Origin: Variovorax sp. V93
Lineage (GTDB): Bacteria; Pseudomonadota; Gammaproteobacteria; Burkholderiales; Burkholderiaceae_C
Assembly (NCBI RefSeq): GCF_041154485.1
Contig: NZ_AP028669.1
Location: 5,373,001 to 5,437,000, forward strand
Length of the DNA: 64,000 bases
Reading direction: 5' to 3'
A program made the position numbers and the translations under genes. Below the pieces are notes generated by a model. That model searched no databases and was not told the origin of the DNA. It worked only from the letters and a program-made list of their open reading frames with translations. Below are positions 1-64,000 of this stretch, piece after piece; position 1 is the first letter of the stretch, and each line of letters starts with the position of its first letter.

Positions 1-64
1 CTGGATCGTGCAGCGGCTGGCCGAGCTGCTGGGCTGGCCCGGACCCGAGCTGGCCGCGGACTGA
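1..64 (+). CDS. C-terminal end of an unidentified protein (partial)
   Basis: One frame is open from base 2 to a TGA at 62-64 and encodes the last 20 residues of a protein whose body lies outside the window. The tail reads WIVQRLAELLGWPG and then an acidic-ended stretch. Codons are strongly GC3-biased, as in real genes here. It converges on the desaturase gene, whose stop lies 19 bp away. Nothing in so short a tail allows a functional call. Confidence 0.4.
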   Translation, partial: WIVQRLAELLGWPGPELAAD

Positions 65-83
65 AGCAGCGGCCGGGCGCCCG

Positions 84-1007
84 TCAGGCGGGCGCGGCGC
101 GCTTGAGCAGGCTCAGGTAGCCCGGCTGCACTTCCATGCGCGCGGTGGCGCCGCGCCGCTGCAGCAGGCGGTGCGCCTTCGGCAGGCTCCAGCAGGGCAG
201 GCTGGTGAACATGTGGTGCTCGCAGTGGTAGTTGACCCAGTAGGGCGCCACCAGCGCGCGCTCCAGCCAGCCGGCGTGCGTGGTGCGCGCCTGGCGCAGC
301 GGATCGGCCTCGTTCTGCGCCACCAGCGCATGCTCGGCGATGTTGCGCACACGGCTCACGAGCGGCAGCCAGGTGGCCATCGGCAGCAGCCACATCAGGA
401 GCCAGGCCCACCCATGCCCGGCCAGCGCGAAGGCCAGCAGGCCGAGGCCGTTGCCGGCGAGGAAGCGGCGGTCTTTCGCCAGCTCGCGCCCGAAGGCCTT
501 CAGCGCCGATTCGCCGGGTGCGCGGTGCCGGATGCCTTCGGCGATGTGGCCGAAGCGCTGCTTGTAGAAGGTCTGGCCGCTCAGGTCGCGCACGACCTTG
601 CGCCACATCGAACCACGCGTGATCGGGAAGGGCGCAGACAGCACCAGGTCCGGGTCTTCGGTCTGCTGCACGAAGCGGTGGTGCTGCAGGTGGTAGGGCC
701 GGTAGCCGCGCAGCGTGGAGGAGCACAGCCAGTAACCCACCCAGTCGTTGACCCTGCGGCTGCAGTGCAGGCCCGCATGCGCGGCATCGTGCATGAGGAT
801 GAAGAGCCCGAGCTGCCGCGCGCCGACGATCGGCACCATGAGCGGCACGGTCCACGGCCACACGATACCCGCGAGCATCGCGGCGCCGATGACGCCCCAG
901 CAGTGCGCCACCAGCCACAGGCCCTTCCATGACGAACGGGCGGTGAGCGACTGCCACTCCTCGGTGGTGAAGAAGTCCTCGGGTTGGGCGCGGGGGGCGA
1001 CGGCCAT
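84..1007 (-). CDS. Fatty acid desaturase family protein
   Basis: A 307-residue integral-membrane di-iron desaturase or hydroxylase. The three histidine clusters of the membrane desaturase family are visible: HDAAHAGLH at residues 73-81, HLQHH at 106-110 and YHCEHH at 260-265. Hydrophobic stretches lie at about 33-72 and 185-215, the usual four-helix arrangement around the di-iron site. Length is normal for the short (sterol/carotenoid/fatty-acid) branch. The substrate cannot be read from sequence; a fatty acyl chain, carotenoid or alkane are all possible. It stands alone, 86 bp downstream of the hydroxyproline regulator, with no strong Shine-Dalgarno before the chosen ATG. Confidence 0.85.
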   Translation of the reverse strand: MAVAPRAQPEDFFTTEEWQSLTARSSWKGLWLVAHCWGVIGAAMLAGIVWPWTVPLMVPIVGARQLGLFILMHDAAHAGLHCSRRVNDWVGYWLCSSTLRGYRPYHLQHHRFVQQTEDPDLVLSAPFPITRGSMWRKVVRDLSGQTFYKQRFGHIAEGIRHRAPGESALKAFGRELAKDRRFLAGNGLGLLAFALAGHGWAWLLMWLLPMATWLPLVSRVRNIAEHALVAQNEADPLRQARTTHAGWLERALVAPYWVNYHCEHHMFTSLPCWSLPKAHRLLQRRGATARMEVQPGYLSLLKRAAPA

Positions 1008-1093
1008 CGGGCCAGTATGCGCCGATGGCCCGGCCGCGGCACGCGGAATTCCCCGGGCTTGCCGCCTGGCGGACGCGCCCGCAAACCGGGACC

Positions 1094-1795
1094 TCAGTTG
1101 TCGATCACCTTGCGGGCGAACAGCTCGAGGTAGTCCATCAGGCGGTTGGCGCCCGCGACGGCCGCGGCCTCGTCGCCGGTTGCAATGCCCTGCGCGAGCT
1201 CGAGGTGCGCATTGGCGCCTTCCACGATCTCGCCTTCATGCTGGTAGGCATACCAGAAGCGGCGGCATTGCACGATGACCGGAATCACGGCCTTCACCGC
1301 CGAATCGTTATGGCTCGCCTGGTGGTTGACGAGGTCGAGCGCGCGGTCGGCCTGCATGTAGTCGTTCAGGTCGCCGCGATGGGCGGCCTTCACCATCAGC
1401 TCGGCACAGCGCACGATCTCCTTGCGCTGCAGCGCGGTGGCGCGGCGCGCCGAGCAGGCTGCAATCAGCCGTTCGAGCACGCGCCGGGTCTGGATCACGT
1501 CGAGGTGGTCGGCCAGGTCGATGGTCGACACCAGCAGGCCGCGGCGCGGCTGCTGCACGATGAGGCCGATGGACACCATGCGCATCAGCGCCTCGCGCAC
1601 CGGGGTGCGGCCCAGGCCGGTGCGCTCGGCGAGGTCGGCTTCGACGATCTGGCTGCCGGGCTCCAGCTGCAGCGTGGACAGCAGCGTCTCGATCGCGTCA
1701 TAGGCGAGGTCGGCAGCCCGTCGCTTGGGCTGGGGGCGGGGCACGGTCTTCGTGGCGGACATTGATTTCTTTTGCTGCAGCTGCTTCGGGCTCAT
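1094..1795 (-). CDS. GntR family (FCD-domain) transcriptional regulator
   Basis: A 233-residue regulator with an N-terminal winged helix (about residues 25-95, containing the typical GntR stretch GSQIVEADLAERTGLGRTPV) and an all-helical C-terminal FCD effector domain. FCD members bind carboxylate or amino-acid-like ligands. The ATG overlaps the stop of the upstream dehydrogenase subunit by 4 bp (ATGA), which favours this start over an internal ATG twelve codons in. Its place at the end of the hydroxyproline operon implies that it controls that operon, probably as an autoregulated repressor. The AT-rich palindrome ahead of the first gene (7556-7572) is the best candidate operator. That regulatory link is inference. 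Confidence 0.88.
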   Translation of the reverse strand: MSPKQLQQKKSMSATKTVPRPQPKRRAADLAYDAIETLLSTLQLEPGSQIVEADLAERTGLGRTPVREALMRMVSIGLIVQQPRRGLLVSTIDLADHLDVIQTRRVLERLIAACSARRATALQRKEIVRCAELMVKAAHRGDLNDYMQADRALDLVNHQASHNDSAVKAVIPVIVQCRRFWYAYQHEGEIVEGANAHLELAQGIATGDEAAAVAGANRLMDYLELFARKVIDN

Positions 1796-3084
1796 TGTCG
1801 GTCCACATCCTCATGGTCCGCGAGGCCGGCCAGCGTTGCGATGCGCGCCGGCGAGAGCGGCGGCCGCGGCGCGGGCGGCGTCCAGCCGAACAGGAACTGC
1901 GCCGCATCGCCGCACACGCGCCCCTGGCAGGCACCCATGCCGCAGCGGCGATGGAGCTTGGCGTCGGTCCAGCCGCTGCAATCCGCCAATGCGGAGAAGG
2001 GTACGTCTTCGCAGCGGCATACGAGGGTGCCGGGCTGCGGCATCTGCCTGATGGCGGGGCCGAGGGCGAAGCTTCGGTGCAGCCGCGCCGCAAAGGCATT
2101 CCAGCGGGCCCGCTCGGCTTCGTGCGGCTTCGCTGCGCGCTCGTTGCCGACCGCCGCATGGCCGGCGATGGTGCCCTGGACCAGCGCGCGCTCGCTGCCG
2201 CCGAAACCGGTGCATTCGCCGGCCGCGTAGATGCCGGGCAGGCTGGTGGCTTGCAGTGCATCGACGGCCAGCGCCTGGGCGCCACCGTCGGCAGTCGCGA
2301 GGGCGCAGCCCAGCATCCGGCCGAGCTGCGTGTTCGGTGTGAGGCCGAAGCCGCAGGCGACGCGCTCGCAGGCGATCTCCACCTCGCGGTCGCCCTGGAG
2401 AAGCCGGACCGACTCGACCTGCGCCCCGCCGTGCGCCGAAACGATGCGCGACGAGGTGCGGTACTGCCCATCGGCCAACGTCACCGCCTGTATCGCCTTG
2501 CCCGGCCAGCGCAGCAGGCTGGCGGCAAAGCCCGCGACCGCCGCGAACGACGCCTGCTCGGCAACGCGCACGACCTTGGCGCCCGCCGCGCGCACCGTCG
2601 CCGCGGCGGCGAGCAGCAGAGGCCCGCTGCCCGCGATCACGATGCGTTCGCCTTCGACCGGCAGGCCCGCCTTGATGAGCGCCTGCAATCCACCCGCGCC
2701 CGTGACGCCGGGCAGCGTCCAGCCCGGGAAGGGCAGCAGCAGCTCGCGCGCGCCGGTGCAGAGGATGAGTTTGTTCCACTGCATGCGCCAGCCGCGTTCG
2801 GCATCTTCGAGCAGCAGTTCGTTGCGCGCAGGCGCCGCGACGACGCGCGTGCCGCTGCACACGCGGATGTTGGAATGGCGTTCGAGTGCATCGCGCCAGG
2901 TGCGGGCAGCCACGGGCAGCGATGCACCGGGGCCGTCGCGCCAGATCTGCCCGCCGGGCGCGGGGTTGTCGTCGATCACGGCGATCGATGCGCCGCTCGG
3001 CGCGGCGGCCACCGCCGCGGCCATGCCGGCGGGGCCCGCGCCGACGATCAGCAGGTCGCAGTGCTCCAGCGCCATGGCCGTCAT
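1792..3084 (-). CDS. D-hydroxyproline dehydrogenase, FAD/BFD-type alpha subunit (HcnB/OoxA-like)
   Basis: A 430-residue NAD(P)/FAD-dependent oxidoreductase. An FAD-binding motif, LLIVGAGPAGMAAA, opens the protein; a second dinucleotide fold (IVIAGSGPLLLAAAA) lies mid-protein and the GIYAAGECTGFGG FAD motif near residue 300. The C-terminus carries the cysteine set of a BFD-like [2Fe-2S] domain: CRCEDV, then CGMGACQGRVC. This is the architecture of the large subunit of the HcnABC / opine oxidase / LhpBEF class. With the next two upstream genes it should form a membrane-linked dehydrogenase that oxidises cis-4-hydroxy-D-proline to pyrroline-4-hydroxy-2-carboxylate. Its start overlaps the stop of the 2Fe-2S subunit by 4 bp. 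Opine oxidase is the main alternative. Confidence 0.85.
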   Translation of the reverse strand: MTAMALEHCDLLIVGAGPAGMAAAVAAAPSGASIAVIDDNPAPGGQIWRDGPGASLPVAARTWRDALERHSNIRVCSGTRVVAAPARNELLLEDAERGWRMQWNKLILCTGARELLLPFPGWTLPGVTGAGGLQALIKAGLPVEGERIVIAGSGPLLLAAAATVRAAGAKVVRVAEQASFAAVAGFAASLLRWPGKAIQAVTLADGQYRTSSRIVSAHGGAQVESVRLLQGDREVEIACERVACGFGLTPNTQLGRMLGCALATADGGAQALAVDALQATSLPGIYAAGECTGFGGSERALVQGTIAGHAAVGNERAAKPHEAERARWNAFAARLHRSFALGPAIRQMPQPGTLVCRCEDVPFSALADCSGWTDAKLHRRCGMGACQGRVCGDAAQFLFGWTPPAPRPPLSPARIATLAGLADHEDVDRQ

Positions 3085-3329
3085 CCCGAGGTCTCCACGC
3101 GCATGCCTTCGGCGCAGACCGCCTGGCAGGCGAGCCTGCGCCGGCCGTCGATCAACACGCGGCATTCCTGGCACACGCCCATGCCGCAGAAAGGCGCGCG
3201 CGGCTGGCCCGTGACGGAGGTGCGCGCCACGCCCATGCCGCCGGCCACGCGCAGCGCCGCGGCGACCGAGCTGCCCGCCTTCACGCGGACGAGATGGCCG
3301 TCGATGTGCAGCAGGGTCTGGCCGCTCAC
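3081..3329 (-). CDS. (2Fe-2S)-binding small subunit of the D-hydroxyproline dehydrogenase (HcnA-like)
   Basis: An 82-residue plant-ferredoxin-like protein too small for most automatic length filters. The four iron ligands are visible as C48, C53, C56 and C68 (the motif reads FCGMGVCQEC, then LACQA). Translation starts at a GTG that overlaps the stop of the upstream flavoprotein (GTGA), and its own TGA overlaps the ATG of the downstream flavoprotein. The three subunits are therefore translationally coupled. It should carry electrons between the two flavin subunits. Its identity as a subunit is clear from context and cysteine spacing; the substrate of the complex is inferred from the neighbouring epimerase and deaminase. 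Confidence 0.87.
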   Translation of the reverse strand: MSGQTLLHIDGHLVRVKAGSSVAAALRVAGGMGVARTSVTGQPRAPFCGMGVCQECRVLIDGRRRLACQAVCAEGMRVETSG

Positions 3330-4456
3330 TGGTGCACCCTTGGCGCTGCGCTCATGCGCTCCTCCAGCAGGCCGCGCGGCGCATACGGCGCCGCGTCGAA
3401 TCCGGGCGCGGCGCCGGTCATCAGCGCCGCGAGCAGGTGCGCGCTGCCCGGCGCGGTGGTCACGCCCAGGCCTTCGTGGCCGACGGCAAGCCAGAGCTTC
3501 TCGCGCCAGGGGTGCTTGCCCAGCAGCGGCAACCCGTCGGGCGTCGCGGCGCGCAGGCCGGTCCACGAGCGGACCGCGTTGAGGTCCGCGAGCCCCGGCA
3601 GGTAGTCGAGCGCGCGCTGCAGCATGCGCGCGAGCATCGGCGCTTCGACCGCCGGATCGGTGGTGCCGAACTGGCGCGAGGAGCCGATCAGCAGCTGGCC
3701 CGTGGGCCGCGGCTGCACGTTGAAGGCGACCGAATCGCCGTCGCTGTGGTGCGCGCTGGTCACATAGCCGAGTTCGACGAGCTGGTGGTGCACCGTGCCT
3801 GGGTAGCGGTCGGTGATCAGCAGGTGGCCCTTCTTGGGGCGGATCGGGAGTTCGGGGCACAGCGTCGTCGCTTCGATGCCGTTGGCCAGCACGATCTGGG
3901 GCGCGGTGCGGCGGCTGCCGTCCGCGAGCTGCAGCGTGCCGTCGTCTTCGATGGCATCGACCTTCGCGTGCTCGACGCGGATCGAAGCGCCGCCCTGCGC
4001 GAGCAGCCAGCGCGCCGCGTTCGGCGCATAGAGGATGCCGTCGCCGGGCACTTCGAGCGCGCCTGCGAGGTCCTTGCGCAAGGCGGGCTCGGCGCGGGTC
4101 AGCGCGGGTGCATCGAGCAGGCGGCTGTCGATGCCGTGTGCATGCAGCCGCTGCTGCTTGCGCTCGGCCTCGGCCATTTCTTCTTCGTTGGCCGCGATCC
4201 AGAGCGTGCCGCAGGCGCTGTACGCGCAGTCCTCGCCCATGCGGGGCGCCAGGGCGCGCCATTGCGCCATCGAATGCCGGCTCAACGCAAGTTCGGCCGG
4301 GTTGTCGTCCATCACCACCAGGTGCCCCATGCCCGCGCCGGTGGCACCGCCGATGCGCGCATCGAGCACCAGCACCCGGCGGCCGGCCTGCGCCAGCGCA
4401 TGCGCGCAGGCGGCACCGACGATGCCGGCGCCGATGACGATCACATCCGTGTCCAT
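3326..4456 (-). CDS. FAD-dependent D-hydroxyproline dehydrogenase, DAO-type catalytic subunit (HcnC/OoxB-like)
   Basis: A 376-residue D-amino-acid-oxidase-fold flavoenzyme. The FAD motif VIVIGAGIVGAACA begins at residue 4, and the C-terminal part shows the DAO signature GLRAATPDGLPLLG and GHEGLGVTTAPGSA. In the HcnABC/LhpBEF family this subunit binds and oxidises the imino acid. It follows the epimerase by 11 bp and overlaps the 2Fe-2S gene, so all are expected on one transcript. An upstream in-frame ATG would overlap the epimerase gene; the MDTDVIVIGAG start is preferred because the FAD fold begins immediately. Sarcosine or glycine oxidase would be alternatives without this context. Confidence 0.86.
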   Translation of the reverse strand: MDTDVIVIGAGIVGAACAHALAQAGRRVLVLDARIGGATGAGMGHLVVMDDNPAELALSRHSMAQWRALAPRMGEDCAYSACGTLWIAANEEEMAEAERKQQRLHAHGIDSRLLDAPALTRAEPALRKDLAGALEVPGDGILYAPNAARWLLAQGGASIRVEHAKVDAIEDDGTLQLADGSRRTAPQIVLANGIEATTLCPELPIRPKKGHLLITDRYPGTVHHQLVELGYVTSAHHSDGDSVAFNVQPRPTGQLLIGSSRQFGTTDPAVEAPMLARMLQRALDYLPGLADLNAVRSWTGLRAATPDGLPLLGKHPWREKLWLAVGHEGLGVTTAPGSAHLLAALMTGAAPGFDAAPYAPRGLLEERMSAAPRVHQ

Positions 4457-4467
4457 GGCGGCCGGTG

Positions 4468-5403
4468 CTAGAGCCGGATTCCCCATCCGAAAGGATCGTT
4501 GTCGTCGATCAGGAGCGTGGCTTCGGCGCTGATGTGCGCGCGGCCACGCAGCGTCGGAATGACCCTGCCGTCTTCCAATGCGTAGCTGGCCTCGAAGCGG
4601 CTGCCGATCACGCTGGCCTGCGTCCACACCTCGCCCGGCGCGAGCTTGCCGTCGGCCGCGAGGCAGGCGATCTTGGCGCTGGTGCCGGTGCCGCAGGGCG
4701 AGCGGTCGTAGGCGTTGCCGGGGCAGAGCACGAAGTTGCGGCTGTCGGCGCCTTCGCTGTCGTTGGCGAAGAGTTCGATGTGGTCAATTTCCGCGCCCTC
4801 GGCGCCCGTGATGCCCTGCGCCGCGAGCGCGCGGCGCAGCGCGATGGTGTAGCCGGTCAGCGCGGCGAGGTTGTCGCTCGCCACGCGCTGGCCGTGTTCG
4901 CTCACCAGGAAGAACCAGTTGCCGCCCCAGGCGACGTCGCCGCGTACGGTGCCGTGGCCGGGCAGATCCACCGCCACCTGGTGCAGATGCCGGTAGGCCG
5001 GCACATTGCGCACGCTCACCGAACCATCGGCATGCAGCGTGGTCGTGACCGTGCCCACGGGCGTCTCGATGCGATGCTCGCCGACGCCGATGCGCCCCAT
5101 GTGCGCGAGGCTCACGACCAGGCCGATGGTGCCGTGGCCGCACATGCCGATGTAGCCGGCGTTGTTGAAGAAGATCACGCCGGCTGCGGCATCGGGCGAC
5201 ACCGGCTCGCACAGCAGCGCGCCGACCACCACGTCGCTGCCGCGTGGCTCGAGCACTGTTGCCGCGCGCCATTTGTCATGCCGCTCGGCCAGCAGCGCGC
5301 GGCGCTCGGCCATGCTGCCGCCGCCCAGATCGGGAAACCCGCCGATGACCAGGCGCGTGGGCTCGCCGCCCGTGTGCGAATCGATGATCTGGATGCGCTG
5401 CAT
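4468..5403 (-). CDS. 4-hydroxyproline 2-epimerase (proline racemase family)
   Basis: A 311-residue cofactor-independent epimerase that interconverts trans-4-hydroxy-L-proline and cis-4-hydroxy-D-proline, the first step of bacterial hydroxyproline breakdown. Both catalytic thiols of the family are present: C88 in MCGHGTIG and C237 in [13 protein letters not shown] Cys/Thr pair would indicate a trans-3-hydroxyproline dehydratase, so the Cys/Cys pair argues for racemase or epimerase activity. The substrate-loop start, [12 protein letters not shown], is also typical. Genes for the D-hydroxyproline dehydrogenase follow directly, and the deaminase lies two genes upstream. Proline racemase proper is the alternative, but context favours hydroxyproline. 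Confidence 0.9.
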
Positions 5404-5417
5404 GCGGCGTCGTCCGT

Positions 5418-6560
5418 TCAGTAGCTGGCGATGGGCACCGGGGCCGCGTTCTTGAAGGTGAAGACGGTGATGGGCGCCTGCTTCATGTTGCCCTTGTCGT
5501 CGTAGCTGTAGGTGGCGGCCACGCCCTTGTAGGTGTCCTTGTAGAGCTGCGCGCCCACCTTGTCGGGGTCGATCGAGTTGGCCTTCTTCATCGACTCGCC
5601 GATGAAGAGCACCTGGTCGTAGTAGGAGGCGGCATACGCATCGGGGTCCGCGTTGAAGCGCTTCTTGAATTTCTCCTTGAAGGCCGGACCGGTCTGCGCC
5701 TTCTCGAGCATGGAGCCGCCCTGCGAGCAGAACACCAGGTCGTTGACCGCGTCGCCGCCGATCTTGCCGGTGGCGGGACTGCAGACGGTGTCGCCGCCCA
5801 GCAGCTTGCCGGGCACCGCGAGCTGCTTCATCTGCCGCGCCATGGGGGCGGCCTGCGGCGCATAGCCGCCGAAGAAGATGGCCTCGGGCGCCTTGGCCTT
5901 CATGTTGGTGAGGATGGCGGTGAAGTCCACGGCCTTGTCGGTGGTGAACTCCTGGCCGACCACCGTGAGGCCCTGCTTCTTCGCTTCCTTGGTGAACTCT
6001 TCCGCCAGGCCCTGGCCGAAGGCGGTGCGGTCGTCGATCACGCCGACCTTCTTCACCTTCAGCTCCTTGGCCGCATACACGGCCATGCTGGAGCCGATCT
6101 GGTTGTCGCTCGCGATGATGCGGTACAGGTTCTTGTAGCCGCCCTGCGTGACCTTCGGGTTGGTGCCCACGGTGGAGACCATGGTGCCGCCGTCGGCATA
6201 GATGCGCGAAGCCGGAATGGCCACGCCCGAGCAGTACGGGCCCATGACGTACTTGACGCCGTCGTCCACGAACTTCTGCGCCACGCTCACGCCGGTCTTG
6301 GCGTCGCACTGGTCGTCTTCGGACACCAGTTCGAACTTCAGCGTCTTGCCGCCGGCTGTGAGCTTCTTCGCGTTGAGCTCCTCGATGGCGAGGCGCACGC
6401 CGTTTTCATTGTCCTTGCCCGCGAAGGCATTGGGACCCGAGAGCGGCCCGCTGTGGCCGATCTTGACGACCTGCTCCTGCGCATTCGCCAGGCCAGGGAT
6501 GGCAAGTGCCACGAGGCCGACGACGCTGAGAAGTGGAACCATGCTTGCTTTTGTCTTCAT
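5418..6560 (-). CDS. Branched-chain amino-acid-type ABC transporter substrate-binding protein (LivK-like)
   Basis: A 380-residue periplasmic binding protein of the type I Leu/Ile/Val fold. A clear signal peptide (about residues 1-27, ending ANA before QEQ) is followed by [23 protein letters not shown], the usual opening of the LivK family. It lies between the DapA-like deaminase and the epimerase, so its ligand is probably hydroxyproline or a hydroxyproline-containing solute. No Liv permease or ATPase genes occur in the window, so the protein must work with components encoded elsewhere. The ligand assignment is inference. Confidence 0.88.
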
Positions 6561-6597
6561 GCTTCTTCCTGGGTTGGAACAATGAAAAGAGCGGTTA

Positions 6598-7512
6598 TTA
6601 CATGACCGACTGGTACTGCGCTGGCCGCGTGGCCAGCGCCTTCTTCACGATGGCCTCGATGGCCGCGCGCTCATTGCCGATGAGCGGCAGCCGCGGGCGT
6701 CGCATGTGCTCGCTGCCCACGCCCACCAGCACGTCGATGAGCTTGAGGTTCTGCACCAGCTTGGTCGACACGTCCAGGTGCAGCATCGGCGTCATCCACT
6801 GGTAGAGCTTCAGCGCCTCGGCGAACTTGCCCGCCTTCATCAGGTCGTACAGCGCCACCGTCTCGCGCGGGAAGGCGCAGCCCACGCCTGCCAGCAGGCC
6901 GTCGCAGCCCAGCGCCAGGCCTTCGTAGGCCAGGTCGTCCACGCCCAGGAACAGCTGGTAGCGATCGCCCACCGTGTTGCGCAGGTCCGTGATGCGGCGG
7001 ATGTCGTCCGAGCTTTCCTTGATGGCCGCGATCCATTCGCAGTCCGCGAGCTCCAGCATGTGCTCGGGCTTCAGGTCCACCCGGTAGGCCACCGGGTTGT
7101 TGTAGACCATGATGGGTTTTTGCGCCGAATTGGCGATGGTGCGCACATTGAGCATGGCCTCGCGCGCGTCGGCCACGTAGATCACCGAGGGCATCACCAT
7201 GAAGCCGGCCACGCCGAGCTTGTTGGCGCCGTCCACATAGCGCAGCGCCTCGCGCGTGCTGGTTTCCGACACATTGGCCAGCACCGGGATGCGGCCGTCG
7301 GCCGCTTCCAGCGCGATCTTCGCCACCTGCAGCTTCTCTTCGAGCGTGAGCGTGCTGGCTTCGCCCAGCGAGCCGCAGGTCACGAGGCCGTGGATGCCGT
7401 TGCGGATCTGGAAGTCGATATGCCGCGCGGTGCCTTCGGCATCGATGCTTTCGTCGGCGTGGAACTTGGTGGTGATGGCGGGAAAGATGCCTTGCCAGCG
7501 GGGTTGGGTCAC
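6598..7512 (-). CDS. Pyrroline-4-hydroxy-2-carboxylate deaminase-like protein (DapA / dihydrodipicolinate synthase family)
   Basis: A 304-residue class I aldolase-fold lyase. The Schiff-base lysine is K165 in AAIKESSDD, and the family tyrosine is Y137 in VYNNP. Length and the opening IFPAITTKF match the DapA/NanA superfamily. In hydroxyproline clusters this family member deaminates and dehydrates pyrroline-4-hydroxy-2-carboxylate to 2-oxoglutarate semialdehyde, which fits the epimerase and dehydrogenase genes downstream. It is the promoter-proximal gene; the operator-like AT-rich palindrome lies about 45-60 bp upstream. The last enzyme of the route, 2-oxoglutarate-semialdehyde dehydrogenase, is not in the window. 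A true dihydrodipicolinate synthase is unlikely in this setting. Confidence 0.85.
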   Translation of the reverse strand: MTQPRWQGIFPAITTKFHADESIDAEGTARHIDFQIRNGIHGLVTCGSLGEASTLTLEEKLQVAKIALEAADGRIPVLANVSETSTREALRYVDGANKLGVAGFMVMPSVIYVADAREAMLNVRTIANSAQKPIMVYNNPVAYRVDLKPEHMLELADCEWIAAIKESSDDIRRITDLRNTVGDRYQLFLGVDDLAYEGLALGCDGLLAGVGCAFPRETVALYDLMKAGKFAEALKLYQWMTPMLHLDVSTKLVQNLKLIDVLVGVGSEHMRRPRLPLIGNERAAIEAIVKKALATRPAQYQSVM

Positions 7513-7555
7513 GTGAGCGCTCCTGGATGTGCGGTGGGGAAGGGTCCTACTTTAA

Positions 7556-7572
7556 ATATATTAATGATATAT
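7556..7572. promoter_or_regulatory. AT-rich inverted repeat, candidate operator of the hydroxyproline operon
   Basis: ATATAT, a 5-bp spacer, then ATATAT form a 17-bp dyad; the second arm lies in an 8-bp palindrome GATATATC (7566-7573). It stands 44-60 bp upstream of the deaminase start in an otherwise GC-rich region. Size and position suit a GntR(FCD) dimer site overlapping the promoter. Assignment to the regulator at 1094-1795 is inference. Confidence 0.5.
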
Positions 7573-7680
7573 CGTCAAGATATGTGTAGGGGACGCGCTC
7601 TTTCGGAGTTAGGGGCTTCTGTGATATCGGGGCACAGACGGGACCTTCGGGGCGCGATCACGCCGACGGGGTACCTTGCT

Positions 7681-7865
7681 CCGCGAATGTCCCCCGGCCT
7701 GCGGCCTCCTCCTTTATTTCGCTGCGCAAGGCACCCCATCAGCGTGCTCGTGTTCAGAGCACGGGTTGATCAGCCGCGAACCAACAGCGTGCCCTGTGCA
7801 CAGGGCATCGGGTGCTCCCCGCAGCGAAATCAAGGAGGAGGCCGCAGGCCGGGGGACATTCGCGG
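7681..7865. repeat. Long inverted repeat (46-bp arms, 93-bp loop)
   Basis: Arm 7681-7726 and arm 7820-7865 are reverse complements at 45 of 46 positions. The symmetry continues imperfectly outward (GTACC motifs at about 7670 and 7872) and inward (GCACCCC facing GGGTGC). The loop holds a perfect 16-bp palindrome, GCCCTGTGCACAGGGC, at 7791-7806. No transposase or open frame is associated. It may be a REP/BIME-like or MITE-like element, or an extensive RNA hairpin between the two operons. No second copy occurs in the window, so dispersal cannot be shown here. Confidence 0.85.
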
Positions 7866-7891
7866 AGGGGAGTACCCGGTGGCCTGTGCAC

Positions 7892-7936
7892 GCGCCCCGA
7901 ACAACAGCGCCCCGAACAAGAGCGCCAAGAACAACA
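7892..7936. repeat. Triple 15-bp tandem repeat
   Basis: Three head-to-tail 15-bp units beginning GCGCC and ending GAACAACA or GAACAAGA; units 1 and 2 differ at one base and unit 3 adds two changes. The array ends 8 bp before the stop of the Bug-receptor gene, so it lies in the 3' trailer of the long operon. Confidence 0.8.
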
Positions 7937-7944
7937 GCACAAGA

Positions 7945-8940
7945 TTAGTCGATCTTCGCTCCCGAAGCCTTCACCACCGCCCCCATCGCATCCCAGTCCG
8001 CGCGCAGCAGCTTCTGGAACTCCTCCGCGCTTTGCGTGCGCGGCTCCACGCCCAGGCGCTTGAAGCGCTCCTGGATCGCCGGATCGGACAGCACCTTGTT
8101 GGTGGCCGCATTGAGGCGCTCGACCTCGGCCTTGGGCGTGCCCGCCGGCGCGAGCAGGCCGATCCATGAATCGAAGGCGTAGCCCGGCAGGCCGCTCTCG
8201 GCCACCGTCGGCAGGCTGGGCAGGAACGGGCTGCGCGCCTGGCCGGTGGACGCGAGCAGCTTCATGCGCGGATCGGCCTGGAAACCCATCACGCCGATGC
8301 TCGACGAGATCACGGCCTGCACGCGGCCCGCGAGCACCTCGTTGACGGCCTCGCCGGTCGACTTGGTCGGGATGTGCGTCATCTGCAGCCCCGCCTTGGC
8401 GAGGAACGACGCCATCGCCAGGTGCGTGGCGCTGCCGTTGCCGGCCGAGGCGTAGTTGTACTTGCCCGGATTGGCCTTGACCTCCTTGATGAAGTCCGCC
8501 GTGTTCGACACGTTGAGCCCGCTCGAGACCGCCAGCGCGTAGCCCGCGTTGCCGATGTTGGCCACGCCGACGAAATCCTTCAACGGGTCGTACGACAGCT
8601 TGCTGTACAGGAAGCCCGCGATGTTGTGGCTCGCGGCCGCGAGCACCAGCGTGTTGCCGTCCGGCGGCGCCTTGGCCACCGCCGCCGCGCCCACCGTGCC
8701 GCCCGCGCCCGCGCGGTTCTCGACGATGGCGCTGGCGTTGAGCGCCGCGCCCAGCTCGGCGTTGAAGGCGCGCGCCACCGTGTCCTGCACCGCGCCGGTG
8801 CCGAAGGGCACGACGATGTGGATCACGCGCTGCTGCGCGTGCACGGGCGCAAGGGCGCCGAGTGCCGCGGCGGCTGCAAGGGCAGCGAGCGAACGCCGGG
8901 TGAACAGGGTGGAGGTCATCGGGTTGGCCGCTTTCATCAT
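7945..8940 (-). CDS. Bug-family tripartite tricarboxylate transporter substrate-binding protein (TctC-like)
   Basis: A 331-residue extracytoplasmic solute receptor. The N-terminus has a twin-arginine-like TRRS followed by an alanine-rich hydrophobic segment that ends at HAQQ, a normal export signal for this family. The mature protein starts with IHIVVPFGTGAVQDTVARAF, a typical Bug opening. Another ATG seven codons in (MTSTLF) is an equally good start. Such receptors are massively expanded in Burkholderiales and usually lack dedicated membrane partners, as here. It is the last gene of the long minus-strand cluster, 27 bp after the M20 amidohydrolase. The ligand is unknown; a carboxylate from the pathway is likely. 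Confidence 0.88.
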   Translation of the reverse strand: MMKAANPMTSTLFTRRSLAALAAAAALGALAPVHAQQRVIHIVVPFGTGAVQDTVARAFNAELGAALNASAIVENRAGAGGTVGAAAVAKAPPDGNTLVLAAASHNIAGFLYSKLSYDPLKDFVGVANIGNAGYALAVSSGLNVSNTADFIKEVKANPGKYNYASAGNGSATHLAMASFLAKAGLQMTHIPTKSTGEAVNEVLAGRVQAVISSSIGVMGFQADPRMKLLASTGQARSPFLPSLPTVAESGLPGYAFDSWIGLLAPAGTPKAEVERLNAATNKVLSDPAIQERFKRLGVEPRTQSAEEFQKLLRADWDAMGAVVKASGAKID

Positions 8941-8967
8941 CGTCGTTGCAGTGGAAAATTTCTTCGC

Positions 8968-10173
8968 TCAGCCGCCCGGCGGCAGCCAGCGCTGCACCAG
9001 CTTCACGAAGTAGCTGGCGCCGATCGGAATGATCTCGTCGTTGAAGTCGAACGAGGTGTTGTGGATGATGCAAGGGCCGGGCCCGTGGCCGTCGAGCCGG
9101 TGGTCGCCGTCGCCATTGCCCAGGAAGGCGTAGCAGCCGGGCCGCGCGAGCAGCATGTGGGCAAAGTCCTCGGCGCCCATCACGGCGGGGAAGTTGTCGG
9201 TGACCATGCCATCGCCCACCACCTCGCGCATCACGCTGGCGGCAAAGCGCGCCTCGGCCGGGTGGTTGACCACCGGCGGCGAGGAGCGGTTGAAGAAGAC
9301 CTCGGCCGTGCAGCCATGCGCCGCGGCCACGCCCGCGGCCACTTCGCGCAGCCGCGCCTCGATCTTGTCGATGGCCTCGATGGAGAAGGTGCGGATGGTG
9401 CCGCCGACCGTGGCCACGTCGGGAATCACGTTGGGCGCATCCGAGCCCTGCAGCTGCGTGACCGCGAGCAGGGCGCGCTCGGTGCTCGGAATGGTGCGCG
9501 GCACGATGGTCTGCAGCTGCTGCGCGAGCGTGACCACCGCGGCCACCGGGTCGATGCCGGTGTGCGGCATCGAGGCATGCGTGCCGCGCCCATGCATGGT
9601 GATCCTGTAGGTGTTGCTCGAGGCCATCAGCGCGCCTTCGTTGAGCGCGAAGCGGCCCACGTCGCCGACGGGAAAGTTGTGCAGCGCAAAGACCGCGTCG
9701 CACGGGAAGCGCTCGAACAGGCCGTCCTGGATCATCTTCTTGGCGCCGGCCTTGCCCATCTCCTCGGCCGGCTGGAAGATGAAATGCACGGTGCCGTCGA
9801 AATCGTCGGGCCCCTGCTGCGACAGGTGCCAGGCGGCGGCCAGCAGCATGGTGGTGTGGCCGTCGTGGCCGCAGGCGTGCATGCGGCCGGTGTGGGTGGA
9901 CTTGTGGGCGAACTCGTTGGCCTCGTGCAGCGGCAGCGCGTCCATGTCGGCGCGCAGGCCGATGGTGCGTGTGCCGGTGCCCTTGCGCAGCACGCCGACC
10001 AGGCCGGTGCCGGCAATGCCGCGGTGCACCTCGATGCCCCATTCGGCGAGCAGGCCCGCCACCTTCTCGGAGGTGCGGTGCTCCTCGAAGCCGAGTTCGG
10101 GATGGGCGTGGATGTCGCGCCGGATATCGACGAAGCGGGAGACGCTGTTGGCAAAGGAGTCGACGATGTTCAT
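8968..10173 (-). CDS. M20 family amidohydrolase (hippurate hydrolase / N-acyl-amino-acid hydrolase-like)
   Basis: A 401-residue metal-dependent amidohydrolase. The family metal-site pattern is present: C101 and H103 in MHACGHDGH, the catalytic glutamate pair at 137-138 in FQPAEEMG, and HASMPHTGIDP in the lid domain. It would remove an acyl group from an N-acylated amino acid or amine. It sits between the Bug receptor and the phospholyase-like enzyme and has no signal peptide, so it acts in the cytoplasm. In context it could deacylate an imported substrate or intermediate. Indole-3-acetyl-amino-acid hydrolase or hippurate hydrolase are alternatives that sequence alone cannot exclude. Confidence 0.87.
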   Translation of the reverse strand: MNIVDSFANSVSRFVDIRRDIHAHPELGFEEHRTSEKVAGLLAEWGIEVHRGIAGTGLVGVLRKGTGTRTIGLRADMDALPLHEANEFAHKSTHTGRMHACGHDGHTTMLLAAAWHLSQQGPDDFDGTVHFIFQPAEEMGKAGAKKMIQDGLFERFPCDAVFALHNFPVGDVGRFALNEGALMASSNTYRITMHGRGTHASMPHTGIDPVAAVVTLAQQLQTIVPRTIPSTERALLAVTQLQGSDAPNVIPDVATVGGTIRTFSIEAIDKIEARLREVAAGVAAAHGCTAEVFFNRSSPPVVNHPAEARFAASVMREVVGDGMVTDNFPAVMGAEDFAHMLLARPGCYAFLGNGDGDHRLDGHGPGPCIIHNTSFDFNDEIIPIGASYFVKLVQRWLPPGG

Positions 10174-10238
10174 GGTGGCAAGGGTCGTGGGGGGCGAACG
10201 ATTCTGGCGCAAGGCGGCGATCGGCGCCATGCGATCGG

Positions 10239-11522
10239 TCAGAGGCCGGCCAGCACCTGGTCGAGCGTCTCGACCAGCAGGTCGGCGTTGGCTTCGGAAA
10301 ACACCAGCGGCGGGCGGATCTTGAGCGTGTTGGCATGTTCGCCGGTGGCGCTCAGCAGCACCTGCCGCTCGCGCAGGCCGTTGACGATGCGCGCGGCTTC
10401 CGCGGTGGCGGGCGTGCGGGCGCGGCGGTCCGTGACGAGCTCCACGCCCACGAAGAGGCCCGCGCCGCGCACGTCGCCGATCAGCGCATGGCGCTCGGCG
10501 AGCTTCGCGATCTGCGCACGCAGGTAACGGCCGACGCGCTGCGCATTGGCCATCAGGCCTTCGCGCTCGATCACGTCGAGCACCGCCATGCCCGCGGCCA
10601 TCGAGACCGGGTTGCCGCCGAAGGTGTTGAAGTAGCGGCACTCGCGGCCGAAGGCGGCCAGCACCCCGGGCCGCACCGCGAGGCCGGCCAGCGGGTGGCC
10701 GGCGCCGAGCGGCTTGCCCATGGTGACGATGTCGGGCACCCCGCCATGCCGCTGGAAGCCCCAGAACGCATCGCCGGTGCGGCCGAGGCCGGGCTGCACT
10801 TCGTCGGCGATGAAGAGTCCGCCGGCTTCGCGCACCGCGTCCACCGCCTCGGCCATGAAGCCCGGCGGGTCGGTGAAGATGCCGTCGCTCGAAAACACGG
10901 TATCCACCATCAGCGCGGCCGGGCGCATGCCGTGCGCCTTGAGGTCCGCGATGGCCTCGCGCACGCCGTTCGCGAACGCGCGGCCCAGTTCGCCGGGCGC
11001 GATGCGGTAGCTGTCGGGTGCCGGCACGGTGCGCACTGCGTCGCCGAGCTGCACGAATTTGCCGAGCGAAGGCGAGGCCTCGGCAATCGACGCGGTGACG
11101 CCGTGGTACGCGAAGCGCGTGACGATCAGCCCCTCGGCCCGGGTGTGCGCGCGTGCGATGCGCATCGCGAGGTCGTTGGCCTCGCTGCCGGTGCAGGTGA
11201 ACATCGCATGCGCGAGTTCGGCCGGCAGGGTGGCGAGCAGCCGCTCGGCGTAGTCGAGCACGCCTTCGTGCAGGTAGCGCGTGTGGGTGTTGAGCACGCC
11301 GGCCTGGCGCGCGATGGCCTCGACCACGTGCGGATGGCAATGGCCGACCGAAGCGACGTTGTTGTAGGCGTCGAGATGGGGCCGGCCCTCGGCGTCGTAC
11401 AGCCACACGCCTTCGCCGCGCACCGGATGCAGCGGCGTGTCGTAGAACAGGCGGTAGGCCGGGCCGAGCACGCGCGCGCGGCGCTCGACGAGGGCCTGGG
11501 TCGAGGGGGCGAGGGAAGTCAT
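10239..11522 (-). CDS. Class III aminotransferase-fold PLP enzyme, AGXT2L/phospholyase-like
   Basis: A 427-residue PLP enzyme. K270 in [11 protein letters not shown] is the Schiff-base lysine and D240 in IADEVQ the pyridine-nitrogen aspartate. Several stretches match my recollection of the ethanolamine-phosphate and phosphohydroxylysine phospholyases rather than GABA aminotransferases: [43 protein letters not shown] and RTPATAEA. Those enzymes release phosphate and ammonia from an O-phosphorylated amino alcohol to give an aldehyde. A kinase of the hydroxylysine-kinase type lies 10 bp upstream, which strongly supports a phospholyase role. An ordinary omega-aminotransferase is the alternative. 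Confidence 0.8.
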
Positions 11523-11532
11523 GGGCGATCTC

Positions 11533-12591
11533 TCAGAGCTTCAGCGCGCGGCGAAAGGCTGCTGTCGCCGCGGCGCTGCCGACGCGCTCGCAGGCCTGCA
11601 GCCGCGCCCACGACAGCGGGTTGTTGCGCAGCAGGTAGGGCGCGTTCTCGGGATAGCGCGCGGCGCGCCAGCCGCTGATGGCCACCACCATCACGAGCCG
11701 CGCCGTGATCAGGTCGAACAGCACGCCCGCCTCCGCTGGCGACAGCGGCCGCACCGCGTGGTACGCGGCGACCAGCGGCACGATGGCCGCGAGCGGATCG
11801 CCGTCGGTGCCGGCCTGGTAGGCGGCAGCCACGGCCAGGTCGTTGATGCACGGCGCGCGGACCATGTCGCCGAAGTCGAGGATCGCGGCAATGCGGTCGG
11901 TGTCGGCCGGGTCGACCAGCAGGTTGTAGATGTTGAAGTCGTTGTGGATCGGCTGCGCGGGCAGCGTGCGCAGCACCGGCTTGGCGTCGCGCTCGAAACG
12001 GTCGAGCGCGGCGGCGGCCAGCGCGCGGCGCTCGGGCTCGGCGATGTGCGCGAGCAGGCCGCGCACGCTGTCGGCGCGCTGCAGGTCCCAGGGCAGCGGC
12101 AGTTCGCCGGCCGGGTGCTCGAAGCCCGCAAGCGCGAGGTCGAGCCGGGCCAGCATGCGCGCGAGGTTCTGCTGCTGCCGCGGCGTACGCGGCGCCTCGG
12201 GCAGCGGCAGGCCGGGCAGGTAGCTGAAGAGGCGCACCACGCGCGGCAGGCCGTCGCCCGGGTCGCAGACGAAGGAAGCGGCGCCCTCGCGCGTCGGCAC
12301 GATGCGCTGCACCGGCAGGCCGGGGTCGGTGGCCGCGAGGTGCAGCAGCGCCTGGGTCTGGAAGTCGGCGACCTGCGCGGTCTCGGCCGGGTGCGAGATC
12401 TTCAGCATGAAGCGGGCGCCGTCGGCCGCACGCTCGAGCCGGTAGTTGCGATCGCGCTCGCCGGTCAGCGGCTTCATGTCGCCTTCGATGCCGTAGCGCT
12501 CGCGCGCGAGCTCGCGCACCCAGGCGTCGTCGAGCGCGGGCGAGGCTTCGCTGAGCACCTGCGCGTCGGTAAAGTCCGCAGTTGGCGTCAT
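11533..12591 (-). CDS. APH-fold small-molecule kinase, hydroxylysine kinase-like
   Basis: A 352-residue aminoglycoside-phosphotransferase-fold kinase. The catalytic loop IHNDFNIYNLL has D218 as base, and ILDFGD (D239) binds metal. An N-lobe motif GERDRNYRL precedes FMLKIS (lysine 64), as in the HYKK/AGPHD1 group. It overlaps the upstream deacetylase gene by 4 bp and precedes the phospholyase-like gene by 10 bp. A kinase plus a phospholyase is the two-step route that converts hydroxylysine to aminoadipate semialdehyde in animals; the same chemistry on hydroxylysine or another amino alcohol is inferred here. Homoserine or aminoglycoside kinase activity would not explain the neighbours. Confidence 0.8.
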   Translation of the reverse strand: MTPTADFTDAQVLSEASPALDDAWVRELARERYGIEGDMKPLTGERDRNYRLERAADGARFMLKISHPAETAQVADFQTQALLHLAATDPGLPVQRIVPTREGAASFVCDPGDGLPRVVRLFSYLPGLPLPEAPRTPRQQQNLARMLARLDLALAGFEHPAGELPLPWDLQRADSVRGLLAHIAEPERRALAAAALDRFERDAKPVLRTLPAQPIHNDFNIYNLLVDPADTDRIAAILDFGDMVRAPCINDLAVAAAYQAGTDGDPLAAIVPLVAAYHAVRPLSPAEAGVLFDLITARLVMVVAISGWRAARYPENAPYLLRNNPLSWARLQACERVGSAAATAAFRRALKL

Positions 12592-13616
12592 GCTGCGCTT
12601 TCAAAACCGCGCAGCGCACTCGCGATGTTCGGGCCGAGGTCGTCGGAGAGGTAACCGCCTTCCTGCACCAGCACCGTGGGCAGGCCCAGGTGCGCGATCT
12701 CGGCCAGCAGTACCGCGAAGCCGGCGGTCTGGATCTTCATGCCCTTGTAGGGATCGCGCTCGTGCGCGTCGAGTCCCAGCGCCACCACCAGCGCGCCGGG
12801 CGCATAGGCGCGGATGCTGTCGCAGGCATCGCGCAACGCGGGCAGGTAGCCGTCGATGTCGGTGCCCAGCGGCAGCGGCTTGTTGATGTTGTACCCCAGG
12901 CCTTCGCCTTCGCCGCGCTCGTGCGCATGGCCGATGAAGAAGGGCGTGAAGTTGCGCGGATCGCCGTGCAGCGAAATGGTCAGCACGTCGGCGCGGCCGT
13001 AGAAGATGCCCTGCGTGCCGTTGCCGTGGTGCACGTCGATGTCGAGGATGGCCACGCGGTCGTGCACGCCGCGCAGGTGCTGCGCGGCAATGGCCACGTT
13101 GTTGAGATAGCAGAAGCCGTTGGCGCGGTCGGCATAGGCGTGGTGGCCGGGCGGGCGGCACAGCGCATAGGCCGCGCGCTCGCCGTCGAGCACGAGCTGC
13201 GCCGCATGCGTGGCCATGTTCGCCGAGGCGATGGCGGCCTCCCAGGTGCGTGGTCCGATGGAGCAGGCGTTGTCGCCCATGTGGAAGCCGGCCTGGCCGA
13301 CCACGCTGTCGGGGTAGGTGCAGGGCTGGCCCGGGAAGGGGTGGATGTTGGGCATCACTTCTTCCGACGGGTCGTCCAGCAGCTGCCAGCGCGCGTAGGC
13401 GGTTTCGAGGAAGCGCAGGTACTCGGGCGTGTGGATGGCGGCGCGCGGGCCGGCGCCGAAGTCGCGCGTGGCGACGATCTCGTGGCCTTCCTGCTGCACC
13501 GCCTCGAGCAGGCGGAATGCACGCTCGGGCTGCTCGTTGCTGCGCTTGAGCTTGCCGCGCACCATGAAGAGCTGCGGGTCGTGGTCCTTGTGGGTATCGC
13601 TGTAGACGACTTTCAT
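12588..13616 (-). CDS. Histone-deacetylase-family amidohydrolase, acetylpolyamine amidohydrolase-like (copy 1)
   Basis: A 342-residue zinc deacetylase. The zinc ligands are D194 and H196 in LDIDVHHGNG and D283 in LGLDAHERDP; the paired catalytic histidines are H158-H159 in RPPGHHA. The opening KVVYSDTHKDHDP and the length match the Mycoplana-type acetylpolyamine amidohydrolase group rather than AcuC. It should remove acetyl from an N-acetylated amine or polyamine, in the cytoplasm. It overlaps the kinase start by 4 bp, coupling deacetylation with the kinase/phospholyase step. A second, diverged copy lies 1.7 kb upstream in the same cluster, so the two probably have different substrates. Confidence 0.87.
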   Translation of the reverse strand: MKVVYSDTHKDHDPQLFMVRGKLKRSNEQPERAFRLLEAVQQEGHEIVATRDFGAGPRAAIHTPEYLRFLETAYARWQLLDDPSEEVMPNIHPFPGQPCTYPDSVVGQAGFHMGDNACSIGPRTWEAAIASANMATHAAQLVLDGERAAYALCRPPGHHAYADRANGFCYLNNVAIAAQHLRGVHDRVAILDIDVHHGNGTQGIFYGRADVLTISLHGDPRNFTPFFIGHAHERGEGEGLGYNINKPLPLGTDIDGYLPALRDACDSIRAYAPGALVVALGLDAHERDPYKGMKIQTAGFAVLLAEIAHLGLPTVLVQEGGYLSDDLGPNIASALRGFESAA

Positions 13617-13634
13617 CGGTGTGTCTCTCCGGTC

Positions 13635-14363
13635 TCAGGCATGGGCGGGAAGGGGCGCGGCGCCGTGCTGCTTCATGAACAGCGCGCGCACGTGCTGCCA
13701 GGCGTCTTCCAGGTGCACGCGCATCGCGGCCTTGGCGGCCTCGGGGTCGCGGCGCACCAGCGCATCGACGATGGGGCGGTGGGTCTCGGCCATGGCGGTG
13801 GGGTCGTGGTAGACCGCGTCGATCAGCGCGATGATCATCTGCATCTCGGTCTGCGTGTTCATGAAGATGCGGTGCAGGTGCGCATTGCCCGACAGCTCGC
13901 AGATCAGCGTGTGCAGCGCCAGGTCGTTGGCGATGCGGTGGTGCTGCGGCTGCGTGTTGGCCTCGCGCACCATGGCCTCGACCAGCGCCTGCACGCGCGC
14001 GATGCCCGCGTCGTCGGCCTTGCGGCAGGCCAGCTCGATGGAGGTGAGTTCAAGGCTCAGGCGCACCTCGAACAAATCGTCGATCTCCTGCACGCTGATG
14101 GTCCGCACCGCGAAGCCGTGGCGCGGTTTGGCCACCAGCACGCCCTGGCGTTCGAGCCGCCGCGCCGCCTCGCGCACCGGCGCGCGGCTCACGCCCATGC
14201 GGCGCGCGATGTCGGCCTCGACGATGCGGCTGCCGGGGGCCAGCCGTCCTTCGACGATGGCGCGCGTCAGCTGGGCCTCGACCAGCCCGACGAGGTCGGT
14301 CGACTCGACCGACTCGAACAGGGCCGCGTCGGCAGAAGGAGGAGTGGTTATGGAAGTTGCCAT
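13635..14363 (-). CDS. GntR family (FCD-domain) transcriptional regulator of the long catabolic cluster
   Basis: A 242-residue regulator with a winged helix at about residues 30-95 (GSRIVEADIARRMGVSRAPV) and a C-terminal FCD ligand domain. It lies inside the long minus-strand cluster, between the EamA transporter and deacetylase copy 1, 18 bp from the latter. It is therefore likely to sense a pathway intermediate and control the whole cluster, with a possible target at the GACTGT/ACAGTC half-sites ahead of the class II aldolase gene. That assignment is inference. It differs clearly from the hydroxyproline regulator, so the two clusters are probably induced separately. Confidence 0.88.
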   Translation of the reverse strand: MATSITTPPSADAALFESVESTDLVGLVEAQLTRAIVEGRLAPGSRIVEADIARRMGVSRAPVREAARRLERQGVLVAKPRHGFAVRTISVQEIDDLFEVRLSLELTSIELACRKADDAGIARVQALVEAMVREANTQPQHHRIANDLALHTLICELSGNAHLHRIFMNTQTEMQMIIALIDAVYHDPTAMAETHRPIVDALVRRDPEAAKAAMRVHLEDAWQHVRALFMKQHGAAPLPAHA

Positions 14364-14406
14364 GTTGCTTGTCTCGTCATTGGGATGCTGCGCCAGGGGC
14401 GATTCT

Positions 14407-15333
14407 TCACCGGATGGCGTCCGGCGCGGCCGGTGCGATCTTCAGGCCCCGCCCCGCGCGCGCCAGGTAGATGCCCGCCGCCATGATCAGCGCGATGCCG
14501 GCCATCGCGATCGCGTCGGGCGGCCGGCGGAACCAGAAGGTGCTGAAGGCCACGGCCAGCAGCAGCTGGAAGTAGTTGAGCGGCGCGAGCGTGGAAGCCT
14601 CCACGCGCTCGAAGGCGGCCAGCAGCAGCCATTGCGCCGCCGCGCTGCAGGCGCCGCCCGCGAGCAGCAGCGCCACGTCGCCCCAGGGCGGCTGCTGGGC
14701 CGGCAGGAAGAAGGGCGCGGGAAGCAGCGTGACGACGAAGCAGGCCAGCGCGGTCCAGGCGTACTGCACCGGCCCCGCGACCAGGCCCGCGAGCCGCCGC
14801 GTGAGCAGCTGGAAGATGGCATAGCAGACGGCGGCCACGGCCATCAGCACCGTGCCGAGCAGCGGCAGGTCGGCCCCCGGCCGCACGATCAGCAGCATGC
14901 CGCCGAAGCCGACCGTCACCGCCACCCAGCGGCTGCGCCGCACCTGCTCGCCCAGCAGCCACGGCGACAGCGCCACCATCAGGAGCGGCGCGGTGAAGTA
15001 GATGGCCGTGGCCTCGGCCAGCGGCATCCAGATCAGCGCGGTCATGAAGCAGGTGGCCACCGTCGCGAGCATCAGGCCGCGCAGCAGCAGCAGGGGCTTG
15101 TGCGGCGTGCGCCACATGCGCAGGTCGCCATGGCGCAGCAGCATCGCAAAGGCAATGCCGCTCACCGCGACATAGCGCATCACGTTGACGAAGGGCGCCG
15201 GGTAGAACTGCAGCATGTACTTGCAGAACGCGTCGTAGGAGGCAAAGGCCACCAGCGCGCAGAAGAACAGCGCCACGCCGGCGCGTCTGGAACCCGCCGG
15301 ACGCAATGAGAGAGCCGTGGCGGCGGTGCTCAT
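14407..15333 (-). CDS. EamA/DMT-family membrane transporter
   Basis: A 308-residue protein with about ten hydrophobic segments arranged as two EamA repeats, for example FFCALVAFASYDAFCKYML near the start and ALIMAAGIYLARAGRGL near the end. Members export or exchange amino acids, metabolites or drugs. Its ATG overlaps the stop of deacetylase copy 2 (ATGA), so it belongs to the same transcript. A role in exporting a toxic amine or balancing an intermediate is plausible, but nothing in the sequence fixes the substrate. Confidence 0.87.
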   Translation of the reverse strand: MSTAATALSLRPAGSRRAGVALFFCALVAFASYDAFCKYMLQFYPAPFVNVMRYVAVSGIAFAMLLRHGDLRMWRTPHKPLLLLRGLMLATVATCFMTALIWMPLAEATAIYFTAPLLMVALSPWLLGEQVRRSRWVAVTVGFGGMLLIVRPGADLPLLGTVLMAVAAVCYAIFQLLTRRLAGLVAGPVQYAWTALACFVVTLLPAPFFLPAQQPPWGDVALLLAGGACSAAAQWLLLAAFERVEASTLAPLNYFQLLLAVAFSTFWFRRPPDAIAMAGIALIMAAGIYLARAGRGLKIAPAAPDAIR

Positions 15334-16388
15334 CGCGCGGCCTGGAAGCCCTGCAGGAAATTGTCGAGTGCGGGGCCGATGGCCTCGACCATGTAGCCGC
15401 CTTCCTGCACGATCACCGTGGGCAGCTTCAGCGCGCCGACGCGCTCGCCGATGTGGCGGTAGGCGTCGAGGTCGAGCTTCAGCACGCTGATGGGGTCGTC
15501 CTTGTAGCTGTCGAAGCCGAGCGCGAGCACCAGCGCCTTCGGCGCGAATTCGCGCAGCGCGGCCGCGCCTTCATCCACCGCCTGCAGGAACGCCGCGTTG
15601 TCCGCGCCGTGCGCGAGCGGCAGGTTCAGGTTGAAGCCTTCGCCCGCGCCCGTGCCGCGCTCGTGCGCGTAGCCGGTGTAGAACGGGTAGTAGCCCGAGG
15701 GATCGGCATGCGTCGACACGGTCAGCACGTCGCCGCGCGCATAGAAGATGTTCTGCGTGCCGTCGCCGTGGTGCGCATCGACGTCGAACACCGCCACGCG
15801 GCCGTGCCGCCCGCAGAGGCGCTGCGCTGCGATGGCGCTGTTGTTGATGTAGCAGAAGCCGCCCGTGCGGTCGCGGTGCGCGTGGTGGCCCGAGGGGCGG
15901 CACAGCGCGTAGGCCGCGTCGCCGCTTTCCAGCACCGCATCGGCGGCGGCCACCGCGGTGTGGGCCGAGCGCAGGATCGAGCGCCAGGTGTGCGGGCCGA
16001 GCGGGCACGAGAGGTCGCTGATGTAGTAGCCCGTGCGCGCCACCAGCGAGGGCGAAGGACAGGGCGCGCGCGCCACGCCCGGCGTGCCGTTGTAGTAGGG
16101 CGAGAGGTTCGGCAGCACCTCGATGCCGGGCTCCACGCCGGGCACCTTCAGTTCGCGCCACAGCGCGTAGGCGGTTTCCAGGTAATCGAGGTAGTCGGCG
16201 CTGTGCACGGCTTCGAGCGGCGCGCGGCCATAGTCCCGCGGCTCGGCCAGCGCAATGCCGCGCAGGGCCAGCGCGTCGCGCAGCGCATGCGCGCGGCTTG
16301 GCAGGTCGGTCGGCTTGCAGATGCGGCCCAGCCGCATGAACTGCTGCGGATCGTGCAGCAGCTGCTCGTCGGTGAAAAAGGCCTTCAC
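15330..16388 (-). CDS. Histone-deacetylase-family amidohydrolase, acetylpolyamine amidohydrolase-like (copy 2)
   Basis: A 352-residue paralogue of the deacetylase at 12588-13616. Zinc ligands are D204 and H206 in FDVDAHHGDG and D293 in LGFDSYKDDP; catalytic H168-H169 lie in RPSGHHA. Translation starts at a GTG that overlaps the stop of the upstream aminotransferase (GTGA), and its stop overlaps the EamA start. A second deacetylase with a changed first-shell region (PSGHH instead of PPGHH, DAHHGDG instead of DVHHGNG) suggests different acyl substrates. Cytoplasmic; no signal peptide. Confidence 0.87.
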   Translation of the reverse strand: MKAFFTDEQLLHDPQQFMRLGRICKPTDLPSRAHALRDALALRGIALAEPRDYGRAPLEAVHSADYLDYLETAYALWRELKVPGVEPGIEVLPNLSPYYNGTPGVARAPCPSPSLVARTGYYISDLSCPLGPHTWRSILRSAHTAVAAADAVLESGDAAYALCRPSGHHAHRDRTGGFCYINNSAIAAQRLCGRHGRVAVFDVDAHHGDGTQNIFYARGDVLTVSTHADPSGYYPFYTGYAHERGTGAGEGFNLNLPLAHGADNAAFLQAVDEGAAALREFAPKALVLALGFDSYKDDPISVLKLDLDAYRHIGERVGALKLPTVIVQEGGYMVEAIGPALDNFLQGFQAAR

Positions 16389-17755
16389 GCGAAGCTTTCC
16401 TCGAAGATCGCCATGGCGCGGCCGAAGCGCGCGAACATGTCGTCGATCTGTTCGGCCGTGATGATGAGCGGCGGGCAGAAGGCGATGGAATCGCCCATCG
16501 CGCGCACGATGAGCCCCTGCGCCAGCGCGAGCTCGGCCAGGCGGGTGCCGGCCTTCTGCGCGGGATCGAAGGGCGTGCGCTTCGCGGGGTCGGCATACAG
16601 CTCGATGGCGCCGATGAGCCCCACGCCACGCACCTCGCCGACGTACCTGCGCCCGGCGTGGGCCTGCAGCCCCTTCTGGAATTGCGGCACCAGCGATTGC
16701 ACGTGCGCGACGATGTTCTCGTCCTCATAGACCTTGAGCGTCTCGAGCGCGATGGCGCAGGCCACCGGATGGCCCGAGTAGGTGAAGCCGTGGCCGAAGG
16801 TGCCGATCTTTCCGCTGTTGGCGGCCACGGCCGCATGCACCTTCTCGTTGACCATCACGGCCGAGATCGGCACGTAGCCCGAGGACAGCGCCTTGGCCGC
16901 GGTCAGGATGTCGGGCCGGAGGCCGAAGGTGGTGGAGCCGAACATCTGGCCGGTGCGGCCGAAGCCGCAGATCACCTCGTCGGCGATCAGCAGCACCTCG
17001 TACTTCGCGAGCACCTTCTGGACCTTGTCGAAGTAGGTGGCCGGCGGCACCAGCACGCCGCCCGCGCCCATCACGGGTTCGGCGATGAAGGCGCCGACCG
17101 TCTCGGGGCCTTCGTCGAGGATGCGCTGCTCGAGCGCAGCGGCCAGCCGCGTCGCGAAGTCTTGCTCGCTCTCGCCGGCCTCGGCGTAGCGGAAATGGTG
17201 CGGGCAATCGACGTGCAGGATGCGGTCGATCGGCAGGTCGAAGTCGCGGTGGTTCGGCGCGAGGCCGCTCAGGCTCGCGGCCGCGACGGTGACGCCGTGG
17301 TACGCGTTGCGGCGCGCGATGATCTTCTTCTTTTCAGGCTTGCCGATGGCGTTGTGGTAGTACCAGACCAGCTTGACCGCCGAGTCGTTGGCCTCCGAAC
17401 CCGAGTTGGCGAAGAACACCTTGGACATCGGCACCGGCGCCAGCGACAAGAGCTTTTCGGCCAGCGCGATCGCGGCCGGATTGGAGCGGCCGTTGAACGT
17501 GTGGTAGTACGGCAGCCCGTGCAGCGCCTCGCTGCCGGCCTTGGCCAGGCGTGCGTTGCTGAAGCCCAGCGAGGCGCACCACAGGCCCGACATTGCTTCG
17601 AGATAGCGGCGGCCCTGGTCGTCCTCCACGAAGATGCCGTCGCCGCGCTGGATCACCAGCGGGCCGAGCTGCGGATGGGTCGCGAGGTTGGTGAAGGGAT
17701 GGAGATGCGCGGCGATGTCGTTGGCGGCGTTCTCCGCGTGCGTGCTGGCGTTCAT
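16385..17755 (-). CDS. Class III pyridoxal-phosphate aminotransferase (omega-amino acid/polyamine:pyruvate type)
   Basis: A 456-residue fold-type I aminotransferase. K288 in TAAKALSSGYVPISA is the PLP lysine, D259 in IADEVICGFGRTG the cofactor aspartate, and FFANSGSEAND binds the phosphate. The SGYVPISAV segment is typical of the beta-alanine, putrescine or taurine:pyruvate aminotransferase branch. It would move a terminal amino group to pyruvate, giving an aldehyde. It follows the 2-hydroxyacid dehydrogenase by 26 bp and is coupled to deacetylase copy 2, consistent with deacetylation of an acetyl-amine followed by transamination. The exact amine is unknown. Confidence 0.87.
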   Translation of the reverse strand: MNASTHAENAANDIAAHLHPFTNLATHPQLGPLVIQRGDGIFVEDDQGRRYLEAMSGLWCASLGFSNARLAKAGSEALHGLPYYHTFNGRSNPAAIALAEKLLSLAPVPMSKVFFANSGSEANDSAVKLVWYYHNAIGKPEKKKIIARRNAYHGVTVAAASLSGLAPNHRDFDLPIDRILHVDCPHHFRYAEAGESEQDFATRLAAALEQRILDEGPETVGAFIAEPVMGAGGVLVPPATYFDKVQKVLAKYEVLLIADEVICGFGRTGQMFGSTTFGLRPDILTAAKALSSGYVPISAVMVNEKVHAAVAANSGKIGTFGHGFTYSGHPVACAIALETLKVYEDENIVAHVQSLVPQFQKGLQAHAGRRYVGEVRGVGLIGAIELYADPAKRTPFDPAQKAGTRLAELALAQGLIVRAMGDSIAFCPPLIITAEQIDDMFARFGRAMAIFEESFA

Positions 17756-17781
17756 GAAGTCGGTTCCGGTTTGTGGGGAGT

Positions 17782-18747
17782 TCAATAGCCGCGCGCCAGG
17801 TCGACCTGGTTGGCGGGCCGGCGGCCTTGCCGCAGCGACGCGAGGTTGTCGAGCGTCTGGCGCGCGATCACGAGGCTGTCGGTGCGCGTGGCGATGTGGG
17901 GCGTGACGAGGATGCGCGGGTCGCCCCAGAACGGATGGTCCGGCGGCAGCGGCTCCTGCGAGAACGCATCGAGGGTGGCCGCCGAGAGCTGGCCCGCATC
18001 GAGCGCCGGCTGCAGGTCGGCCTCGACCAGGTGGTCGCCGCGGCCGACGTTGATCAGGTGCGCGCCGCGCGGCAGCTTGGCGAACAGCGCGGCATCGAGA
18101 AAGCCGTGCGTCTCGGCGGTGAGCGGCAGCAGGCACACCAGCGTGTCGCAGCCCGCAAGGAATTCATCGAGCTGCGCGGCGCCGTGGAAGCCCTCGACGC
18201 CGGCCGGCAAGGCCTCTTTCGCGCTGCGGCTCCAGCCGCGCACCGGGTAGCCGATGGCGGCGAGCGCCTCGGCGCAGGCCATGCCCAGCGTGCCCAGGCC
18301 GGCAATGCCCACGCGATGGTGGCGCGGCGACACGATCGGCTGTTCCTCCCACCGGCGGGCGGCGGAACTCGCGACGTAGGCCCGCATGCCGCGATGCTGC
18401 TGCACCACGGCCCAGCAGACATAGGCCTTCATGCCGGCCGCCATGCCGGTGTCGACGATGCGGCACAGCGGCACCTGGCGCGGCAACTCTGCATCGGCCG
18501 TGATGTGCTCGATGCCCGCGGCCAGCGACTGCACGAGCCGCAGCTTCGGCATCCGGGCGAGCAGGCCGTGCGGCGGAAACCAGCACACGGCCGCTTCGAT
18601 CTGGTCGAGCGCGCCGAGCTCTTCGCCCAGGCGCAGGTCGATGCCCGGATGGGCCTCGCGGAAAGCCACGGCAAGGTATTCCATGTCCAGCACCGCGCTC
18701 AGGATCGCCACGCAGGGCGCGCGTCCCTTGTCGTCCGTGGACGCCAT
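17782..18747 (-). CDS. D-isomer-specific 2-hydroxyacid dehydrogenase (glyoxylate/hydroxypyruvate reductase A-like)
   Basis: A 321-residue NAD(P)-dependent reductase. The cofactor motif GIAGLGTLGMACAEA is followed by INVGRGDHLVEADL and the catalytic histidine in TPHIATRT. Length and the order of motifs match the GhrA branch. It would reduce a 2-oxo acid, such as glyoxylate or hydroxypyruvate, to the hydroxy acid. Its ATG shares one base with the stop of the ABC ATPase gene (TGATG), so it is in the same transcript. In this cluster it may reduce a pathway keto acid or aldehyde-acid; that is inference. Confidence 0.85.
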   Translation of the reverse strand: MASTDDKGRAPCVAILSAVLDMEYLAVAFREAHPGIDLRLGEELGALDQIEAAVCWFPPHGLLARMPKLRLVQSLAAGIEHITADAELPRQVPLCRIVDTGMAAGMKAYVCWAVVQQHRGMRAYVASSAARRWEEQPIVSPRHHRVGIAGLGTLGMACAEALAAIGYPVRGWSRSAKEALPAGVEGFHGAAQLDEFLAGCDTLVCLLPLTAETHGFLDAALFAKLPRGAHLINVGRGDHLVEADLQPALDAGQLSAATLDAFSQEPLPPDHPFWGDPRILVTPHIATRTDSLVIARQTLDNLASLRQGRRPANQVDLARGY

Positions 18748-20405
18748 CACGCGACCAATGCCTCGGCCGGCGACGCGGCGGACACCAGCCGCGGCACCGC
18801 CTCGATCAGCTTGCGCGTGTAGGCGTGCTTCGGATCGCCGAGCACCTTGTGCGTCTCGCCATATTCGACGACCTCGCCGCGCTGCATCACCGCGATGTGG
18901 TCGCACATCTGGCCGGCCACGCGCAGGTCGTGCGTGATGAAGACCATGGCGAGCTGGAACTGCTCGCGCACCTGCGCGAAGAGTTCGAGCACCTGCGCCT
19001 GCACCGACACGTCGAGCGCCGACACCGGCTCGTCGGCCACCAGCAGTTCGGGCTGCATGGCGAGCGCGCGCGCAATGCCGATGCGCTGGCGCTGCCCGCC
19101 CGAGAACTCGTGCGGATAGCGCTCGGCCGCGTCGGCGCCCAGGCCGACGAGCTTGAGCAGCTCCATCGCGCGCGCCATGGCTTCGGCCTTGCCCACGCCC
19201 TGCGCGATCGGTCCGCCCGCGATGGCCGCGCCCACGCGGTGGCGCGGGTTCAGCGAGGCGTACGGGTCCTGGAACACCATCTGGATCCTGCCCGCGGCCT
19301 CGCGCCGGAAGGCCGGGCCCTGCGACAGGCTGCGGCCCTTGAAGAGGATGCGGCCGCTGTCGAACGGCGAGAGCCCCACCAGGCAGCGGCCCACGCTCGA
19401 CTTGCCCGAGCCCGATTCGCCGACCAGTCCCAGCGTTTCGCCGCGGCGCAGCTCGAAGCTGACGTTCTTCGCGGCCTGCACCGAGCGGCCGCGCTTGAAG
19501 AGGCCGTTGCCCGAGGTGTAGGTCTTGCACAGGTCCTGCACCTGCAGCACGCGCACGATCTCGCCGGTGGGGGTGTCGCGCTCGGCGTTGCCTGTGGGGA
19601 TCGCGGCGATCAGCTTGCGCGTGTACGGGTGCTGCGGCGCATCGAGCACCTGGCGCACCGGCCCGGCCTCGACCACCTGGCCGGTCTGCATCACGACCAC
19701 GTGGTCGGCAATCTCGGACACCACGCCGAAATCGTGCGTGATGAACAGCACCGCCGTGCCGCGGCGCTGCTGCAGCTCGCGGATCAGCGCGAGGATCTGC
19801 GCCTGCGTGGTCACGTCGAGCGCGGTGGTCGGTTCGTCGGCAATCAGCAGCACGGGCTCGAGCACCAGCGCGCAGGCGATCATCACGCGCTGGCGCTGGC
19901 CGCCCGAGAGGCGGAACGGATAGGCGTCGATCAGCAGCTCCGGATCGGGCAGGCCCACGTCGGCCAGCGCGGCCAGGATGCGCCGCCGCTTCTCGGCCGC
20001 GGGCACGCTGCCGTGCGCGTCGAAGACTTCGCCGATCTGCTCGCCGATGCGCATCACCGGGTTCAGCGCCGTCATCGGCTCCTGGAACACCATGCCGATG
20101 CGGCGTCCGCGCAGCTCGCGCATCTGCGGCTCGCTGAGCTGCAGCAAGTCGCGGCCCTCGAACAGGATCTGCCCGGCCACGGGTGCCACGTGCGGGCGCG
20201 GCAGCAGGCCCATCACGGCGTTGGCGATCATCGACTTGCCCGAGCCCGATTCGCCGACCACGCACAGCGTCTGGCCCGGCAGCACCGACAGCGTGGCGCC
20301 GTCGACAGCCAGCGCGCGGTCCGCGCCCCTGGGCAGGCGGATGCCCAGGCCGACGACGTCGAGCACCGGCTGCACCGGCTTCATGGGTGTGACGGTGGCG
20401 CTCAT
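18747..20405 (-). CDS. Dipeptide/oligopeptide-type ABC transporter, fused two-domain ATP-binding protein
   Basis: A 552-residue ATPase with two complete ABC cassettes in one chain, as in GsiA, corresponding to DppD plus DppF. The first Walker A is [10 protein letters not shown] at residues 51-60, with signature [13 protein letters not shown] and Walker [13 protein letters not shown]. The second has [26 protein letters not shown] and [12 protein letters not shown]. Both sites look competent. The ATG overlaps the stop of the second permease by 4 bp. With the two permeases and the binding protein it completes an importer for peptides or peptide-like solutes. Confidence 0.92.
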
Positions 20406-21253
20406 TTGCCCCTCCCGTCGAGCCGCGTGTTGAGCCCGTCGCTGAGGCCTTCGCCCACCAGGTTGAGCGCGAGCACGGTCAGCACGATGGCCAGGCCCGG
20501 GAACAGCGCCATCCACCAGGCCTGGCGCAGCACGGTGCGCGCCGCGCCCACCATGTAGCCCCAGCTCATCTGGTTCGGATCGCCCAGGCCGAGGAAGCTC
20601 AGGCTCGACTCCAGCAGGATGGCCGTGGCCGTCATGAGCGAGGCCATCACGATGATCGGCGACATGGCGTTGGGCAATATCTGCGTGAGGATGATGCGCG
20701 GCGTCGACTGGCCCGCGAGCAGCGCGGCCTGCACGAAGTCGCGCTGGCGCAGCGTGAGGAACTCGCTGCGCACCAGCCGCGCCACCGGCGGCCACGAGAC
20801 GATGGCAATGGCCACCACGATCGAATTGACCGAGGGCTGGAAGATCGCCACCAGCACGATGGCGAGCGCGAAGCTCGGCACGGCCTGGAACAGCTCCGTG
20901 AAGCGCATCAGCGCCGCATCGATCCAGCCGCCGAAGTAGCCGGCAATGGCGCCGAGCGTCACGCCGATCAGCAGCGCCACCACGGTCGACACCAGCCCGA
21001 TCAGGAGCGAGATGCGCGCGCCGTAGATCACGCCCGAGAGGATGTCGCGGCCCAGCGTGTCGGTGCCGAGCGCGAAGCCGGGCTCGGTCCACGGCCGCAC
21101 GAACGGCTGCTCGACCATGTTCCATGGATCGTTGGTCGCGACCCATGGGCCGATGAGGGCCACCACGGCCACCAGCACCAGCACGGCCATGCCGAGCACG
21201 GCGCCCTTGTTGCGGCAGAAGCGCCGCCAGAATGGACTTTGCAGCAGGGTCAT
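20402..21253 (-). CDS. Dipeptide-type ABC transporter permease (DppC/OppC-like)
   Basis: A 283-residue inner-membrane permease. About six hydrophobic segments follow a short cytoplasmic N-terminus (FWRRFCRNKGAVLGMAVLVL), and the coupling EAA loop reads QAALLAGQSTPRIILTQILPN. GTDTLGRDILSGVIYGARIS is the usual DppC signature near residue 60. It overlaps the upstream permease gene by 4 bp (ATGA) and the ATPase gene by 4 bp, so the channel and ATPase are translationally coupled. Confidence 0.92.
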   Translation of the reverse strand: MTLLQSPFWRRFCRNKGAVLGMAVLVLVAVVALIGPWVATNDPWNMVEQPFVRPWTEPGFALGTDTLGRDILSGVIYGARISLLIGLVSTVVALLIGVTLGAIAGYFGGWIDAALMRFTELFQAVPSFALAIVLVAIFQPSVNSIVVAIAIVSWPPVARLVRSEFLTLRQRDFVQAALLAGQSTPRIILTQILPNAMSPIIVMASLMTATAILLESSLSFLGLGDPNQMSWGYMVGAARTVLRQAWWMALFPGLAIVLTVLALNLVGEGLSDGLNTRLDGRGK

Positions 21254-22221
21254 AGTTCGATCCGCGGATCGACCAGCGTGTAGACGAGGTCGGTGATGAG
21301 GTTGAACAGCACGGCCATGGCCGCGGTGACCAGGAAGGCGCCGAGCAGCAGGTTGTAGTCGCGCTGCAGCAGCGCGTCGAACATCAGGCGGCCGATGCCG
21401 GGCCAGGCGAACACGGTCTCCGTCAGCACCGCGCCGCCGATCATTCCGCCGGCCTGGATGCCCGCGAGCGTGACCACCGGCAGCAGCGCATTGCGCAGCA
21501 CGTGCGCGCGCAGGATGCGCCCGGGCTTCACGCCCTTGGCGCGGGCGGTCTTCACGAAGTCCATCTGCGCCACCTCGAGCATGGCGGCGCGCGTCATGCG
21601 CGCATACACCGCCATGTAGAAGAGCGCGAGCGTCAGTGCCGGCAGCACCAGGTGGCCCGCGATGTCCCAGGCCAGCGCCAGGCCGGTGGCGCCGGAGCCC
21701 ACGGTGCTGAAGCCGAAGCCCGGCAGCCAGTCGAGCTGCACCGTGAACACCAGCACCGCCATCAGCGCGAGCCAGTAGAGCGGCGTGGCATAGAAGATGA
21801 GCGCCACCACGGTGATCGAGCTGTCGACCCAGGTGCCGGCCCGCCGCGCGGCCAGCGCGCCCAGCGTGATGCCGAACAGCAGCGACAGCGCGAAGGCCGT
21901 GCCCGTGAGCAGCAGCGTGGCGGGCAGCCGGTCCATGATGAGCTTCAGCACCGGCTGCTGCTGCCGGTACGAGAAGCCCAGGTCGAGCCGCACCACCTTG
22001 CCGACGTAGGTGGCGAGCTGCGTGGTGATCGGCTGGTCGAGCCCGAACTGCGCGCGCAGCTGCGCCACGAACTGCGGATCGGACGCGCCCGCCTCGCCCG
22101 CCAGCACCGACACCGGATCACCCGGCGCCGCGCGCACCAGCATGAAGTTGACCGTGGCGATCAGCAGGATCGCCAGCAGGCCCTGCATCACGCGGCCCAG
22201 CATGAACTGCGTACGTTTCAT
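21250..22221 (-). CDS. Dipeptide-type ABC transporter permease (DppB/OppB-like)
   Basis: A 323-residue permease with the DppB opening (a first membrane helix, then LVRAAPGDPV) and the EAA coupling loop in DFVKTARAKGVKPGRILRAH. It forms the heterodimeric channel with the DppC-like protein downstream. It follows the binding-protein gene by 37 bp. The solute is unknown; in this cluster a short peptide, an acylated amine or a hydroxylysine-containing dipeptide is plausible. Confidence 0.92.
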   Translation of the reverse strand: MKRTQFMLGRVMQGLLAILLIATVNFMLVRAAPGDPVSVLAGEAGASDPQFVAQLRAQFGLDQPITTQLATYVGKVVRLDLGFSYRQQQPVLKLIMDRLPATLLLTGTAFALSLLFGITLGALAARRAGTWVDSSITVVALIFYATPLYWLALMAVLVFTVQLDWLPGFGFSTVGSGATGLALAWDIAGHLVLPALTLALFYMAVYARMTRAAMLEVAQMDFVKTARAKGVKPGRILRAHVLRNALLPVVTLAGIQAGGMIGGAVLTETVFAWPGIGRLMFDALLQRDYNLLLGAFLVTAAMAVLFNLITDLVYTLVDPRIEL

Positions 22222-22258
22222 CGGCGGCTCCTGTGAGGTGGCGTGCGCAGGCTGGCCG

Positions 22259-23827
22259 TCATGCGAGCGTTGCCGTACCGAGGCTGTCGTTCAGGCCGAT
22301 GCCCGACGTGATCAGGTTGCCGAGCTTGGTGCGGTACAGCGTCGGGAAGTTGAGCTCATGCAGCCAGGCCACGGGCACTTCGTCGAGCAGGATCTTCTGC
22401 ACCTGCAGGTAGATGGCCTTGCGCTTCTCGGGGTCGGCTTCTTTGGCGCCGGCGTCGAACAGCTCGTCCACCTTCGGGTTCGAGTAGCCCTCGACGTTGT
22501 TGAAGGGCGAGCCCTTGGCGATGTTGCTGGTGGTGTAGTTGCGCGCCACGCCGAGCGCCGGGTCGCCGTACTGGTAGACGTAGGTGAAGGCGAGGTCGTA
22601 GTCCCACTCGTTGAGCTTCTGGTTCCAGCCGGCCACGTCGGTGGCCACCAGCTCGACCTTGATGCCGGCCTGCGCGAGATTCTGGCGCAGGATCTCGGCC
22701 GAGCGCGCCCAGGTCTCGCCGTAGGGCAGCGGCAGCAGGCGCAGCGTCTCGCCCTTGTAGCCGGCTTCTTCGAGCAGCTTCTTGGCGGTGGCCACGTTGC
22801 GCGGGTACTTGGCGACGTCGGTGCTGTGGAACTTGATGTTGCTGTTGAACGGACCGGTGGCCGGCTTGGCAAAGCCCTGCCAGGCGATCTTGGCCATGGC
22901 CTCGCGGTCGATCGCGTACATCACGGCCTGGCGGAACTTGACCTTGTCCATCGGCGCCTTGCGGTTGTTGAGCCACAGCCACGAATGCGGTGCGAAGAAC
23001 TCCCAGCCCTTGGTGGTGACCGCCGCGCCCGGCAGCTTGGAAAGCCGCAGCACGTCGAAGTATTCGACCGCGCCGCCGGGCACCAGGTCGACCTTGCCCG
23101 ACTCGAAGGCCGCCGCGCGCGAGGCTGCGTCGGGAATGACGTGGAAGTACACGCTCTCGACCAGCGGCACGTCCTTGACGTGGTACTTGTCGTTGGCCGC
23201 GAGCTGGATGTACGAGCCCTTGACCCACTCCTTGAACTTGAACGGCCCGGTGCCGATGGGCGTGGCGTTGGCCGGGTTGGTGGCGAAGTCGGTGCCTTCG
23301 TAGATGTGCTTCGGGATCATCGGCATGCTGCCGACCTCGAAGATGCCGATGAAGGGGCCGAAGGGGTACTTGAGCTTGAACTCGACCGTGAGCGGATCGA
23401 TGGCCTTGATGCTTTCCACCGCCGCCAGGTTGGCGCGCAGCCGCGCATGCGTCTTGCGCAGGAACACGTCGGCCGAGAACACCACGTCGGCCGAGGTGAA
23501 GGGCTTGCCGTCGTGCCACGTGACGCCGGGCTTGAGCTTGAAGGTGTAGAGCGTGCCTTCCTTGTTGACGGTCCACGAGGTGGCCAGCGAGGGCAGCGGG
23601 TTGATCTTCTCGTCGTAGCGCAGCAGGCCTTCGTAGATGTTGCCCGAGATCATCTGCGTGGGGCCGTTCTGCGTGATGCCCAGCATCAGGCCCGGCGGCT
23701 CCGGCTGCACCACGGCGTTGATCACGCCGCCCTTCTTGCCCTGCGCCAGCAGGTGCAGCGGGACACCCGCCAGCGTCAATCCGGCGGCCGAGGCGGCGCC
23801 CATCTGGATGAGGTTGCGACGTTTCAT
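22259..23827 (-). CDS. Dipeptide-type ABC transporter substrate-binding protein (SBP family 5)
   Basis: A 522-residue periplasmic receptor. The N-terminus MKRRNLIQMGAASAAGLTLA carries a Tat-like pair of arginines and a hydrophobic stretch, consistent with export. Family-5 features follow: GNIYEGLLRYDEKINPLPSLA, YTFKLKPGVTWHDGKPFTSADVVFS in two parts, and PIGTGPFKF. The ligand pocket cannot be read from sequence. It is the second gene of the cluster, and it recruits substrate to the permease pair encoded downstream. Confidence 0.9.
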   Translation of the reverse strand: MKRRNLIQMGAASAAGLTLAGVPLHLLAQGKKGGVINAVVQPEPPGLMLGITQNGPTQMISGNIYEGLLRYDEKINPLPSLATSWTVNKEGTLYTFKLKPGVTWHDGKPFTSADVVFSADVFLRKTHARLRANLAAVESIKAIDPLTVEFKLKYPFGPFIGIFEVGSMPMIPKHIYEGTDFATNPANATPIGTGPFKFKEWVKGSYIQLAANDKYHVKDVPLVESVYFHVIPDAASRAAAFESGKVDLVPGGAVEYFDVLRLSKLPGAAVTTKGWEFFAPHSWLWLNNRKAPMDKVKFRQAVMYAIDREAMAKIAWQGFAKPATGPFNSNIKFHSTDVAKYPRNVATAKKLLEEAGYKGETLRLLPLPYGETWARSAEILRQNLAQAGIKVELVATDVAGWNQKLNEWDYDLAFTYVYQYGDPALGVARNYTTSNIAKGSPFNNVEGYSNPKVDELFDAGAKEADPEKRKAIYLQVQKILLDEVPVAWLHELNFPTLYRTKLGNLITSGIGLNDSLGTATLA

Positions 23828-23915
23828 GTGCGGAAACTCCTTGTGGCTCTGTGCGAGCGGGTGGGGACGAGGAAACGGGAACGGAAGAACGCGGGCGCCG
23901 CGCGCGGCGCCAGGT

Positions 23916-24707
23916 TCAGTCGCGGTACGAGGTGGCGGGAAGCGGATCGATGCGCTGCAGCAGGGCGCGCCATTCGCGCGCGTTCGGATCGGGCTGGCCC
24001 GGCTGGCGCACGCTGTCGCCGCTTTCGTACTGCTGCGCGGTCTTCTCGCAGACTTCGGCCGGCACCGGATGCACCGGCAGGCCGCTCGACTGGATCGCCA
24101 CCTGCACACGGCAGGCGCGCTCCAGGTTGAGCATCAGGATGAAGGCCTCCGACACCGTGCGCCCGAGCGTGACCAGGCCGTGGTTGCGCAGGATCAGCGC
24201 ACGCGCCGTCGGACCCAGGTCGGCCACCAGGCGCTCGCGCTCGTCGGCGTCCAGCGCGATGCCCTCGAAGTCGTGATAGACCACCCGGTTGTAGAACTGC
24301 AGCGCCCACTGGTTGCACGGCTGCAGCCCGGCGGCCAGCGACGACACCGCCACGCCCGCCACCGTGTGCGTGTGCAGCACGCAGGCCGCGTCGTGGCGCG
24401 CCGAATGCACCGCGCTGTGGATGGTGAAGCCGGCCGGGTTCACGTCCCAGGGCGAGTCGTCGAGGATGCGGCCGTCCAGGTCGATCTTCACCAGCGACGA
24501 GGCCGTGATGTCCCTGAACAGCATGCCGAAGGGGTTGATCAGGAACTGGTCCTCGGTGCCCGGCACGCGCGCGGAGATGTGCGTGTAGATGCTGTCGTCC
24601 ATGCCGTAGTGCGCCACCAGGCGGTAGGCGGCGGCCAGGTCTTCGCGCACCTGGCGCTCGGCTTCGGAAACGGGTGGGGCCTTGCGGCCCACTGCCTGCA
24701 ATTGCAT
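23916..24707 (-). CDS. Class II aldolase/adducin family protein
   Basis: A 263-residue protein of the FucA/AraD aldolase-adducin fold. The zinc-binding histidines lie in VLHTHTVAG and in the later ILRNHGLVTLG; the phosphate or carboxylate-binding TLG loop is typical. The start MQLQAVGRK is supported by AAGGAA about 7 bp upstream; a longer in-frame extension lacks a ribosome-binding site. It is the first gene of the long minus-strand cluster. It may cleave a hydroxy-acid or act as a decarboxylase-like aldolase on a late intermediate. Its precise reaction is not recognisable. Confidence 0.85.
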   Translation of the reverse strand: MQLQAVGRKAPPVSEAERQVREDLAAAYRLVAHYGMDDSIYTHISARVPGTEDQFLINPFGMLFRDITASSLVKIDLDGRILDDSPWDVNPAGFTIHSAVHSARHDAACVLHTHTVAGVAVSSLAAGLQPCNQWALQFYNRVVYHDFEGIALDADERERLVADLGPTARALILRNHGLVTLGRTVSEAFILMLNLERACRVQVAIQSSGLPVHPVPAEVCEKTAQQYESGDSVRQPGQPDPNAREWRALLQRIDPLPATSYRD

Positions 24708-24898
24708 GTCGCGTTCCTTTTTCAGGCCCGGCGGGAAGCCGCCGGCGCCATGTTCGGGTTCATCGGATCGACTGTGCGAGCTGTCGACAGTCAACCGACG
24801 ACAGTCTTAAGCAATATGCAGGCCCGCGTGATGGGGTAAGCCCTTGGTGGGGCGGCCGGAAGCGCGCAAAGCCGCGCCGGCAAAGGGCAGGCGGCAGG
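24708..24898 (-). promoter_or_regulatory. Promoter/operator region of the long catabolic cluster
   Basis: Between the terminator of the pirin operon and the aldolase start lies a gene-free region. It holds a 10-bp palindrome CTGTCGACAG (24781-24790) inside a set of three related half-sites: GACTGT at 24770-24775, ACAGTC at 24787-24792 and ACAGTC at 24801-24806. These symmetric sites suit a GntR(FCD) dimer. No consensus -35/-10 pair stands out. Binding by the regulator at 13635-14363 is inferred from location only. Confidence 0.45.
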
Positions 24899-24935
24899 AA
24901 AAACGCCGCGCGCACCGGGGAAAGTGCGCGCGGCG
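24899..24935 (-). terminator. Rho-independent terminator of the doxX-pirin operon
   Basis: A perfect 12-bp stem (24904-24915 with 24924-24935) and an 8-nt loop. Read on the minus strand, the stem is followed by five T (24899-24903). It lies about 85 bp after the pirin stop codon and separates that operon from the aldolase-led cluster. Confidence 0.85.
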
Positions 24936-25019
24936 CGTGGGGCCGGACGGTGCCTTTGGGGCGGGATGGCTGCGCCATGAAGGCGCCGGCTGCACCAGGG
25001 TGTAGCGCTGAAACGCAGC

Positions 25020-25874
25020 TCAGCGCAGGCGGCCTTCCTCGCGCAGCCGCGCCCCGATGCGGCGGATCTCGGCCTCGCCCTGGTCGAGCGCCGCCTGGCT
25101 GGTGTGCACCGAGTAGTGGCCCATCACCAGTTCATGCGGATGCTTCACGGCCGAGCCCAGCACGAAGGACGTGTCGCCATGGGCCACGAAGCCGATGGCC
25201 GCGCCCGATTCCTCGAACACCGCCAGCTCGCCGGCGGCGACCGGTTCGCCGCCGCCTACATCGAGCCGGCCCGCATCGACCGCGATCCAGCCCACCGTGT
25301 GGCCGGCGGGCGGCGTGTAGCGCCAGTGTTCGCCGTCCTTCAGCTGCACGGCCAGATAGTTGATCGGCGCCGGGGCCGGAATGGGGCTTTGCGCCGCGCC
25401 ATGGCGCCCGAGCAGTACGCGCGCCGGCCCTTCCCGCGGCACCTGCGAGGGCGCGAGGTAGATGCTTTGCGCCCGCGCGTTCTCTTCCGAGGCCGGCAGG
25501 GCCACCCAGAGCTGGAAGCCCTGCACGCGCTTGGTGCCCGGCGCAGGCGCACCGTCGTGCCACACGCCGTTGCCGGCGCGCATCCACTCGACGCCGCCGG
25601 CCGGCAGCACGCCCTGTTCGCCGGTCGTGTCTTCGTACCGCGTGTCGCCTTCCATCAGCCAGGTCAGCGTGGCAATGCCCGAATGCGGATGCATGCCGAA
25701 GCCCTTGCGGCCGCCCGAGGTGTCGAAGCCGAAAAGGTCGAGGAACACGAAAGGCTTGAGGAATTCGCCCAGGTCGCCCGGGCTCATGAGCCGCGTGATC
25801 GGCCCGTGCTGCGAGCCGCGCGTGCGGTAGACGATGGCGCGGGCTTCGGTGGTGGTGGCAACGGCAGTTGTCAT
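25020..25874 (-). CDS. Pirin family protein (copy 1)
   Basis: A 284-residue bicupin. The metal-binding pattern GFGMHPHSGIATLTWLMEG, followed later by a glutamate, is the pirin signature of His-His-His-Glu ligands. Bacterial pirins include quercetin 2,3-dioxygenase-like enzymes and redox or metabolic regulators. It follows a DoxX gene by 32 bp, and the two are divergent from a LysR regulator, a common arrangement linked to quinone or thiol stress. Catalytic activity is not assured from sequence. A second, unrelated-length pirin is encoded at 31576-32667. Confidence 0.88.
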   Translation of the reverse strand: MTTAVATTTEARAIVYRTRGSQHGPITRLMSPGDLGEFLKPFVFLDLFGFDTSGGRKGFGMHPHSGIATLTWLMEGDTRYEDTTGEQGVLPAGGVEWMRAGNGVWHDGAPAPGTKRVQGFQLWVALPASEENARAQSIYLAPSQVPREGPARVLLGRHGAAQSPIPAPAPINYLAVQLKDGEHWRYTPPAGHTVGWIAVDAGRLDVGGGEPVAAGELAVFEESGAAIGFVAHGDTSFVLGSAVKHPHELVMGHYSVHTSQAALDQGEAEIRRIGARLREEGRLR

Positions 25875-25906
25875 TGGAGGGTCCTTAACCGATGGAAGAA
25901 GAAAGA

Positions 25907-26287
25907 TCAGGCTGCCCTGCCCGCCGGCACGGGCCGCAGGCGCCAGGCCACGAAGGCCGACAGCAGCAGGAGCACCATGGCCGGCACGGGGCTGCCGCCG
26001 ATCAGCACAAGGTGCGTGGCCACGGCGCCGGCCATGGTCGCGGTCAGCAGCAGGCCGCCGATGAAGCCGGTTGCCGGCACCAGCAGCAGCACCGCGCCGC
26101 CGACCTCGACCACGCCCGTCAGGTAGCGGAACCACTGGCCGAAGCCGACCGCCTCGAACACCTGGACCATCTGCGGCAAGCCGGCCAGCTTGGCGAGGCC
26201 GGCGGCACCGAAGGCCAGCGCGAGAAGAATGCGAGCGCCCCAGACGATGCGGCGCTGGATCGGGGAAGTGGAGGATGAGGAAGTCAT
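25907..26287 (-). CDS. DoxX family membrane protein
   Basis: A 126-residue protein with four hydrophobic helices: GARILLALAFGAAGLAKLAG, YLTGVVEVGGAVLLLVP, a third near residues 78-95, and PAMVLLLLSAFVAW. The start at MTSSSSTSP is chosen because a longer upstream frame would run into the divergent promoter region. DoxX proteins act in thiol or quinone-linked membrane redox; the function here is unknown. It is co-transcribed with the pirin gene. Confidence 0.85.
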   Translation of the reverse strand: MTSSSSTSPIQRRIVWGARILLALAFGAAGLAKLAGLPQMVQVFEAVGFGQWFRYLTGVVEVGGAVLLLVPATGFIGGLLLTATMAGAVATHLVLIGGSPVPAMVLLLLSAFVAWRLRPVPAGRAA

Positions 26288-26312
26288 GGGCACAAGGTTA
26301 GGGCCGCACCCA

Positions 26313-26320
26313 TTGATCAA
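26313..26320. promoter_or_regulatory. TTGATCAA palindrome in the doxX/LysR divergent promoter
   Basis: The 85-bp divergent interval contains the perfect 8-bp palindrome TTGATCAA, near one of the few AT-rich patches. LysR regulators commonly bind such intervals between their gene and the target. The site is a guess from position and symmetry. Confidence 0.3.
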
Positions 26321-26372
26321 CTAGACGGCAGAATCGGATTGCACTCATCCATCAGAAGAAGGAATCACCGCC

Positions 26373-27311
26373 ATGCTCGATCTCAACGACATCGCCATGT
26401 TCGTGCAGGTGGTGCGTCACGGCAGCTTTGCCGGGGCGGCGCGCCGGCTGGGCCTGCCGCCCAACACCGTGAGCCGGCGCGTCCAGCAGCTCGAGGCGCA
26501 ACTGGGCACGCGGCTGATGCAGCGCTCCACCCGCAAGCTCACGCTCACCAGCGCGGGCCAGGCCTTTCACGAGCGCTGCGCGGGCGCGGTCGACGGGCTG
26601 GCCGAGGCCGGGCAGGAGCTGATCACCGGCAGCCAGCAGCCCAGCGGCCTGGTGCGCGTGGCGGCGACGGCCGATTTCTTCGATTTCTTCCCGATGGAAT
26701 GGGTGGCCGACTTCCTGGCTGCGCATCCGCTGGTGCGCATCGACTTCGTGCTCAGCGACGCCAGGGCCGACCTGATCGCCGAGCAGATCGACATCGCATT
26801 CCGCGGCGGCGCGCTGCCCGACTCCGGCTACGTCGGCCGCCAGCTGCTGGGCGCCCGGACCGACGGCATGGTGGCGAGCCCCGCCTACATCGCCGCGCGC
26901 GGCGCGCCCGCCAGCTTGCAGGACCTGGCGAACCACGACTGCGTCACCTCGCCCCATCCGAGCGGCCGCACCCTCTGGCGCCTGGCCGGCCCCGGCGGCG
27001 CGGAGGAAGAAGTGCAGGTCGCGGGCCGCTTCAGCGGCAACACCGCGCAGGCGCTGCGCAAGGCCGCGCTCGCCGGCCTGGGCGTCGCGCTGTTGCCGCC
27101 CACCATGGCCAGGCTCGACCTGGAGGCCGGCCGGCTGGTCCCGGTGCTGCCGCAGTACCAGCGCACGGGGCAGGGGCTGAGCGTGCTCTATCCGAGCCGC
27201 AAGCACCTGCCGCTGGCGGTGTCGGCGTTCATCGCGATGGTGATGGAGAAGCTCAGTACGGTGGAGGCGTTGCCGGAGATGTTGCGGGCGGCGCGGGCCC
27301 CGTCCCGCTGA
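26373..27311 (+). CDS. LysR family transcriptional regulator
   Basis: A 312-residue regulator. The helix-turn-helix lies at about residues 15-50 (GSFAGAARRLGLPPNTVSRR), followed by a periplasmic-binding-protein-like effector domain. It begins LDLNDIAMFVQVVRHGS, the usual LysR opening. It is divergent from doxX-pirin, so that operon is its most likely target, responding perhaps to a quinone or electrophile. The effector is unknown. Confidence 0.9.
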   Translation: MLDLNDIAMFVQVVRHGSFAGAARRLGLPPNTVSRRVQQLEAQLGTRLMQRSTRKLTLTSAGQAFHERCAGAVDGLAEAGQELITGSQQPSGLVRVAATADFFDFFPMEWVADFLAAHPLVRIDFVLSDARADLIAEQIDIAFRGGALPDSGYVGRQLLGARTDGMVASPAYIAARGAPASLQDLANHDCVTSPHPSGRTLWRLAGPGGAEEEVQVAGRFSGNTAQALRKAALAGLGVALLPPTMARLDLEAGRLVPVLPQYQRTGQGLSVLYPSRKHLPLAVSAFIAMVMEKLSTVEALPEMLRAARAPSR

Positions 27312-27339
27312 GCGATCGATTTCCACAGAAAATGCCCCC

Positions 27340-27816
27340 ATGAAAATCGAAAAAGACACCGTCGTCACCCTCAAGTACAAGGTCGCCGACGCCCAGGGCA
27401 AGCTCATCGAGGCCAGCCCCGAGCCGATGGCCTACCTGCATGGCGGCTACGAGAACACGCTGCCCAAGATCGAGGAAGCACTCGATGGCAAGGAAAAAGG
27501 CTTCCAGACCACGCTGAACCTCGCACCCGAAGACGCCTTCGGCCTGCGCGACGAGTCACTGGTGCGCAGCATCCCCAAGTCCGAATTCCCGCCGGGCGTG
27601 AAGGTGGGCGGGCAACTGCAGGGGCGGCTCGACGACGGACGCGAGCACCTCTTCACGGTGATGAAGATCAAGGGCCCGGTCGTGCTGCTCGACGGCAACC
27701 ATCCGTGGGCGGGCAAGGCGCTGAAGTTCAGCCTCCAGGTGACGGACGTGCGCGCGGCGCTGCCGGTGGAGATCGAGCATCGGCACGTGCATGGTGCGCA
27801 TGGGCACCATCACTGA
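27340..27816 (+). CDS. slyD: FKBP-type peptidyl-prolyl cis-trans isomerase, SlyD-like
   Basis: A 158-residue cytoplasmic isomerase/chaperone. The SlyD order is visible: FKBP half-domain start (MKIEKDTVVTLKYKVAD), LHGGYENTLPKIEEALDG, an inserted flap of about 55 residues, and the closing DGNHPWAGKALKFSLQV. The tail HRHVHGAHGHHH is a histidine-rich metal-binding extension like that of SlyD, which delivers nickel in hydrogenase maturation. No hydrogenase genes are nearby, so general folding assistance is the safer role. Confidence 0.9.
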   Translation: MKIEKDTVVTLKYKVADAQGKLIEASPEPMAYLHGGYENTLPKIEEALDGKEKGFQTTLNLAPEDAFGLRDESLVRSIPKSEFPPGVKVGGQLQGRLDDGREHLFTVMKIKGPVVLLDGNHPWAGKALKFSLQVTDVRAALPVEIEHRHVHGAHGHHH

Positions 27817-27830
27817 TCCTTCCGGATCAG
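27813..27830 (+). terminator. Weak hairpin at the slyD 3' end
   Basis: CTGATCC, a TTCC loop, then GGATCAG form a 7-bp stem that includes the slyD stop codon. A T-rich run follows only after about 15 bp, so it may be a weak terminator between two convergent genes. Confidence 0.4.
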
Positions 27831-27834
27831 CTCT

Positions 27835-29439
27835 CTAATTCCTCTTTTTCCAGAACCGCGGCGCCTTCCCGATCCTGCCCAGCGCCTTGCGGCAGGCCTT
27901 CGCGCCCGCCGCACGGCGCGCGCTGAACCAGCCGACGGCAAACCATGCGCGGGCATCGCGCGCGGTGGCTTCGCGGTAGAGCGCGAGCGCCACGGCTTCG
28001 TCGTTGAATTCGCCGAGCGCGTCCTGCGCGGGGCGCAGGCGCTTCAGGTAGCGCTCGGCGGGCGATGACTTTTCGTCTTCATCATTCCCATCGGCGAACA
28101 GCGGCGCCACGAATTCGGCCAGGTAGCGCAGGCGCTTGAGCCGCTTGCGCGTGCGGTGCTGGTCCTCGGCCGACAGCGATTCGAAGCGGCGGCCGTCGCG
28201 CACCGCCTGCCGATGCAGCCTCTTCAGGCGCTTGCGCAGATGGCGGCGCGCCTCGGTGGCGCCGAGCGGCGCTGACGCGGGCTGCCCGGCGCCTTCGGCA
28301 CTGGCGTGTGGCGCGGCCGTCGCCGCGGTGAAGCCGATCAGCGAAACCAGCACCGACTGGAACGCGGGCGCTCGCACCACTTCGCCGGGCGACGGCGCTT
28401 CGGCCGCCGCATCGTCGCCAGCCAAGGGATCGAACTCCGGCGCCCCCGCGTCGCGCAGTTGGGGCTGCGCCAGCTTCACGACCTGCTCGCGGTCGCGCAG
28501 GGCGCCGAGCGCGCGGAAGGCCTCGACCAGCGGCGGCTCCCATTCGGCGCCGTTGAAAAGATCGGTGCGCGGGTCGAGCCCCGCGAGTTCGCGCAGCGCG
28601 GTGCGCAGGCGCCGGATGCCGATGCGCAGCTGGTGGATCTGCTCTTCATCCGTGCTGCCCGCGGCGATCTCGCTCGCGTTGGGCAGCATCTGCGCCAGGC
28701 AGGACGCGACTACGGCCTGCTGGATGGCGCGGCCGTCGAGCTTGCCTTTCTCGCCGGCAAAGCGCGGCGTCTCGGCCTTCACGGCCGGCACCACGTCGAG
28801 CTTCGCGAGCAGGCGCGCGCCGCGCTCGGCCTTGGACACGGTGCTGAACCACAGGCCGTGCTGCTGCGACCAGCGGCGCGCGAGCGCGACCAGGCCCCGC
28901 ACGCCGCCGCGCTTGAGTTCGAGCTCCAGCTCGCACACGGGCGATTCGCGCTCGTCGGGCGTGCCCGCATGGGCGATGACCTTGCCGACATCGAGCGCCA
29001 GCTCCACCACGGCCGCGCCGTCGCCCGTGGTGCGCACGTCGCGCGTGAGCCGCACGATGTCGGTGGACTGCCGTTCGACCAGCGGGGCGCCGCTCGCGGC
29101 CAGCACCTTGGCAAGCCGCTCGCCCACGGGCGTGCCGTGGTGGCGCTGCGGGTCAATGGCCGGCGCGGCGCGGCTGGCCGCCGCGGCGCCCAGGTCGACG
29201 TTGTGTTCGAGCCGATGCAGCGCGTTGTCCCCGGTGGCCTTGGCGGTCTGCACCCAGCGCCGCCCCTCCTTGCGCAGGCGCAGCACGATGCCCTCGGCGG
29301 CCAGCGCCTGGTCGGCGGTGTCGAAGTAGCGCGCCTGCAGCCGGGTACGCACGACGCTGCCGCGCCGCATGGCGGCTTCCACGGCTTTCAGGCGCTGTGC
29401 GGGAACATGAAACTTGAACTCGATTTCCATGCCGGCCAT
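27835..29439 (-). CDS. CYTH and CHAD domain-containing protein
   Basis: A 534-residue protein. Residues 1 to about 205 form a CYTH (triphosphate tunnel) domain opened by the EIEFKF signature (EXEXK) needed for metal and triphosphate binding; residues about 260-530 form a CHAD helical domain with conserved histidines (IHQLRIGIRRLRTALREL) and arginine/lysine-rich helices such as RRHLRKRLKRLHR. CYTH proteins are often inorganic triphosphatases, and CHAD domains bind polyphosphate. A role in polyphosphate or triphosphate turnover is likely. The start could be MEIEFKF, three codons later. It is convergent with slyD and divergent from the amidase gene. Confidence 0.87.
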   Translation of the reverse strand: MAGMEIEFKFHVPAQRLKAVEAAMRRGSVVRTRLQARYFDTADQALAAEGIVLRLRKEGRRWVQTAKATGDNALHRLEHNVDLGAAAASRAAPAIDPQRHHGTPVGERLAKVLAASGAPLVERQSTDIVRLTRDVRTTGDGAAVVELALDVGKVIAHAGTPDERESPVCELELELKRGGVRGLVALARRWSQQHGLWFSTVSKAERGARLLAKLDVVPAVKAETPRFAGEKGKLDGRAIQQAVVASCLAQMLPNASEIAAGSTDEEQIHQLRIGIRRLRTALRELAGLDPRTDLFNGAEWEPPLVEAFRALGALRDREQVVKLAQPQLRDAGAPEFDPLAGDDAAAEAPSPGEVVRAPAFQSVLVSLIGFTAATAAPHASAEGAGQPASAPLGATEARRHLRKRLKRLHRQAVRDGRRFESLSAEDQHRTRKRLKRLRYLAEFVAPLFADGNDEDEKSSPAERYLKRLRPAQDALGEFNDEAVALALYREATARDARAWFAVGWFSARRAAGAKACRKALGRIGKAPRFWKKRN

Positions 29440-29512
29440 GATGCCCGGTCTTTCTCCGCACGCCATGCGGGCACTGTCGCTGGAATGGACAAGCAGCAGA
29501 AAGGCACACACC

Positions 29513-30886
29513 ATGACCGCCCTCGACCCCACCACCCTCCTGGCCGCCGGGGCCGCACGGTCGGCCAAGGCGCTGGCCGCCAGGCAAGTGAGCGCGGTCG
29601 ACTTGTGCGAAGCCGCCATCGCCCGCATCGAGGCGCTCGACGGCCCGCTCAACGCGGTGGTGGTACGCGACTTCGACCGCGCGCGCCGCCAGGCCGCCGA
29701 AGCCGACGCGGCGCTCGCGCGCGGCGAGCGCCGGCCGCTGCTGGGCGTGCCGATGACGGTGAAGGAGGCCTTCAACGTCGCCGGCCTGCCGACCAGCTGG
29801 GGCCTGCCGCAGTACCGCGATTTCGTGCCGCAGCAGGACGCCGTCGCCGTGGCACGCCTCAAGGCGGCAGGCGCGGTGATTCTCGGCAAGACCAACGTGC
29901 CGCCGGCGCTGGCCGACTGGCAGTGCGACAACCCGGTGTATGGCCGGACGGTGCACCCGCTCGATGCCAGGCGCACGCCGGGCGGTTCCTCGGGTGGCGG
30001 CGCAGCGGCGGTGGCCACCGGCATGGTGGCGCTGGAGCTGGGCTCCGACCTCACGGGCTCGCTGCGCGTTCCCGCGAGCTTTTGCGGCGTGTACGCGCAC
30101 AAGCCGAGCGAGGGCCTGCTGCCGACGCGCGGCTTTGCATTTCCGGGCACCGAGGAGGCGCCGGCCGCGCTGCCCTCGGTGATCGGGCCGATCGGCCACG
30201 GCGCGGACGACCTCTCGCTGGCGCTCGATGTGCTGGCCGGGCCCGATGCGGCCCACGTGGCGCAGGGCCGCTTCATGCTGCCGGCGGCGCGCCATTCGGC
30301 GGCGAAGGACTGGCGCGTGCTGGTGGTCAGCGCGCATCCGCAGGCCGCGGTGGCGGCCGATGTGCGCGCCGCCGTCGAAGGCGCCGGGCAGCGGCTGGCG
30401 AAGGCCGGCGCCTCGGTCGCCCAAGCCTCGGACCTGCTGCCCGACCTGGCCGAGGTCGGCGACACCTACGGCCAGATCGTGCAGACCGTGCTCGCGCATG
30501 CCGAGCCCGGCGGCCGTTCGCCGATGCGGCTGCGCACCTGGTTCGACCTGCTGGCCACGCGCACGCGCATCCGGGCGCAGCTGCGCACGCTGTTCATGCA
30601 ATTCGACGCCGTGCTGTGCCCGGCGGCGGGCTGCGCGGCCTTTGAACACGTGACCGAGCCTGATTTCGAGAAGCGCACGCTCACTATCGATGGAAAGCCC
30701 ACACGCTATGACGCACTGGCCGCCTGGTCGGGGCTCGCGAGCCTGGGCGGCCTGCCCGCCACGGTCGCTCCCGTGGGCTTCACAGCCGGTGGATTGCCGC
30801 TGGGCGTGCAGATCGTCGGCCCGTATTTCGAGGACCGCAGCACCCTCGCGCTGGCCGGGCTGCTGGCAAAAAGTGCCCTCCGATAA
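29513..30886 (+). CDS. Amidase signature family protein
   Basis: A 457-residue serine amidase. The Ser-cisSer-Lys triad is visible: K84 in VPMTVKEAF, the cis-serine in GGSSGGG (159-160) and the nucleophile S183 in LTGSLRVPA. The start is supported by an AAAGG element just upstream. Family members hydrolyse amides, nitrile-derived amides or peptide amides; the specific substrate is not recognisable. No GatC/GatB genes are near and the sequence lacks tRNA-amidotransferase context, so it is not GatA. Confidence 0.88.
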   Translation: MTALDPTTLLAAGAARSAKALAARQVSAVDLCEAAIARIEALDGPLNAVVVRDFDRARRQAAEADAALARGERRPLLGVPMTVKEAFNVAGLPTSWGLPQYRDFVPQQDAVAVARLKAAGAVILGKTNVPPALADWQCDNPVYGRTVHPLDARRTPGGSSGGGAAAVATGMVALELGSDLTGSLRVPASFCGVYAHKPSEGLLPTRGFAFPGTEEAPAALPSVIGPIGHGADDLSLALDVLAGPDAAHVAQGRFMLPAARHSAAKDWRVLVVSAHPQAAVAADVRAAVEGAGQRLAKAGASVAQASDLLPDLAEVGDTYGQIVQTVLAHAEPGGRSPMRLRTWFDLLATRTRIRAQLRTLFMQFDAVLCPAAGCAAFEHVTEPDFEKRTLTIDGKPTRYDALAAWSGLASLGGLPATVAPVGFTAGGLPLGVQIVGPYFEDRSTLALAGLLAKSALR

Positions 30887-30893
30887 AAATAAT

Positions 30894-30939
30894 GTGGACA
30901 CCGTACATTTTCTTTGCTATCTTTTGTGGACGGCGTACA
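30894..30939 (+). promoter_or_regulatory. Promoter of the VOC gene with two operator-like direct repeats
   Basis: A -35 TGGACA (30895-30900), a 17-bp spacer and a -10 TATCTT (30918-30923) lead to the VOC gene. Two near-identical 14-bp motifs, GTGGACACCGTACA (30894-30907) and GTGGACGGCGTACA (30926-30939), start 32 bp apart: one covers the -35, the other covers the expected start point. The second is nearly palindromic (TGTGGAC, 3 bp, GTACACA). This is classic repressor geometry, TetR-like by site type. No regulator gene is adjacent. Confidence 0.6.
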
Positions 30940-30991
30940 CAACACGCCGGCAAACCTCCGATCCACTCTTCATCAACATAGGAAGACAACC

Positions 30992-31414
30992 ATGGCCAAC
31001 AAGCAGATCTTCGTGAACCTCGCCGTCAAGAACCTCGACAAGTCCAAGGCTTTCTTTGCCGCGCTGGGCTACACCTTCAACGAGAAGTTCACCGACGCCA
31101 ACGCCGCCTGCATGGTGATCCAGGAAGGCAGCATCCACGCCATGCTGCTGGTGGAAGACTTCTTCAAGACCTTCACGAGCAAGAGCCTGGCCGACACCAG
31201 CAAGAGCACCGAGGTGCTGCTGTGCCTCTCGTGCGAAAGCCGCGCCGAGGTCGACGAGATGGTGGCCAAGGCGGTGGCCGCGGGCGGCACGGTGCCGCGC
31301 GAGCCGCAGGACTACGGCTTCATGTACGGCCACGGCTTCCAGGACCTCGACGGCCATCTGTGGGAGCTGATGTACATGGACCCGAACGCCGAAGTGACCC
31401 ATCAGAACGCCTGA
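30992..31414 (+). CDS. VOC (glyoxalase/bleomycin-resistance) family protein
   Basis: A 140-residue protein of two beta-alpha-beta-beta-beta modules. It opens FVNLAVKNLDKSKAFFAALGY and ends with a metal-site-like HGFQDLDGHLWELMYMD. The start ATG is preceded by AGGAAG. Members include metal-dependent lyases, dioxygenases and drug-binding proteins; this subgroup is a common stand-alone gene of unknown substrate. Expression is probably repressor-controlled, given the twin operator-like repeats on its promoter. Confidence 0.85.
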   Translation: MANKQIFVNLAVKNLDKSKAFFAALGYTFNEKFTDANAACMVIQEGSIHAMLLVEDFFKTFTSKSLADTSKSTEVLLCLSCESRAEVDEMVAKAVAAGGTVPREPQDYGFMYGHGFQDLDGHLWELMYMDPNAEVTHQNA

Positions 31415-31525
31415 TGCTGCGCTGCTGACGCACAAGAACGATGCCCATCGTTCCATATGCGCTCCTCACTGTTGCGCGGAAGGCCCCTTCCCTGAAGCGG
31501 GTGCGCCCCGATATTCCACAAAGCA

Positions 31526-31552
31526 GCGCCGCCGCGCATTCAGCGGCGGCGC
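31526..31552 (+). promoter_or_regulatory. GC-rich hairpin in the leader of the second pirin gene
   Basis: A perfect 10-bp stem (31526-31535 with 31543-31552) and a 7-nt loop end 9 bp before the AAAGGAA ribosome-binding site of the pirin gene. No T-run follows, so it is not a standard terminator. It may mark a terminator remnant of the VOC gene or a translational control element. Confidence 0.5.
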
Positions 31553-31575
31553 ACCCAACCGAAAGGAATACCGAG

Positions 31576-32667
31576 GTGTCCAGCAACAACGACAGCAGCA
31601 GCCATATCGAGGAAGGCCGCAGCCCCGTGCTGCAGGTGAGCCCGCTCGGCTTCCCGTGGCAGACGATCGATCCGTTCCTGTTCTGCGTCTATCACGACGA
31701 CGCCTACCCGAAGGCCAACGCGCAGATGGGGCCCGCGGCGCCGCTCGCGGGGCGCCAGATCGGCCAGGACTTCAGCCGCAAGGACGGCTGGAGCATGTAC
31801 CACGGCGACACGGTGCCGGGCTTTCCCTCGCATCCGCACCGCGGCTTCGAGACGGTGACCATCGTGCGCAAGGGGCTGATCGACCATTCCGATTCGCTGG
31901 GCGCCACCGCGCGCTTCGGCGGCGGCGACGTGCAGTGGCTCACAGCCGGCAAGGGCATCGTGCATTCGGAGATGTTTCCGCTGCTCGATGCGAACGCGCC
32001 GAATCCGCTGGAGCTGTTCCAGATCTGGCTCAACCTGCCGGCCAGAAGCAAGATGGCCGAGCCGCACTTCACGATGTTCTGGTCGGAATCCATTCCGCAC
32101 TTTGCGTCCGACGATGCGGCGGGCGGCCGCACCGAGGTCGCGGTGATCGCGGGCCGCTTCGGCGGCACCGCCGCGGACGGCGGAACGGCGCCGATCCATC
32201 CGCTCGCGCCGCCGCCGGATTCCTGGGCCGCGCAGGCCGATGCCGACGTGGCGATCTGGACGCTCAACATGACGCCCGGCGCGCAATGGACGCTGCCGGC
32301 CGCCGCGGGCGATGGCACGCGGCGCATGCTGTACTTCTTCAAGGGCGCGGTGGCGACCATCGCAGGCCGGCGCGTGGAAGGCCCGGCCGCCATCGAACTG
32401 CGCGCCGACACGGCCGTCGAACTGCGCAATGGCGATGAAGAGCCGGGCGAATTCCTGCTGCTGCAGGGCCGCCCCATTGCCGAGCCGGTGGTGCAATACG
32501 GTCCGTTCGTGATGAACACGCAGGCCGAGATCAGCCAGACGCTGGCCGACTACCGCCGCACGCAGTTCGGTGGCTGGCCCTGGAGCGATCCGGCACCGGT
32601 GCATGGCCGCGATGCGGCGCGTTTTGCGCGGCACCCCGGCGGGCGCGAGGAAAAGCCGGCGGCCTGA
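31576..32667 (+). CDS. Pirin family protein (copy 2)
   Basis: A 363-residue bicupin, longer than copy 1. The metal site lies in FPSHPHRGFETVTIVRKG, and GKGIVHSEMFP supplies the last ligands. A GTG start is chosen because AAAGGAA sits 9 bp upstream; a longer in-frame ATG extension has no ribosome-binding site and low-complexity sequence. The C-terminal cupin is retained in full. Function (dioxygenase-like or regulatory) is unknown. It stands alone between the VOC gene and a convergent YciI gene. Confidence 0.85.
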   Translation: MSSNNDSSSHIEEGRSPVLQVSPLGFPWQTIDPFLFCVYHDDAYPKANAQMGPAAPLAGRQIGQDFSRKDGWSMYHGDTVPGFPSHPHRGFETVTIVRKGLIDHSDSLGATARFGGGDVQWLTAGKGIVHSEMFPLLDANAPNPLELFQIWLNLPARSKMAEPHFTMFWSESIPHFASDDAAGGRTEVAVIAGRFGGTAADGGTAPIHPLAPPPDSWAAQADADVAIWTLNMTPGAQWTLPAAAGDGTRRMLYFFKGAVATIAGRRVEGPAAIELRADTAVELRNGDEEPGEFLLLQGRPIAEPVVQYGPFVMNTQAEISQTLADYRRTQFGGWPWSDPAPVHGRDAARFARHPGGREEKPAA

Positions 32668-32686
32668 GCCACGCGGCCCCGCGGTC

Positions 32687-32977
32687 TCAAAGCGCCTTGA
32701 GGATCTCGGTCGCAGGTGCGGTCATGCTGGGCACGAACTCGATCACGTGCGTGCTGGCCGCGCCGTTCTGCACGAAGGGGTCGCGTGCGAGCACGGCCTC
32801 GAGCTCTGCCCGGTCGCCCGAGCGCGCGAAGATCACGCCGCCCTTGCGCGGCACCTGCCGGCCCGAGGCCAGGAACAGACCACTTTGGTAGTGCTTTCGC
32901 AGCCACGCCATGTGCCCATCCATCAATACATCGAGCTCTTCAAGCGGACGGATGTAGGTGAGGGTGACGATGAACAT
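32687..32977 (-). CDS. YciI family protein
   Basis: A 96-residue ferredoxin-like alpha/beta protein. The motifs MFIVTLTYIRPLEELD, a conserved histidine in DGHMAWL, and FLASGRQVPRKGGVIFA with DPF later match the YciI/YCII group. YCII proteins are small enzymes or ligand-binding proteins with a His-Asp pair (dehydrochlorinase-like). The start MFIV is preferred over a longer frame lacking a ribosome-binding site. It is divergent from the metalloprotease gene. Confidence 0.85.
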   Translation of the reverse strand: MFIVTLTYIRPLEELDVLMDGHMAWLRKHYQSGLFLASGRQVPRKGGVIFARSGDRAELEAVLARDPFVQNGAASTHVIEFVPSMTAPATEILKAL

Positions 32978-33124
32978 GGCAGGGGCGGCAAGTGGATCGG
33001 AAGGCTCCGATCGTATGGCCTGGAACGCGGCCATCTCATGACCAGAAGTAACGGAGTGATCCAGGTTTTACGGCTTTCTGATACCGTCTTTTTCGTTGCC
33101 CCCAGCTGCAAAGGAGAGTCGCCC

Positions 33125-34195
33125 ATGCCGCTTCACCCACCGGGCCTTGTGCCGCCCAGCTTCGTACCGCCGTACCTGCTGGACCGGCTGGCGCAACATG
33201 CCGGTGCGCATGCCAGCGCGAAGGCGGCGCAGACGCTGATGATCGACCGCCAGCACCGCGGGCTGCGCGAGGCGGTGGCCGGGCAGGGCGTGTCGTCGGG
33301 CCCCGCGCCCAGCTACCTGCGGCGGGGGTCGCCCGCGCGCGCCATCCACGACGCGGAACACACCATGGCCCTGCCGGGCCGGCTGGTGCGCGCCGAAGGG
33401 CAGGCCGCCACCGGCGACATCGCCGCCGACGAGGCCTACGACTACCTGGGCGCCACCTACCGCCTGTATCACGACATCTTCGAGCGCGATTCCATCGATG
33501 GCGCGGGCATGCCGCTCACGGGCAGCGTGCACTACGGCAACGACTACGACAACGCCTTCTGGAACGGCAGGCAGATGGTGTTCGGCGACGGCGACGGCGA
33601 GATCATGAACCGCTTCACCATCGCGGTGGACATCATCGGCCACGAGCTCACGCACGGCGTGATCGACCACGAGGCGGGCCTGGTCTACCAGGGGCAGCCG
33701 GGCGCGCTCAACGAATCGATCTGCGACGTGTTCGGCGCGCTGGTCAAGCAGCACCTGCGGAAGCAGACGGCCCAGCAGGCCGACTGGCTGGTGGGCGCGG
33801 GGCTCTTCACCGACAAGGTGAAGGCGCGCGCACTGCGCTCGATGGCCGAGCCCGGCACGGCCTACGACGACCCGGTGCTCGGCAAGGACCCGCAGCCTGC
33901 CCACATGAAAGACTTTGTCGACACGCGGCAGGACAATGGCGGCGTGCACATCAATTCCGGCATTCCGAACCGCGCCTTCCATCTTGCTGCCACCGCCATC
34001 CAGGGCCCGGCATGGGAGACGGCCGGCCGCGTCTGGTACGACACGGTGTGTGACCGGCGGCTGCGCCGGGACGCCGATTTCCTGGCCTTCGCACAGCTCA
34101 GCGTGGAAAATGCGGCCAGGCGCTTCGGCGCCGGCAGCGCGGCGCACAAGGCCGTTGGCGCCGCATGGAACACCGTGGGAGTCACACCATCATGA
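33125..34195 (+). CDS. M4 family metallopeptidase, protealysin-like
   Basis: A 356-residue thermolysin-fold zinc protease. The zinc site is H173-E174-L-T-H177 with the third ligand E197 in GALNESICDVFG; H275 in NGGVHINSGIPNRAF completes the active site. There is no signal peptide. The short N-terminal propeptide contains VPPYLLDRLA (residues 14-23), the PPYL-type motif of the protealysin propeptide, which keeps the enzyme inactive until cleaved. Protealysin-like enzymes act on intracellular or host targets and on actin in Serratia. AAAGGAGA precedes the ATG. The gene overlaps the next by 4 bp (ATGA), which is the protease-inhibitor operon arrangement of Serratia. Confidence 0.9.
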   Translation: MPLHPPGLVPPSFVPPYLLDRLAQHAGAHASAKAAQTLMIDRQHRGLREAVAGQGVSSGPAPSYLRRGSPARAIHDAEHTMALPGRLVRAEGQAATGDIAADEAYDYLGATYRLYHDIFERDSIDGAGMPLTGSVHYGNDYDNAFWNGRQMVFGDGDGEIMNRFTIAVDIIGHELTHGVIDHEAGLVYQGQPGALNESICDVFGALVKQHLRKQTAQQADWLVGAGLFTDKVKARALRSMAEPGTAYDDPVLGKDPQPAHMKDFVDTRQDNGGVHINSGIPNRAFHLAATAIQGPAWETAGRVWYDTVCDRRLRRDADFLAFAQLSVENAARRFGAGSAAHKAVGAAWNTVGVTPS

Positions 34196-34530
34196 TTCAG
34201 CTTCCGCCCCTGGACCAGGCCTCCGTCGTGCGCCTGACGCGCGAGGGCGGCGTGGCCTACGTGCCGGGCCTGTCGCGCCCGCGCAGCTACCAGCTTGGCA
34301 ACTGCAGCGAGGAATTGCGCCAGCAGATCGGCGAAGCGCTGCAAAGCGCCGCGCCGCACGCGGAGCCGCGCGGCGGCCCCGGTTCGCCGGGCGGCGACCA
34401 GCGCTTCTACCGCGTGGAGGTCGTGGTGGAAAGCGCCACTTCCCATTCGGGCTCGGTCAGCTTCGAGGTGCCCGAGAACGAAGCGCCCGAGTCGCTGGTG
34501 CACCTGTGGAAGGACGCGGCCGAGCGCTAA
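34192..34530 (+). CDS. Emfourin-type protealysin inhibitor
   Basis: A 112-residue cytoplasmic protein. It begins with a beta-rich segment (VVRLTREGGVAYVPGL), followed by a helix with a single cysteine, a proline/glycine-rich linker near residues 55-68, and a second beta segment (FYRVEVVVESATSHSGSVSF). The REGG-x-A-x-x-PGL pattern and its place, translationally coupled to a protealysin-like M4 protease, match emfourin, the M4 protease inhibitor in Serratia protealysin operons. Inhibitory function is inferred from family and context. It would protect the cell or time the activation of the protease. Confidence 0.78.
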   Translation: MIQLPPLDQASVVRLTREGGVAYVPGLSRPRSYQLGNCSEELRQQIGEALQSAAPHAEPRGGPGSPGGDQRFYRVEVVVESATSHSGSVSFEVPENEAPESLVHLWKDAAER

Positions 34531-34556
34531 AGATACAAGGCTTCGTCTTCACCAAA

Positions 34557-35885
34557 TCAAGGGCCGCCGAGCACCGTCGACGCCACCAGCCACACGTTGG
34601 CCGAGCTGATCACGCCGAACAGCCCCCAGGCCAGCAGCTTGACCAGCCTGCCGTTGGCAAAGCCGCCCATCAGCGCGCGGCTGCTCGTGAAGCGGATCAG
34701 CGGCCACATCGCGAACGGCAGCTGGAAGCTCAGCACCACCTGGCTCAGCACCAGCATCTTGCCCACGCCGCCATCGCCGAACCACCAGACCCCCAGGAAC
34801 GCCGGCCCGAGCGCCAGCCCCCGCGTGATCAGGCGGCGCTGCCAGCACGGGATCTTCAGGTCGAGAAAACCTTCCATGATGATCTGGCCCGCGATGGTGC
34901 CGGTGAAGGTCGAGCTCTGGCCCGAGGCCAGGAGCGCAATGCCGAACAGCGTGGCCGCCACCGCGCTGCCCACGATGGGCTCGATGAGCCGGTAGGCGTC
35001 GTCGATCTCGGTCACCTCCACATGGCCGGTGCTGTGGAAGGCGCTGGCCGCCAGCACCATGATGGCCGCGTTGACCAAAAGCGCGAGCGAGAGCGAGAAC
35101 ACCGCGTCGAAGGTGCAGAAGCGCACTGCCTCGCGCCGCGCCGCATCGCTGTCGGCCACCAGCCGGGTCTGCACGATGGACGAATGCAGGTACAGGTTGT
35201 GCGGCATCACGGTGGCGCCGACCACGCCGATCGCGAGGTACAGCGCGCCCGGCTGCTGCAGCCGCTCGAAGCTGGGCGCGAAGCCCATCGCCACGCCGAA
35301 CCAGTTGGGCTGCGACATCGCGAGCTCCACCACGAAGCAGCCCGCGATGGTGCCCACCAGCCCGAGCACGATCGCCTCGACGCGGCGGAAGCCCGCGCCC
35401 TGGAGCCCCAGCACGAGCAGCGTGTCGAACGCGGTGATGCCGATGCCGACCGGGATCGAGACGCCGAACAGCAGGTGCAATGCGAGCGCGCTGCCCAGCA
35501 CCTCGGCCAGGTCGCAGGCCACGATGGCCAGCTCCGCGCCCAGCCAGAGGAAGCGGCTCACGCGCGGCGAATAGTGCTCGCGGCAGGCGCGCGCCAGGTC
35601 TTTCTGCGCCACCAGCCCGAGCCGCACGCACAGCGTCTGCAGCAGCATCGCCGCGAGGCTCGCGAGCAGCACCACGAAGAGCAGGCCATAGCCGAAGCGC
35701 GACCCGGCCTCGATGTCGGTCGCCCAGTTGCCCGGGTCCATGTAGCCCACCGACACCAAGAGGCCGGGCCCCGCGTAGCGCAGCAGCTTCTTGCCGAAGG
35801 GCAGGTCCTGCGGGACCGCCACGCTACCCTTGACTTCAGAGGGACAGAACGGTGCGGTGGCCGTGCGGGGCAGGGGAAAGAACAT
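34557..35885 (-). CDS. mntH: Nramp family divalent metal (Mn2+/Fe2+) transporter
   Basis: A 442-residue membrane transporter with about eleven helices. The metal-coordinating motifs are D50-P-G-N53 in the first helix and M227-P-H-N230 in the sixth, diagnostic of the Nramp family and of transition-metal selectivity. It would import manganese or iron with protons. It is divergent from the ABM monooxygenase gene and convergent with the emfourin gene. I saw no clear MntR or Fur site upstream. The first 30 residues are a cytoplasmic extension of uncertain start. Confidence 0.9.
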   Translation of the reverse strand: MFFPLPRTATAPFCPSEVKGSVAVPQDLPFGKKLLRYAGPGLLVSVGYMDPGNWATDIEAGSRFGYGLLFVVLLASLAAMLLQTLCVRLGLVAQKDLARACREHYSPRVSRFLWLGAELAIVACDLAEVLGSALALHLLFGVSIPVGIGITAFDTLLVLGLQGAGFRRVEAIVLGLVGTIAGCFVVELAMSQPNWFGVAMGFAPSFERLQQPGALYLAIGVVGATVMPHNLYLHSSIVQTRLVADSDAARREAVRFCTFDAVFSLSLALLVNAAIMVLAASAFHSTGHVEVTEIDDAYRLIEPIVGSAVAATLFGIALLASGQSSTFTGTIAGQIIMEGFLDLKIPCWQRRLITRGLALGPAFLGVWWFGDGGVGKMLVLSQVVLSFQLPFAMWPLIRFTSSRALMGGFANGRLVKLLAWGLFGVISSANVWLVASTVLGGP

Positions 35886-35987
35886 GCGGGCGATGATAGG
35901 GTCGCGCGCGGGACCGCTGGCCGGGCGGCCGGTCTTTTAGATTCGACGGTCCCATTCCACACACATGCAACAACGGAGCTTTTTTCC

Positions 35988-36296
35988 ATGATCCACGTCG
36001 TCGCCGTCATCACCGCCAAGCCGGGCCAGCGCGCCAGCCTGCTCGAAGCCTTTGCCGCCAACCGCGCGGCCGTGCTGGCCGAGGAGGGTTGCATCGAATA
36101 CGGCGCCACGGTCGACGCCGCGGGCGTGCCTGCATCGAAGGCCAGCTTCGGGCCCGACACCTTCGTGGTGATCGAGAAATGGGAAACGCTGGCGCACCTG
36201 CAGGCCCACGCGGTGGCGCCGCACATGGCGGCCCACGGGGCGAAGACGAAGGAGCTGGTCCAGAGCAAGCTGATCCACGTGCTCGAGCCGGTCTGA
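35988..36296 (+). CDS. Antibiotic-biosynthesis-monooxygenase (ABM) domain protein, YgiN-like quinol monooxygenase
   Basis: A 102-residue dimeric alpha-beta barrel. It reads MIHVVAVITAKPGQRASLLEAF and later GCIEYGATVD, FVVIEKWETLAHLQAH, all typical of the ABM fold. CGGAG lies before the ATG. Small proteins of this type oxidise quinols or act as accessory monooxygenases; YgiN is the nearest characterised relative. It is a single-gene unit between the Nramp and lipoprotein genes. Confidence 0.85.
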   Translation: MIHVVAVITAKPGQRASLLEAFAANRAAVLAEEGCIEYGATVDAAGVPASKASFGPDTFVVIEKWETLAHLQAHAVAPHMAAHGAKTKELVQSKLIHVLEPV

Positions 36297-36356
36297 CGCG
36301 GCCGGTTTACGTCATGTTACTGTCGCGCCTCCAAACAACTCTGGAGGAGAAGAAAC

Positions 36357-36926
36357 ATGGCAAACAACCGCCTGCTCGGCGTTGTCCTCTGTGCGCTCGC
36401 CGTCCTGGCGACGGGTTGCGCATCGCCCAAGGCACCGCCCTACGCGCCGGACTACGCCGCGCTTGACCAGCTCAAGGCCTCGAAGCCTTCCACCGTCGCA
36501 GTGGTGAAGGTCGAGCCGACCGACCCCAACGCGCCCGTCAACAGGATCTCGCTGCGCGGAACCCGGCTGGATTCGCCCAGCGGCACCTTTGCCAAGTATC
36601 TCGAGGAAGCGCTGGTGCGCGACCTGAAGGAAGTCTCCGCATTCGATGCCAAGTCGCGCACGCGGCTCGATGCCCGGATCCTGGCCAACGACGTCAGCGT
36701 GGGGAACATCTCCACCGGCACGGGCGTGATGGAAGTGCAGATCGAGGTCACGCGCGAAGGCGTGCAGCGGCTGAAGAAGACCTACAAGGCCGACATCAGC
36801 TTCGAGTCCAGCTTCGCGGGCATGGTGGCCATTCCGGCCGGGCAGACGGCCTATCCGACGCTCGTTCGCGCGCTGCTGAAAAAGGTCTACACCGACCCGC
36901 AGTTCGCCGCCGCCATCGGCTCCTGA
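36357..36926 (+). CDS. Putative lipoprotein
   Basis: A 189-residue exported protein with a lipobox, LATGC, at about residue 21, so it should be lipid-anchored. The rest is a compact alpha/beta domain with FAKYLEEALVRDLKEVSAF and a beta-rich centre (VMEVQIEVTREG). I do not recognise a family. A second lipoprotein gene follows by 32 bp; the two share the idea of a small domain that accompanies 'ALVRDLK' / 'SIRDALR' helices and may form a pair. Periplasmic accessory role is the most that can be said. Confidence 0.75.
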   Translation: MANNRLLGVVLCALAVLATGCASPKAPPYAPDYAALDQLKASKPSTVAVVKVEPTDPNAPVNRISLRGTRLDSPSGTFAKYLEEALVRDLKEVSAFDAKSRTRLDARILANDVSVGNISTGTGVMEVQIEVTREGVQRLKKTYKADISFESSFAGMVAIPAGQTAYPTLVRALLKKVYTDPQFAAAIGS

Positions 36927-36958
36927 CGCCACCCGTTCGAAAAAAAAGGAAGACCAAC

Positions 36959-37552
36959 ATGTCCTTTTCCGGAACCGTCCGCATTGCGCTGGCGCTGGCC
37001 TTCGCCGCGGTGCTCGCAGGTTGCGCACACCCCATCTCGCTCAGCACCGAGGCGGCGCCGCCACAGCGCGTCGACACCTACCTGGTGCCGAAGAAGGTGG
37101 CCTATGCCATGAGCGATGCCGAGCGCGGCAAGCAGGCCATCACCCCCGGCGGCGGCGGCGACCGCATCAGCTACTACCCGTACCGCGACCTGGAAAAATC
37201 GATCCGCGATGCGCTTCGCGCGGTCTACCAGGACGTGGTCGTCATCCCCTCGGCGGCCGATGCCAGTGCCGTCAAGGCGTCGGGGGCAGCCTATGTGTTC
37301 ACGCCGGCGATCACGACCAGTTCCAGCTCCTCGTCGGTCCTCACCTGGCCACCCACGGAGTTCACCACCGAGATCGCCTGCACCGTGACCGATCCGGCCG
37401 GCGCGGAAATCACGCGGGTCAAGGCGACCGGCCGGGGTGCCGCGGAGTTCAGCGAGTTCAAGCACGACCTCGCGCTCTCCGCCAAGCGCGCATCGGCCGA
37501 GGTGGCGAACCAGCTGGCCAGCGAGATCCGCAGGAACGAGAAGCTGCGCTGA
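36959..37552 (+). CDS. Putative lipoprotein
   Basis: A 197-residue protein with a signal peptide and lipobox LAGC at about residue 21. The mature part contains YRDLEKSIRDALRAVYQDVVVIPS and a serine-rich strand (ITTSSSSSSVLTW). It resembles in outline the preceding lipoprotein, with which it forms a two-gene operon that ends at the strong terminator at 37576. I do not recognise its function; a component of an envelope complex or a trafficking accessory protein is possible. Confidence 0.75.
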   Translation: MSFSGTVRIALALAFAAVLAGCAHPISLSTEAAPPQRVDTYLVPKKVAYAMSDAERGKQAITPGGGGDRISYYPYRDLEKSIRDALRAVYQDVVVIPSAADASAVKASGAAYVFTPAITTSSSSSSVLTWPPTEFTTEIACTVTDPAGAEITRVKATGRGAAEFSEFKHDLALSAKRASAEVANQLASEIRRNEKLR

Positions 37553-37575
37553 ACCGCCCGGTGCCACGTCCATGA

Positions 37576-37601
37576 AAAAACGCGCCCGAGGGCGCGTTTT
37601 T
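37576..37601. terminator. Bidirectional Rho-independent terminator between lipoprotein and gapA genes
   Basis: CGCGCCC (37581-37587), a GA loop and GGGCGCG (37590-37596) form a strong stem, with an A-run on the left and a T-run on the right. It can end transcription from both convergent operons. Confidence 0.9.
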
Positions 37602-37622
37602 GTTGCCGGGTCCGCGAAGCTT

Positions 37623-40799
<3,177 letters not shown>

Positions 40800-40935
40800 G
40801 GGCGGTGGGCTTTCGGGGAATGTGGATTAGGGGGAACCCGCGATTTTACCGGCCTCGCTCCAACCCCCTCCTGCAGCGGCCAGAACACCCCACTGATGCT
40901 CTTTGGCGACACCCGGGCTGCTAGAGTTGTCACCC

Positions 40936-41316
40936 ATGCACGGGCTGCACCTCACCGCCGATCTCCACGACTGCCAATGCGCCATGCAATGGCTCACCGA
41001 CAAGGAGGCGCTCGGCGCCGTCTGCATCAAGGCGGCAACGGCCGCCGGGCTGCAGCCGGTGGGCAAGCTGGTCCATGGTTTTCCGGCCACGCCGCAAGGG
41101 CCGGGCGGCGTCACGGCCACCGTGCTGCTGGCCGAATCGCACCTGTGCATCCACACCTGGCCCGAACAGCGCGGCGCCACGCTCGACGTGTATGTGTGCA
41201 ACTTCGGCGGCGACCATTCGGCCAAGGCGCATGCGCTGATGGAATGCCTGGTCGCGCTGTTCCAGCCGCGCCACAGCGAGCGCAACGAACTGCTGCGCGG
41301 CAGCGTCGCCGCGTGA
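40936..41316 (+). CDS. speD: S-adenosylmethionine decarboxylase proenzyme
   Basis: A 126-residue class 1B enzyme that cleaves itself to form a pyruvoyl cofactor and makes decarboxylated AdoMet for spermidine. S68 in LLAESHLCIHTWPE is the self-cleavage site; H73 and C88 have the same spacing as in the short bacterial enzyme. The start MHGLHLTADLHDC is preferred over a longer frame. Its stop overlaps the GTG start of the nucleotidyltransferase gene by 4 bp. An aminopropyltransferase partner gene is not adjacent; the nearest is the membrane-anchored one at 48830-50374. Confidence 0.93.
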   Translation: MHGLHLTADLHDCQCAMQWLTDKEALGAVCIKAATAAGLQPVGKLVHGFPATPQGPGGVTATVLLAESHLCIHTWPEQRGATLDVYVCNFGGDHSAKAHALMECLVALFQPRHSERNELLRGSVAA

Positions 41317-42050
41317 GTGCCCCGGCTTCCGTGCGGGCGATGATCCTCGCGGCCGGCCGCGGCGAGCGCATGCGGCCGCTGACGGACACCACGCCCAAGC
41401 CGCTGCTCGAAGTGCGCGGCAAGCCGCTGATGCAATGGCCGATGGAGGCGCTGGCCGCCGGCGGCTTCACCGACCTGGTGGTCAACACCGCCTGGCTCGG
41501 CGAGAAGATCTCCAGCCGCTTCGGTCTCAATCCCTTGCTGAATGGGCATCCTGCGCTATCGATTTCCTACTCCGACGAAGGCCGCGATTTCGGCGAAGCG
41601 CTGGAAACGGCCGGCGGCATCGTGCGCGCGCTGCCCCGCCTGGGCGAGATTTTCTGGGTGGCGGCCGGCGACGTGTTCGCGCCGGATTTCGCCTTCGCGC
41701 AGGCCGCGGTGGACCGCTTCGCGGCCAGCGGCAAGCTGGCGCACCTGTGGCTGGTGCCGAACCCCGCGCACAACCCCAAGGGGGACTTCGGACTCTCCGC
41801 AGAAGGCCTGGCGCTCAACTCGGCGGCCGAGAAATACACTTTCTCGACCATTGGCCTCTACCGGGCCGCGCTCTTCGCGCCGCCTTACTGCGGCATCCCG
41901 GCCGGCAACCCGGCGGGCGCCAAAGCCCCGCTGGCCCCGATCCTGCGCGCCGCGATGGACAATGAACGCGTGAGCGCCGAGCTCTACGCCGGTCCCTGGA
42001 CCGACGTGGGAACGCCCGAACGGCTTCTTCAACTGAACACGCCAAGATGA
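41313..42050 (+). CDS. murU: Nucleotidyltransferase family protein, MurU-like N-acetylmuramate-1-phosphate uridylyltransferase
   Basis: A 245-residue sugar-1-phosphate nucleotidyltransferase. The catalytic P-loop MILAAGRGERMRPLTDTTPKPLLEVRGKP is split here as LAAGRGERMRPLT and PKPLLEVRGKP, and VAAGDVFAP carries the metal aspartate. Size matches MurU of the Pseudomonas recycling route that bypasses MurA. GTG is chosen because it overlaps the speD stop (GTGA). Its partner kinase AmgK is encoded 20 kb away at 62257-63351. Specificity (MurNAc-1-P versus another sugar) is inferred from family and size. Confidence 0.83.
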   Translation: MSAPASVRAMILAAGRGERMRPLTDTTPKPLLEVRGKPLMQWPMEALAAGGFTDLVVNTAWLGEKISSRFGLNPLLNGHPALSISYSDEGRDFGEALETAGGIVRALPRLGEIFWVAAGDVFAPDFAFAQAAVDRFAASGKLAHLWLVPNPAHNPKGDFGLSAEGLALNSAAEKYTFSTIGLYRAALFAPPYCGIPAGNPAGAKAPLAPILRAAMDNERVSAELYAGPWTDVGTPERLLQLNTPR

Positions 42051-43441
42051 CCTCAGAAGACCACCGGATCTACGCCGAGCGCCGCGCGCGCCTCGCCTCG
42101 CAACTGGGCAAGGACGGCATCGCCATCGTCCCGACCGCGCCCGAGCGCCAGCGCAACCGCGACAGCGACTTCCTGTTCCGGCACGACAGCTATTTCTATT
42201 ACCTGACCGGCTTCACCGAACCCAACGCCTGGCTGGTGCTCGCGGGCGACGGCCGCAGCATGCTGTTCTGCGCGCCCAAGGACCTGGAGCGCGAAATCTG
42301 GGACGGCTATCGCCTGGGCCCCGACGCGGCGCCCGCGCCGCTTGGCATCGACGAGGCCTTCTCGGTCGACGAGCTCGACGCCCGGCTGCCGAAGCTGCTC
42401 GAGAACAAATCGACCGTGTGGTTCCCGTTCGCGATCCACAAGGGCCTCGAAACCCGCGTCGACGGCTGGCTGCAGTCGGTGCGTGCACGCGTGCGCTACG
42501 GCGCGCTGTGCCCCGAGGAACTGCACGACCTGTGCGGTCCGCTCGACGAAATGCGCCTGGTGAAGGACGCGCACGAACAGGACATCATGCGGCGCGCCGC
42601 GCAGATCAGCGCGCGCGCCCACATCCGCGCGATGCAGCTGTCGGCGCGCATGCTGCGCGAAGGCAAGGACGTGCGCGAGTACCACCTCGACGCCGAGCTG
42701 CTGCACGAGTTCCGCCTGGGCGGCTCGCAGTACCCGGCCTACGGCTCGATCGTGGCGGCGGGCGCCAATGCCTGCGTGCTGCACTACCGCGCCGACGCCG
42801 CGCCGGTGCGCAATGGCGAACTGGTGCTGATCGACGCAGGCTGCGAACTCGACGGCTATGCCAGCGACATCACACGCACCTTCCCGGCCAACGGCAGGTT
42901 CAGCGGCCCGCAGCGCGCGCTGTACGACCTGGTGCTCGCGAGCCAGGACGCCTCGGCCGCGGTGACCAAGGCCGGCAACCGCTTCACGGACCCGCACGAT
43001 GCGGCGGTCAAGGTGCTGGCGCAGGGCATGCTCGACCTCGGCCTGCTCGATGCCGGCAAGGTCGGCAGCGTCGACGACGTGATCGACTCGCGCGCCTACT
43101 TCCAGTTCTACATGCACCGCACCGGCCACTGGCTCGGCATGGACGTGCACGACTGCGGCAGCTATGTCGAGCCCACGCAGGTGGGCGAGGTGAGCGAACG
43201 CAAGGACCCGCTGTCGAACGAAGTCATCAAGAACCGGCCGAGCCGCATCCTGCACCCCGGCATGGTGCTGACGCTGGAGCCCGGCATCTACGTGCGCCCC
43301 GCCGACGGCGTGCCCGAGCAGTTCCACAACATCGGCATCCGCATCGAGGACGACGCGATCGTCACGGCCACCGGCTGCGAACTCATCTCGCGCGGCGTGC
43401 CGGTGAAGGCGGACGAGATCGAGGTGCTGATGCGAGCGTGA
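42047..43441 (+). CDS. pepP: Xaa-Pro aminopeptidase (aminopeptidase P)
   Basis: A 464-residue M24 metallopeptidase of the pita-bread fold. Metal ligands appear in order: two aspartates in IDAGCELDGYASDITRTF, the histidine in TGHWLGMDVHDCG, and glutamates in TLEPGIYV and GIRIEDD. It removes N-terminal residues that precede proline. The ATG overlaps the MurU stop by 4 bp, and its own stop overlaps the GTG of the next gene. Its last 22 codons are duplicated 1.2 kb downstream (44611-44678), which is unusual and indicates a past recombination at this site. Confidence 0.93.
   Translation: MTSEDHRIYAERRARLASQLGKDGIAIVPTAPERQRNRDSDFLFRHDSYFYYLTGFTEPNAWLVLAGDGRSMLFCAPKDLEREIWDGYRLGPDAAPAPLGIDEAFSVDELDARLPKLLENKSTVWFPFAIHKGLETRVDGWLQSVRARVRYGALCPEELHDLCGPLDEMRLVKDAHEQDIMRRAAQISARAHIRAMQLSARMLREGKDVREYHLDAELLHEFRLGGSQYPAYGSIVAAGANACVLHYRADAAPVRNGELVLIDAGCELDGYASDITRTFPANGRFSGPQRALYDLVLASQDASAAVTKAGNRFTDPHDAAVKVLAQGMLDLGLLDAGKVGSVDDVIDSRAYFQFYMHRTGHWLGMDVHDCGSYVEPTQVGEVSERKDPLSNEVIKNRPSRILHPGMVLTLEPGIYVRPADGVPEQFHNIGIRIEDDAIVTATGCELISRGVPVKADEIEVLMRA
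43374..43441 (+). repeat. pepP 3' end, original copy of a 68-bp duplication
   Basis: This segment is repeated at 44611-44678 with 65 of 68 identities; the three differences all fall in third codon positions and keep the encoded residues. It includes the pepP stop codon and overlaps the GTG of the membrane gene. Confidence 0.9.
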
Positions 43442-44589
43442 GCACCGTCCGCAAGCGGCGTTCCAAACCGGTGGACGACCGCCCACCGTATTGGATGCAG
43501 CAGTGGCTGGTGCATCACAGGAAGTCTGGCCGCTTCGATGGGCATGAGTACTGCATCTACGACATCCACAAGCCCAAGGGCCCGCCGCTGTCCTCGGCCT
43601 GCGCGGAAGGCGTGATCTCGCGGATCGGCGATACCGCACTGGAACTGCGGGAGCCCGAGTCCGCCTTTTCTGGTTATGCGATCTGGTTCGGCCTGCTGGC
43701 CGCGGCGCCGATGGTGGCGCTGCTGTTCTACGCAGACATGCCCCGGTCCCTCTGGGGTGCGCTGCTTGCACTCTGCCTTGCCTGTGTGGGAGTGTGTGCC
43801 TCCGCTTTCGGGGCGCTCTGGATTTTCGCGACTTTCAAGGAACTGCTGGCCCCCACGCCGTTGAGCGTCGGTTTCCTGTGCGACCGGCTCAACCAGAGAC
43901 TGTGGTGGCACGACGGCGTGAAGGAACGGTGGGTGGCGTGGGACCGGATCCGTGTCGTCCATCGCCCAGGCTTCCCGGGGACGGAAAGCGTCGAGGCTCT
44001 GCGCCTGCTGGTACTGGATCAGGATGATTCACTCGTCTGCACATCGCCGCAAGGGACGAAACCATTGGCGTTCACGCTGCCCGCCTGGCGGGTCGGCCAT
44101 CGATGCGCGCGATCGCACAATCCCCACACCGAAGCGCGCAAGGCCGTCCTCGACTTCATTGCGGTGTTCATGCGCGAGGGCCGCGCATCGTTGCCTGCCA
44201 CCCGCTGGCGAACGCCAGCGAAGGACCTCGAAAGGCTGTTTCTGGATCTGGCTCACACATTGGATTTTTTCGCCGGTCCTCGCGCAAGCGCCTCGAGGAA
44301 TGCACGCGCCCTCTGCGCGGTGCTGATGGCGCTGGCCGCGCCCTTCCTGCTGCCGCCGCAATGGATGCACGCGCTGGCCGAGTTCCGGCGGCGGCCGGGC
44401 GAATGGTCGGCTGCCACCTTGCAGGCGGTCGGAATCGACCCTGGTTCGCCAGCAACCCACCTGGCCGCTCCTGCAGGCAGCCGGTCCTTGCACGCCCCTC
44501 TTGATCGGGAGCAGCGTACGCTGGCGTGGATCTGGATCGCCACGGCCTTCGCCACGTATCTCATCATCGGGTGGAAGATCATCCACTGA
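43438..44589 (+). CDS. Uncharacterised membrane protein inserted behind pepP
   Basis: A 383-residue protein I do not recognise. The GTG start overlaps the pepP stop (GTGA). Hydrophobic stretches lie at about residues 80-98 (YAIWFGLLAAAPMVALLFYA), 103-130 (LACVGVCASAFGALWIF), near 285-300 (ARALCAVLMALAAPFLLP) and at the C-terminus (IWIATAFATYLIIGWKII), giving about four helices with a cytoplasmic middle domain. A central WKERWVAWDRIRVVHRP-like region (VKERWVAWDRIRVV) is conserved in style with DUF6708/T6SS-adjacent membrane proteins, though that match is only a suspicion. Codon use is looser than in neighbours, and the gene is bracketed by pepP-tail copies, so it is probably acquired. Confidence 0.75.
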   Translation: MSTVRKRRSKPVDDRPPYWMQQWLVHHRKSGRFDGHEYCIYDIHKPKGPPLSSACAEGVISRIGDTALELREPESAFSGYAIWFGLLAAAPMVALLFYADMPRSLWGALLALCLACVGVCASAFGALWIFATFKELLAPTPLSVGFLCDRLNQRLWWHDGVKERWVAWDRIRVVHRPGFPGTESVEALRLLVLDQDDSLVCTSPQGTKPLAFTLPAWRVGHRCARSHNPHTEARKAVLDFIAVFMREGRASLPATRWRTPAKDLERLFLDLAHTLDFFAGPRASASRNARALCAVLMALAAPFLLPPQWMHALAEFRRRPGEWSAATLQAVGIDPGSPATHLAAPAGSRSLHAPLDREQRTLAWIWIATAFATYLIIGWKIIH

Positions 44590-44610
44590 GTCAGCGAAGG
44601 ATCTGTGCCA

Positions 44611-44678
44611 GCTGCGAGCTCATTTCGCGCGGCGTGCCGGTGAAGGCGGACGAGATCGAGGTGCTGATGCGAGCTTGA
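44611..44678 (+). repeat. Second copy of the pepP 3' end
   Basis: The final 22 codons and stop of pepP (encoding CELISRGVPVKADEIEVLMRA) are repeated here without the rest of the gene. All three differences from 43374-43441 are synonymous. The copy lies antisense to the end of the LysR gene and supplies its last 18 or so codons. Confidence 0.9.
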
Positions 44679-45594
44679 CGGCACGCTGAGACACCGGCGG
44701 CGGCGCATGCCGCGCCTGCAGGAAGTCGATGAACACCCGGAGCTTGCGCGGCATCTGCGCGCGGCTCGGGTGGTAGAGGTAGAAGCCCGGAAACGTGGGC
44801 CACCACGGCTCGAGCAGCGGCACCAGGCGGCCGCTTTCCAGGTCGCCGCGCACCGCGCCCTCGAAGGCCACCATGATGCCCGCGCCGTCGCGCGCGGCGG
44901 CCAGCAGCACATCGCCGTCGTTGCTGATCAGCGGACCGGCCACTTCGACGTCGAGCACGCGGCCGTCCTGCGCGTATTCCCAGCGATAGAGGGCCCCCGT
45001 GGTCAGGCGGTAGTTCAGGCACTGGTGCTCGCGCAGGTCCTCGGGCGTCTTTGGCAGCCTGCGCCCCGAGAGATAGCGCGGCGACGCGAGGGTCACCATG
45101 CGCTGCGGCCCGCCCACCGGCAGGGCCACCACGTCCTGCGCCAGGCTTTCGCCGAGCCGGATGCCGGCATCGAAGCCGCCTTCGACCAGGTCGATCATCC
45201 GGTTGTCGCAGACCAGCTCCAGCGTGATGTCGGGATAGGCCTCCGCAAAGTCCGCGAAGTGCGGGTTCAGCAGCAATTCGGCCGACACGCGCGCGACGTT
45301 CAGACGCAGCAGCCCGGCCGGCTTGTCGCGCGCCTCGTCCAGGCCTTCGACCGCCTGCGCGAGCGCGGCCAGCGCCGGCTGGGCGCCCTTGAGCAGTTGC
45401 TGGCCCAGTTCGGTCACGCCGACGCGCCGCGTGGTGCGGTCGAGCAGGCGCACGCCGAGCCGCCCCTCGAGCATGCGCACGGTCTGCGACAGGGCCGAGG
45501 GCGACACGCCCAGCTCTTGCGCGGCCCGCGTGAAGCTGGCGTGGTGCGCAATGCGTGCGAAGGCGGCAATGGCGGGGAGCAGTTCGGGCGACAT
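44620..45594 (-). CDS. LysR family transcriptional regulator
   Basis: A 324-residue regulator. The helix-turn-helix (ASFTRAAQELGVSPSALSQT) lies at about residues 18-37, and the effector domain follows with VEGGFDAGIRLGESLAQDVV. The last 18 or so residues (from KLASAPRS onward) are read from the antisense strand of the duplicated pepP tail, so the C-terminus was shaped by that duplication or by an ancestral overlap with pepP. It is on the same strand as the phytase-like gene upstream (45 bp). Its target is unknown. Confidence 0.88.
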   Translation of the reverse strand: MSPELLPAIAAFARIAHHASFTRAAQELGVSPSALSQTVRMLEGRLGVRLLDRTTRRVGVTELGQQLLKGAQPALAALAQAVEGLDEARDKPAGLLRLNVARVSAELLLNPHFADFAEAYPDITLELVCDNRMIDLVEGGFDAGIRLGESLAQDVVALPVGGPQRMVTLASPRYLSGRRLPKTPEDLREHQCLNYRLTTGALYRWEYAQDGRVLDVEVAGPLISNDGDVLLAAARDGAGIMVAFEGAVRGDLESGRLVPLLEPWWPTFPGFYLYHPSRAQMPRKLRVFIDFLQARHAPPPVSQRAVKLASAPRSRPPSPARRAK

Positions 45595-45639
45595 GCGCGG
45601 ATTATGAAGACGCGCTTCCGCCGGCCACTCGCGCTGGCG

Positions 45640-47004
45640 CTACCTGGCCTGCAGCAGCGCGCCCGCTTCCAGCAGCACCAGCTCGTTGTCGTCCGCCTGG
45701 TTCGGCTCGCGGCTGCTGGAGAACGGCAGGTTGTTGTCGTTGCCGACCACGATGTGCGTGGCATCGACCACGTCCACGTTCTCGATCGTGAAGAACGGGA
45801 ACTTGAGCACGCCGTCGTTGAGCGGCTTGCGCGCGAGCCCGGCCGGGTCGGCGATGTTCAGCAGGTCGATGTAGCCGATCTTGCGTACCGCGCCGCCCGC
45901 GTTGGCGTCGCTCAACTCGATCTTGTAGACGCGCTTGAATTTGGCGATGTCGTGGAAGCAGTCGCTGCGCTTCTGGCCCTCGGGGCAGGCCTTGTCGCTG
46001 GCGCCTTCGCCGTTGTCGCGCTCGATGATCAATCCGGTGGTCGCGTCGATCATGTTGAAGTCGCCGATGGCGTGGCCATTGGCTTCGAGCGGGTATTTCC
46101 AGTGGCGGCCGGTCCATTTTTCCGAAGCCACGTCGAACTCCAGCACGCGCAGCGCTTCCTTGCCGTCCAGCTTCTCGTAGTCCTTTGCCTCGGCGTTCCA
46201 CACCGGGCCTTCGAGCAGCGCGTAGAGCTTGCTGCCGTCCTTCGACGAAGCCATGCCTTCGAAGCCCTTGGAGCGCTTGATCTGGAAATCGACCGCGCCG
46301 CCCGGTGCGCCCGGCGTGGTGACGGCCGGATGGTCGGGGGAGCGCACGGCCTTGCCGTCGACCTGCGTGTCGAACACCGCGAGCACCTTGCCCTTGAGGT
46401 CGGCCTTGATCAGGAAGGGGCCGAACTCCTCGCCGATCCACAGGGCGCCGCCGGCAAACTGGAAGCTCTCGGGATCGAAGTCGGAGCCGGTCAGGTAGCG
46501 CTGCTTCGTGCCTTCATGGACGATGCGGAAGGGCACCTTCTTGTCCGGGTCGTGCAGGAAGATGGTGTTCAGGCGGTTGAACTTGCCGCTCTTGAAGTCC
46601 ACCTTGTAGTGGTTCAGGTAGAGCATGAAGTCGGGCGAGTTGGCCTCGGCGCCGGCGCCGTTGTCGGTGAGGATCCAGAACGAGCCGTCGTCCATCTTCT
46701 TGATGCCCGAGTGGCCCTGCAGCGGCTGGCCCTTGAAGGGCAGCGAGACACCGGTGCCGCGGCCACCCGACAAGCCTTCGATGGTGCCCAGCGCCTCCAC
46801 GCGCTTGCCCGAGGTGAACTTGCCGCTCACCTGCAGGTCGGCGGGCGCATCCTTGGGCGCCGCGACGAAGCTTTGCGCGGGCAGCACGGCATGGCCGGCC
46901 AGCGTCGCAGGGAAGGCGGCCTGTGCGGCGGCATGGCCGCAGGCGAGCGCGGCGGCCAGCGCGATGAAAGAAGTACAGAAGAAGAAAGAAGCGGGGCGCG
47001 TCAT
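45640..47004 (-). CDS. Exported esterase-like phytase family protein
   Basis: A 454-residue secreted protein with a signal peptide (about residues 1-28, ending HAAAQ) and a phytase-like beta-propeller domain. Typical stretches are GTIEGLSGGRGTG, FWILTDNGAGAEANSPDF, GGALWIGEEFGPFLIKAD and GFEGMASSKDGSKLYALLEGP. The family hydrolyses phosphate esters or other esters in the periplasm. Two ATG starts are possible; the one chosen begins the signal peptide directly. It precedes the LysR gene on the same strand. Confidence 0.87.
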   Translation of the reverse strand: MTRPASFFFCTSFIALAAALACGHAAAQAAFPATLAGHAVLPAQSFVAAPKDAPADLQVSGKFTSGKRVEALGTIEGLSGGRGTGVSLPFKGQPLQGHSGIKKMDDGSFWILTDNGAGAEANSPDFMLYLNHYKVDFKSGKFNRLNTIFLHDPDKKVPFRIVHEGTKQRYLTGSDFDPESFQFAGGALWIGEEFGPFLIKADLKGKVLAVFDTQVDGKAVRSPDHPAVTTPGAPGGAVDFQIKRSKGFEGMASSKDGSKLYALLEGPVWNAEAKDYEKLDGKEALRVLEFDVASEKWTGRHWKYPLEANGHAIGDFNMIDATTGLIIERDNGEGASDKACPEGQKRSDCFHDIAKFKRVYKIELSDANAGGAVRKIGYIDLLNIADPAGLARKPLNDGVLKFPFFTIENVDVVDATHIVVGNDNNLPFSSSREPNQADDNELVLLEAGALLQAR

Positions 47005-47084
47005 TGGAAAGAGAGGTTCCGTGTCGAAACGCGAGACCATGCCGGCCACGCGTGACGCGGCCATGACATGAGGCACCCGGGCCT

Positions 47085-48713
47085 TCAGCCCGGCGCCGCG
47101 CCCGCGATGTGCCCGCGCGTGAACGCCTCCTCGAAGATCGAATAGCCCGACCAGTCGGCATGCGCGAACGAAAGCCGGCCCGCGATGACACGGCCGCGGT
47201 GCCCCGCGTCCGGCGACATGCGGTGCGCGCCGATCTGCGCAAGCAGGCCCGGCCGCGGGATCGACATGGCGTGGCCGTAGCGCGTGATCTCGATGCGCGT
47301 CGCGAGCGAAGGCAGGTCGGGGTGCGGCACCGAGAGTTCGGCGAGCAGCTCGTCGCGCCAGCTGGTCCAGGGGCGGTCGAGCAGCAGGCGCCGGCCATCG
47401 GCGCCGTCGTGGCGGCTCGGGCCGAGCGGGCGGTACCAGCTCAGCACGGTGCCGCGCGGCGTGGGGTCGAGCGTCTGATGGCGCGCATCGACGTAGCCGA
47501 GGCCGCGCGTGCCGTGGATCACGTTGTCCCAGCTCGGTGCGGCGCCGGGCCGGTCGGCGAGCGGTCCGCGCAGGTGCACGTTGGCCACGAGCCAGGGGGC
47601 ATAGCGCAGGTGCGCGGCGGCGTTCTTCAATACCTCCGGCGCGTTTTCGACCACGCGCGCGGCGATGAACACCGGCAGCGCGACGATGCAACGCCCGGCC
47701 TGCCAGCGCACCAGCGATTGCGATGCGGCATCCCACGCGTCGACCTCGACACCGCCGCGAAGCTCGGCGATGCGCGTGACGGCCTGGCCTGTGCGCAAGC
47801 GGTCGCCGAGCGGCGCGGCCAGCCGCTTTGTGAGCCAGCCATTGCCCTCGGGCCAGGTAAGCACTCCGTCGCGCTCGGCGGCCGATTCGGCGCCGCCGCC
47901 TTTCGCATCGCCGGGCGCGTGAAAGCCATGGCGGCTCGCGAAGTAGTGGATGCCGGCCCAGGCCGAGACCTGTTCGATGCCTGCGCCGTAGTCGTCGCGG
48001 CAGCAGTAGTCGAGGTACCAGCGCAGCTGCGCATCGCCGAAGCCCTCGCCGTCGAGCCATTGCGCGAAGCTGACGGCATCGAGCGCCAGCAGCTCGGGCG
48101 TGAGGGCGGCCTTGAGCGTGGGAATGACGAAGTGCGCCGCGTGCTGCAGCGCGTCGATGCGCTGCGCGAACCTGCGGTACTGCGCGTGCGTGTCGGCGCC
48201 CACGCCATGCAGGGGCAGCAGGCCGTCCTGCCACTCGCCGCGGAAGAACAGCCGCTCCTGCGGGCTGTGGCAGAGGTGGCGCTCGTCGTATTCCCAGCGG
48301 CCCGCCACGCGCCGGCGCAGGCCGAGTTCCTCGAGCAGGTCCTGTACTTCACGCGCATCGTCGCCGGGCGTCGGCAGGTAGTGCGCGCCGAGCGGACAGG
48401 CAATGCCGCTCACCATGCCGCCGCGCGCATTGCCGCCCGCCGCATCCTCGAGCTCGAGCAGCACGAAGTCCTCGATGCCCGCGAGCCGCAGTGCGCGCGC
48501 GGCGGCGAGACCCGCGACGCCGCCTCCGGCAATCACCACGCGCGTGCGCTTCATGCTTGCCGGAGACGGGCCCTTGAGCGCGCTGTCGCGCAGTGCGTGG
48601 CCGCGCGCGACGTCGATGCCGGTGAAGCCGCCGTCGATGGGCGGCGGCGGGGCCTCGCAGCCAGCGAGCGCAAGGGCGCCCGCCGCAGCCCCAAGAAAAC
48701 CCCGGCGCTTCAT
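47085..48713 (-). CDS. Lipid-anchored FAD-dependent amine oxidoreductase-like protein
   Basis: A 542-residue flavoprotein with a signal for export: twin-arginine-like MKRRGFLGAA and lipobox LALAGC at about residue 19. The mature protein begins with an FAD fold, VVIAGGGVAGLAAARALRLAG, and has the flavin amine-oxidase layout (GGMVSGIACPLGAHYLP, then GRVIAGRLSFAHADWSGYSIFEEAF at the end). It is a periplasmic or outer-leaflet oxidoreductase, possibly acting on polyamines given the spermidine synthase gene next upstream. The substrate is not known; phytoene desaturase-like enzymes share the fold. Confidence 0.85.
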   Translation of the reverse strand: MKRRGFLGAAAGALALAGCEAPPPPIDGGFTGIDVARGHALRDSALKGPSPASMKRTRVVIAGGGVAGLAAARALRLAGIEDFVLLELEDAAGGNARGGMVSGIACPLGAHYLPTPGDDAREVQDLLEELGLRRRVAGRWEYDERHLCHSPQERLFFRGEWQDGLLPLHGVGADTHAQYRRFAQRIDALQHAAHFVIPTLKAALTPELLALDAVSFAQWLDGEGFGDAQLRWYLDYCCRDDYGAGIEQVSAWAGIHYFASRHGFHAPGDAKGGGAESAAERDGVLTWPEGNGWLTKRLAAPLGDRLRTGQAVTRIAELRGGVEVDAWDAASQSLVRWQAGRCIVALPVFIAARVVENAPEVLKNAAAHLRYAPWLVANVHLRGPLADRPGAAPSWDNVIHGTRGLGYVDARHQTLDPTPRGTVLSWYRPLGPSRHDGADGRRLLLDRPWTSWRDELLAELSVPHPDLPSLATRIEITRYGHAMSIPRPGLLAQIGAHRMSPDAGHRGRVIAGRLSFAHADWSGYSIFEEAFTRGHIAGAAPG

Positions 48714-48731
48714 TGCACCCGTCCCTTTCGG

Positions 48732-48824
48732 GAAACACCGCGGAACCGGCTTTGCCGGGCCGCTGGTGTTGCCCCCGGCGAGGGGGTGGGCGAAGCGACA
48801 CGAAGTGCGCGAAGGCTGGGGGAG
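48732..48824 (+). repeat. Dispersed intergenic repeat, copy A
   Basis: About 93 bp with two small hairpins (CCGGC...GCCGG and CCCCC...GGGGG types) and the tail CGACACGAAGTGCGCGAAG. It is direct with copy B at 52176-52268 and inverted relative to copy C at 57118-57206. It fills the gap between the flavoprotein and spermidine synthase genes. Confidence 0.85.
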
Positions 48825-48829
48825 ATCAT

Positions 48830-50374
48830 TCAGTGCGTCGTGATCACCTTGCCCCACTCCTGCTCGTAGGTGGTGACAAGGGTCTGGTTCGACAGCCGGT
48901 TCACTTCGGCCGGCACGCGCGCCATGTCGAGCGGAAAATCGAACATCAGCGGCAGGGTGGAGGGCGAGAGAAAGCGCAGCCCGGAAGGCAGCGCATCGGG
49001 CATGCGGTACGGCCGCCGGCTCGCGATGATGTAACCCCATTCGCCGAAGCTCGGCACATGCGCGTGGTAGGGCGTTGCCTGCAGGCCGACCGATTCGATG
49101 GTCGCCGCCACGGTCCAGTAGCTCTTGCGCGCGACCAGCGGCGAGGTGGTCTGGATCACCGCGTAGCCGCTCGCCGAAAGGCGCTTTTCGAGCAGCGCAT
49201 AGAAGCTGTTGGTATAGAGCTTGCCGATCGCGAAGTTGGTGGGATCCGGGAAGTCGACCACGATCACGTCGAAAAAGTCCCCGGGCTGCTGCAGCCACTG
49301 GAACGCATCGGTATTGACGACCTTCACCTTCGGCGACGAGAGCGAATGCCCGTTGAGCGCCGCCAGCGTTTCATGCGCGGTGAAGAGCTGGGTCATGTTC
49401 GGATCGAGCTCCACCAGCGTGACCGATTCGACCGAGGGATATTTCAGGATCTCGCGCACCGCCATGCCGTCGCCGCCGCCGAGCACCGCGACTTTCTTCG
49501 GCGCGCCCTGCGCGGCCATCACCGGATGGACGAGTGCCTCGTGGTAGCGGTACTCGTCGCGCTCGGCGAACTGCAGGTTGCCGTTCAGGAACAGCCGGTG
49601 CCCGAGCTGCCCGCGCGTGACCACGATGCGCTGGTAGGGCGAGGTGGCGCTGAACACGATGCGGTCCTGGTAGAACTTGTCCTCGGCCAGCGTGGTGATG
49701 TGGCCGGCCCCGGCGAAGGCGCCGACCAGCGCGGCCAGCGCCAGCAGGCAGGCCAGCGCATGCGCGCTGATGCGGCGCAGCTCATGGCGGAACAGCCACA
49801 GCGCCCACACGGCCACGGCCGCATTCATGATGCCGAACAGCAGGCCGGTGCGGATCATGCCCAGCTGCGGCACCAGGATGAGCGGAAAGGCCACCGACAC
49901 CGCGAGCGCGCCGAGGTAGTCGAAGGTGAGCACCTGCGACACCAGGTTCTTGAGCTGGATGTTGCGCTTGAGGATGCGCATCACCAGCGGGATCTCGAGC
50001 CCCACCAGCGTGCCGACCACCACCACGAGCCCGTAGAGCAGCAGGCGGAACGCGCCGGGCACGTAGGCGTTCGCGAGGAAGAGAACGGCCGGCAGCGCGC
50101 CGCCGACCAGCGCCACGAGCAGCTCGATGCGCAAAAAGTGCGCGGGCAGCTGGCGCTCGAAGAAGCGCGAGAGCCACGAGCCCACGCCCATCGCGAACAG
50201 GTAGGTGCCGATGATGGTGCTGAACTGCAGCACCGAGTCGCCGAGCAGGTAGGAGCTCAGCGCGGCCGCGGTCAGCTCGTAGACCAGCCCGCAGGCCGCG
50301 ACCACGAACACGCTGGCCAGCAGCGCGATCTCGACCGGCTGCGGCCCGCGCGCATCGGCGGAATGCGCGGACAC
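48830..50374 (-). CDS. Membrane-anchored spermidine synthase-like aminopropyltransferase
   Basis: A 514-residue protein. The first 230 or so residues contain about seven membrane helices (such as VEIALLASVFVVAACGLVY, FLANAYVPGAFRLLLYG), and the C-terminal half is a spermidine synthase domain: KVAVLGGGDGMAVREILKYP, VTLVELDPNM and VIVVDFPDPTNFAIGKLY. The GTG start is supported by GGGGAGG a few bases upstream. The catalytic core is intact, so it may transfer aminopropyl groups at the membrane, but the family may act on other acceptors. It is the second gene of the five-gene module. Confidence 0.87.
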   Translation of the reverse strand: MSAHSADARGPQPVEIALLASVFVVAACGLVYELTAAALSSYLLGDSVLQFSTIIGTYLFAMGVGSWLSRFFERQLPAHFLRIELLVALVGGALPAVLFLANAYVPGAFRLLLYGLVVVVGTLVGLEIPLVMRILKRNIQLKNLVSQVLTFDYLGALAVSVAFPLILVPQLGMIRTGLLFGIMNAAVAVWALWLFRHELRRISAHALACLLALAALVGAFAGAGHITTLAEDKFYQDRIVFSATSPYQRIVVTRGQLGHRLFLNGNLQFAERDEYRYHEALVHPVMAAQGAPKKVAVLGGGDGMAVREILKYPSVESVTLVELDPNMTQLFTAHETLAALNGHSLSSPKVKVVNTDAFQWLQQPGDFFDVIVVDFPDPTNFAIGKLYTNSFYALLEKRLSASGYAVIQTTSPLVARKSYWTVAATIESVGLQATPYHAHVPSFGEWGYIIASRRPYRMPDALPSGLRFLSPSTLPLMFDFPLDMARVPAEVNRLSNQTLVTTYEQEWGKVITTH

Positions 50375-50388
50375 GGCCGCCTCCCCGC

Positions 50389-50607
50389 TCAATGGATGGC
50401 TGCGGCGACGATGACGCAGATGCCCAGGCTCATGGCGGCCACCACCAGGCCCAGCGCCACGTTCTGCTTCTCGACGATTTCGCCCCAGAGGTCGTAGGGC
50501 GTGAGCTTGTCGATGATGAGGAAGCAGAGCCAGAAGATCAGCACGCCGAGCAGCGCATACACGAGCGATCCGAGGACCACGCCCGGTTTCAGCCATTCAA
50601 ATCCCAT
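50389..50607 (-). CDS. DUF350 family membrane protein
   Basis: A 72-residue protein with two hydrophobic helices: LGSLVYALLGVLIFWLCFLI and LGLVVAAMSLGICVIVAAAI, with a short loop containing DKLTPYDLWGEIVEKQN. This is the DUF350 repeat (YjfL-like), found near spermidine synthase, SPFH and DUF4178 genes in many bacteria. Function is unknown; it may be a membrane-channel or scaffold component. It lies 14 bp before the spermidine synthase gene and 62 bp after the DUF4178 gene. Confidence 0.87.
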   Translation of the reverse strand: MGFEWLKPGVVLGSLVYALLGVLIFWLCFLIIDKLTPYDLWGEIVEKQNVALGLVVAAMSLGICVIVAAAIH

Positions 50608-50669
50608 GGGGACCTCCAGTCGTAGTTGCAGTAGTGGGTGACATCAGCGCGAAGCTATGTTGCTCTTGT

Positions 50670-52148
50670 TCATTTGTGGCCGCCGCCGCTCGAATAGCCG
50701 CCATAGGAGCCGCCGTAGCTGCGCGACCCGCCCGACGAGCCGCTGCAGGTGCTCAGGATGACCAGCAGCACGATGATGACGATCACGATGAGGATGATGG
50801 TGCCGCAGCCCAGGCCCGATGCGGCGCTGACCGGCAGCGCATCGCCGCGCGCGAACATGTCCTTCTTGTCGTCGAGCTTGAAGGCGGCGGACACCAGTCC
50901 GCTGTCGAGCTTGCTGCCCGAGGACCAGGTCAGCTCGTTGGCCGAGCGCTCCATCGAAAGCAGCGCGTTGCCGCTGGCGAAATCGCGGTTGAAGGTTTTC
51001 TGGCCGCGCTCCACCTGCCAGTAGAACTCGCCCGCCACATAGGTGGTTTCGGCGTTGTAGGCGTACTGCTGCGTATAGCGCTTGCCCAGGTAGGTGGCGC
51101 TGCTGCCGTTCTCGGCCATGACCGGCGCGCCGGTGGTCGGCTTGACCATGCTCCAGCCGTCCTCGGCGTCCACCAGGAAGCTGAAGCCGCGCTTCTTGTT
51201 GTACAGCAGGTATTCGTTCCAGCCGAAGTGCTCGTCGTCGCCGGGCTCCACGCCCATGCGGTGCTGGAAGCCCACCACCTGCCACTGCGCGCCCTGCAGC
51301 TGGCCGGTGCTGCCGATGGGGATGAGCGGGCGCACGGGTTCGTTCTGCTCCGCGTGCTTCAGCTCGCCGCCGATGCCCTGCGACAGGTCGATGATGCTGT
51401 TGCACGAGCCGCAGGTGATGCTCTTGCTATCGGCCAGGTTGACCGTGACGGGCGCGCCGCAGTTGGGGCAGTTGAAGGCGCGGCCTTTTTCGTCCTTGGC
51501 GGATTCGTCGCGCAGGCCCGTGAGCTGCAGGTCCTCAAGCTGTACCGAGCGGCCCAGGTAGGCGCCGGGCGGCTCGGTGCCGTAGTCGATGCTGAGCACC
51601 AGCCCCTTGTCGCTGCGCAGTTCGACCATGGGGAACGGGCGGCCCAGCTCGGGCAGGTGCGGCAGTTCGCCCTGGGCGGACAGCAGCGTCACCTGCTCGT
51701 TGGACGAGACGGTGTAGCTTTGGCCGTTGAATGCGCTGGCGGCCCCCACGCGCAGGTCGCCCGGCGGTGGCGCGGTGCGCTGCAGCTCGAAGGGCAGCGC
51801 GAACACGTAGGCGCCGTTGTCCTCGCTCAGGATGCCGGTGCGGTCGCCGTCGAGCTCGGCGATCCACTCGGTCCAGCGCCCGCCGGCGGTGCTGTATTGC
51901 AGCCGGCCGATGATGGTGAACGGCTGGTTCTGGATGCGGCCCGCGGCAAACAGCTGCAGCGGGCTGAAGTCGTCGAACAGCTCCGCCATCTTGCCGATGC
52001 GCGCGAGCGTCTCGCCCTGGCGCACGACGGTGCTCTGGCAGTAGGGGCAAACGGCGAAGGCCGATTGTGCGGACCTGAATTCGACCGGCGCGCCGCAGCC
52101 GGGGCAGGGCGCACGGTAGGCGCGCTGGGCGCCGCCTTCTTCAGCCAT
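50670..52148 (-). CDS. DUF4178 domain protein with zinc ribbons and a C-terminal membrane anchor
   Basis: A 492-residue protein. Two zinc-ribbon cysteine sets are clear: CPGCGAP (C15, C18) with CPYCQS (C34, C37), and CPNCGAP with CGSCNS near residues 225-245. DUF4178-type beta-sandwich segments lie after each ribbon (GRLQYSTAGGRWTEWIAEL; WQVVGFQHRMGV). A single membrane helix near residues 455-470 (LIVIVIIVLLVIL) is followed by a Gly/Ser/Tyr-rich tail. It may be a cytoplasmic membrane-tethered adaptor. No enzymatic motif is seen. Confidence 0.86.
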   Translation of the reverse strand: MAEEGGAQRAYRAPCPGCGAPVEFRSAQSAFAVCPYCQSTVVRQGETLARIGKMAELFDDFSPLQLFAAGRIQNQPFTIIGRLQYSTAGGRWTEWIAELDGDRTGILSEDNGAYVFALPFELQRTAPPPGDLRVGAASAFNGQSYTVSSNEQVTLLSAQGELPHLPELGRPFPMVELRSDKGLVLSIDYGTEPPGAYLGRSVQLEDLQLTGLRDESAKDEKGRAFNCPNCGAPVTVNLADSKSITCGSCNSIIDLSQGIGGELKHAEQNEPVRPLIPIGSTGQLQGAQWQVVGFQHRMGVEPGDDEHFGWNEYLLYNKKRGFSFLVDAEDGWSMVKPTTGAPVMAENGSSATYLGKRYTQQYAYNAETTYVAGEFYWQVERGQKTFNRDFASGNALLSMERSANELTWSSGSKLDSGLVSAAFKLDDKKDMFARGDALPVSAASGLGCGTIILIVIVIIVLLVILSTCSGSSGGSRSYGGSYGGYSSGGGHK

Positions 52149-52175
52149 GGCAAACGGCAGCGGATGCAGCTGCGG

Positions 52176-52268
52176 GGAATGCCGTGGAACCGGCTACGCC
52201 GGGCCACAGGCATTGCCCCCTGCAAGGGGGAGGGAGTAGCGACACGAAGTGCGCGAAGCCTGGGGGTT
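52176..52268 (+). repeat. Dispersed intergenic repeat, copy B
   Basis: Same element as copy A in direct orientation, sharing the GTGGAACCGGCT-type start, a CCCCCTGCAAGGGGG hairpin and the tail CGACACGAAGTGCGCGAAGCC. It separates the DUF4178 and SPFH genes and reaches into the SPFH stop codon. Confidence 0.85.
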
Positions 52269-53316
52269 AGACCAACTTCTTGAGCAGCTCCGCCTTCTTG
52301 GCGTCGAACTCTTCCTGCGTGAGGATGCCCTTGGTCTTGAGCTCGCCGAGCTTCTCGAGCGTGGTCATCACGTCGGCCGGGCTCACCACGGCCACGGCAG
52401 GCTGCTGCTGGGTCGCTGCGGCCTGTGCCGCCGCGCCCGGGCTCAGCCCCTGCGCGAGGTTCTGCGCCAGCACCTGGCCCAGCGCCACGCCGGCGCCCAG
52501 GCCCATGGCATCGCCCGCGATGCCGCCGCCCTGGCCCGCGCCCTCGGCGAACTTGGGAATGGCCTGCGCGGTCTGGTACTGCATGAACTTGCCCATGTCG
52601 TTGCCGACCATGCCCATGCCGATCTTCTGGTCGAGGATCTTCTGCAGCTCTTCGGGCAGCGAGACGTTCTGGACCGTGATGTTCTCGAGCTTGATGCCGA
52701 TCTTGGAAAACTCCGGCACCAGCTGCGCGGCCAGCGCCTGGGCAAACTGGATCTGGTTGGCGGCAAGGTCCAGAAACGGCACGCCGCTGGACGCGATGGC
52801 ATTGCTGATGTTCTGCAGCACCAGCCCGCGCAGCTGGCCGTCGAGGTCGGCCACGCCGTAGACGTCGCGCGTGCCCGAGATCTCGGTGTGGAACAGCTTG
52901 GCATCGCCGATGCGGAAGCTGTAGTTGCCGAAGGCGCGCAGGCGCACGGCGCCGAAATCCTTGTCGCGGATGGTGATGGGCTGCGGCGTACCCCACTTCT
53001 GGTCGACCTGCTGGCGGGTGCTGAAGAAGTAGACGTCGCTCTTGAACGGGGACTCGAACAGCTTGTCCCAGTTCTTCAGGTACGTGAGCACGGGCAGCGT
53101 CTGCGTCGTGAGCTTGTACATGCCCGGGCCGAACACGTCGGCCACCTGGCCTTCGTTGACGAACACCGCCACCTGCGACTCGCGCACGGTGAGCGAGGCA
53201 CCGTTCTGGATTTCCATCTCCGCCATCGGGAAGCGCCAGGCCAGCGTGCCGTCGCCGGTCTCGGTCCACTGGATGATGTCGATGAACTGTTTCTTGATGA
53301 AATCCATCAGGGCCAT
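52267..53316 (-). CDS. SPFH domain protein with SHOCT C-terminus (virion core/YdjI-like)
   Basis: A 349-residue cytoplasmic protein. The N-terminal half is an SPFH/Band-7-type domain of the YdjI/virion-core kind (ESQVAVFVNEGQVADVFGPGMY, later YSFRIGDAKLFHTEIS and GVPFLDLAANQ). Then comes a glycine-rich linker, and the last 40 residues are a SHOCT module (TLEKLGELKTKGILTQEEFDAKKAELLKKL). GAGGAG precedes the ATG. It is the promoter-proximal gene of the module and would organise partners at the membrane. Its function is not established. Confidence 0.88.
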   Translation of the reverse strand: MALMDFIKKQFIDIIQWTETGDGTLAWRFPMAEMEIQNGASLTVRESQVAVFVNEGQVADVFGPGMYKLTTQTLPVLTYLKNWDKLFESPFKSDVYFFSTRQQVDQKWGTPQPITIRDKDFGAVRLRAFGNYSFRIGDAKLFHTEISGTRDVYGVADLDGQLRGLVLQNISNAIASSGVPFLDLAANQIQFAQALAAQLVPEFSKIGIKLENITVQNVSLPEELQKILDQKIGMGMVGNDMGKFMQYQTAQAIPKFAEGAGQGGGIAGDAMGLGAGVALGQVLAQNLAQGLSPGAAAQAAATQQQPAVAVVSPADVMTTLEKLGELKTKGILTQEEFDAKKAELLKKLV

Positions 53317-53481
53317 GGCTGCTCCTCGTCGAATTTTTTCCGGACTGCGCATATTGCCACATCGTCTTGACGGGTCTTGCTGCTTTCGGCAGGGTGGATC
53401 TCCGCCATGCGGCCTATGGCGCCCCGGGCCGAGGTCTACAATCGGCGCCCCCAGAAGAAGCGCCACCAGGAGCAACGGCCC

Positions 53482-55824
53482 ATGTCCGATTCGACGATCC
53501 CATCGACCCCCACGCCCGAAGACAAGCGCGCCGAACTGCGGCGCGCCGCCCTCGAGTACCACGAGCTTCCGGTGCCGGGCAAGATTGCCATTGCCGCCAC
53601 CAAGCAGATGGTCAACCAGCGCGACCTGTCGCTGGCCTATTCGCCCGGCGTGGCCGCGCCCTGCGAGGAAATCGTCAAGGACCCGGCCAACGCCTTCAAG
53701 TACACGGCGCGCGGCAACCTGGTGGCGGTGATCACCAACGGCACCGCCGTGCTGGGCCTGGGCGACATCGGCGCGCTGGCATCCAAGCCGGTGATGGAAG
53801 GCAAGGGCGTTCTCTTCAAGAAGTTCGCCGGCGTCGACGTGTTCGACATCGAGATCGACGAGAAGGACCCGGCCAAGCTGGTCGAGATCATCGCCTCGCT
53901 GGAACCCACCTTCGGCGCCATCAACCTCGAGGACATCAAGGCCCCCGACTGCTTCTACGTCGAGCGCGAGCTGCGCAAGCGCATGAAGATCCCCGTGTTC
54001 CACGACGACCAGCACGGCACGGCCATCACCGTGGCCGCGGCCATGCTCAACGGCCTCAAGGTGGCTGGCAAGGACATCAGCGAGGTCAAGCTGGTGACCT
54101 CGGGCGCGGGCGCCGCGGCACTGGCCTGCCTGAACCTGCTGCTCAAGGTGGGCCTCCAGCGCGAGAACGTGTTCGTGACCGACCTGGCCGGCGTGGTCTA
54201 CGAAGGCCGCGAGGAGCTCATGGACGACGACAAGCGCCAGTACATGCAGAAAACCACGGCCCGCACGCTGGCCGAGGTGATCGAGGGCGCCGACGTGTTC
54301 CTGGGCCTGTCGGCCGGCGGCGTGCTCAAGCCCGCCATGGTGGCCAAGATGGCGCCGCGCCCGGTGATCTTCGCGCTGGCCAATCCGAACCCGGAAATCT
54401 CGCCCGAGGACGCCCATGCAGTGCGCCCCGACGTGATCATGGCCACCGGACGCACCGACTACCCGAACCAGGTCAACAACGTCCTGTGCTTCCCGTACAT
54501 CTTCCGCGGCGCACTCGATTCGGGCGCCACCACGATCACCGACGAGATGGAAATTGCCGCGGTGCGCGCCATCGCCGATCTCGCCCAGGCCGAGCAGAGC
54601 GAGCGCGTCGCCGCCGCCTACGTCGGCGAAAAGCTGACTTTCGGGCCCGAATACCTGATTCCGAAGCCCTTCGATCCGCGCCTCATGATGAAGATCGCGC
54701 CGGCGGTGGCCAAGGCCGCCGAGGAAAGCGGCGTGGCCTCGCGCCCGATCAAGGACATGGACGCCTACCGCGACCGCCTGCAGAGCTTCGTCTACGCCTC
54801 GGGCACCACGATGAAGCCGATCTTCGACGCCGCCAAGCGCGCGCAGAAGAAGCGCGTGGCGTACTGCGAGGGCGAGGAAGAGCGCGTGCTGCGCGCCGCC
54901 CAGATCGTGGTCGACGAAGGCATTGCGCGCCCCACGCTGATCGGCCGCCCGGCCATCATCGCGCAGCGTATCGAGAAGTTCGGCCTGCGCCTGAAGGAAG
55001 AGCTCGACTACGACATCGTCAACGTCGAGCAGGACCACCGCTACCGCGACTTCTGGCAGACCTACCACCGCATGACCGAGCGCAAGGGCCAGACGGTGCA
55101 GACCGCCAAGATCGAGATGCGCCGCCGCCTGACGCTGATCGGCGCCATGCTGCTGCACAAGGACGAAGTCGACGGCATGATCTGCGGCACCTGGGGCACC
55201 ACGCTGATCCACCTGCACTACATCGACCAGGTGATCGGCAAGCGCCCGGGCGGCTGCGAAAGCACGCCGCAGGACGTGCCGGTGTACGCCTGCATGAACG
55301 GCCTGCTGCTGCCCGACCGCCAGGTGTTCCTGGTCGACACCCACGTCAACTACGATCCCTCGCCCGAGGAACTGGCCGAGATCACGACCATGGCGGCCGA
55401 GGAAATGATGCGCTTCGGCCTCAAGCCCAAGGCCGCGCTGCTGTCGCATTCGAACTTCGGCACGAGCAACGAGCCCAGCGCGGTCAAGATGCGCAAGACG
55501 CTCGACCTGCTGCGCGTGCAGGCGCCCTGGCTCGAGGTGGACGGCGAAATGCACGGCGACGTGGCGCTCGACAGCAAGCAGCGCGCGATCGTCATGCCGC
55601 ACAGCGCACTGGCGGGCGATGCCAACCTGCTGGTTTTCCCGAACATCGACGCGGCCAATATTTCCTACAACCTGCTCAAGACCGCGGCCGGCGGAAATAT
55701 CGCGATCGGCCCGGTGCTGCTCGGTGCCGCCAAACCTGTGCATATTCTCACGGCCAGCGCAACAGTTCGGCGCATCGTGAACATGACAGCCTTGACAGTC
55801 GCCGACGCAAACGCAGAGCGATAA
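53482..55824 (+). CDS. maeB: NADP-dependent malic enzyme with phosphotransacetylase-like domain
   Basis: A 780-residue enzyme that decarboxylates malate to pyruvate. The N-terminal malic-enzyme domain shows [34 protein letters not shown] (written here in two parts) and the nucleotide motif [14 protein letters not shown]. The C-terminal third is the phosphotransacetylase-like extension typical of MaeB (GVLVDTHV-type stretch [12 protein letters not shown] and [18 protein letters not shown]). Size is normal. AGGAG lies before the chosen ATG. Confidence 0.95.
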
Positions 55825-55873
55825 GCCATTTGGCGAGAGTGGCCGCCAACTTAAAGCGCCACTCGATCCCCTT

Positions 55874-55909
55874 GCGACTGCTCAAACTTTGGGCAGTCGC
55901 TTGCTATTT
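55874..55909 (+). terminator. Likely terminator after maeB
   Basis: GCGACTGC (55874-55881) and GCAGTCGC (55893-55900) form a perfect 8-bp stem with an 11-nt loop, followed by TTGCTATTTT. It is about 50 bp after the maeB stop. Confidence 0.6.
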
Positions 55910-56004
55910 TCGCCAGCGTGGTGCACACTCGCGGGCTTGAATTTGCGGGTTAACCCCAGGGTTGGCTGCCAATTCGGAACCCCGCTCTTTTCTTGTGGTG
56001 CCCC

Positions 56005-56415
56005 ATGGCGGCTTACGCCTCGATCACGTCCTCTGTCACTAAGTTTGCGCTCACCGGCTTGATGCTGGCGGCGTTGGCGACGGGGGCCGAGGCCCGCGGA
56101 TGGTTCGGCACCGGAAAGCCCGCCCAGGAATCGATTGCACTGTCCGAACTGCCGGTTCAGGGCCAGCGAACCTACGAAGCCATCCTGAACGGCGGCCCCT
56201 TCCGATTCGAAAAGGACGGCACGGTATTTGGCAACCGCGAGCGTCTTTTGCCGCCCGCGCGGCGCGGTCACTACCGCGAGTACACGGTGGCAACGCCCGG
56301 CTCGCGCGATCGCGGTGCGCGGCGCATTGTCTGCGGCGGAGAACAGCGCACCACACCCGAGGCCTGCTGGTACACGGCAGACCACTACGCGAGTTTCAGA
56401 CGGATTGCACCATGA
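56005..56415 (+). CDS. Secreted barnase-type guanyl ribonuclease
   Basis: A 136-residue protein with a cleavable signal peptide (about 1-30, ending GAEA). The mature part is an N1/T1/barnase-fold RNase. Catalytic glutamate E92 lies in GHYREYTV, the arginine in RGARRIV (106-107) and histidine H127 in TADHYASF, the same order as barnase. Two cysteines (C110, C121) could form a disulfide after export. It would cleave RNA after guanosine, outside the cell or in a neighbour. It overlaps the barstar-type inhibitor gene by 4 bp. Confidence 0.87.
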   Translation: MAAYASITSSVTKFALTGLMLAALATGAEARGWFGTGKPAQESIALSELPVQGQRTYEAILNGGPFRFEKDGTVFGNRERLLPPARRGHYREYTVATPGSRDRGARRIVCGGEQRTTPEACWYTADHYASFRRIAP

Positions 56416-56891
56416 GCGATGACAAAGACTTGAGCGGCGCCCCGAAGCGCCCCGAAGAAATGATGATGACTATGGAAAGACCAGCGGAGATGACCCTATC
56501 CCTTCGTGCCGTACGCCCGAACATCGTGCAGTCGATTCGTGCGTTCCGCGTGAACGACCTGCAGGAAGCCGCCAACGCCGCGGGCCAGCACTTCCTGTAC
56601 GCCAATCTGGGGAATGCCCAGACCAAGCAGGACGTTCTGGACCTGATCGCCCAGCAGTTCACCTTTCCGGCGCATTTCGGCAAGAACTTCGACGCGCTGT
56701 ACGACTGCATGACCGACCCGTTGCATAAATCGGGCCCGCAGCCCGGTTTCGTGATCGTGCTCGAGCAGATCCCGGCCAACGCCAAGTTCGACAAGGAAGC
56801 GCGCGAGCAGCTGCTCGACATCTTCCGCGATGCTTCCGACTACTGGGGCGACCGGAAAGTCCCGTTCCGCTGCTTCTATTCTTTTCTGTAG
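56412..56891 (+). CDS. Barstar family ribonuclease inhibitor
   Basis: A 159-residue cytoplasmic protein whose barstar domain spans about residues 70-159: TKQDVLDLIAQQFTFPAHFG, KNFDALYDCMTDPL and VIVLEQIPANAKFD, with acidic positions for binding the RNase active site. An N-terminal extension of about 65 residues is longer than in Bacillus barstar. Its ATG overlaps the RNase stop by 4 bp, so toxin and immunity are made together. This protects the producer from its own RNase before export. Confidence 0.88.
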   Translation: MSDDKDLSGAPKRPEEMMMTMERPAEMTLSLRAVRPNIVQSIRAFRVNDLQEAANAAGQHFLYANLGNAQTKQDVLDLIAQQFTFPAHFGKNFDALYDCMTDPLHKSGPQPGFVIVLEQIPANAKFDKEAREQLLDIFRDASDYWGDRKVPFRCFYSFL

Positions 56892-57112
56892 CCCGTTCTG
56901 CACACACCAGCCAAGCAGAACGGGCGAACGAGGCTCAGCCGAACGGCGCAGCACTCGATGGCATCGAAATCAACGGCAGCACCGCCAATGCGGCCGCCGG
57001 CACGGAACCCGAAGGCGAAAAGATGCCGACCGACAAACTGGTCGACGTCTCGCCGCTCGCATTGCGCATGAGCAGCCCCTTCAACGCGGGCTACTGGCTC
57101 GCGGCGGCCTGA
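56892..57112 (+). pseudogene. Coding-like remnant behind barstar in a shifted frame
   Basis: The frame whose TGA is at 57110-57112 has about 81 % G/C at third positions and stays open back into the barstar gene, but has no start for its first 130 bp. It encodes ...GTEPEGEKMPTDKLVDVSP... and ends FNAGYWLAAA. An ATG at 57023 with a weak AAGGCG upstream could start a 29-residue peptide. It could be the broken 3' part of another gene, or a -1 frameshift extension of barstar. No family is recognised. Confidence 0.35.
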
Positions 57113-57117
57113 ACAAG

Positions 57118-57206
57118 CCCACCCCCGAAGCGGCTCACTTCGTGTAGCCGCCTCCCCCTCAAGGGGGCAACACCTGCGGCCCGGCTAAGCCGGTTCCGCG
57201 GTGTTC
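57118..57206 (-). repeat. Dispersed intergenic repeat, copy C
   Basis: Same element as copies A and B in opposite orientation: read on the minus strand it begins GAACACCGCGGAACCGGCTT and contains CCCCCTTGAGGGGG, then a CACGAAGTG motif. It lies between the barstar-side remnant and the rsmA terminator. Confidence 0.85.
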
Positions 57207-57213
57207 ACGAACG

Positions 57214-57242
57214 AAAGCCCGCCTTTGCCAAGGCGGGCTTTT
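57214..57242 (-). terminator. Rho-independent terminator after rsmA
   Basis: AAAGCCCGCCTT (57214-57225), a TGCC loop and AAGGCGGGCTTTT form a strong stem with A/T tracts on both sides. It lies at the 3' end of the lptD-surA-rsmA operon and can also stop the opposite strand. Confidence 0.88.
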
Positions 57243-58013
57243 CTATTTGGGCTCGGGGGGAACGGCCTGGGCCAGGGCGACGTATTCGGCCACGGGCACT
57301 TCCTCGGCGCGGCGCTGGGCGTCGAATTCGCCTGCAAAGCCGTGCGCGTCCAGCCATTTGCCCAGGGTGTGGCGCATGATCTTGCGGCGCTGGCTGAAGG
57401 CGACCTGCACGATTTCGCCCAGGCGGGCGGCATCGACGGCCGGCGGCTCGGCCAGCGGCACCATGCGCACCACGGCGCTGTCGACGCGCGGCGGCGGATC
57501 GAAGCTCTCGGGCGGCACAAACAGCACGTTTTCCATCCGGTAGCGCCACTGAAGCATCACGCTCAGGCGGCTGTAGTCGGACGTGGCGGGGCGCGCGACC
57601 ATGCGGTCGATCACTTCCTTCTGCAGCATGAAGTGCTGGTCGGCGATCAGGTGCGCGAAGCCCAGCAGATGGAACAGGATGGGCGTGGAGATGTTGTAGG
57701 GCAGGTTGCCGACCACGCGCAGCGGCGCCGCGAACCTGGCGGCCAGCGCGGCGAAATCGACCTTGAGCACGTCGGATTCGATGACGTCGAGCTGCGGATG
57801 CTCGCGCAGCCGCTTGGCCAGGTCGCGGTCGAGCTCGATGACGGTCAGGCGCCCGAGCCGCTCGACCAGCGGCTGGGTGAGCGCCGCCAGCCCCGGACCG
57901 ATTTCGACCATGGCGTCGCCAGGCTGCGGCGCGATCTCCTGCACGATGGCATCGATGATGCCGCCGTCGGACAGGAAGTGCTGCCCGAACCGCTTCCTGG
58001 CGATGTGTGCCAT
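57243..58013 (-). CDS. rsmA: 16S rRNA (adenine1518/1519-N6)-dimethyltransferase
   Basis: A 256-residue SAM-dependent methyltransferase that dimethylates two adjacent adenines in helix 45 of 16S rRNA. Diagnostic motifs are [32 protein letters not shown] and [13 protein letters not shown]. Its ATG shares one base with the surA stop (TGATG). The usual pdxA gene between surA and rsmA is absent here. Loss of this methylation confers kasugamycin resistance in other bacteria, hence the older name ksgA. Confidence 0.96.
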
Positions 58014-59422
58014 CAGGACTGGGGCGCCTCGCGGTATTCGACGTAGGCGCGCGCGCGCACTTCCTGCACCCAGGTGCTGAAGGCTTCATCGACCCGTTGC
58101 TCGCGCAGCACGGCCCGCGCGGCTTCGCGCTGCTCGGCCTGGGTGAGCTTGGATTCGCGCCGGCCGACCACCTGGATCAGGTGGACGCCGAAGCGCGACA
58201 CCACGGGGTCGCTGATCTGGCCCGGCGCCAGGCGGTCCATGGCTTCCTCGAACTCGGGCACGAACTGGCCCGGGCGCGACCAGCCCAGGTCGCCGCCTTC
58301 CTTGGCGCTCGCGTCCTGCGAGTTGTCGCGCGCCAGGCCGGCAAAGTCGGCCGTGCCGGCCTGCAGGCGGCGCTTGAATTCCGCGAGCTGCGCAACCGCC
58401 TGCGCGGTGGTGCGCTTGGGGTCGTTGAGCAGCAGGATGTGGCGCACCTGCGTCTGGGTGACGGTGGCGTCGGCGGCGCCGAGCTGGGCCTTGGCCAGCA
58501 CCTTGAGCACGTGGAAGCCCGCACCCGAACGGATCGGGCCGGCAATGCCGTTGACCGGCGTCGACTGCGTGGCTTCGACGAACAGCGACGGATAGCGGTC
58601 GGCGGTGCGCATGCCGACGGCGCCACCGTTGGCGCGGTCCGGCGAATCGGAGTTTTCCTGCACCAGCTTGGCGAAGTCTTCGCCGGAGCGAGCGCGCTGC
58701 GCGAGGCCCTGGGCCCGCTGCTGCAAGGTGGCGACCTGCGCGTCGGTGGCGTTCTCGGGCACGGCGACCAGGAGGTGCGCGAGGTTGATGTTCTGCAGCG
58801 CCGCATCCTTGGTGGGGGCATTGCGCTGGTCGCGCAGGTATTCGTCGGCCTCGGAGTCGCTGATCTTGACCTTGGACTCGACCTCGCGGTCGCGCAGGCG
58901 CGTGAGCAGCAGCTGGTCGCGCAGGTCGTTGCGGAATTCGCGCTGCGAGATGCCTTCGGCCACCACGCGGCGGCGCAGTTCCTCGACGCTGATCTGGTTC
59001 TGCCGCGCCACGGTCTGCTCGGCCTGGTCGATGGCGACGTCGTCCACCTTGATGCCGTTTTCCTTGGCCAGCTGGAGCTGCGCGCGCTCCGAGATCAGGC
59101 GCTCGAGCACCAGGCGCGTGAGTTCGGCGCGCGGCACGCGCTCGGCCTCGGCATTTTCCCGGATGAGGCGCGTGACGCGCGACTGCACCTCGGTGTTGGT
59201 GATGGGCTCGGAATTGACCAGTGCGACGATGTATTCGGCCGAGCGCTGCACCGGCGCGGCGGTGGAAGGCGCGGTGCGCGGCGCCGGCGGCGCCAGTCGG
59301 GGACCGGCGCGCATGATGTCGGTGATGCCGCTGCCGCCACCGGGACGCAGGCCTTGTGCGCCCGAGGCCGCGGCCAGTGCCGCGAGGCAGCCCAGGGTCA
59401 GGATGGAACGGATGTGTTTCAT
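58013..59422 (-). CDS. surA: Periplasmic chaperone and peptidyl-prolyl isomerase SurA
   Basis: A 469-residue exported chaperone with a signal peptide (about 1-22, ending ASGAQ). The SurA N-domain ([35 protein letters not shown]) is followed by two parvulin domains: [15 protein letters not shown] near residue 210 and [16 protein letters not shown] near residue 325, the second ending [11 protein letters not shown]. It carries outer-membrane proteins, including LptD, to the BAM complex. It lies 17 bp after lptD and overlaps rsmA. Confidence 0.95.
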
Positions 59423-59439
59423 GGCGTTGCTCAATCGTC

Positions 59440-62022
59440 TCAGTCGTAATTGGTGAAGCGGCTCGGCCCTTCGGTGGGCTGGCGAAGGGGCTGGTAGCGC
59501 TGGATGTTGGTCCGCAAGGTCTGCATCGGGCTCGACCCGATGCTGGAGAACCCGACGAATTCGAGCTGGAACATGATGCGCGTGTTGGCCGTCACCGTGC
59601 CGGTCGTGATGCGCTGCAGCACCACGCGTCCGATCCAGCAGCAGCCGTCGTACTCGAAGCCGAGCACGCCGTCGGTGAGTTTCTTGTCCTGCAGGCTGTA
59701 GTTGAGCCGGCCGACCGCGTACCAGCGCCCGCCGCCCTGGCCCTTGCCCGGGCCGAGGTCCTTGCCCTTGTCGCCCCACAGGTCGTTGAGCGGCCACTGC
59801 CAGCCCACGTCGAAGGACTTGTTGCCGTCGGTGGCGAGGGGGGTGGTGGGCGCCTGGTAGCGGAAGGCCGCGCTCAGGTTGCGGTACGGACCCGGGTTGT
59901 AGCGCGCGGTGATGGCCGAGCGCTCCGACTTGCGCGTGTCGGGGTTGTACTGGACGACCGTGTCCAGGCTCCACTTGGGCGTCCAGTTGATCTGGGCGCC
60001 CAGCAGCAGGTCGCTCGCGCGGTCGGTCACCGGCGTGCCGCCCGGCAGCGTGACCCTCTGGTCGCTGAAGCGCAGCCGCTGCGCAACGCCGAAGCGCGCC
60101 GCCTCGACGCCGGTGTCGGGGTCGATCAGGCGCGAGGTGACGCCGAGCGTGAGCGTGTTGGTGTCGGAAATGCGGTCGTTGCCCGAGAAGGCGTTCTCGG
60201 TGTAGATGGTCGCGAAGCTGAAATCGTTGGCCGCCGAATCGTAGTTCGGCAGCATGCTCTGGTTGCGGAACGGCGTGTAGACGTAGTAGGCGCGCGGCTC
60301 CAGCGTCTGACGGAAGGCGCGGCCGAAGTAGTTGGCGTCGCGCTCGAAGATCAGGCCGCTGTCGAGGCTGAAGGTCGGCACCGTCCGGTTGCTCGAGGTC
60401 GGGAAGAAATACAGCGAATTCGGGTTGTAGGGCACGCCGTTGACGTACTGGGTTCCGTTCACGGTGAGCCTGGGAACGTCCGACTGCGGCAGGTAGTAGT
60501 TGTACGAAGCCGTGTTCAGCTGCAGCTTCGGGATGACGAAGGAGCTCGGTGTGATGAACGGCCGGCTGATGGTGGCAATGGCCAGGGCGCGGTCGCCGTC
60601 GGGCTGCGACTGCTGGTTGATGTCGAAGCCGGGCTGGCCGGCCAGGATGGTGTTGACGCGAAAGCGCGTGTAGTCCAGGTTCAGCGAAACGTCGAAGCCG
60701 TGCCAGTCGTACTTGTTGTAGTTGGCCGTGATCTGCGGCATCCGGTCATAGGACGGAACGATCGGCGACAGGCTGTATTGCAACGTCTGGTAGCGCAGCG
60801 CACGGATGCCACCGTTCCAGTCGCCCTTGCTCCAGTTGAGCGAGGCGTCGTTCGACAGCTGGCGCTGTGCCAGCGTGGGCGTGCGCGTGAAGTCGCGCCA
60901 GTAGTCGTTGTCGCTGACCCGGTTGATGTTGATGCTGGCCGAGAGCGAATCGAGCCCCAGCGCCTTGGCATTGAAATCCTGGTGGTGATTGGCCCAGATG
61001 CCCCAGCGCTTGCTGCTGGGCGGCGCGCCGAAGCTCAGGGCCGAGGCCTGGATTTCGCCGTTGGCGAGCTGCTGCAGCTGCGCGGCGCGCGTTTCGTTGT
61101 AGCGCTGGCCCACGAGGCGGTCGCTGCCCATCAGGTCCAGCCGGATGCTGCCGCTGTATTCCTTCTCGAGGTAGCGGAATTCCGAACCCAGGTTGAGGCC
61201 GCGCTTGCTCATCAGTGTGGGCGTGAACGTGGCGTCGCGGTTGGGCGCGATGTTCCAGTAGTACGGCTGCGAGATCTCGATGCCGTTGGTGTTGTCGACG
61301 CCGATCGTGGGCGGCAGCAGGCCGCTCTTGCGCTCGTTCGACAGCGGAAAGCTCACGCTCGGGATCGGCGGCGTGCTGATGCCCATGAAGCTCAGCCGCG
61401 CGTCGGTGGCCACGCCGACGTTTTCCTCGGTGTCGGTGGTCAGCGTGGCCGCGGACAGCAGCCAGGCCGGCATCCAGCCCGGGAAATCCTCGCGGCGGCA
61501 GGTGGTGTACGTGGCGGTGCGGGCCACCGACACGTTGCTGTCGACGAAATCGATGCGCTGCGCCTCGCCATGCCCGCCGGTGGCAAGGAAGGAGTAGCGC
61601 ACGTTGTTGAAGAAGCCTTCGAAGGTCTCGAGCTTGAGCTCGAGCTCGGGGCCTTCGTACACGTTGCCGGCCTGGTTGACGCGCACATTGCCGCGCGCCT
61701 TGGCGCGGTCGTCGGGCTGGTAGTACTCGAGCCGGTCGGCGGTGATGGCGACTTCGCCGCGACGCAGCGTGGCATGGCCTTCGACCACGGTTTCGAGGTC
61801 CTGGCGGCCCGACAGGCGGTCACCGGTGATCAGGCTGGGCAACTGGCTGCGCTCGGCGGGCGGCAGCGATTCAGTCAGCTGCGGCGTGCGCTTGAGCGTG
61901 AGCGGGCCATCGAGGCCTCCGGCCGGCTGGGCCGAGGCGCCGTGCGCGTGCAGCAGCGCCAGCGACAGCACGGCCAATGGCAGGGGCGGTCCGGAACGCC
62001 GCAAGGCAACGCGCCGCCTCAT
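59440..62022 (-). CDS. lptD: LPS-assembly protein LptD
   Basis: An 860-residue outer-membrane protein that inserts lipopolysaccharide into the outer leaflet. After a signal peptide (ending ASAQ), an OstA/LptA-like domain (ITADRLEYYQPDDRAKARG) leads to a 26-strand barrel domain rich in alternating polar/aromatic residues. The disulfide cysteines of the family are present: TTCRRED in the N-domain region and DGCCWIG near the C-terminus. The start MRRRVALRRSG is used because it opens the signal peptide. It heads the lptD-surA-rsmA operon, divergent from amgK. Confidence 0.95.
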   Translation of the reverse strand: MRRRVALRRSGPPLPLAVLSLALLHAHGASAQPAGGLDGPLTLKRTPQLTESLPPAERSQLPSLITGDRLSGRQDLETVVEGHATLRRGEVAITADRLEYYQPDDRAKARGNVRVNQAGNVYEGPELELKLETFEGFFNNVRYSFLATGGHGEAQRIDFVDSNVSVARTATYTTCRREDFPGWMPAWLLSAATLTTDTEENVGVATDARLSFMGISTPPIPSVSFPLSNERKSGLLPPTIGVDNTNGIEISQPYYWNIAPNRDATFTPTLMSKRGLNLGSEFRYLEKEYSGSIRLDLMGSDRLVGQRYNETRAAQLQQLANGEIQASALSFGAPPSSKRWGIWANHHQDFNAKALGLDSLSASININRVSDNDYWRDFTRTPTLAQRQLSNDASLNWSKGDWNGGIRALRYQTLQYSLSPIVPSYDRMPQITANYNKYDWHGFDVSLNLDYTRFRVNTILAGQPGFDINQQSQPDGDRALAIATISRPFITPSSFVIPKLQLNTASYNYYLPQSDVPRLTVNGTQYVNGVPYNPNSLYFFPTSSNRTVPTFSLDSGLIFERDANYFGRAFRQTLEPRAYYVYTPFRNQSMLPNYDSAANDFSFATIYTENAFSGNDRISDTNTLTLGVTSRLIDPDTGVEAARFGVAQRLRFSDQRVTLPGGTPVTDRASDLLLGAQINWTPKWSLDTVVQYNPDTRKSERSAITARYNPGPYRNLSAAFRYQAPTTPLATDGNKSFDVGWQWPLNDLWGDKGKDLGPGKGQGGGRWYAVGRLNYSLQDKKLTDGVLGFEYDGCCWIGRVVLQRITTGTVTANTRIMFQLEFVGFSSIGSSPMQTLRTNIQRYQPLRQPTEGPSRFTNYD

Positions 62023-62240
62023 CAGGCCTCCCGCCGCATCGTTCCGGCGGAGGTCCGCAGTCTTCCCGAGGAAGGCTGCGAGTGCACAGGGTGCCAAGCG
62101 TGGGGGCTTTGGATCGTAGGCATCGGTCAGGAACGAAGGATCGTCGGGAGGACGGCGCGGCAGGCCGGCAGGTTGCAGGAGCCGGCGGCAACTCTGTTCG
62201 ACCAGGGAGGACCGCAGGAGTTGCCGCGCCAGGCGGATTT

Positions 62241-62256
62241 GTAGAATCGATTATCC
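62241..62256 (+). promoter_or_regulatory. Candidate near-leaderless promoter of amgK
   Basis: A good -10 element TAGAAT (62242-62247) ends only 9 bp before the ATG, so the transcript would have almost no leader, and no Shine-Dalgarno is present. TTGCCG at 62221-62226 is a possible -35 with a short spacer. It may explain translation of the first gene of the unit without a ribosome-binding site. Confidence 0.4.
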
Positions 62257-63351
62257 ATGACAGCACCCCCGCTCCCGGCCTCCGAGCCCATCCCCTCCGC
62301 CACGGCCATTCTCTGGACAGATCCGCAGCGGGCCGCGGCGTTCCAGAACTGGCTGGCCGGCATCGGCGCCGCGCACGGCCTGCTGCCCGAGACGGTGCGC
62401 CTTGCCTCCGCCGATGCGAGCTTTCGCCGCTACTTCCGCATCGACGCCACGGGGAGCGCCGCCAGCCGCATCGTGATGGATGCGCCGCCCGACAAGGAGA
62501 ACAGCGAGCCCTTCGTGCAGGTTGCCCGCCTGATGGCCGAGGCCGGCGTGACCGCGCCGCAGGTGCTCGAGTGGGACCGGACCCACGGCTTCCTGCTGCT
62601 CGACGACCTGGGCCGCGAAACCATGCTCGACGTGATCGACCCGGCCCGGCCCGACGCCAGCCGTCCGCTCTACGACCAGGCGATCGATGCGCTGATCCGC
62701 TGGCAGCTGGCTTCCAGGCCGGACGTGCTGCCGCCCTACGACCGCGCCTTGCTCGAGCGCGAACTGGCGCTTTTTCCCGAGTGGTACATCGGGCGCCACC
62801 GCGGCATTGCCGTCGAAGGCCAGCTCAAGGAGCGGCTGGAACGCAGCTTCAGGCTCATCGTCGAGAACAACCTGGCCTCGCCGAGCGTCTACGTGCACCG
62901 CGACTTCATGCCGCGCAACCTGATGGTCCGCAACGATGCCGATTTGGGCGTGCTCGACTTCCAGGACGCGGTCTACGGCCCCATCACCTACGACATCGCG
63001 AGCCTGATGCGCGACGCCTTCCTGAGCTGGGACGAAGAGTTCGTGCTCGACGTCACCATCCGGTACTGGGAAGCGGCGCGCAAGGCCAAGCTGCCGGTCG
63101 ATGCCGATTTCGGCGCGTTCTACCGCTCGGTCGAATGGATGGGGCTGCAGCGCCACCTCAAGGTGGCCGGCATCTTCGCCCGCCTGACGCTGCGCGACGG
63201 CAAGCCGCGCTACCTGGCGGACACGCCGCGCTTCATCGCCTACATCCGCTCCACCGCCAGCCGCTACATGGAACTCACGCCGCTGCTGCGGGTGATCGAC
63301 GAGATCGAAGGCACGTCGGCGCTGACCGGCTTCGCCTACGGCAGGGTTTAG
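62257..63351 (+). CDS. amgK: N-acetylmuramate/N-acetylglucosamine kinase AmgK-like (APH fold)
   Basis: A 364-residue anomeric sugar kinase of the peptidoglycan recycling route. The catalytic loop VHRDFMPRNLMV contains D216 and N221; VLDFQDAVYG supplies the metal aspartate D234. Size and the divergent position next to lptD match AmgK of Pseudomonas and relatives. It would make MurNAc 1-phosphate for MurU, whose gene here lies at 41313-42050 rather than adjacent. Related APH-fold kinases share these motifs, so specificity rests on context. Confidence 0.85.
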   Translation: MTAPPLPASEPIPSATAILWTDPQRAAAFQNWLAGIGAAHGLLPETVRLASADASFRRYFRIDATGSAASRIVMDAPPDKENSEPFVQVARLMAEAGVTAPQVLEWDRTHGFLLLDDLGRETMLDVIDPARPDASRPLYDQAIDALIRWQLASRPDVLPPYDRALLERELALFPEWYIGRHRGIAVEGQLKERLERSFRLIVENNLASPSVYVHRDFMPRNLMVRNDADLGVLDFQDAVYGPITYDIASLMRDAFLSWDEEFVLDVTIRYWEAARKAKLPVDADFGAFYRSVEWMGLQRHLKVAGIFARLTLRDGKPRYLADTPRFIAYIRSTASRYMELTPLLRVIDEIEGTSALTGFAYGRV

Positions 63352-63359
63352 GGCTCTAG

Positions 63360-64000
63360 ATGCCCCGCTTCCACTGCCCGGTGCCTTTGACCGCGGGTGC
63401 CACGCTCGAGCTGCCTCCCGGTCCCGCGCGCCACGTGCAGGTGCTGCGCATGCAGCCCGGCGACGCGCTCACCTTGTTCGACGGCTCGGGCGGCGAATAC
63501 GCGGCAACCGTGGAGCGCATGGGGCGCAGCGATGTGTCGGTGGCGATCGGCGCCCATGCGCCGGCCGAGCGCGAAGCCATGCGCGCGGTGCACCTGGCCG
63601 TCGGCATGCCCGCCAACGAGCGCATGGACTGGCTGGTCGAGAAAGCCACCGAACTGGGCGTCGCGAGCATCCAGCCGCTGGCCACGGCCCACGGCGTGCT
63701 GCGGCTCTCGGGCGAGCGCGCCGAGAAGAAGAGGGCGCATTGGGAAGCGATTGCCATTGCCGCCTGCGAGCAATGCGGCCGCAACCGCGTGCCGCGGATC
63801 CATCCGGTGCGGCCGTTCTCGAGCCCCTCGGCATGGATCGACGCAAATGCGGGCGCCGCCACGCTGCGCCTTGTCCTGAGCCTCGCCCAAGGCACGCGGG
63901 GCCTGGCCGATGCCACCGCCTCGGCGCCGGCCGGCGGCAGCGTGCTGGTGCTGAGCGGACCCGAGGGCGGCCTGAGCAGCGCCGAGGAACAGGAAGCGCT
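63360..64000 (+). CDS. rsmE: 16S rRNA (uracil1498-N3)-methyltransferase, 3' end outside the window
   Basis: A partial SPOUT methyltransferase, 213 residues so far. It starts MPRFHCPVPLTAGATLELP and has the RsmE-specific run ERMDWLVEKATELGVASIQPL and the SAM-knot start LVLSGPEGGLSSAEE at the window edge. It methylates U1498 of 16S rRNA. It follows amgK by only 8 bp, so the two are probably co-transcribed. The family's C-terminal 25-30 residues, completing the knot, are missing because the window ends. Confidence 0.92.
   Translation, partial: MPRFHCPVPLTAGATLELPPGPARHVQVLRMQPGDALTLFDGSGGEYAATVERMGRSDVSVAIGAHAPAEREAMRAVHLAVGMPANERMDWLVEKATELGVASIQPLATAHGVLRLSGERAEKKRAHWEAIAIAACEQCGRNRVPRIHPVRPFSSPSAWIDANAGAATLRLVLSLAQGTRGLADATASAPAGGSVLVLSGPEGGLSSAEEQEA

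Follow-up and report, generated by a model that had tools for sequence, protein, structure and literature searches.

Introduction

Li et al. (2019, Biochem J 476:2579) are said to have described an AdoMet decarboxylase (AdoMetDC) together with an MFS-SpdSyn fusion and a DUF350 protein, and to have proposed an acceptor other than putrescine; the company of a membrane SpeE with AdoMetDC is in this sense reportedly already known. That system has SpeD, the membrane SpeE fusion and DUF350 in common with the locus described here, and its abstract reportedly contains neither an SPFH/FAD module nor an argument for an outside catalytic domain.

In the sections of Ravi et al. 2024 that deal with these families, the second major group joins a PspA-linked 7TM spermine/spermidine-like synthase, DUF350, a lipoprotein and DUF4178, and a band-7/SHOCT form that includes AdoMet decarboxylase and a polyamine oxidase is placed under a glutathionylspermidine-synthetase-like group (PMC11237479). 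The window analysed here is a stretch of 64,000 nucleotides from the 6.74-Mb genome of Variovorax sp. V93. It shares with the second group, as presented in those sections, the 7TM-SpeE, DUF350, DUF4178 and the membrane-stress setting. It differs in that an SPFH-SHOCT protein replaces the CesT/Tir-PspA dyad, and in having an exported FAD protein and a short DUF350. Profiles for PspA and CesT/DUF2170 had no match between window positions 38001 and 57000, and no CesT/Tir-PspA dyad was found there. Comparative genomics has thus already associated DUF350 and DUF4178 with a membrane SpeE (those same sections of PMC11237479). What is new here is the predicted extracytoplasmic position of the catalytic domain of the membrane SpeE.

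Results

Gene content of the locus

The earlier note had described five collinear, close-spaced genes. All five are real and lie on the minus strand in the order and with the bounds given there, with gaps of 118, 62, 14 and 116 bp from the SPFH to the FAD gene. That list of parts was nevertheless incomplete: it missed a sixth, SpeD. The features are as follows (profile E-values in brackets).

52267..53316, minus strand: SPFH-SHOCT protein, 349 aa (PF13421, 1.3e-77; PF09851, SHOCT, 1.3e-8)
52160..52266, minus strand: intergenic copy 1 of a ~90-bp repeat with a CCCCC/GGGGG hairpin-like core, aligned with copy 2
50670..52148, minus strand: DUF4178 protein, 492 aa, with two DUF4178 stretches (PF13785, 2.6e-31)
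50389..50607, minus strand: DUF350 protein, 72 aa (PF03994, 3.7e-14, profile positions 7-65 of 133)
48830..50374, minus strand: membrane SpeE (aminopropyltransferase-like), 514 aa (NF002956, 4.7e-206 on the longer ORF)
48714..48829, minus strand: intergenic copy 2 of the ~90-bp repeat, in the gap between the SpeE and FAD genes
47085..48713, minus strand: FAD protein of the flavin amine oxidase family, 542 aa (PF01593, 2.1e-18)
40936..41316, plus strand: SpeD, AdoMet decarboxylase class 1b, 126 aa, with an ESH processing motif (PF02675, 9.7e-26)

The 118-bp and 116-bp gaps each hold one copy of the repeat, of which 41 occur in the genome among the matches listed, the two module copies included (40 of 82 candidates scored). 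The start of the membrane SpeE was set at the GTG at 50374 because GGGGAGG precedes it, and that of the FAD protein was taken as the ATG at 48713; longer mechanical ORF starts for both proteins were not adopted. An Rfam scan of the window gave no matches. A simple scan found no promoter-like sites (0.5 expected) and six terminator-like sites (3.3 expected). A phytase-like gene downstream (47004-45640) was kept out of the module, as of 29 loci only the window's own had a relative.

Conservation and partners

The genome sample comprised 249 Pseudomonadota genomes, 27 of them with a membrane SpeE above the NF002956 cut-off. The loci compared were those of the 26 other sample genomes, two sub-cut-off loci and 80 named loci from an alignment scan of contigs, and all their ORFs were searched with profiles grown from the window's proteins. 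The named loci are the best 80 of at least 576 confirmed ones and are biased to near relatives of the window's protein; since they were picked by nearness to it, they are no independent sample. Metagenome bins, which can be mislabelled, make up many of the named records. The sub-cut-off loci (L060 and L061) are long-branch relatives, kept outside the partner counts and inside the helix, residue/cysteine and charge sets.

The conserved neighbourhood that the earlier note had suspected was borne out. In 56 of the best 80 named loci the SpeE ORF had flanks of at least 3.5 kb to either side, and these contained SPFH in 48 cases, DUF4178 in 50, DUF350 in 51, FAD in 49 and SpeD in 25 (same strand in 8). 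At 56 of the 73 named loci with 1.2 kb downstream, the FAD gene came less than 300 bp after SpeE and in the same orientation. No partner gene was found at seven of the best 80 (L110, L112-L115, L118 and L123), some of which lie on short contigs. Flanks of at least 3.5 kb were available for 23 of the 26 sampled loci; 20 contained DUF350, 10 SpeD, 8 FAD, 7 PspA and 5 SPFH, and 9 contained DUF4178 by the window's profile.

The order SPFH - SpeD - DUF4178 - DUF4178 - DUF350 - SpeE - FAD was found in records labelled Acidobacteria/Bryobacterales/Bryobacteraceae and Gemmatimonadetes/Gemmatimonas (order present at L128, L129, L134, L135 and L138). FAD was absent within 1.9 kb downstream at L127, and DUF350 overlaps SpeE at L140. 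Two loci from another class of Pseudomonadota (L041 and L042) have FAD and then SpeD on the same strand, and L035 and L039 show the same gene content in two divergent groups. Among the sampled genomes, the Band-7 gene lies away from the SpeE locus in G082 and G171; it lies elsewhere, with the FAD gene absent, in G164, G179 and G010. In G074 SPFH is at the locus but a FAD gene is missing; in G178 DUF4178 and SPFH lie 10-13 kb upstream. DUF4178 occurred in 19 of the 249 genomes (18 above cut-off), all within the 27 with a membrane SpeE and none among the 222 others (Fisher p = 1.6e-22, a guide only, as the genomes are related). Linkage of the module genes exceeds chance.

SpeD is encoded by an intact ORF, convergent with the module genes and lying about 5.8 kb past the FAD gene, and gives the sole PF02675 match of the genome (window 40948-41301). 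This match and the ESH site, present in 43 of 43 SpeD ORFs, both assign it to class 1b of the AdoMet decarboxylases. Within residues 1-40 of the raw ORFs, 2 of the 43 reached a 15-residue hydropathy of at least 1.6, and SpeD looks cytoplasmic. PF01564 had one strong match in the genome, the membrane SpeE, and a second of 24.8 bits, barely above the cut-off; by that search the membrane SpeE is thus the only strong partner of SpeD. Judged from sequence, SpeD is the putative source of decarboxylated AdoMet (dcSAM) for the module. Elsewhere it lies within the gene set on the same strand (L041, L042, L126-L129, L131, L133-L135, L138 and L140). PF02675 SpeD was found in 22 of the 27 membrane-SpeE genomes vs. 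47 of the 222 others (Fisher p = 8.8e-10, again only a guide with related genomes). Of the remaining five, three had a class 2 AdoMetDC and two (G037 and G057) had neither class.

In other members of the family the partners of SpeE are PspA, DUF2170/CesT-like proteins and a large DUF350. PspA profile matches were obtained in seven loci (L043, L047, L050, L051, L053, L055 and L057), and markers related to this form in L054, L056, L058 and L059. Neither SPFH with PspA nor FAD with PspA occurred in one locus among the best 80 named (0/80) or the sampled loci (0/26). In a SpeE tree of 58 rows, made by a quick method and with some long branches, a branch with SH-aLRT 99 separates the 40 rows that have SPFH or FAD from all others, and 7 of the 58 carry markers of neither form. 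As SPFH and PspA were never together in these loci and the SpeE rows with SPFH or FAD group apart, the two seem to take the same place. Both families are membrane-surface scaffolds.

The membrane SpeE

The C-terminal domain of the membrane SpeE has the SpeE fold, and its family, NF002956, is named polyamine aminopropyltransferase by NCBI. D302, D324, D356, D374 and D377, which we take to be donor-site and catalytic acidic residues, were kept in 33 of 33 membrane SpeE sequences. Soluble aminopropyltransferases (Thermus 3anx/1uir, human 2o06, E. coli 3o4f) are without the membrane half. Several pocket positions of the membrane SpeE are fixed to residues other than theirs, and it is depleted of cysteines, whereas the soluble relatives in the sample carry them. 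Residues A305, L323 and A357 differ from soluble SpeE and adjoin donor-site residues, so the difference is not confined to the acceptor side, the two sides being assigned from known SpeE structures. An aminopropyltransferase fold is supported.

An ordinary spermidine synthase, merely tethered to the membrane and only loosely linked to its neighbours, would agree with the kept fold and aspartates, with the NCBI name, and with a membrane SpeE that is the only strong PF01564 match in a genome where SpeD is near. We consider this improbable, since several pocket positions are foreign to soluble SpeE and the tight linkage with DUF4178 is unexpected for a housekeeping enzyme. The fusions studied in 2019 by Li et al. 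reportedly gave no spermidine and no complementation, which also counts against it. So does the beta-proteobacterium Ralstonia pickettii, said in a passage of PMC7857480 to make putrescine and 2-hydroxyputrescine.

The earlier note had also considered a defence system. A PADLOC scan of seven proteins, the six of the module and the phytase-like neighbour, gave a partial mad2 match on the SpeE catalytic domain (9.4e-15) and a weak match of the FAD protein to a desaturase model (2.3e-4). It was blank for SPFH, DUF4178, DUF350 and SpeD, and found no other mad protein of the MADS system and no PADLOC system among the seven. An anti-phage role could draw on the mad2 match and on the patchy occurrence of the membrane SpeE (27/249 genomes), patchiness being common among defence genes. 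With a partial match and blanks for four of the proteins, however, we find such a role hardly credible. The earlier interpretation is not supported on defence and is supported for the neighbourhood, the membrane location and the aminopropyltransferase fold; on a predicted outward-facing catalytic domain it was silent.

In the structure model seven hydrophobic helices lie ahead of the catalytic domain. The membrane part was also folded alone because the search with the whole protein was filled with SpeE rows, and six of the seven helices then showed the fold of an MFS half. Model and hydropathy both gave seven helices, and neither two MFS halves nor 12 helices were found; compared with MFS transporters (FLVCR1/2, SotB, VMAT2) the chain has one half only and the second is missing. 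With Foldseek alone, every hit to the membrane part had an E of 0.13 or more. The charge and helix-hydropathy sets held 108 of 109 sequences, one being left out as too short. By the positive-inside rule, applied to family sequences only, all 108 had the charge pattern of an inside N-terminus. Loop 5-6 averages about one K or R. Helix 7 had a mean best-19 hydropathy of 1.83 with a lowest value of 0.67 (n = 108), being weakly hydrophobic in some sequences, and its region was shorter than 19 residues in 3 of 108.

Three predictions, from charge, MFS-half fold and cysteine depletion, put the SpeE-like domain on the extracytoplasmic side of the membrane, next to the exported FAD enzyme. The main rival is a catalytic domain that faces the cytoplasm and aminopropylates an inner-leaflet lipid or a membrane protein, with the FAD enzyme meeting a flipped product or acting elsewhere. 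Export of dcSAM would then be unnecessary, and the apparently cytoplasmic SpeD, the SPFH protein, the zinc-type DUF4178 motifs and the PspA of the sister form all suit the cytoplasmic face. We regard this arrangement as somewhat unlikely, because the uniform charge pattern, the seven modelled helices with the hydropathy of the seventh, the MFS-half fold and the depletion of cysteines speak against it. A literature search under periplasm and family terms, which covered few subscription papers, returned nothing on an outward orientation of the membrane SpeE.

The accessory proteins and the FAD protein

The SPFH protein contains both Band_7_1 and SHOCT domains, the latter C-terminal, and thereby belongs to the SPFH/Band-7 family. 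It has no hydrophobic stretch (19-residue window, KD of at least 1.6) and is likely a scaffold at the cytoplasmic face. It has zero cysteines; in a protein presumed to be cytoplasmic, this weakens the absence of cysteine as a marker of an outside position. The DUF4178 protein carries two four-cysteine motifs (cysteines 15/18/34/37 and 227/230/246/249), a C-terminal hydrophobic stretch (437-474) and a Gly/Ser/Tyr-rich tail. The DUF350 protein has two hydrophobic stretches and covers about half of the DUF350 model. Searches among solved structures gave no useful sequence match for the DUF4178 and SPFH proteins.

The N-terminus of the FAD protein (MKRRGFL...LAGC) has a twin arginine and a lipobox. 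Simple patterns located the dinucleotide motif in 72 of 76 relatives scored, and among these 72 a twin-arginine-like motif in 53, a lipobox in 46 and both in 36; in several members from records labelled Acidobacteriota the arginines are present and the cysteine is missing. Relatives at E of at most 1e-30 were present in 10 of the 27 membrane-SpeE genomes, one copy each and always near the membrane SpeE, about 5 kb away in G190 and adjacent in the others. The protein matched PF01593 with 67.3 bits against a cut-off of 19.8, and 25 of 29 family members matched it at E 0.001. It shares this domain with the flavin amine oxidases and the spermidine dehydrogenase SpdH, but the similarity is weak: nearest to its profile were putrescine oxidase and monoamine oxidases (best E 7.9e-14), and SpdH was also reached weakly. 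It differs further in an extra N-terminal GHxxR motif (G38, H39 and R42, upstream of the FAD-binding motif), invariant in 29 of 29 sequences. Classical amine oxidases have an active-site lysine near the flavin. The invariant columns of the 29 sequences include no lysine, and the FAD protein may therefore not be a classical amine oxidase. From its sequence it is likely an extracytoplasmic oxidase or dehydrogenase with an amine as substrate.

A special case of our main reading is that polyamines made or lengthened in the periplasm by the membrane SpeE coat the envelope against cationic stress and are trimmed by the FAD enzyme. It could build on the surface spermidine of Pseudomonas aeruginosa, which depends on PA4773-PA4774 according to the pertinent part of PMC3572637, on the Tat-type signal described for SpdH in a section of PMC11107197, and on the reach of the FAD profile to putrescine oxidase and, weakly, SpdH. 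PA4774, however, has 349 aa and is shorter than the membrane SpeE; the same section calls the evidence for surface spermidine marginal and assigns PA4774 as a thermospermine synthase (PMC11107197). As the pocket is moreover unlike that of soluble SpeE, we hold this special case to be decidedly improbable.

Discussion

We propose, tentatively and as something close to an even call, that the six-gene module aminopropylates a molecule of the cell envelope, with the catalytic domain outside and the FAD enzyme processing the product. Module membership, the fold, the conserved SpeE residues, the predicted topology and the export signal of the FAD protein come directly from the computations. SpeD would make dcSAM in the cytosol. 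The membrane SpeE would run through the inner membrane in seven helices, from a cytoplasmic N-terminus to a catalytic domain outside, and its six-helix MFS half, probably dimeric and perhaps rebuilding a two-half MFS pore, would let dcSAM reach the outer side. There the catalytic domain would move the aminopropyl group to an envelope amine, be it a lipid head group, a periplasmic amine or a polyamine, and the exported, membrane-anchored FAD enzyme would then oxidise the product or clear free amine. The SPFH-SHOCT, DUF4178 and DUF350 proteins may act at the cytoplasmic face to arrange or regulate the complex, in the place that PspA and DUF2170-like proteins would hold in the sister form.

The SpeD and FAD steps are suggested by gene content, the passage of dcSAM and the outside transfer by the predicted topology. 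We infer dcSAM export, the acceptor, the order of the two reactions and the scaffold role. We know of no precedent for extracytoplasmic dcSAM, and it is only an idea that a six-helix MFS half could work as a pore. An extracytoplasmic aminopropyltransferase whose own MFS-half dimer exports dcSAM, so that an envelope molecule is aminopropylated and then processed by the FAD enzyme, is in our judgement possible, without our leaning towards it.

Transfer of an AdoMet-derived group is chemistry so far known inside cells; if the proposal is true, it would take place at the outer side of the inner membrane. Many bacteria keep SpeD and a membrane SpeE, and for an active site that lies outside, the search for the acceptor would move away from cytosolic polyamines to the periplasm and the outer leaflet. 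The crossing of the membrane by a charged sulfonium donor would then become directly testable, and with the FAD protein another enzyme of this pathway would be open to assay.

SpeD and SpeE domains in other systems

Among the 249 sampled Pseudomonadota genomes, in G082, G171, G102, and G220, the matches to SpeD and to soluble SpeE adjoin each other in open frames of equal length (410-451 residues), and the two are likely fused into a single SpeD-SpeE protein there. Two of these genomes, G082 and G171, additionally carry the membrane SpeE. The SpeE-fold catalytic domain of the membrane protein encoded at 48830-50374 was matched by the PADLOC mad2 profile (9.4e-15), which suggests that a SpeE-like domain is present in mad2 of the MADS defence system.

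Repeats and gene order

An intergenic repeat of approximately 90 bp occurs twice within the gene set:

52160-52266, intergenic repeat copy
48714-48829, intergenic repeat copy

At least 41 matches to this repeat were found genome-wide, both of these copies among them. The repeat may be able to form a hairpin and influence expression between the genes of the set.

At the speD locus, the AdoMet decarboxylase gene is directly followed by a nucleotidyltransferase-like gene and then by that for aminopeptidase P:

41316-42050, +, nucleotidyltransferase-like gene (PF00483)
42047-43441, aminopeptidase P gene (pepP)

The 3' end of pepP (43371-43441) is one copy of a 71-bp direct repeat, the second copy (44608-44678, 94% identical) lying beyond an intervening ORF region. 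The region between the copies looks as if it had been inserted, with the end of pepP duplicated in the process.
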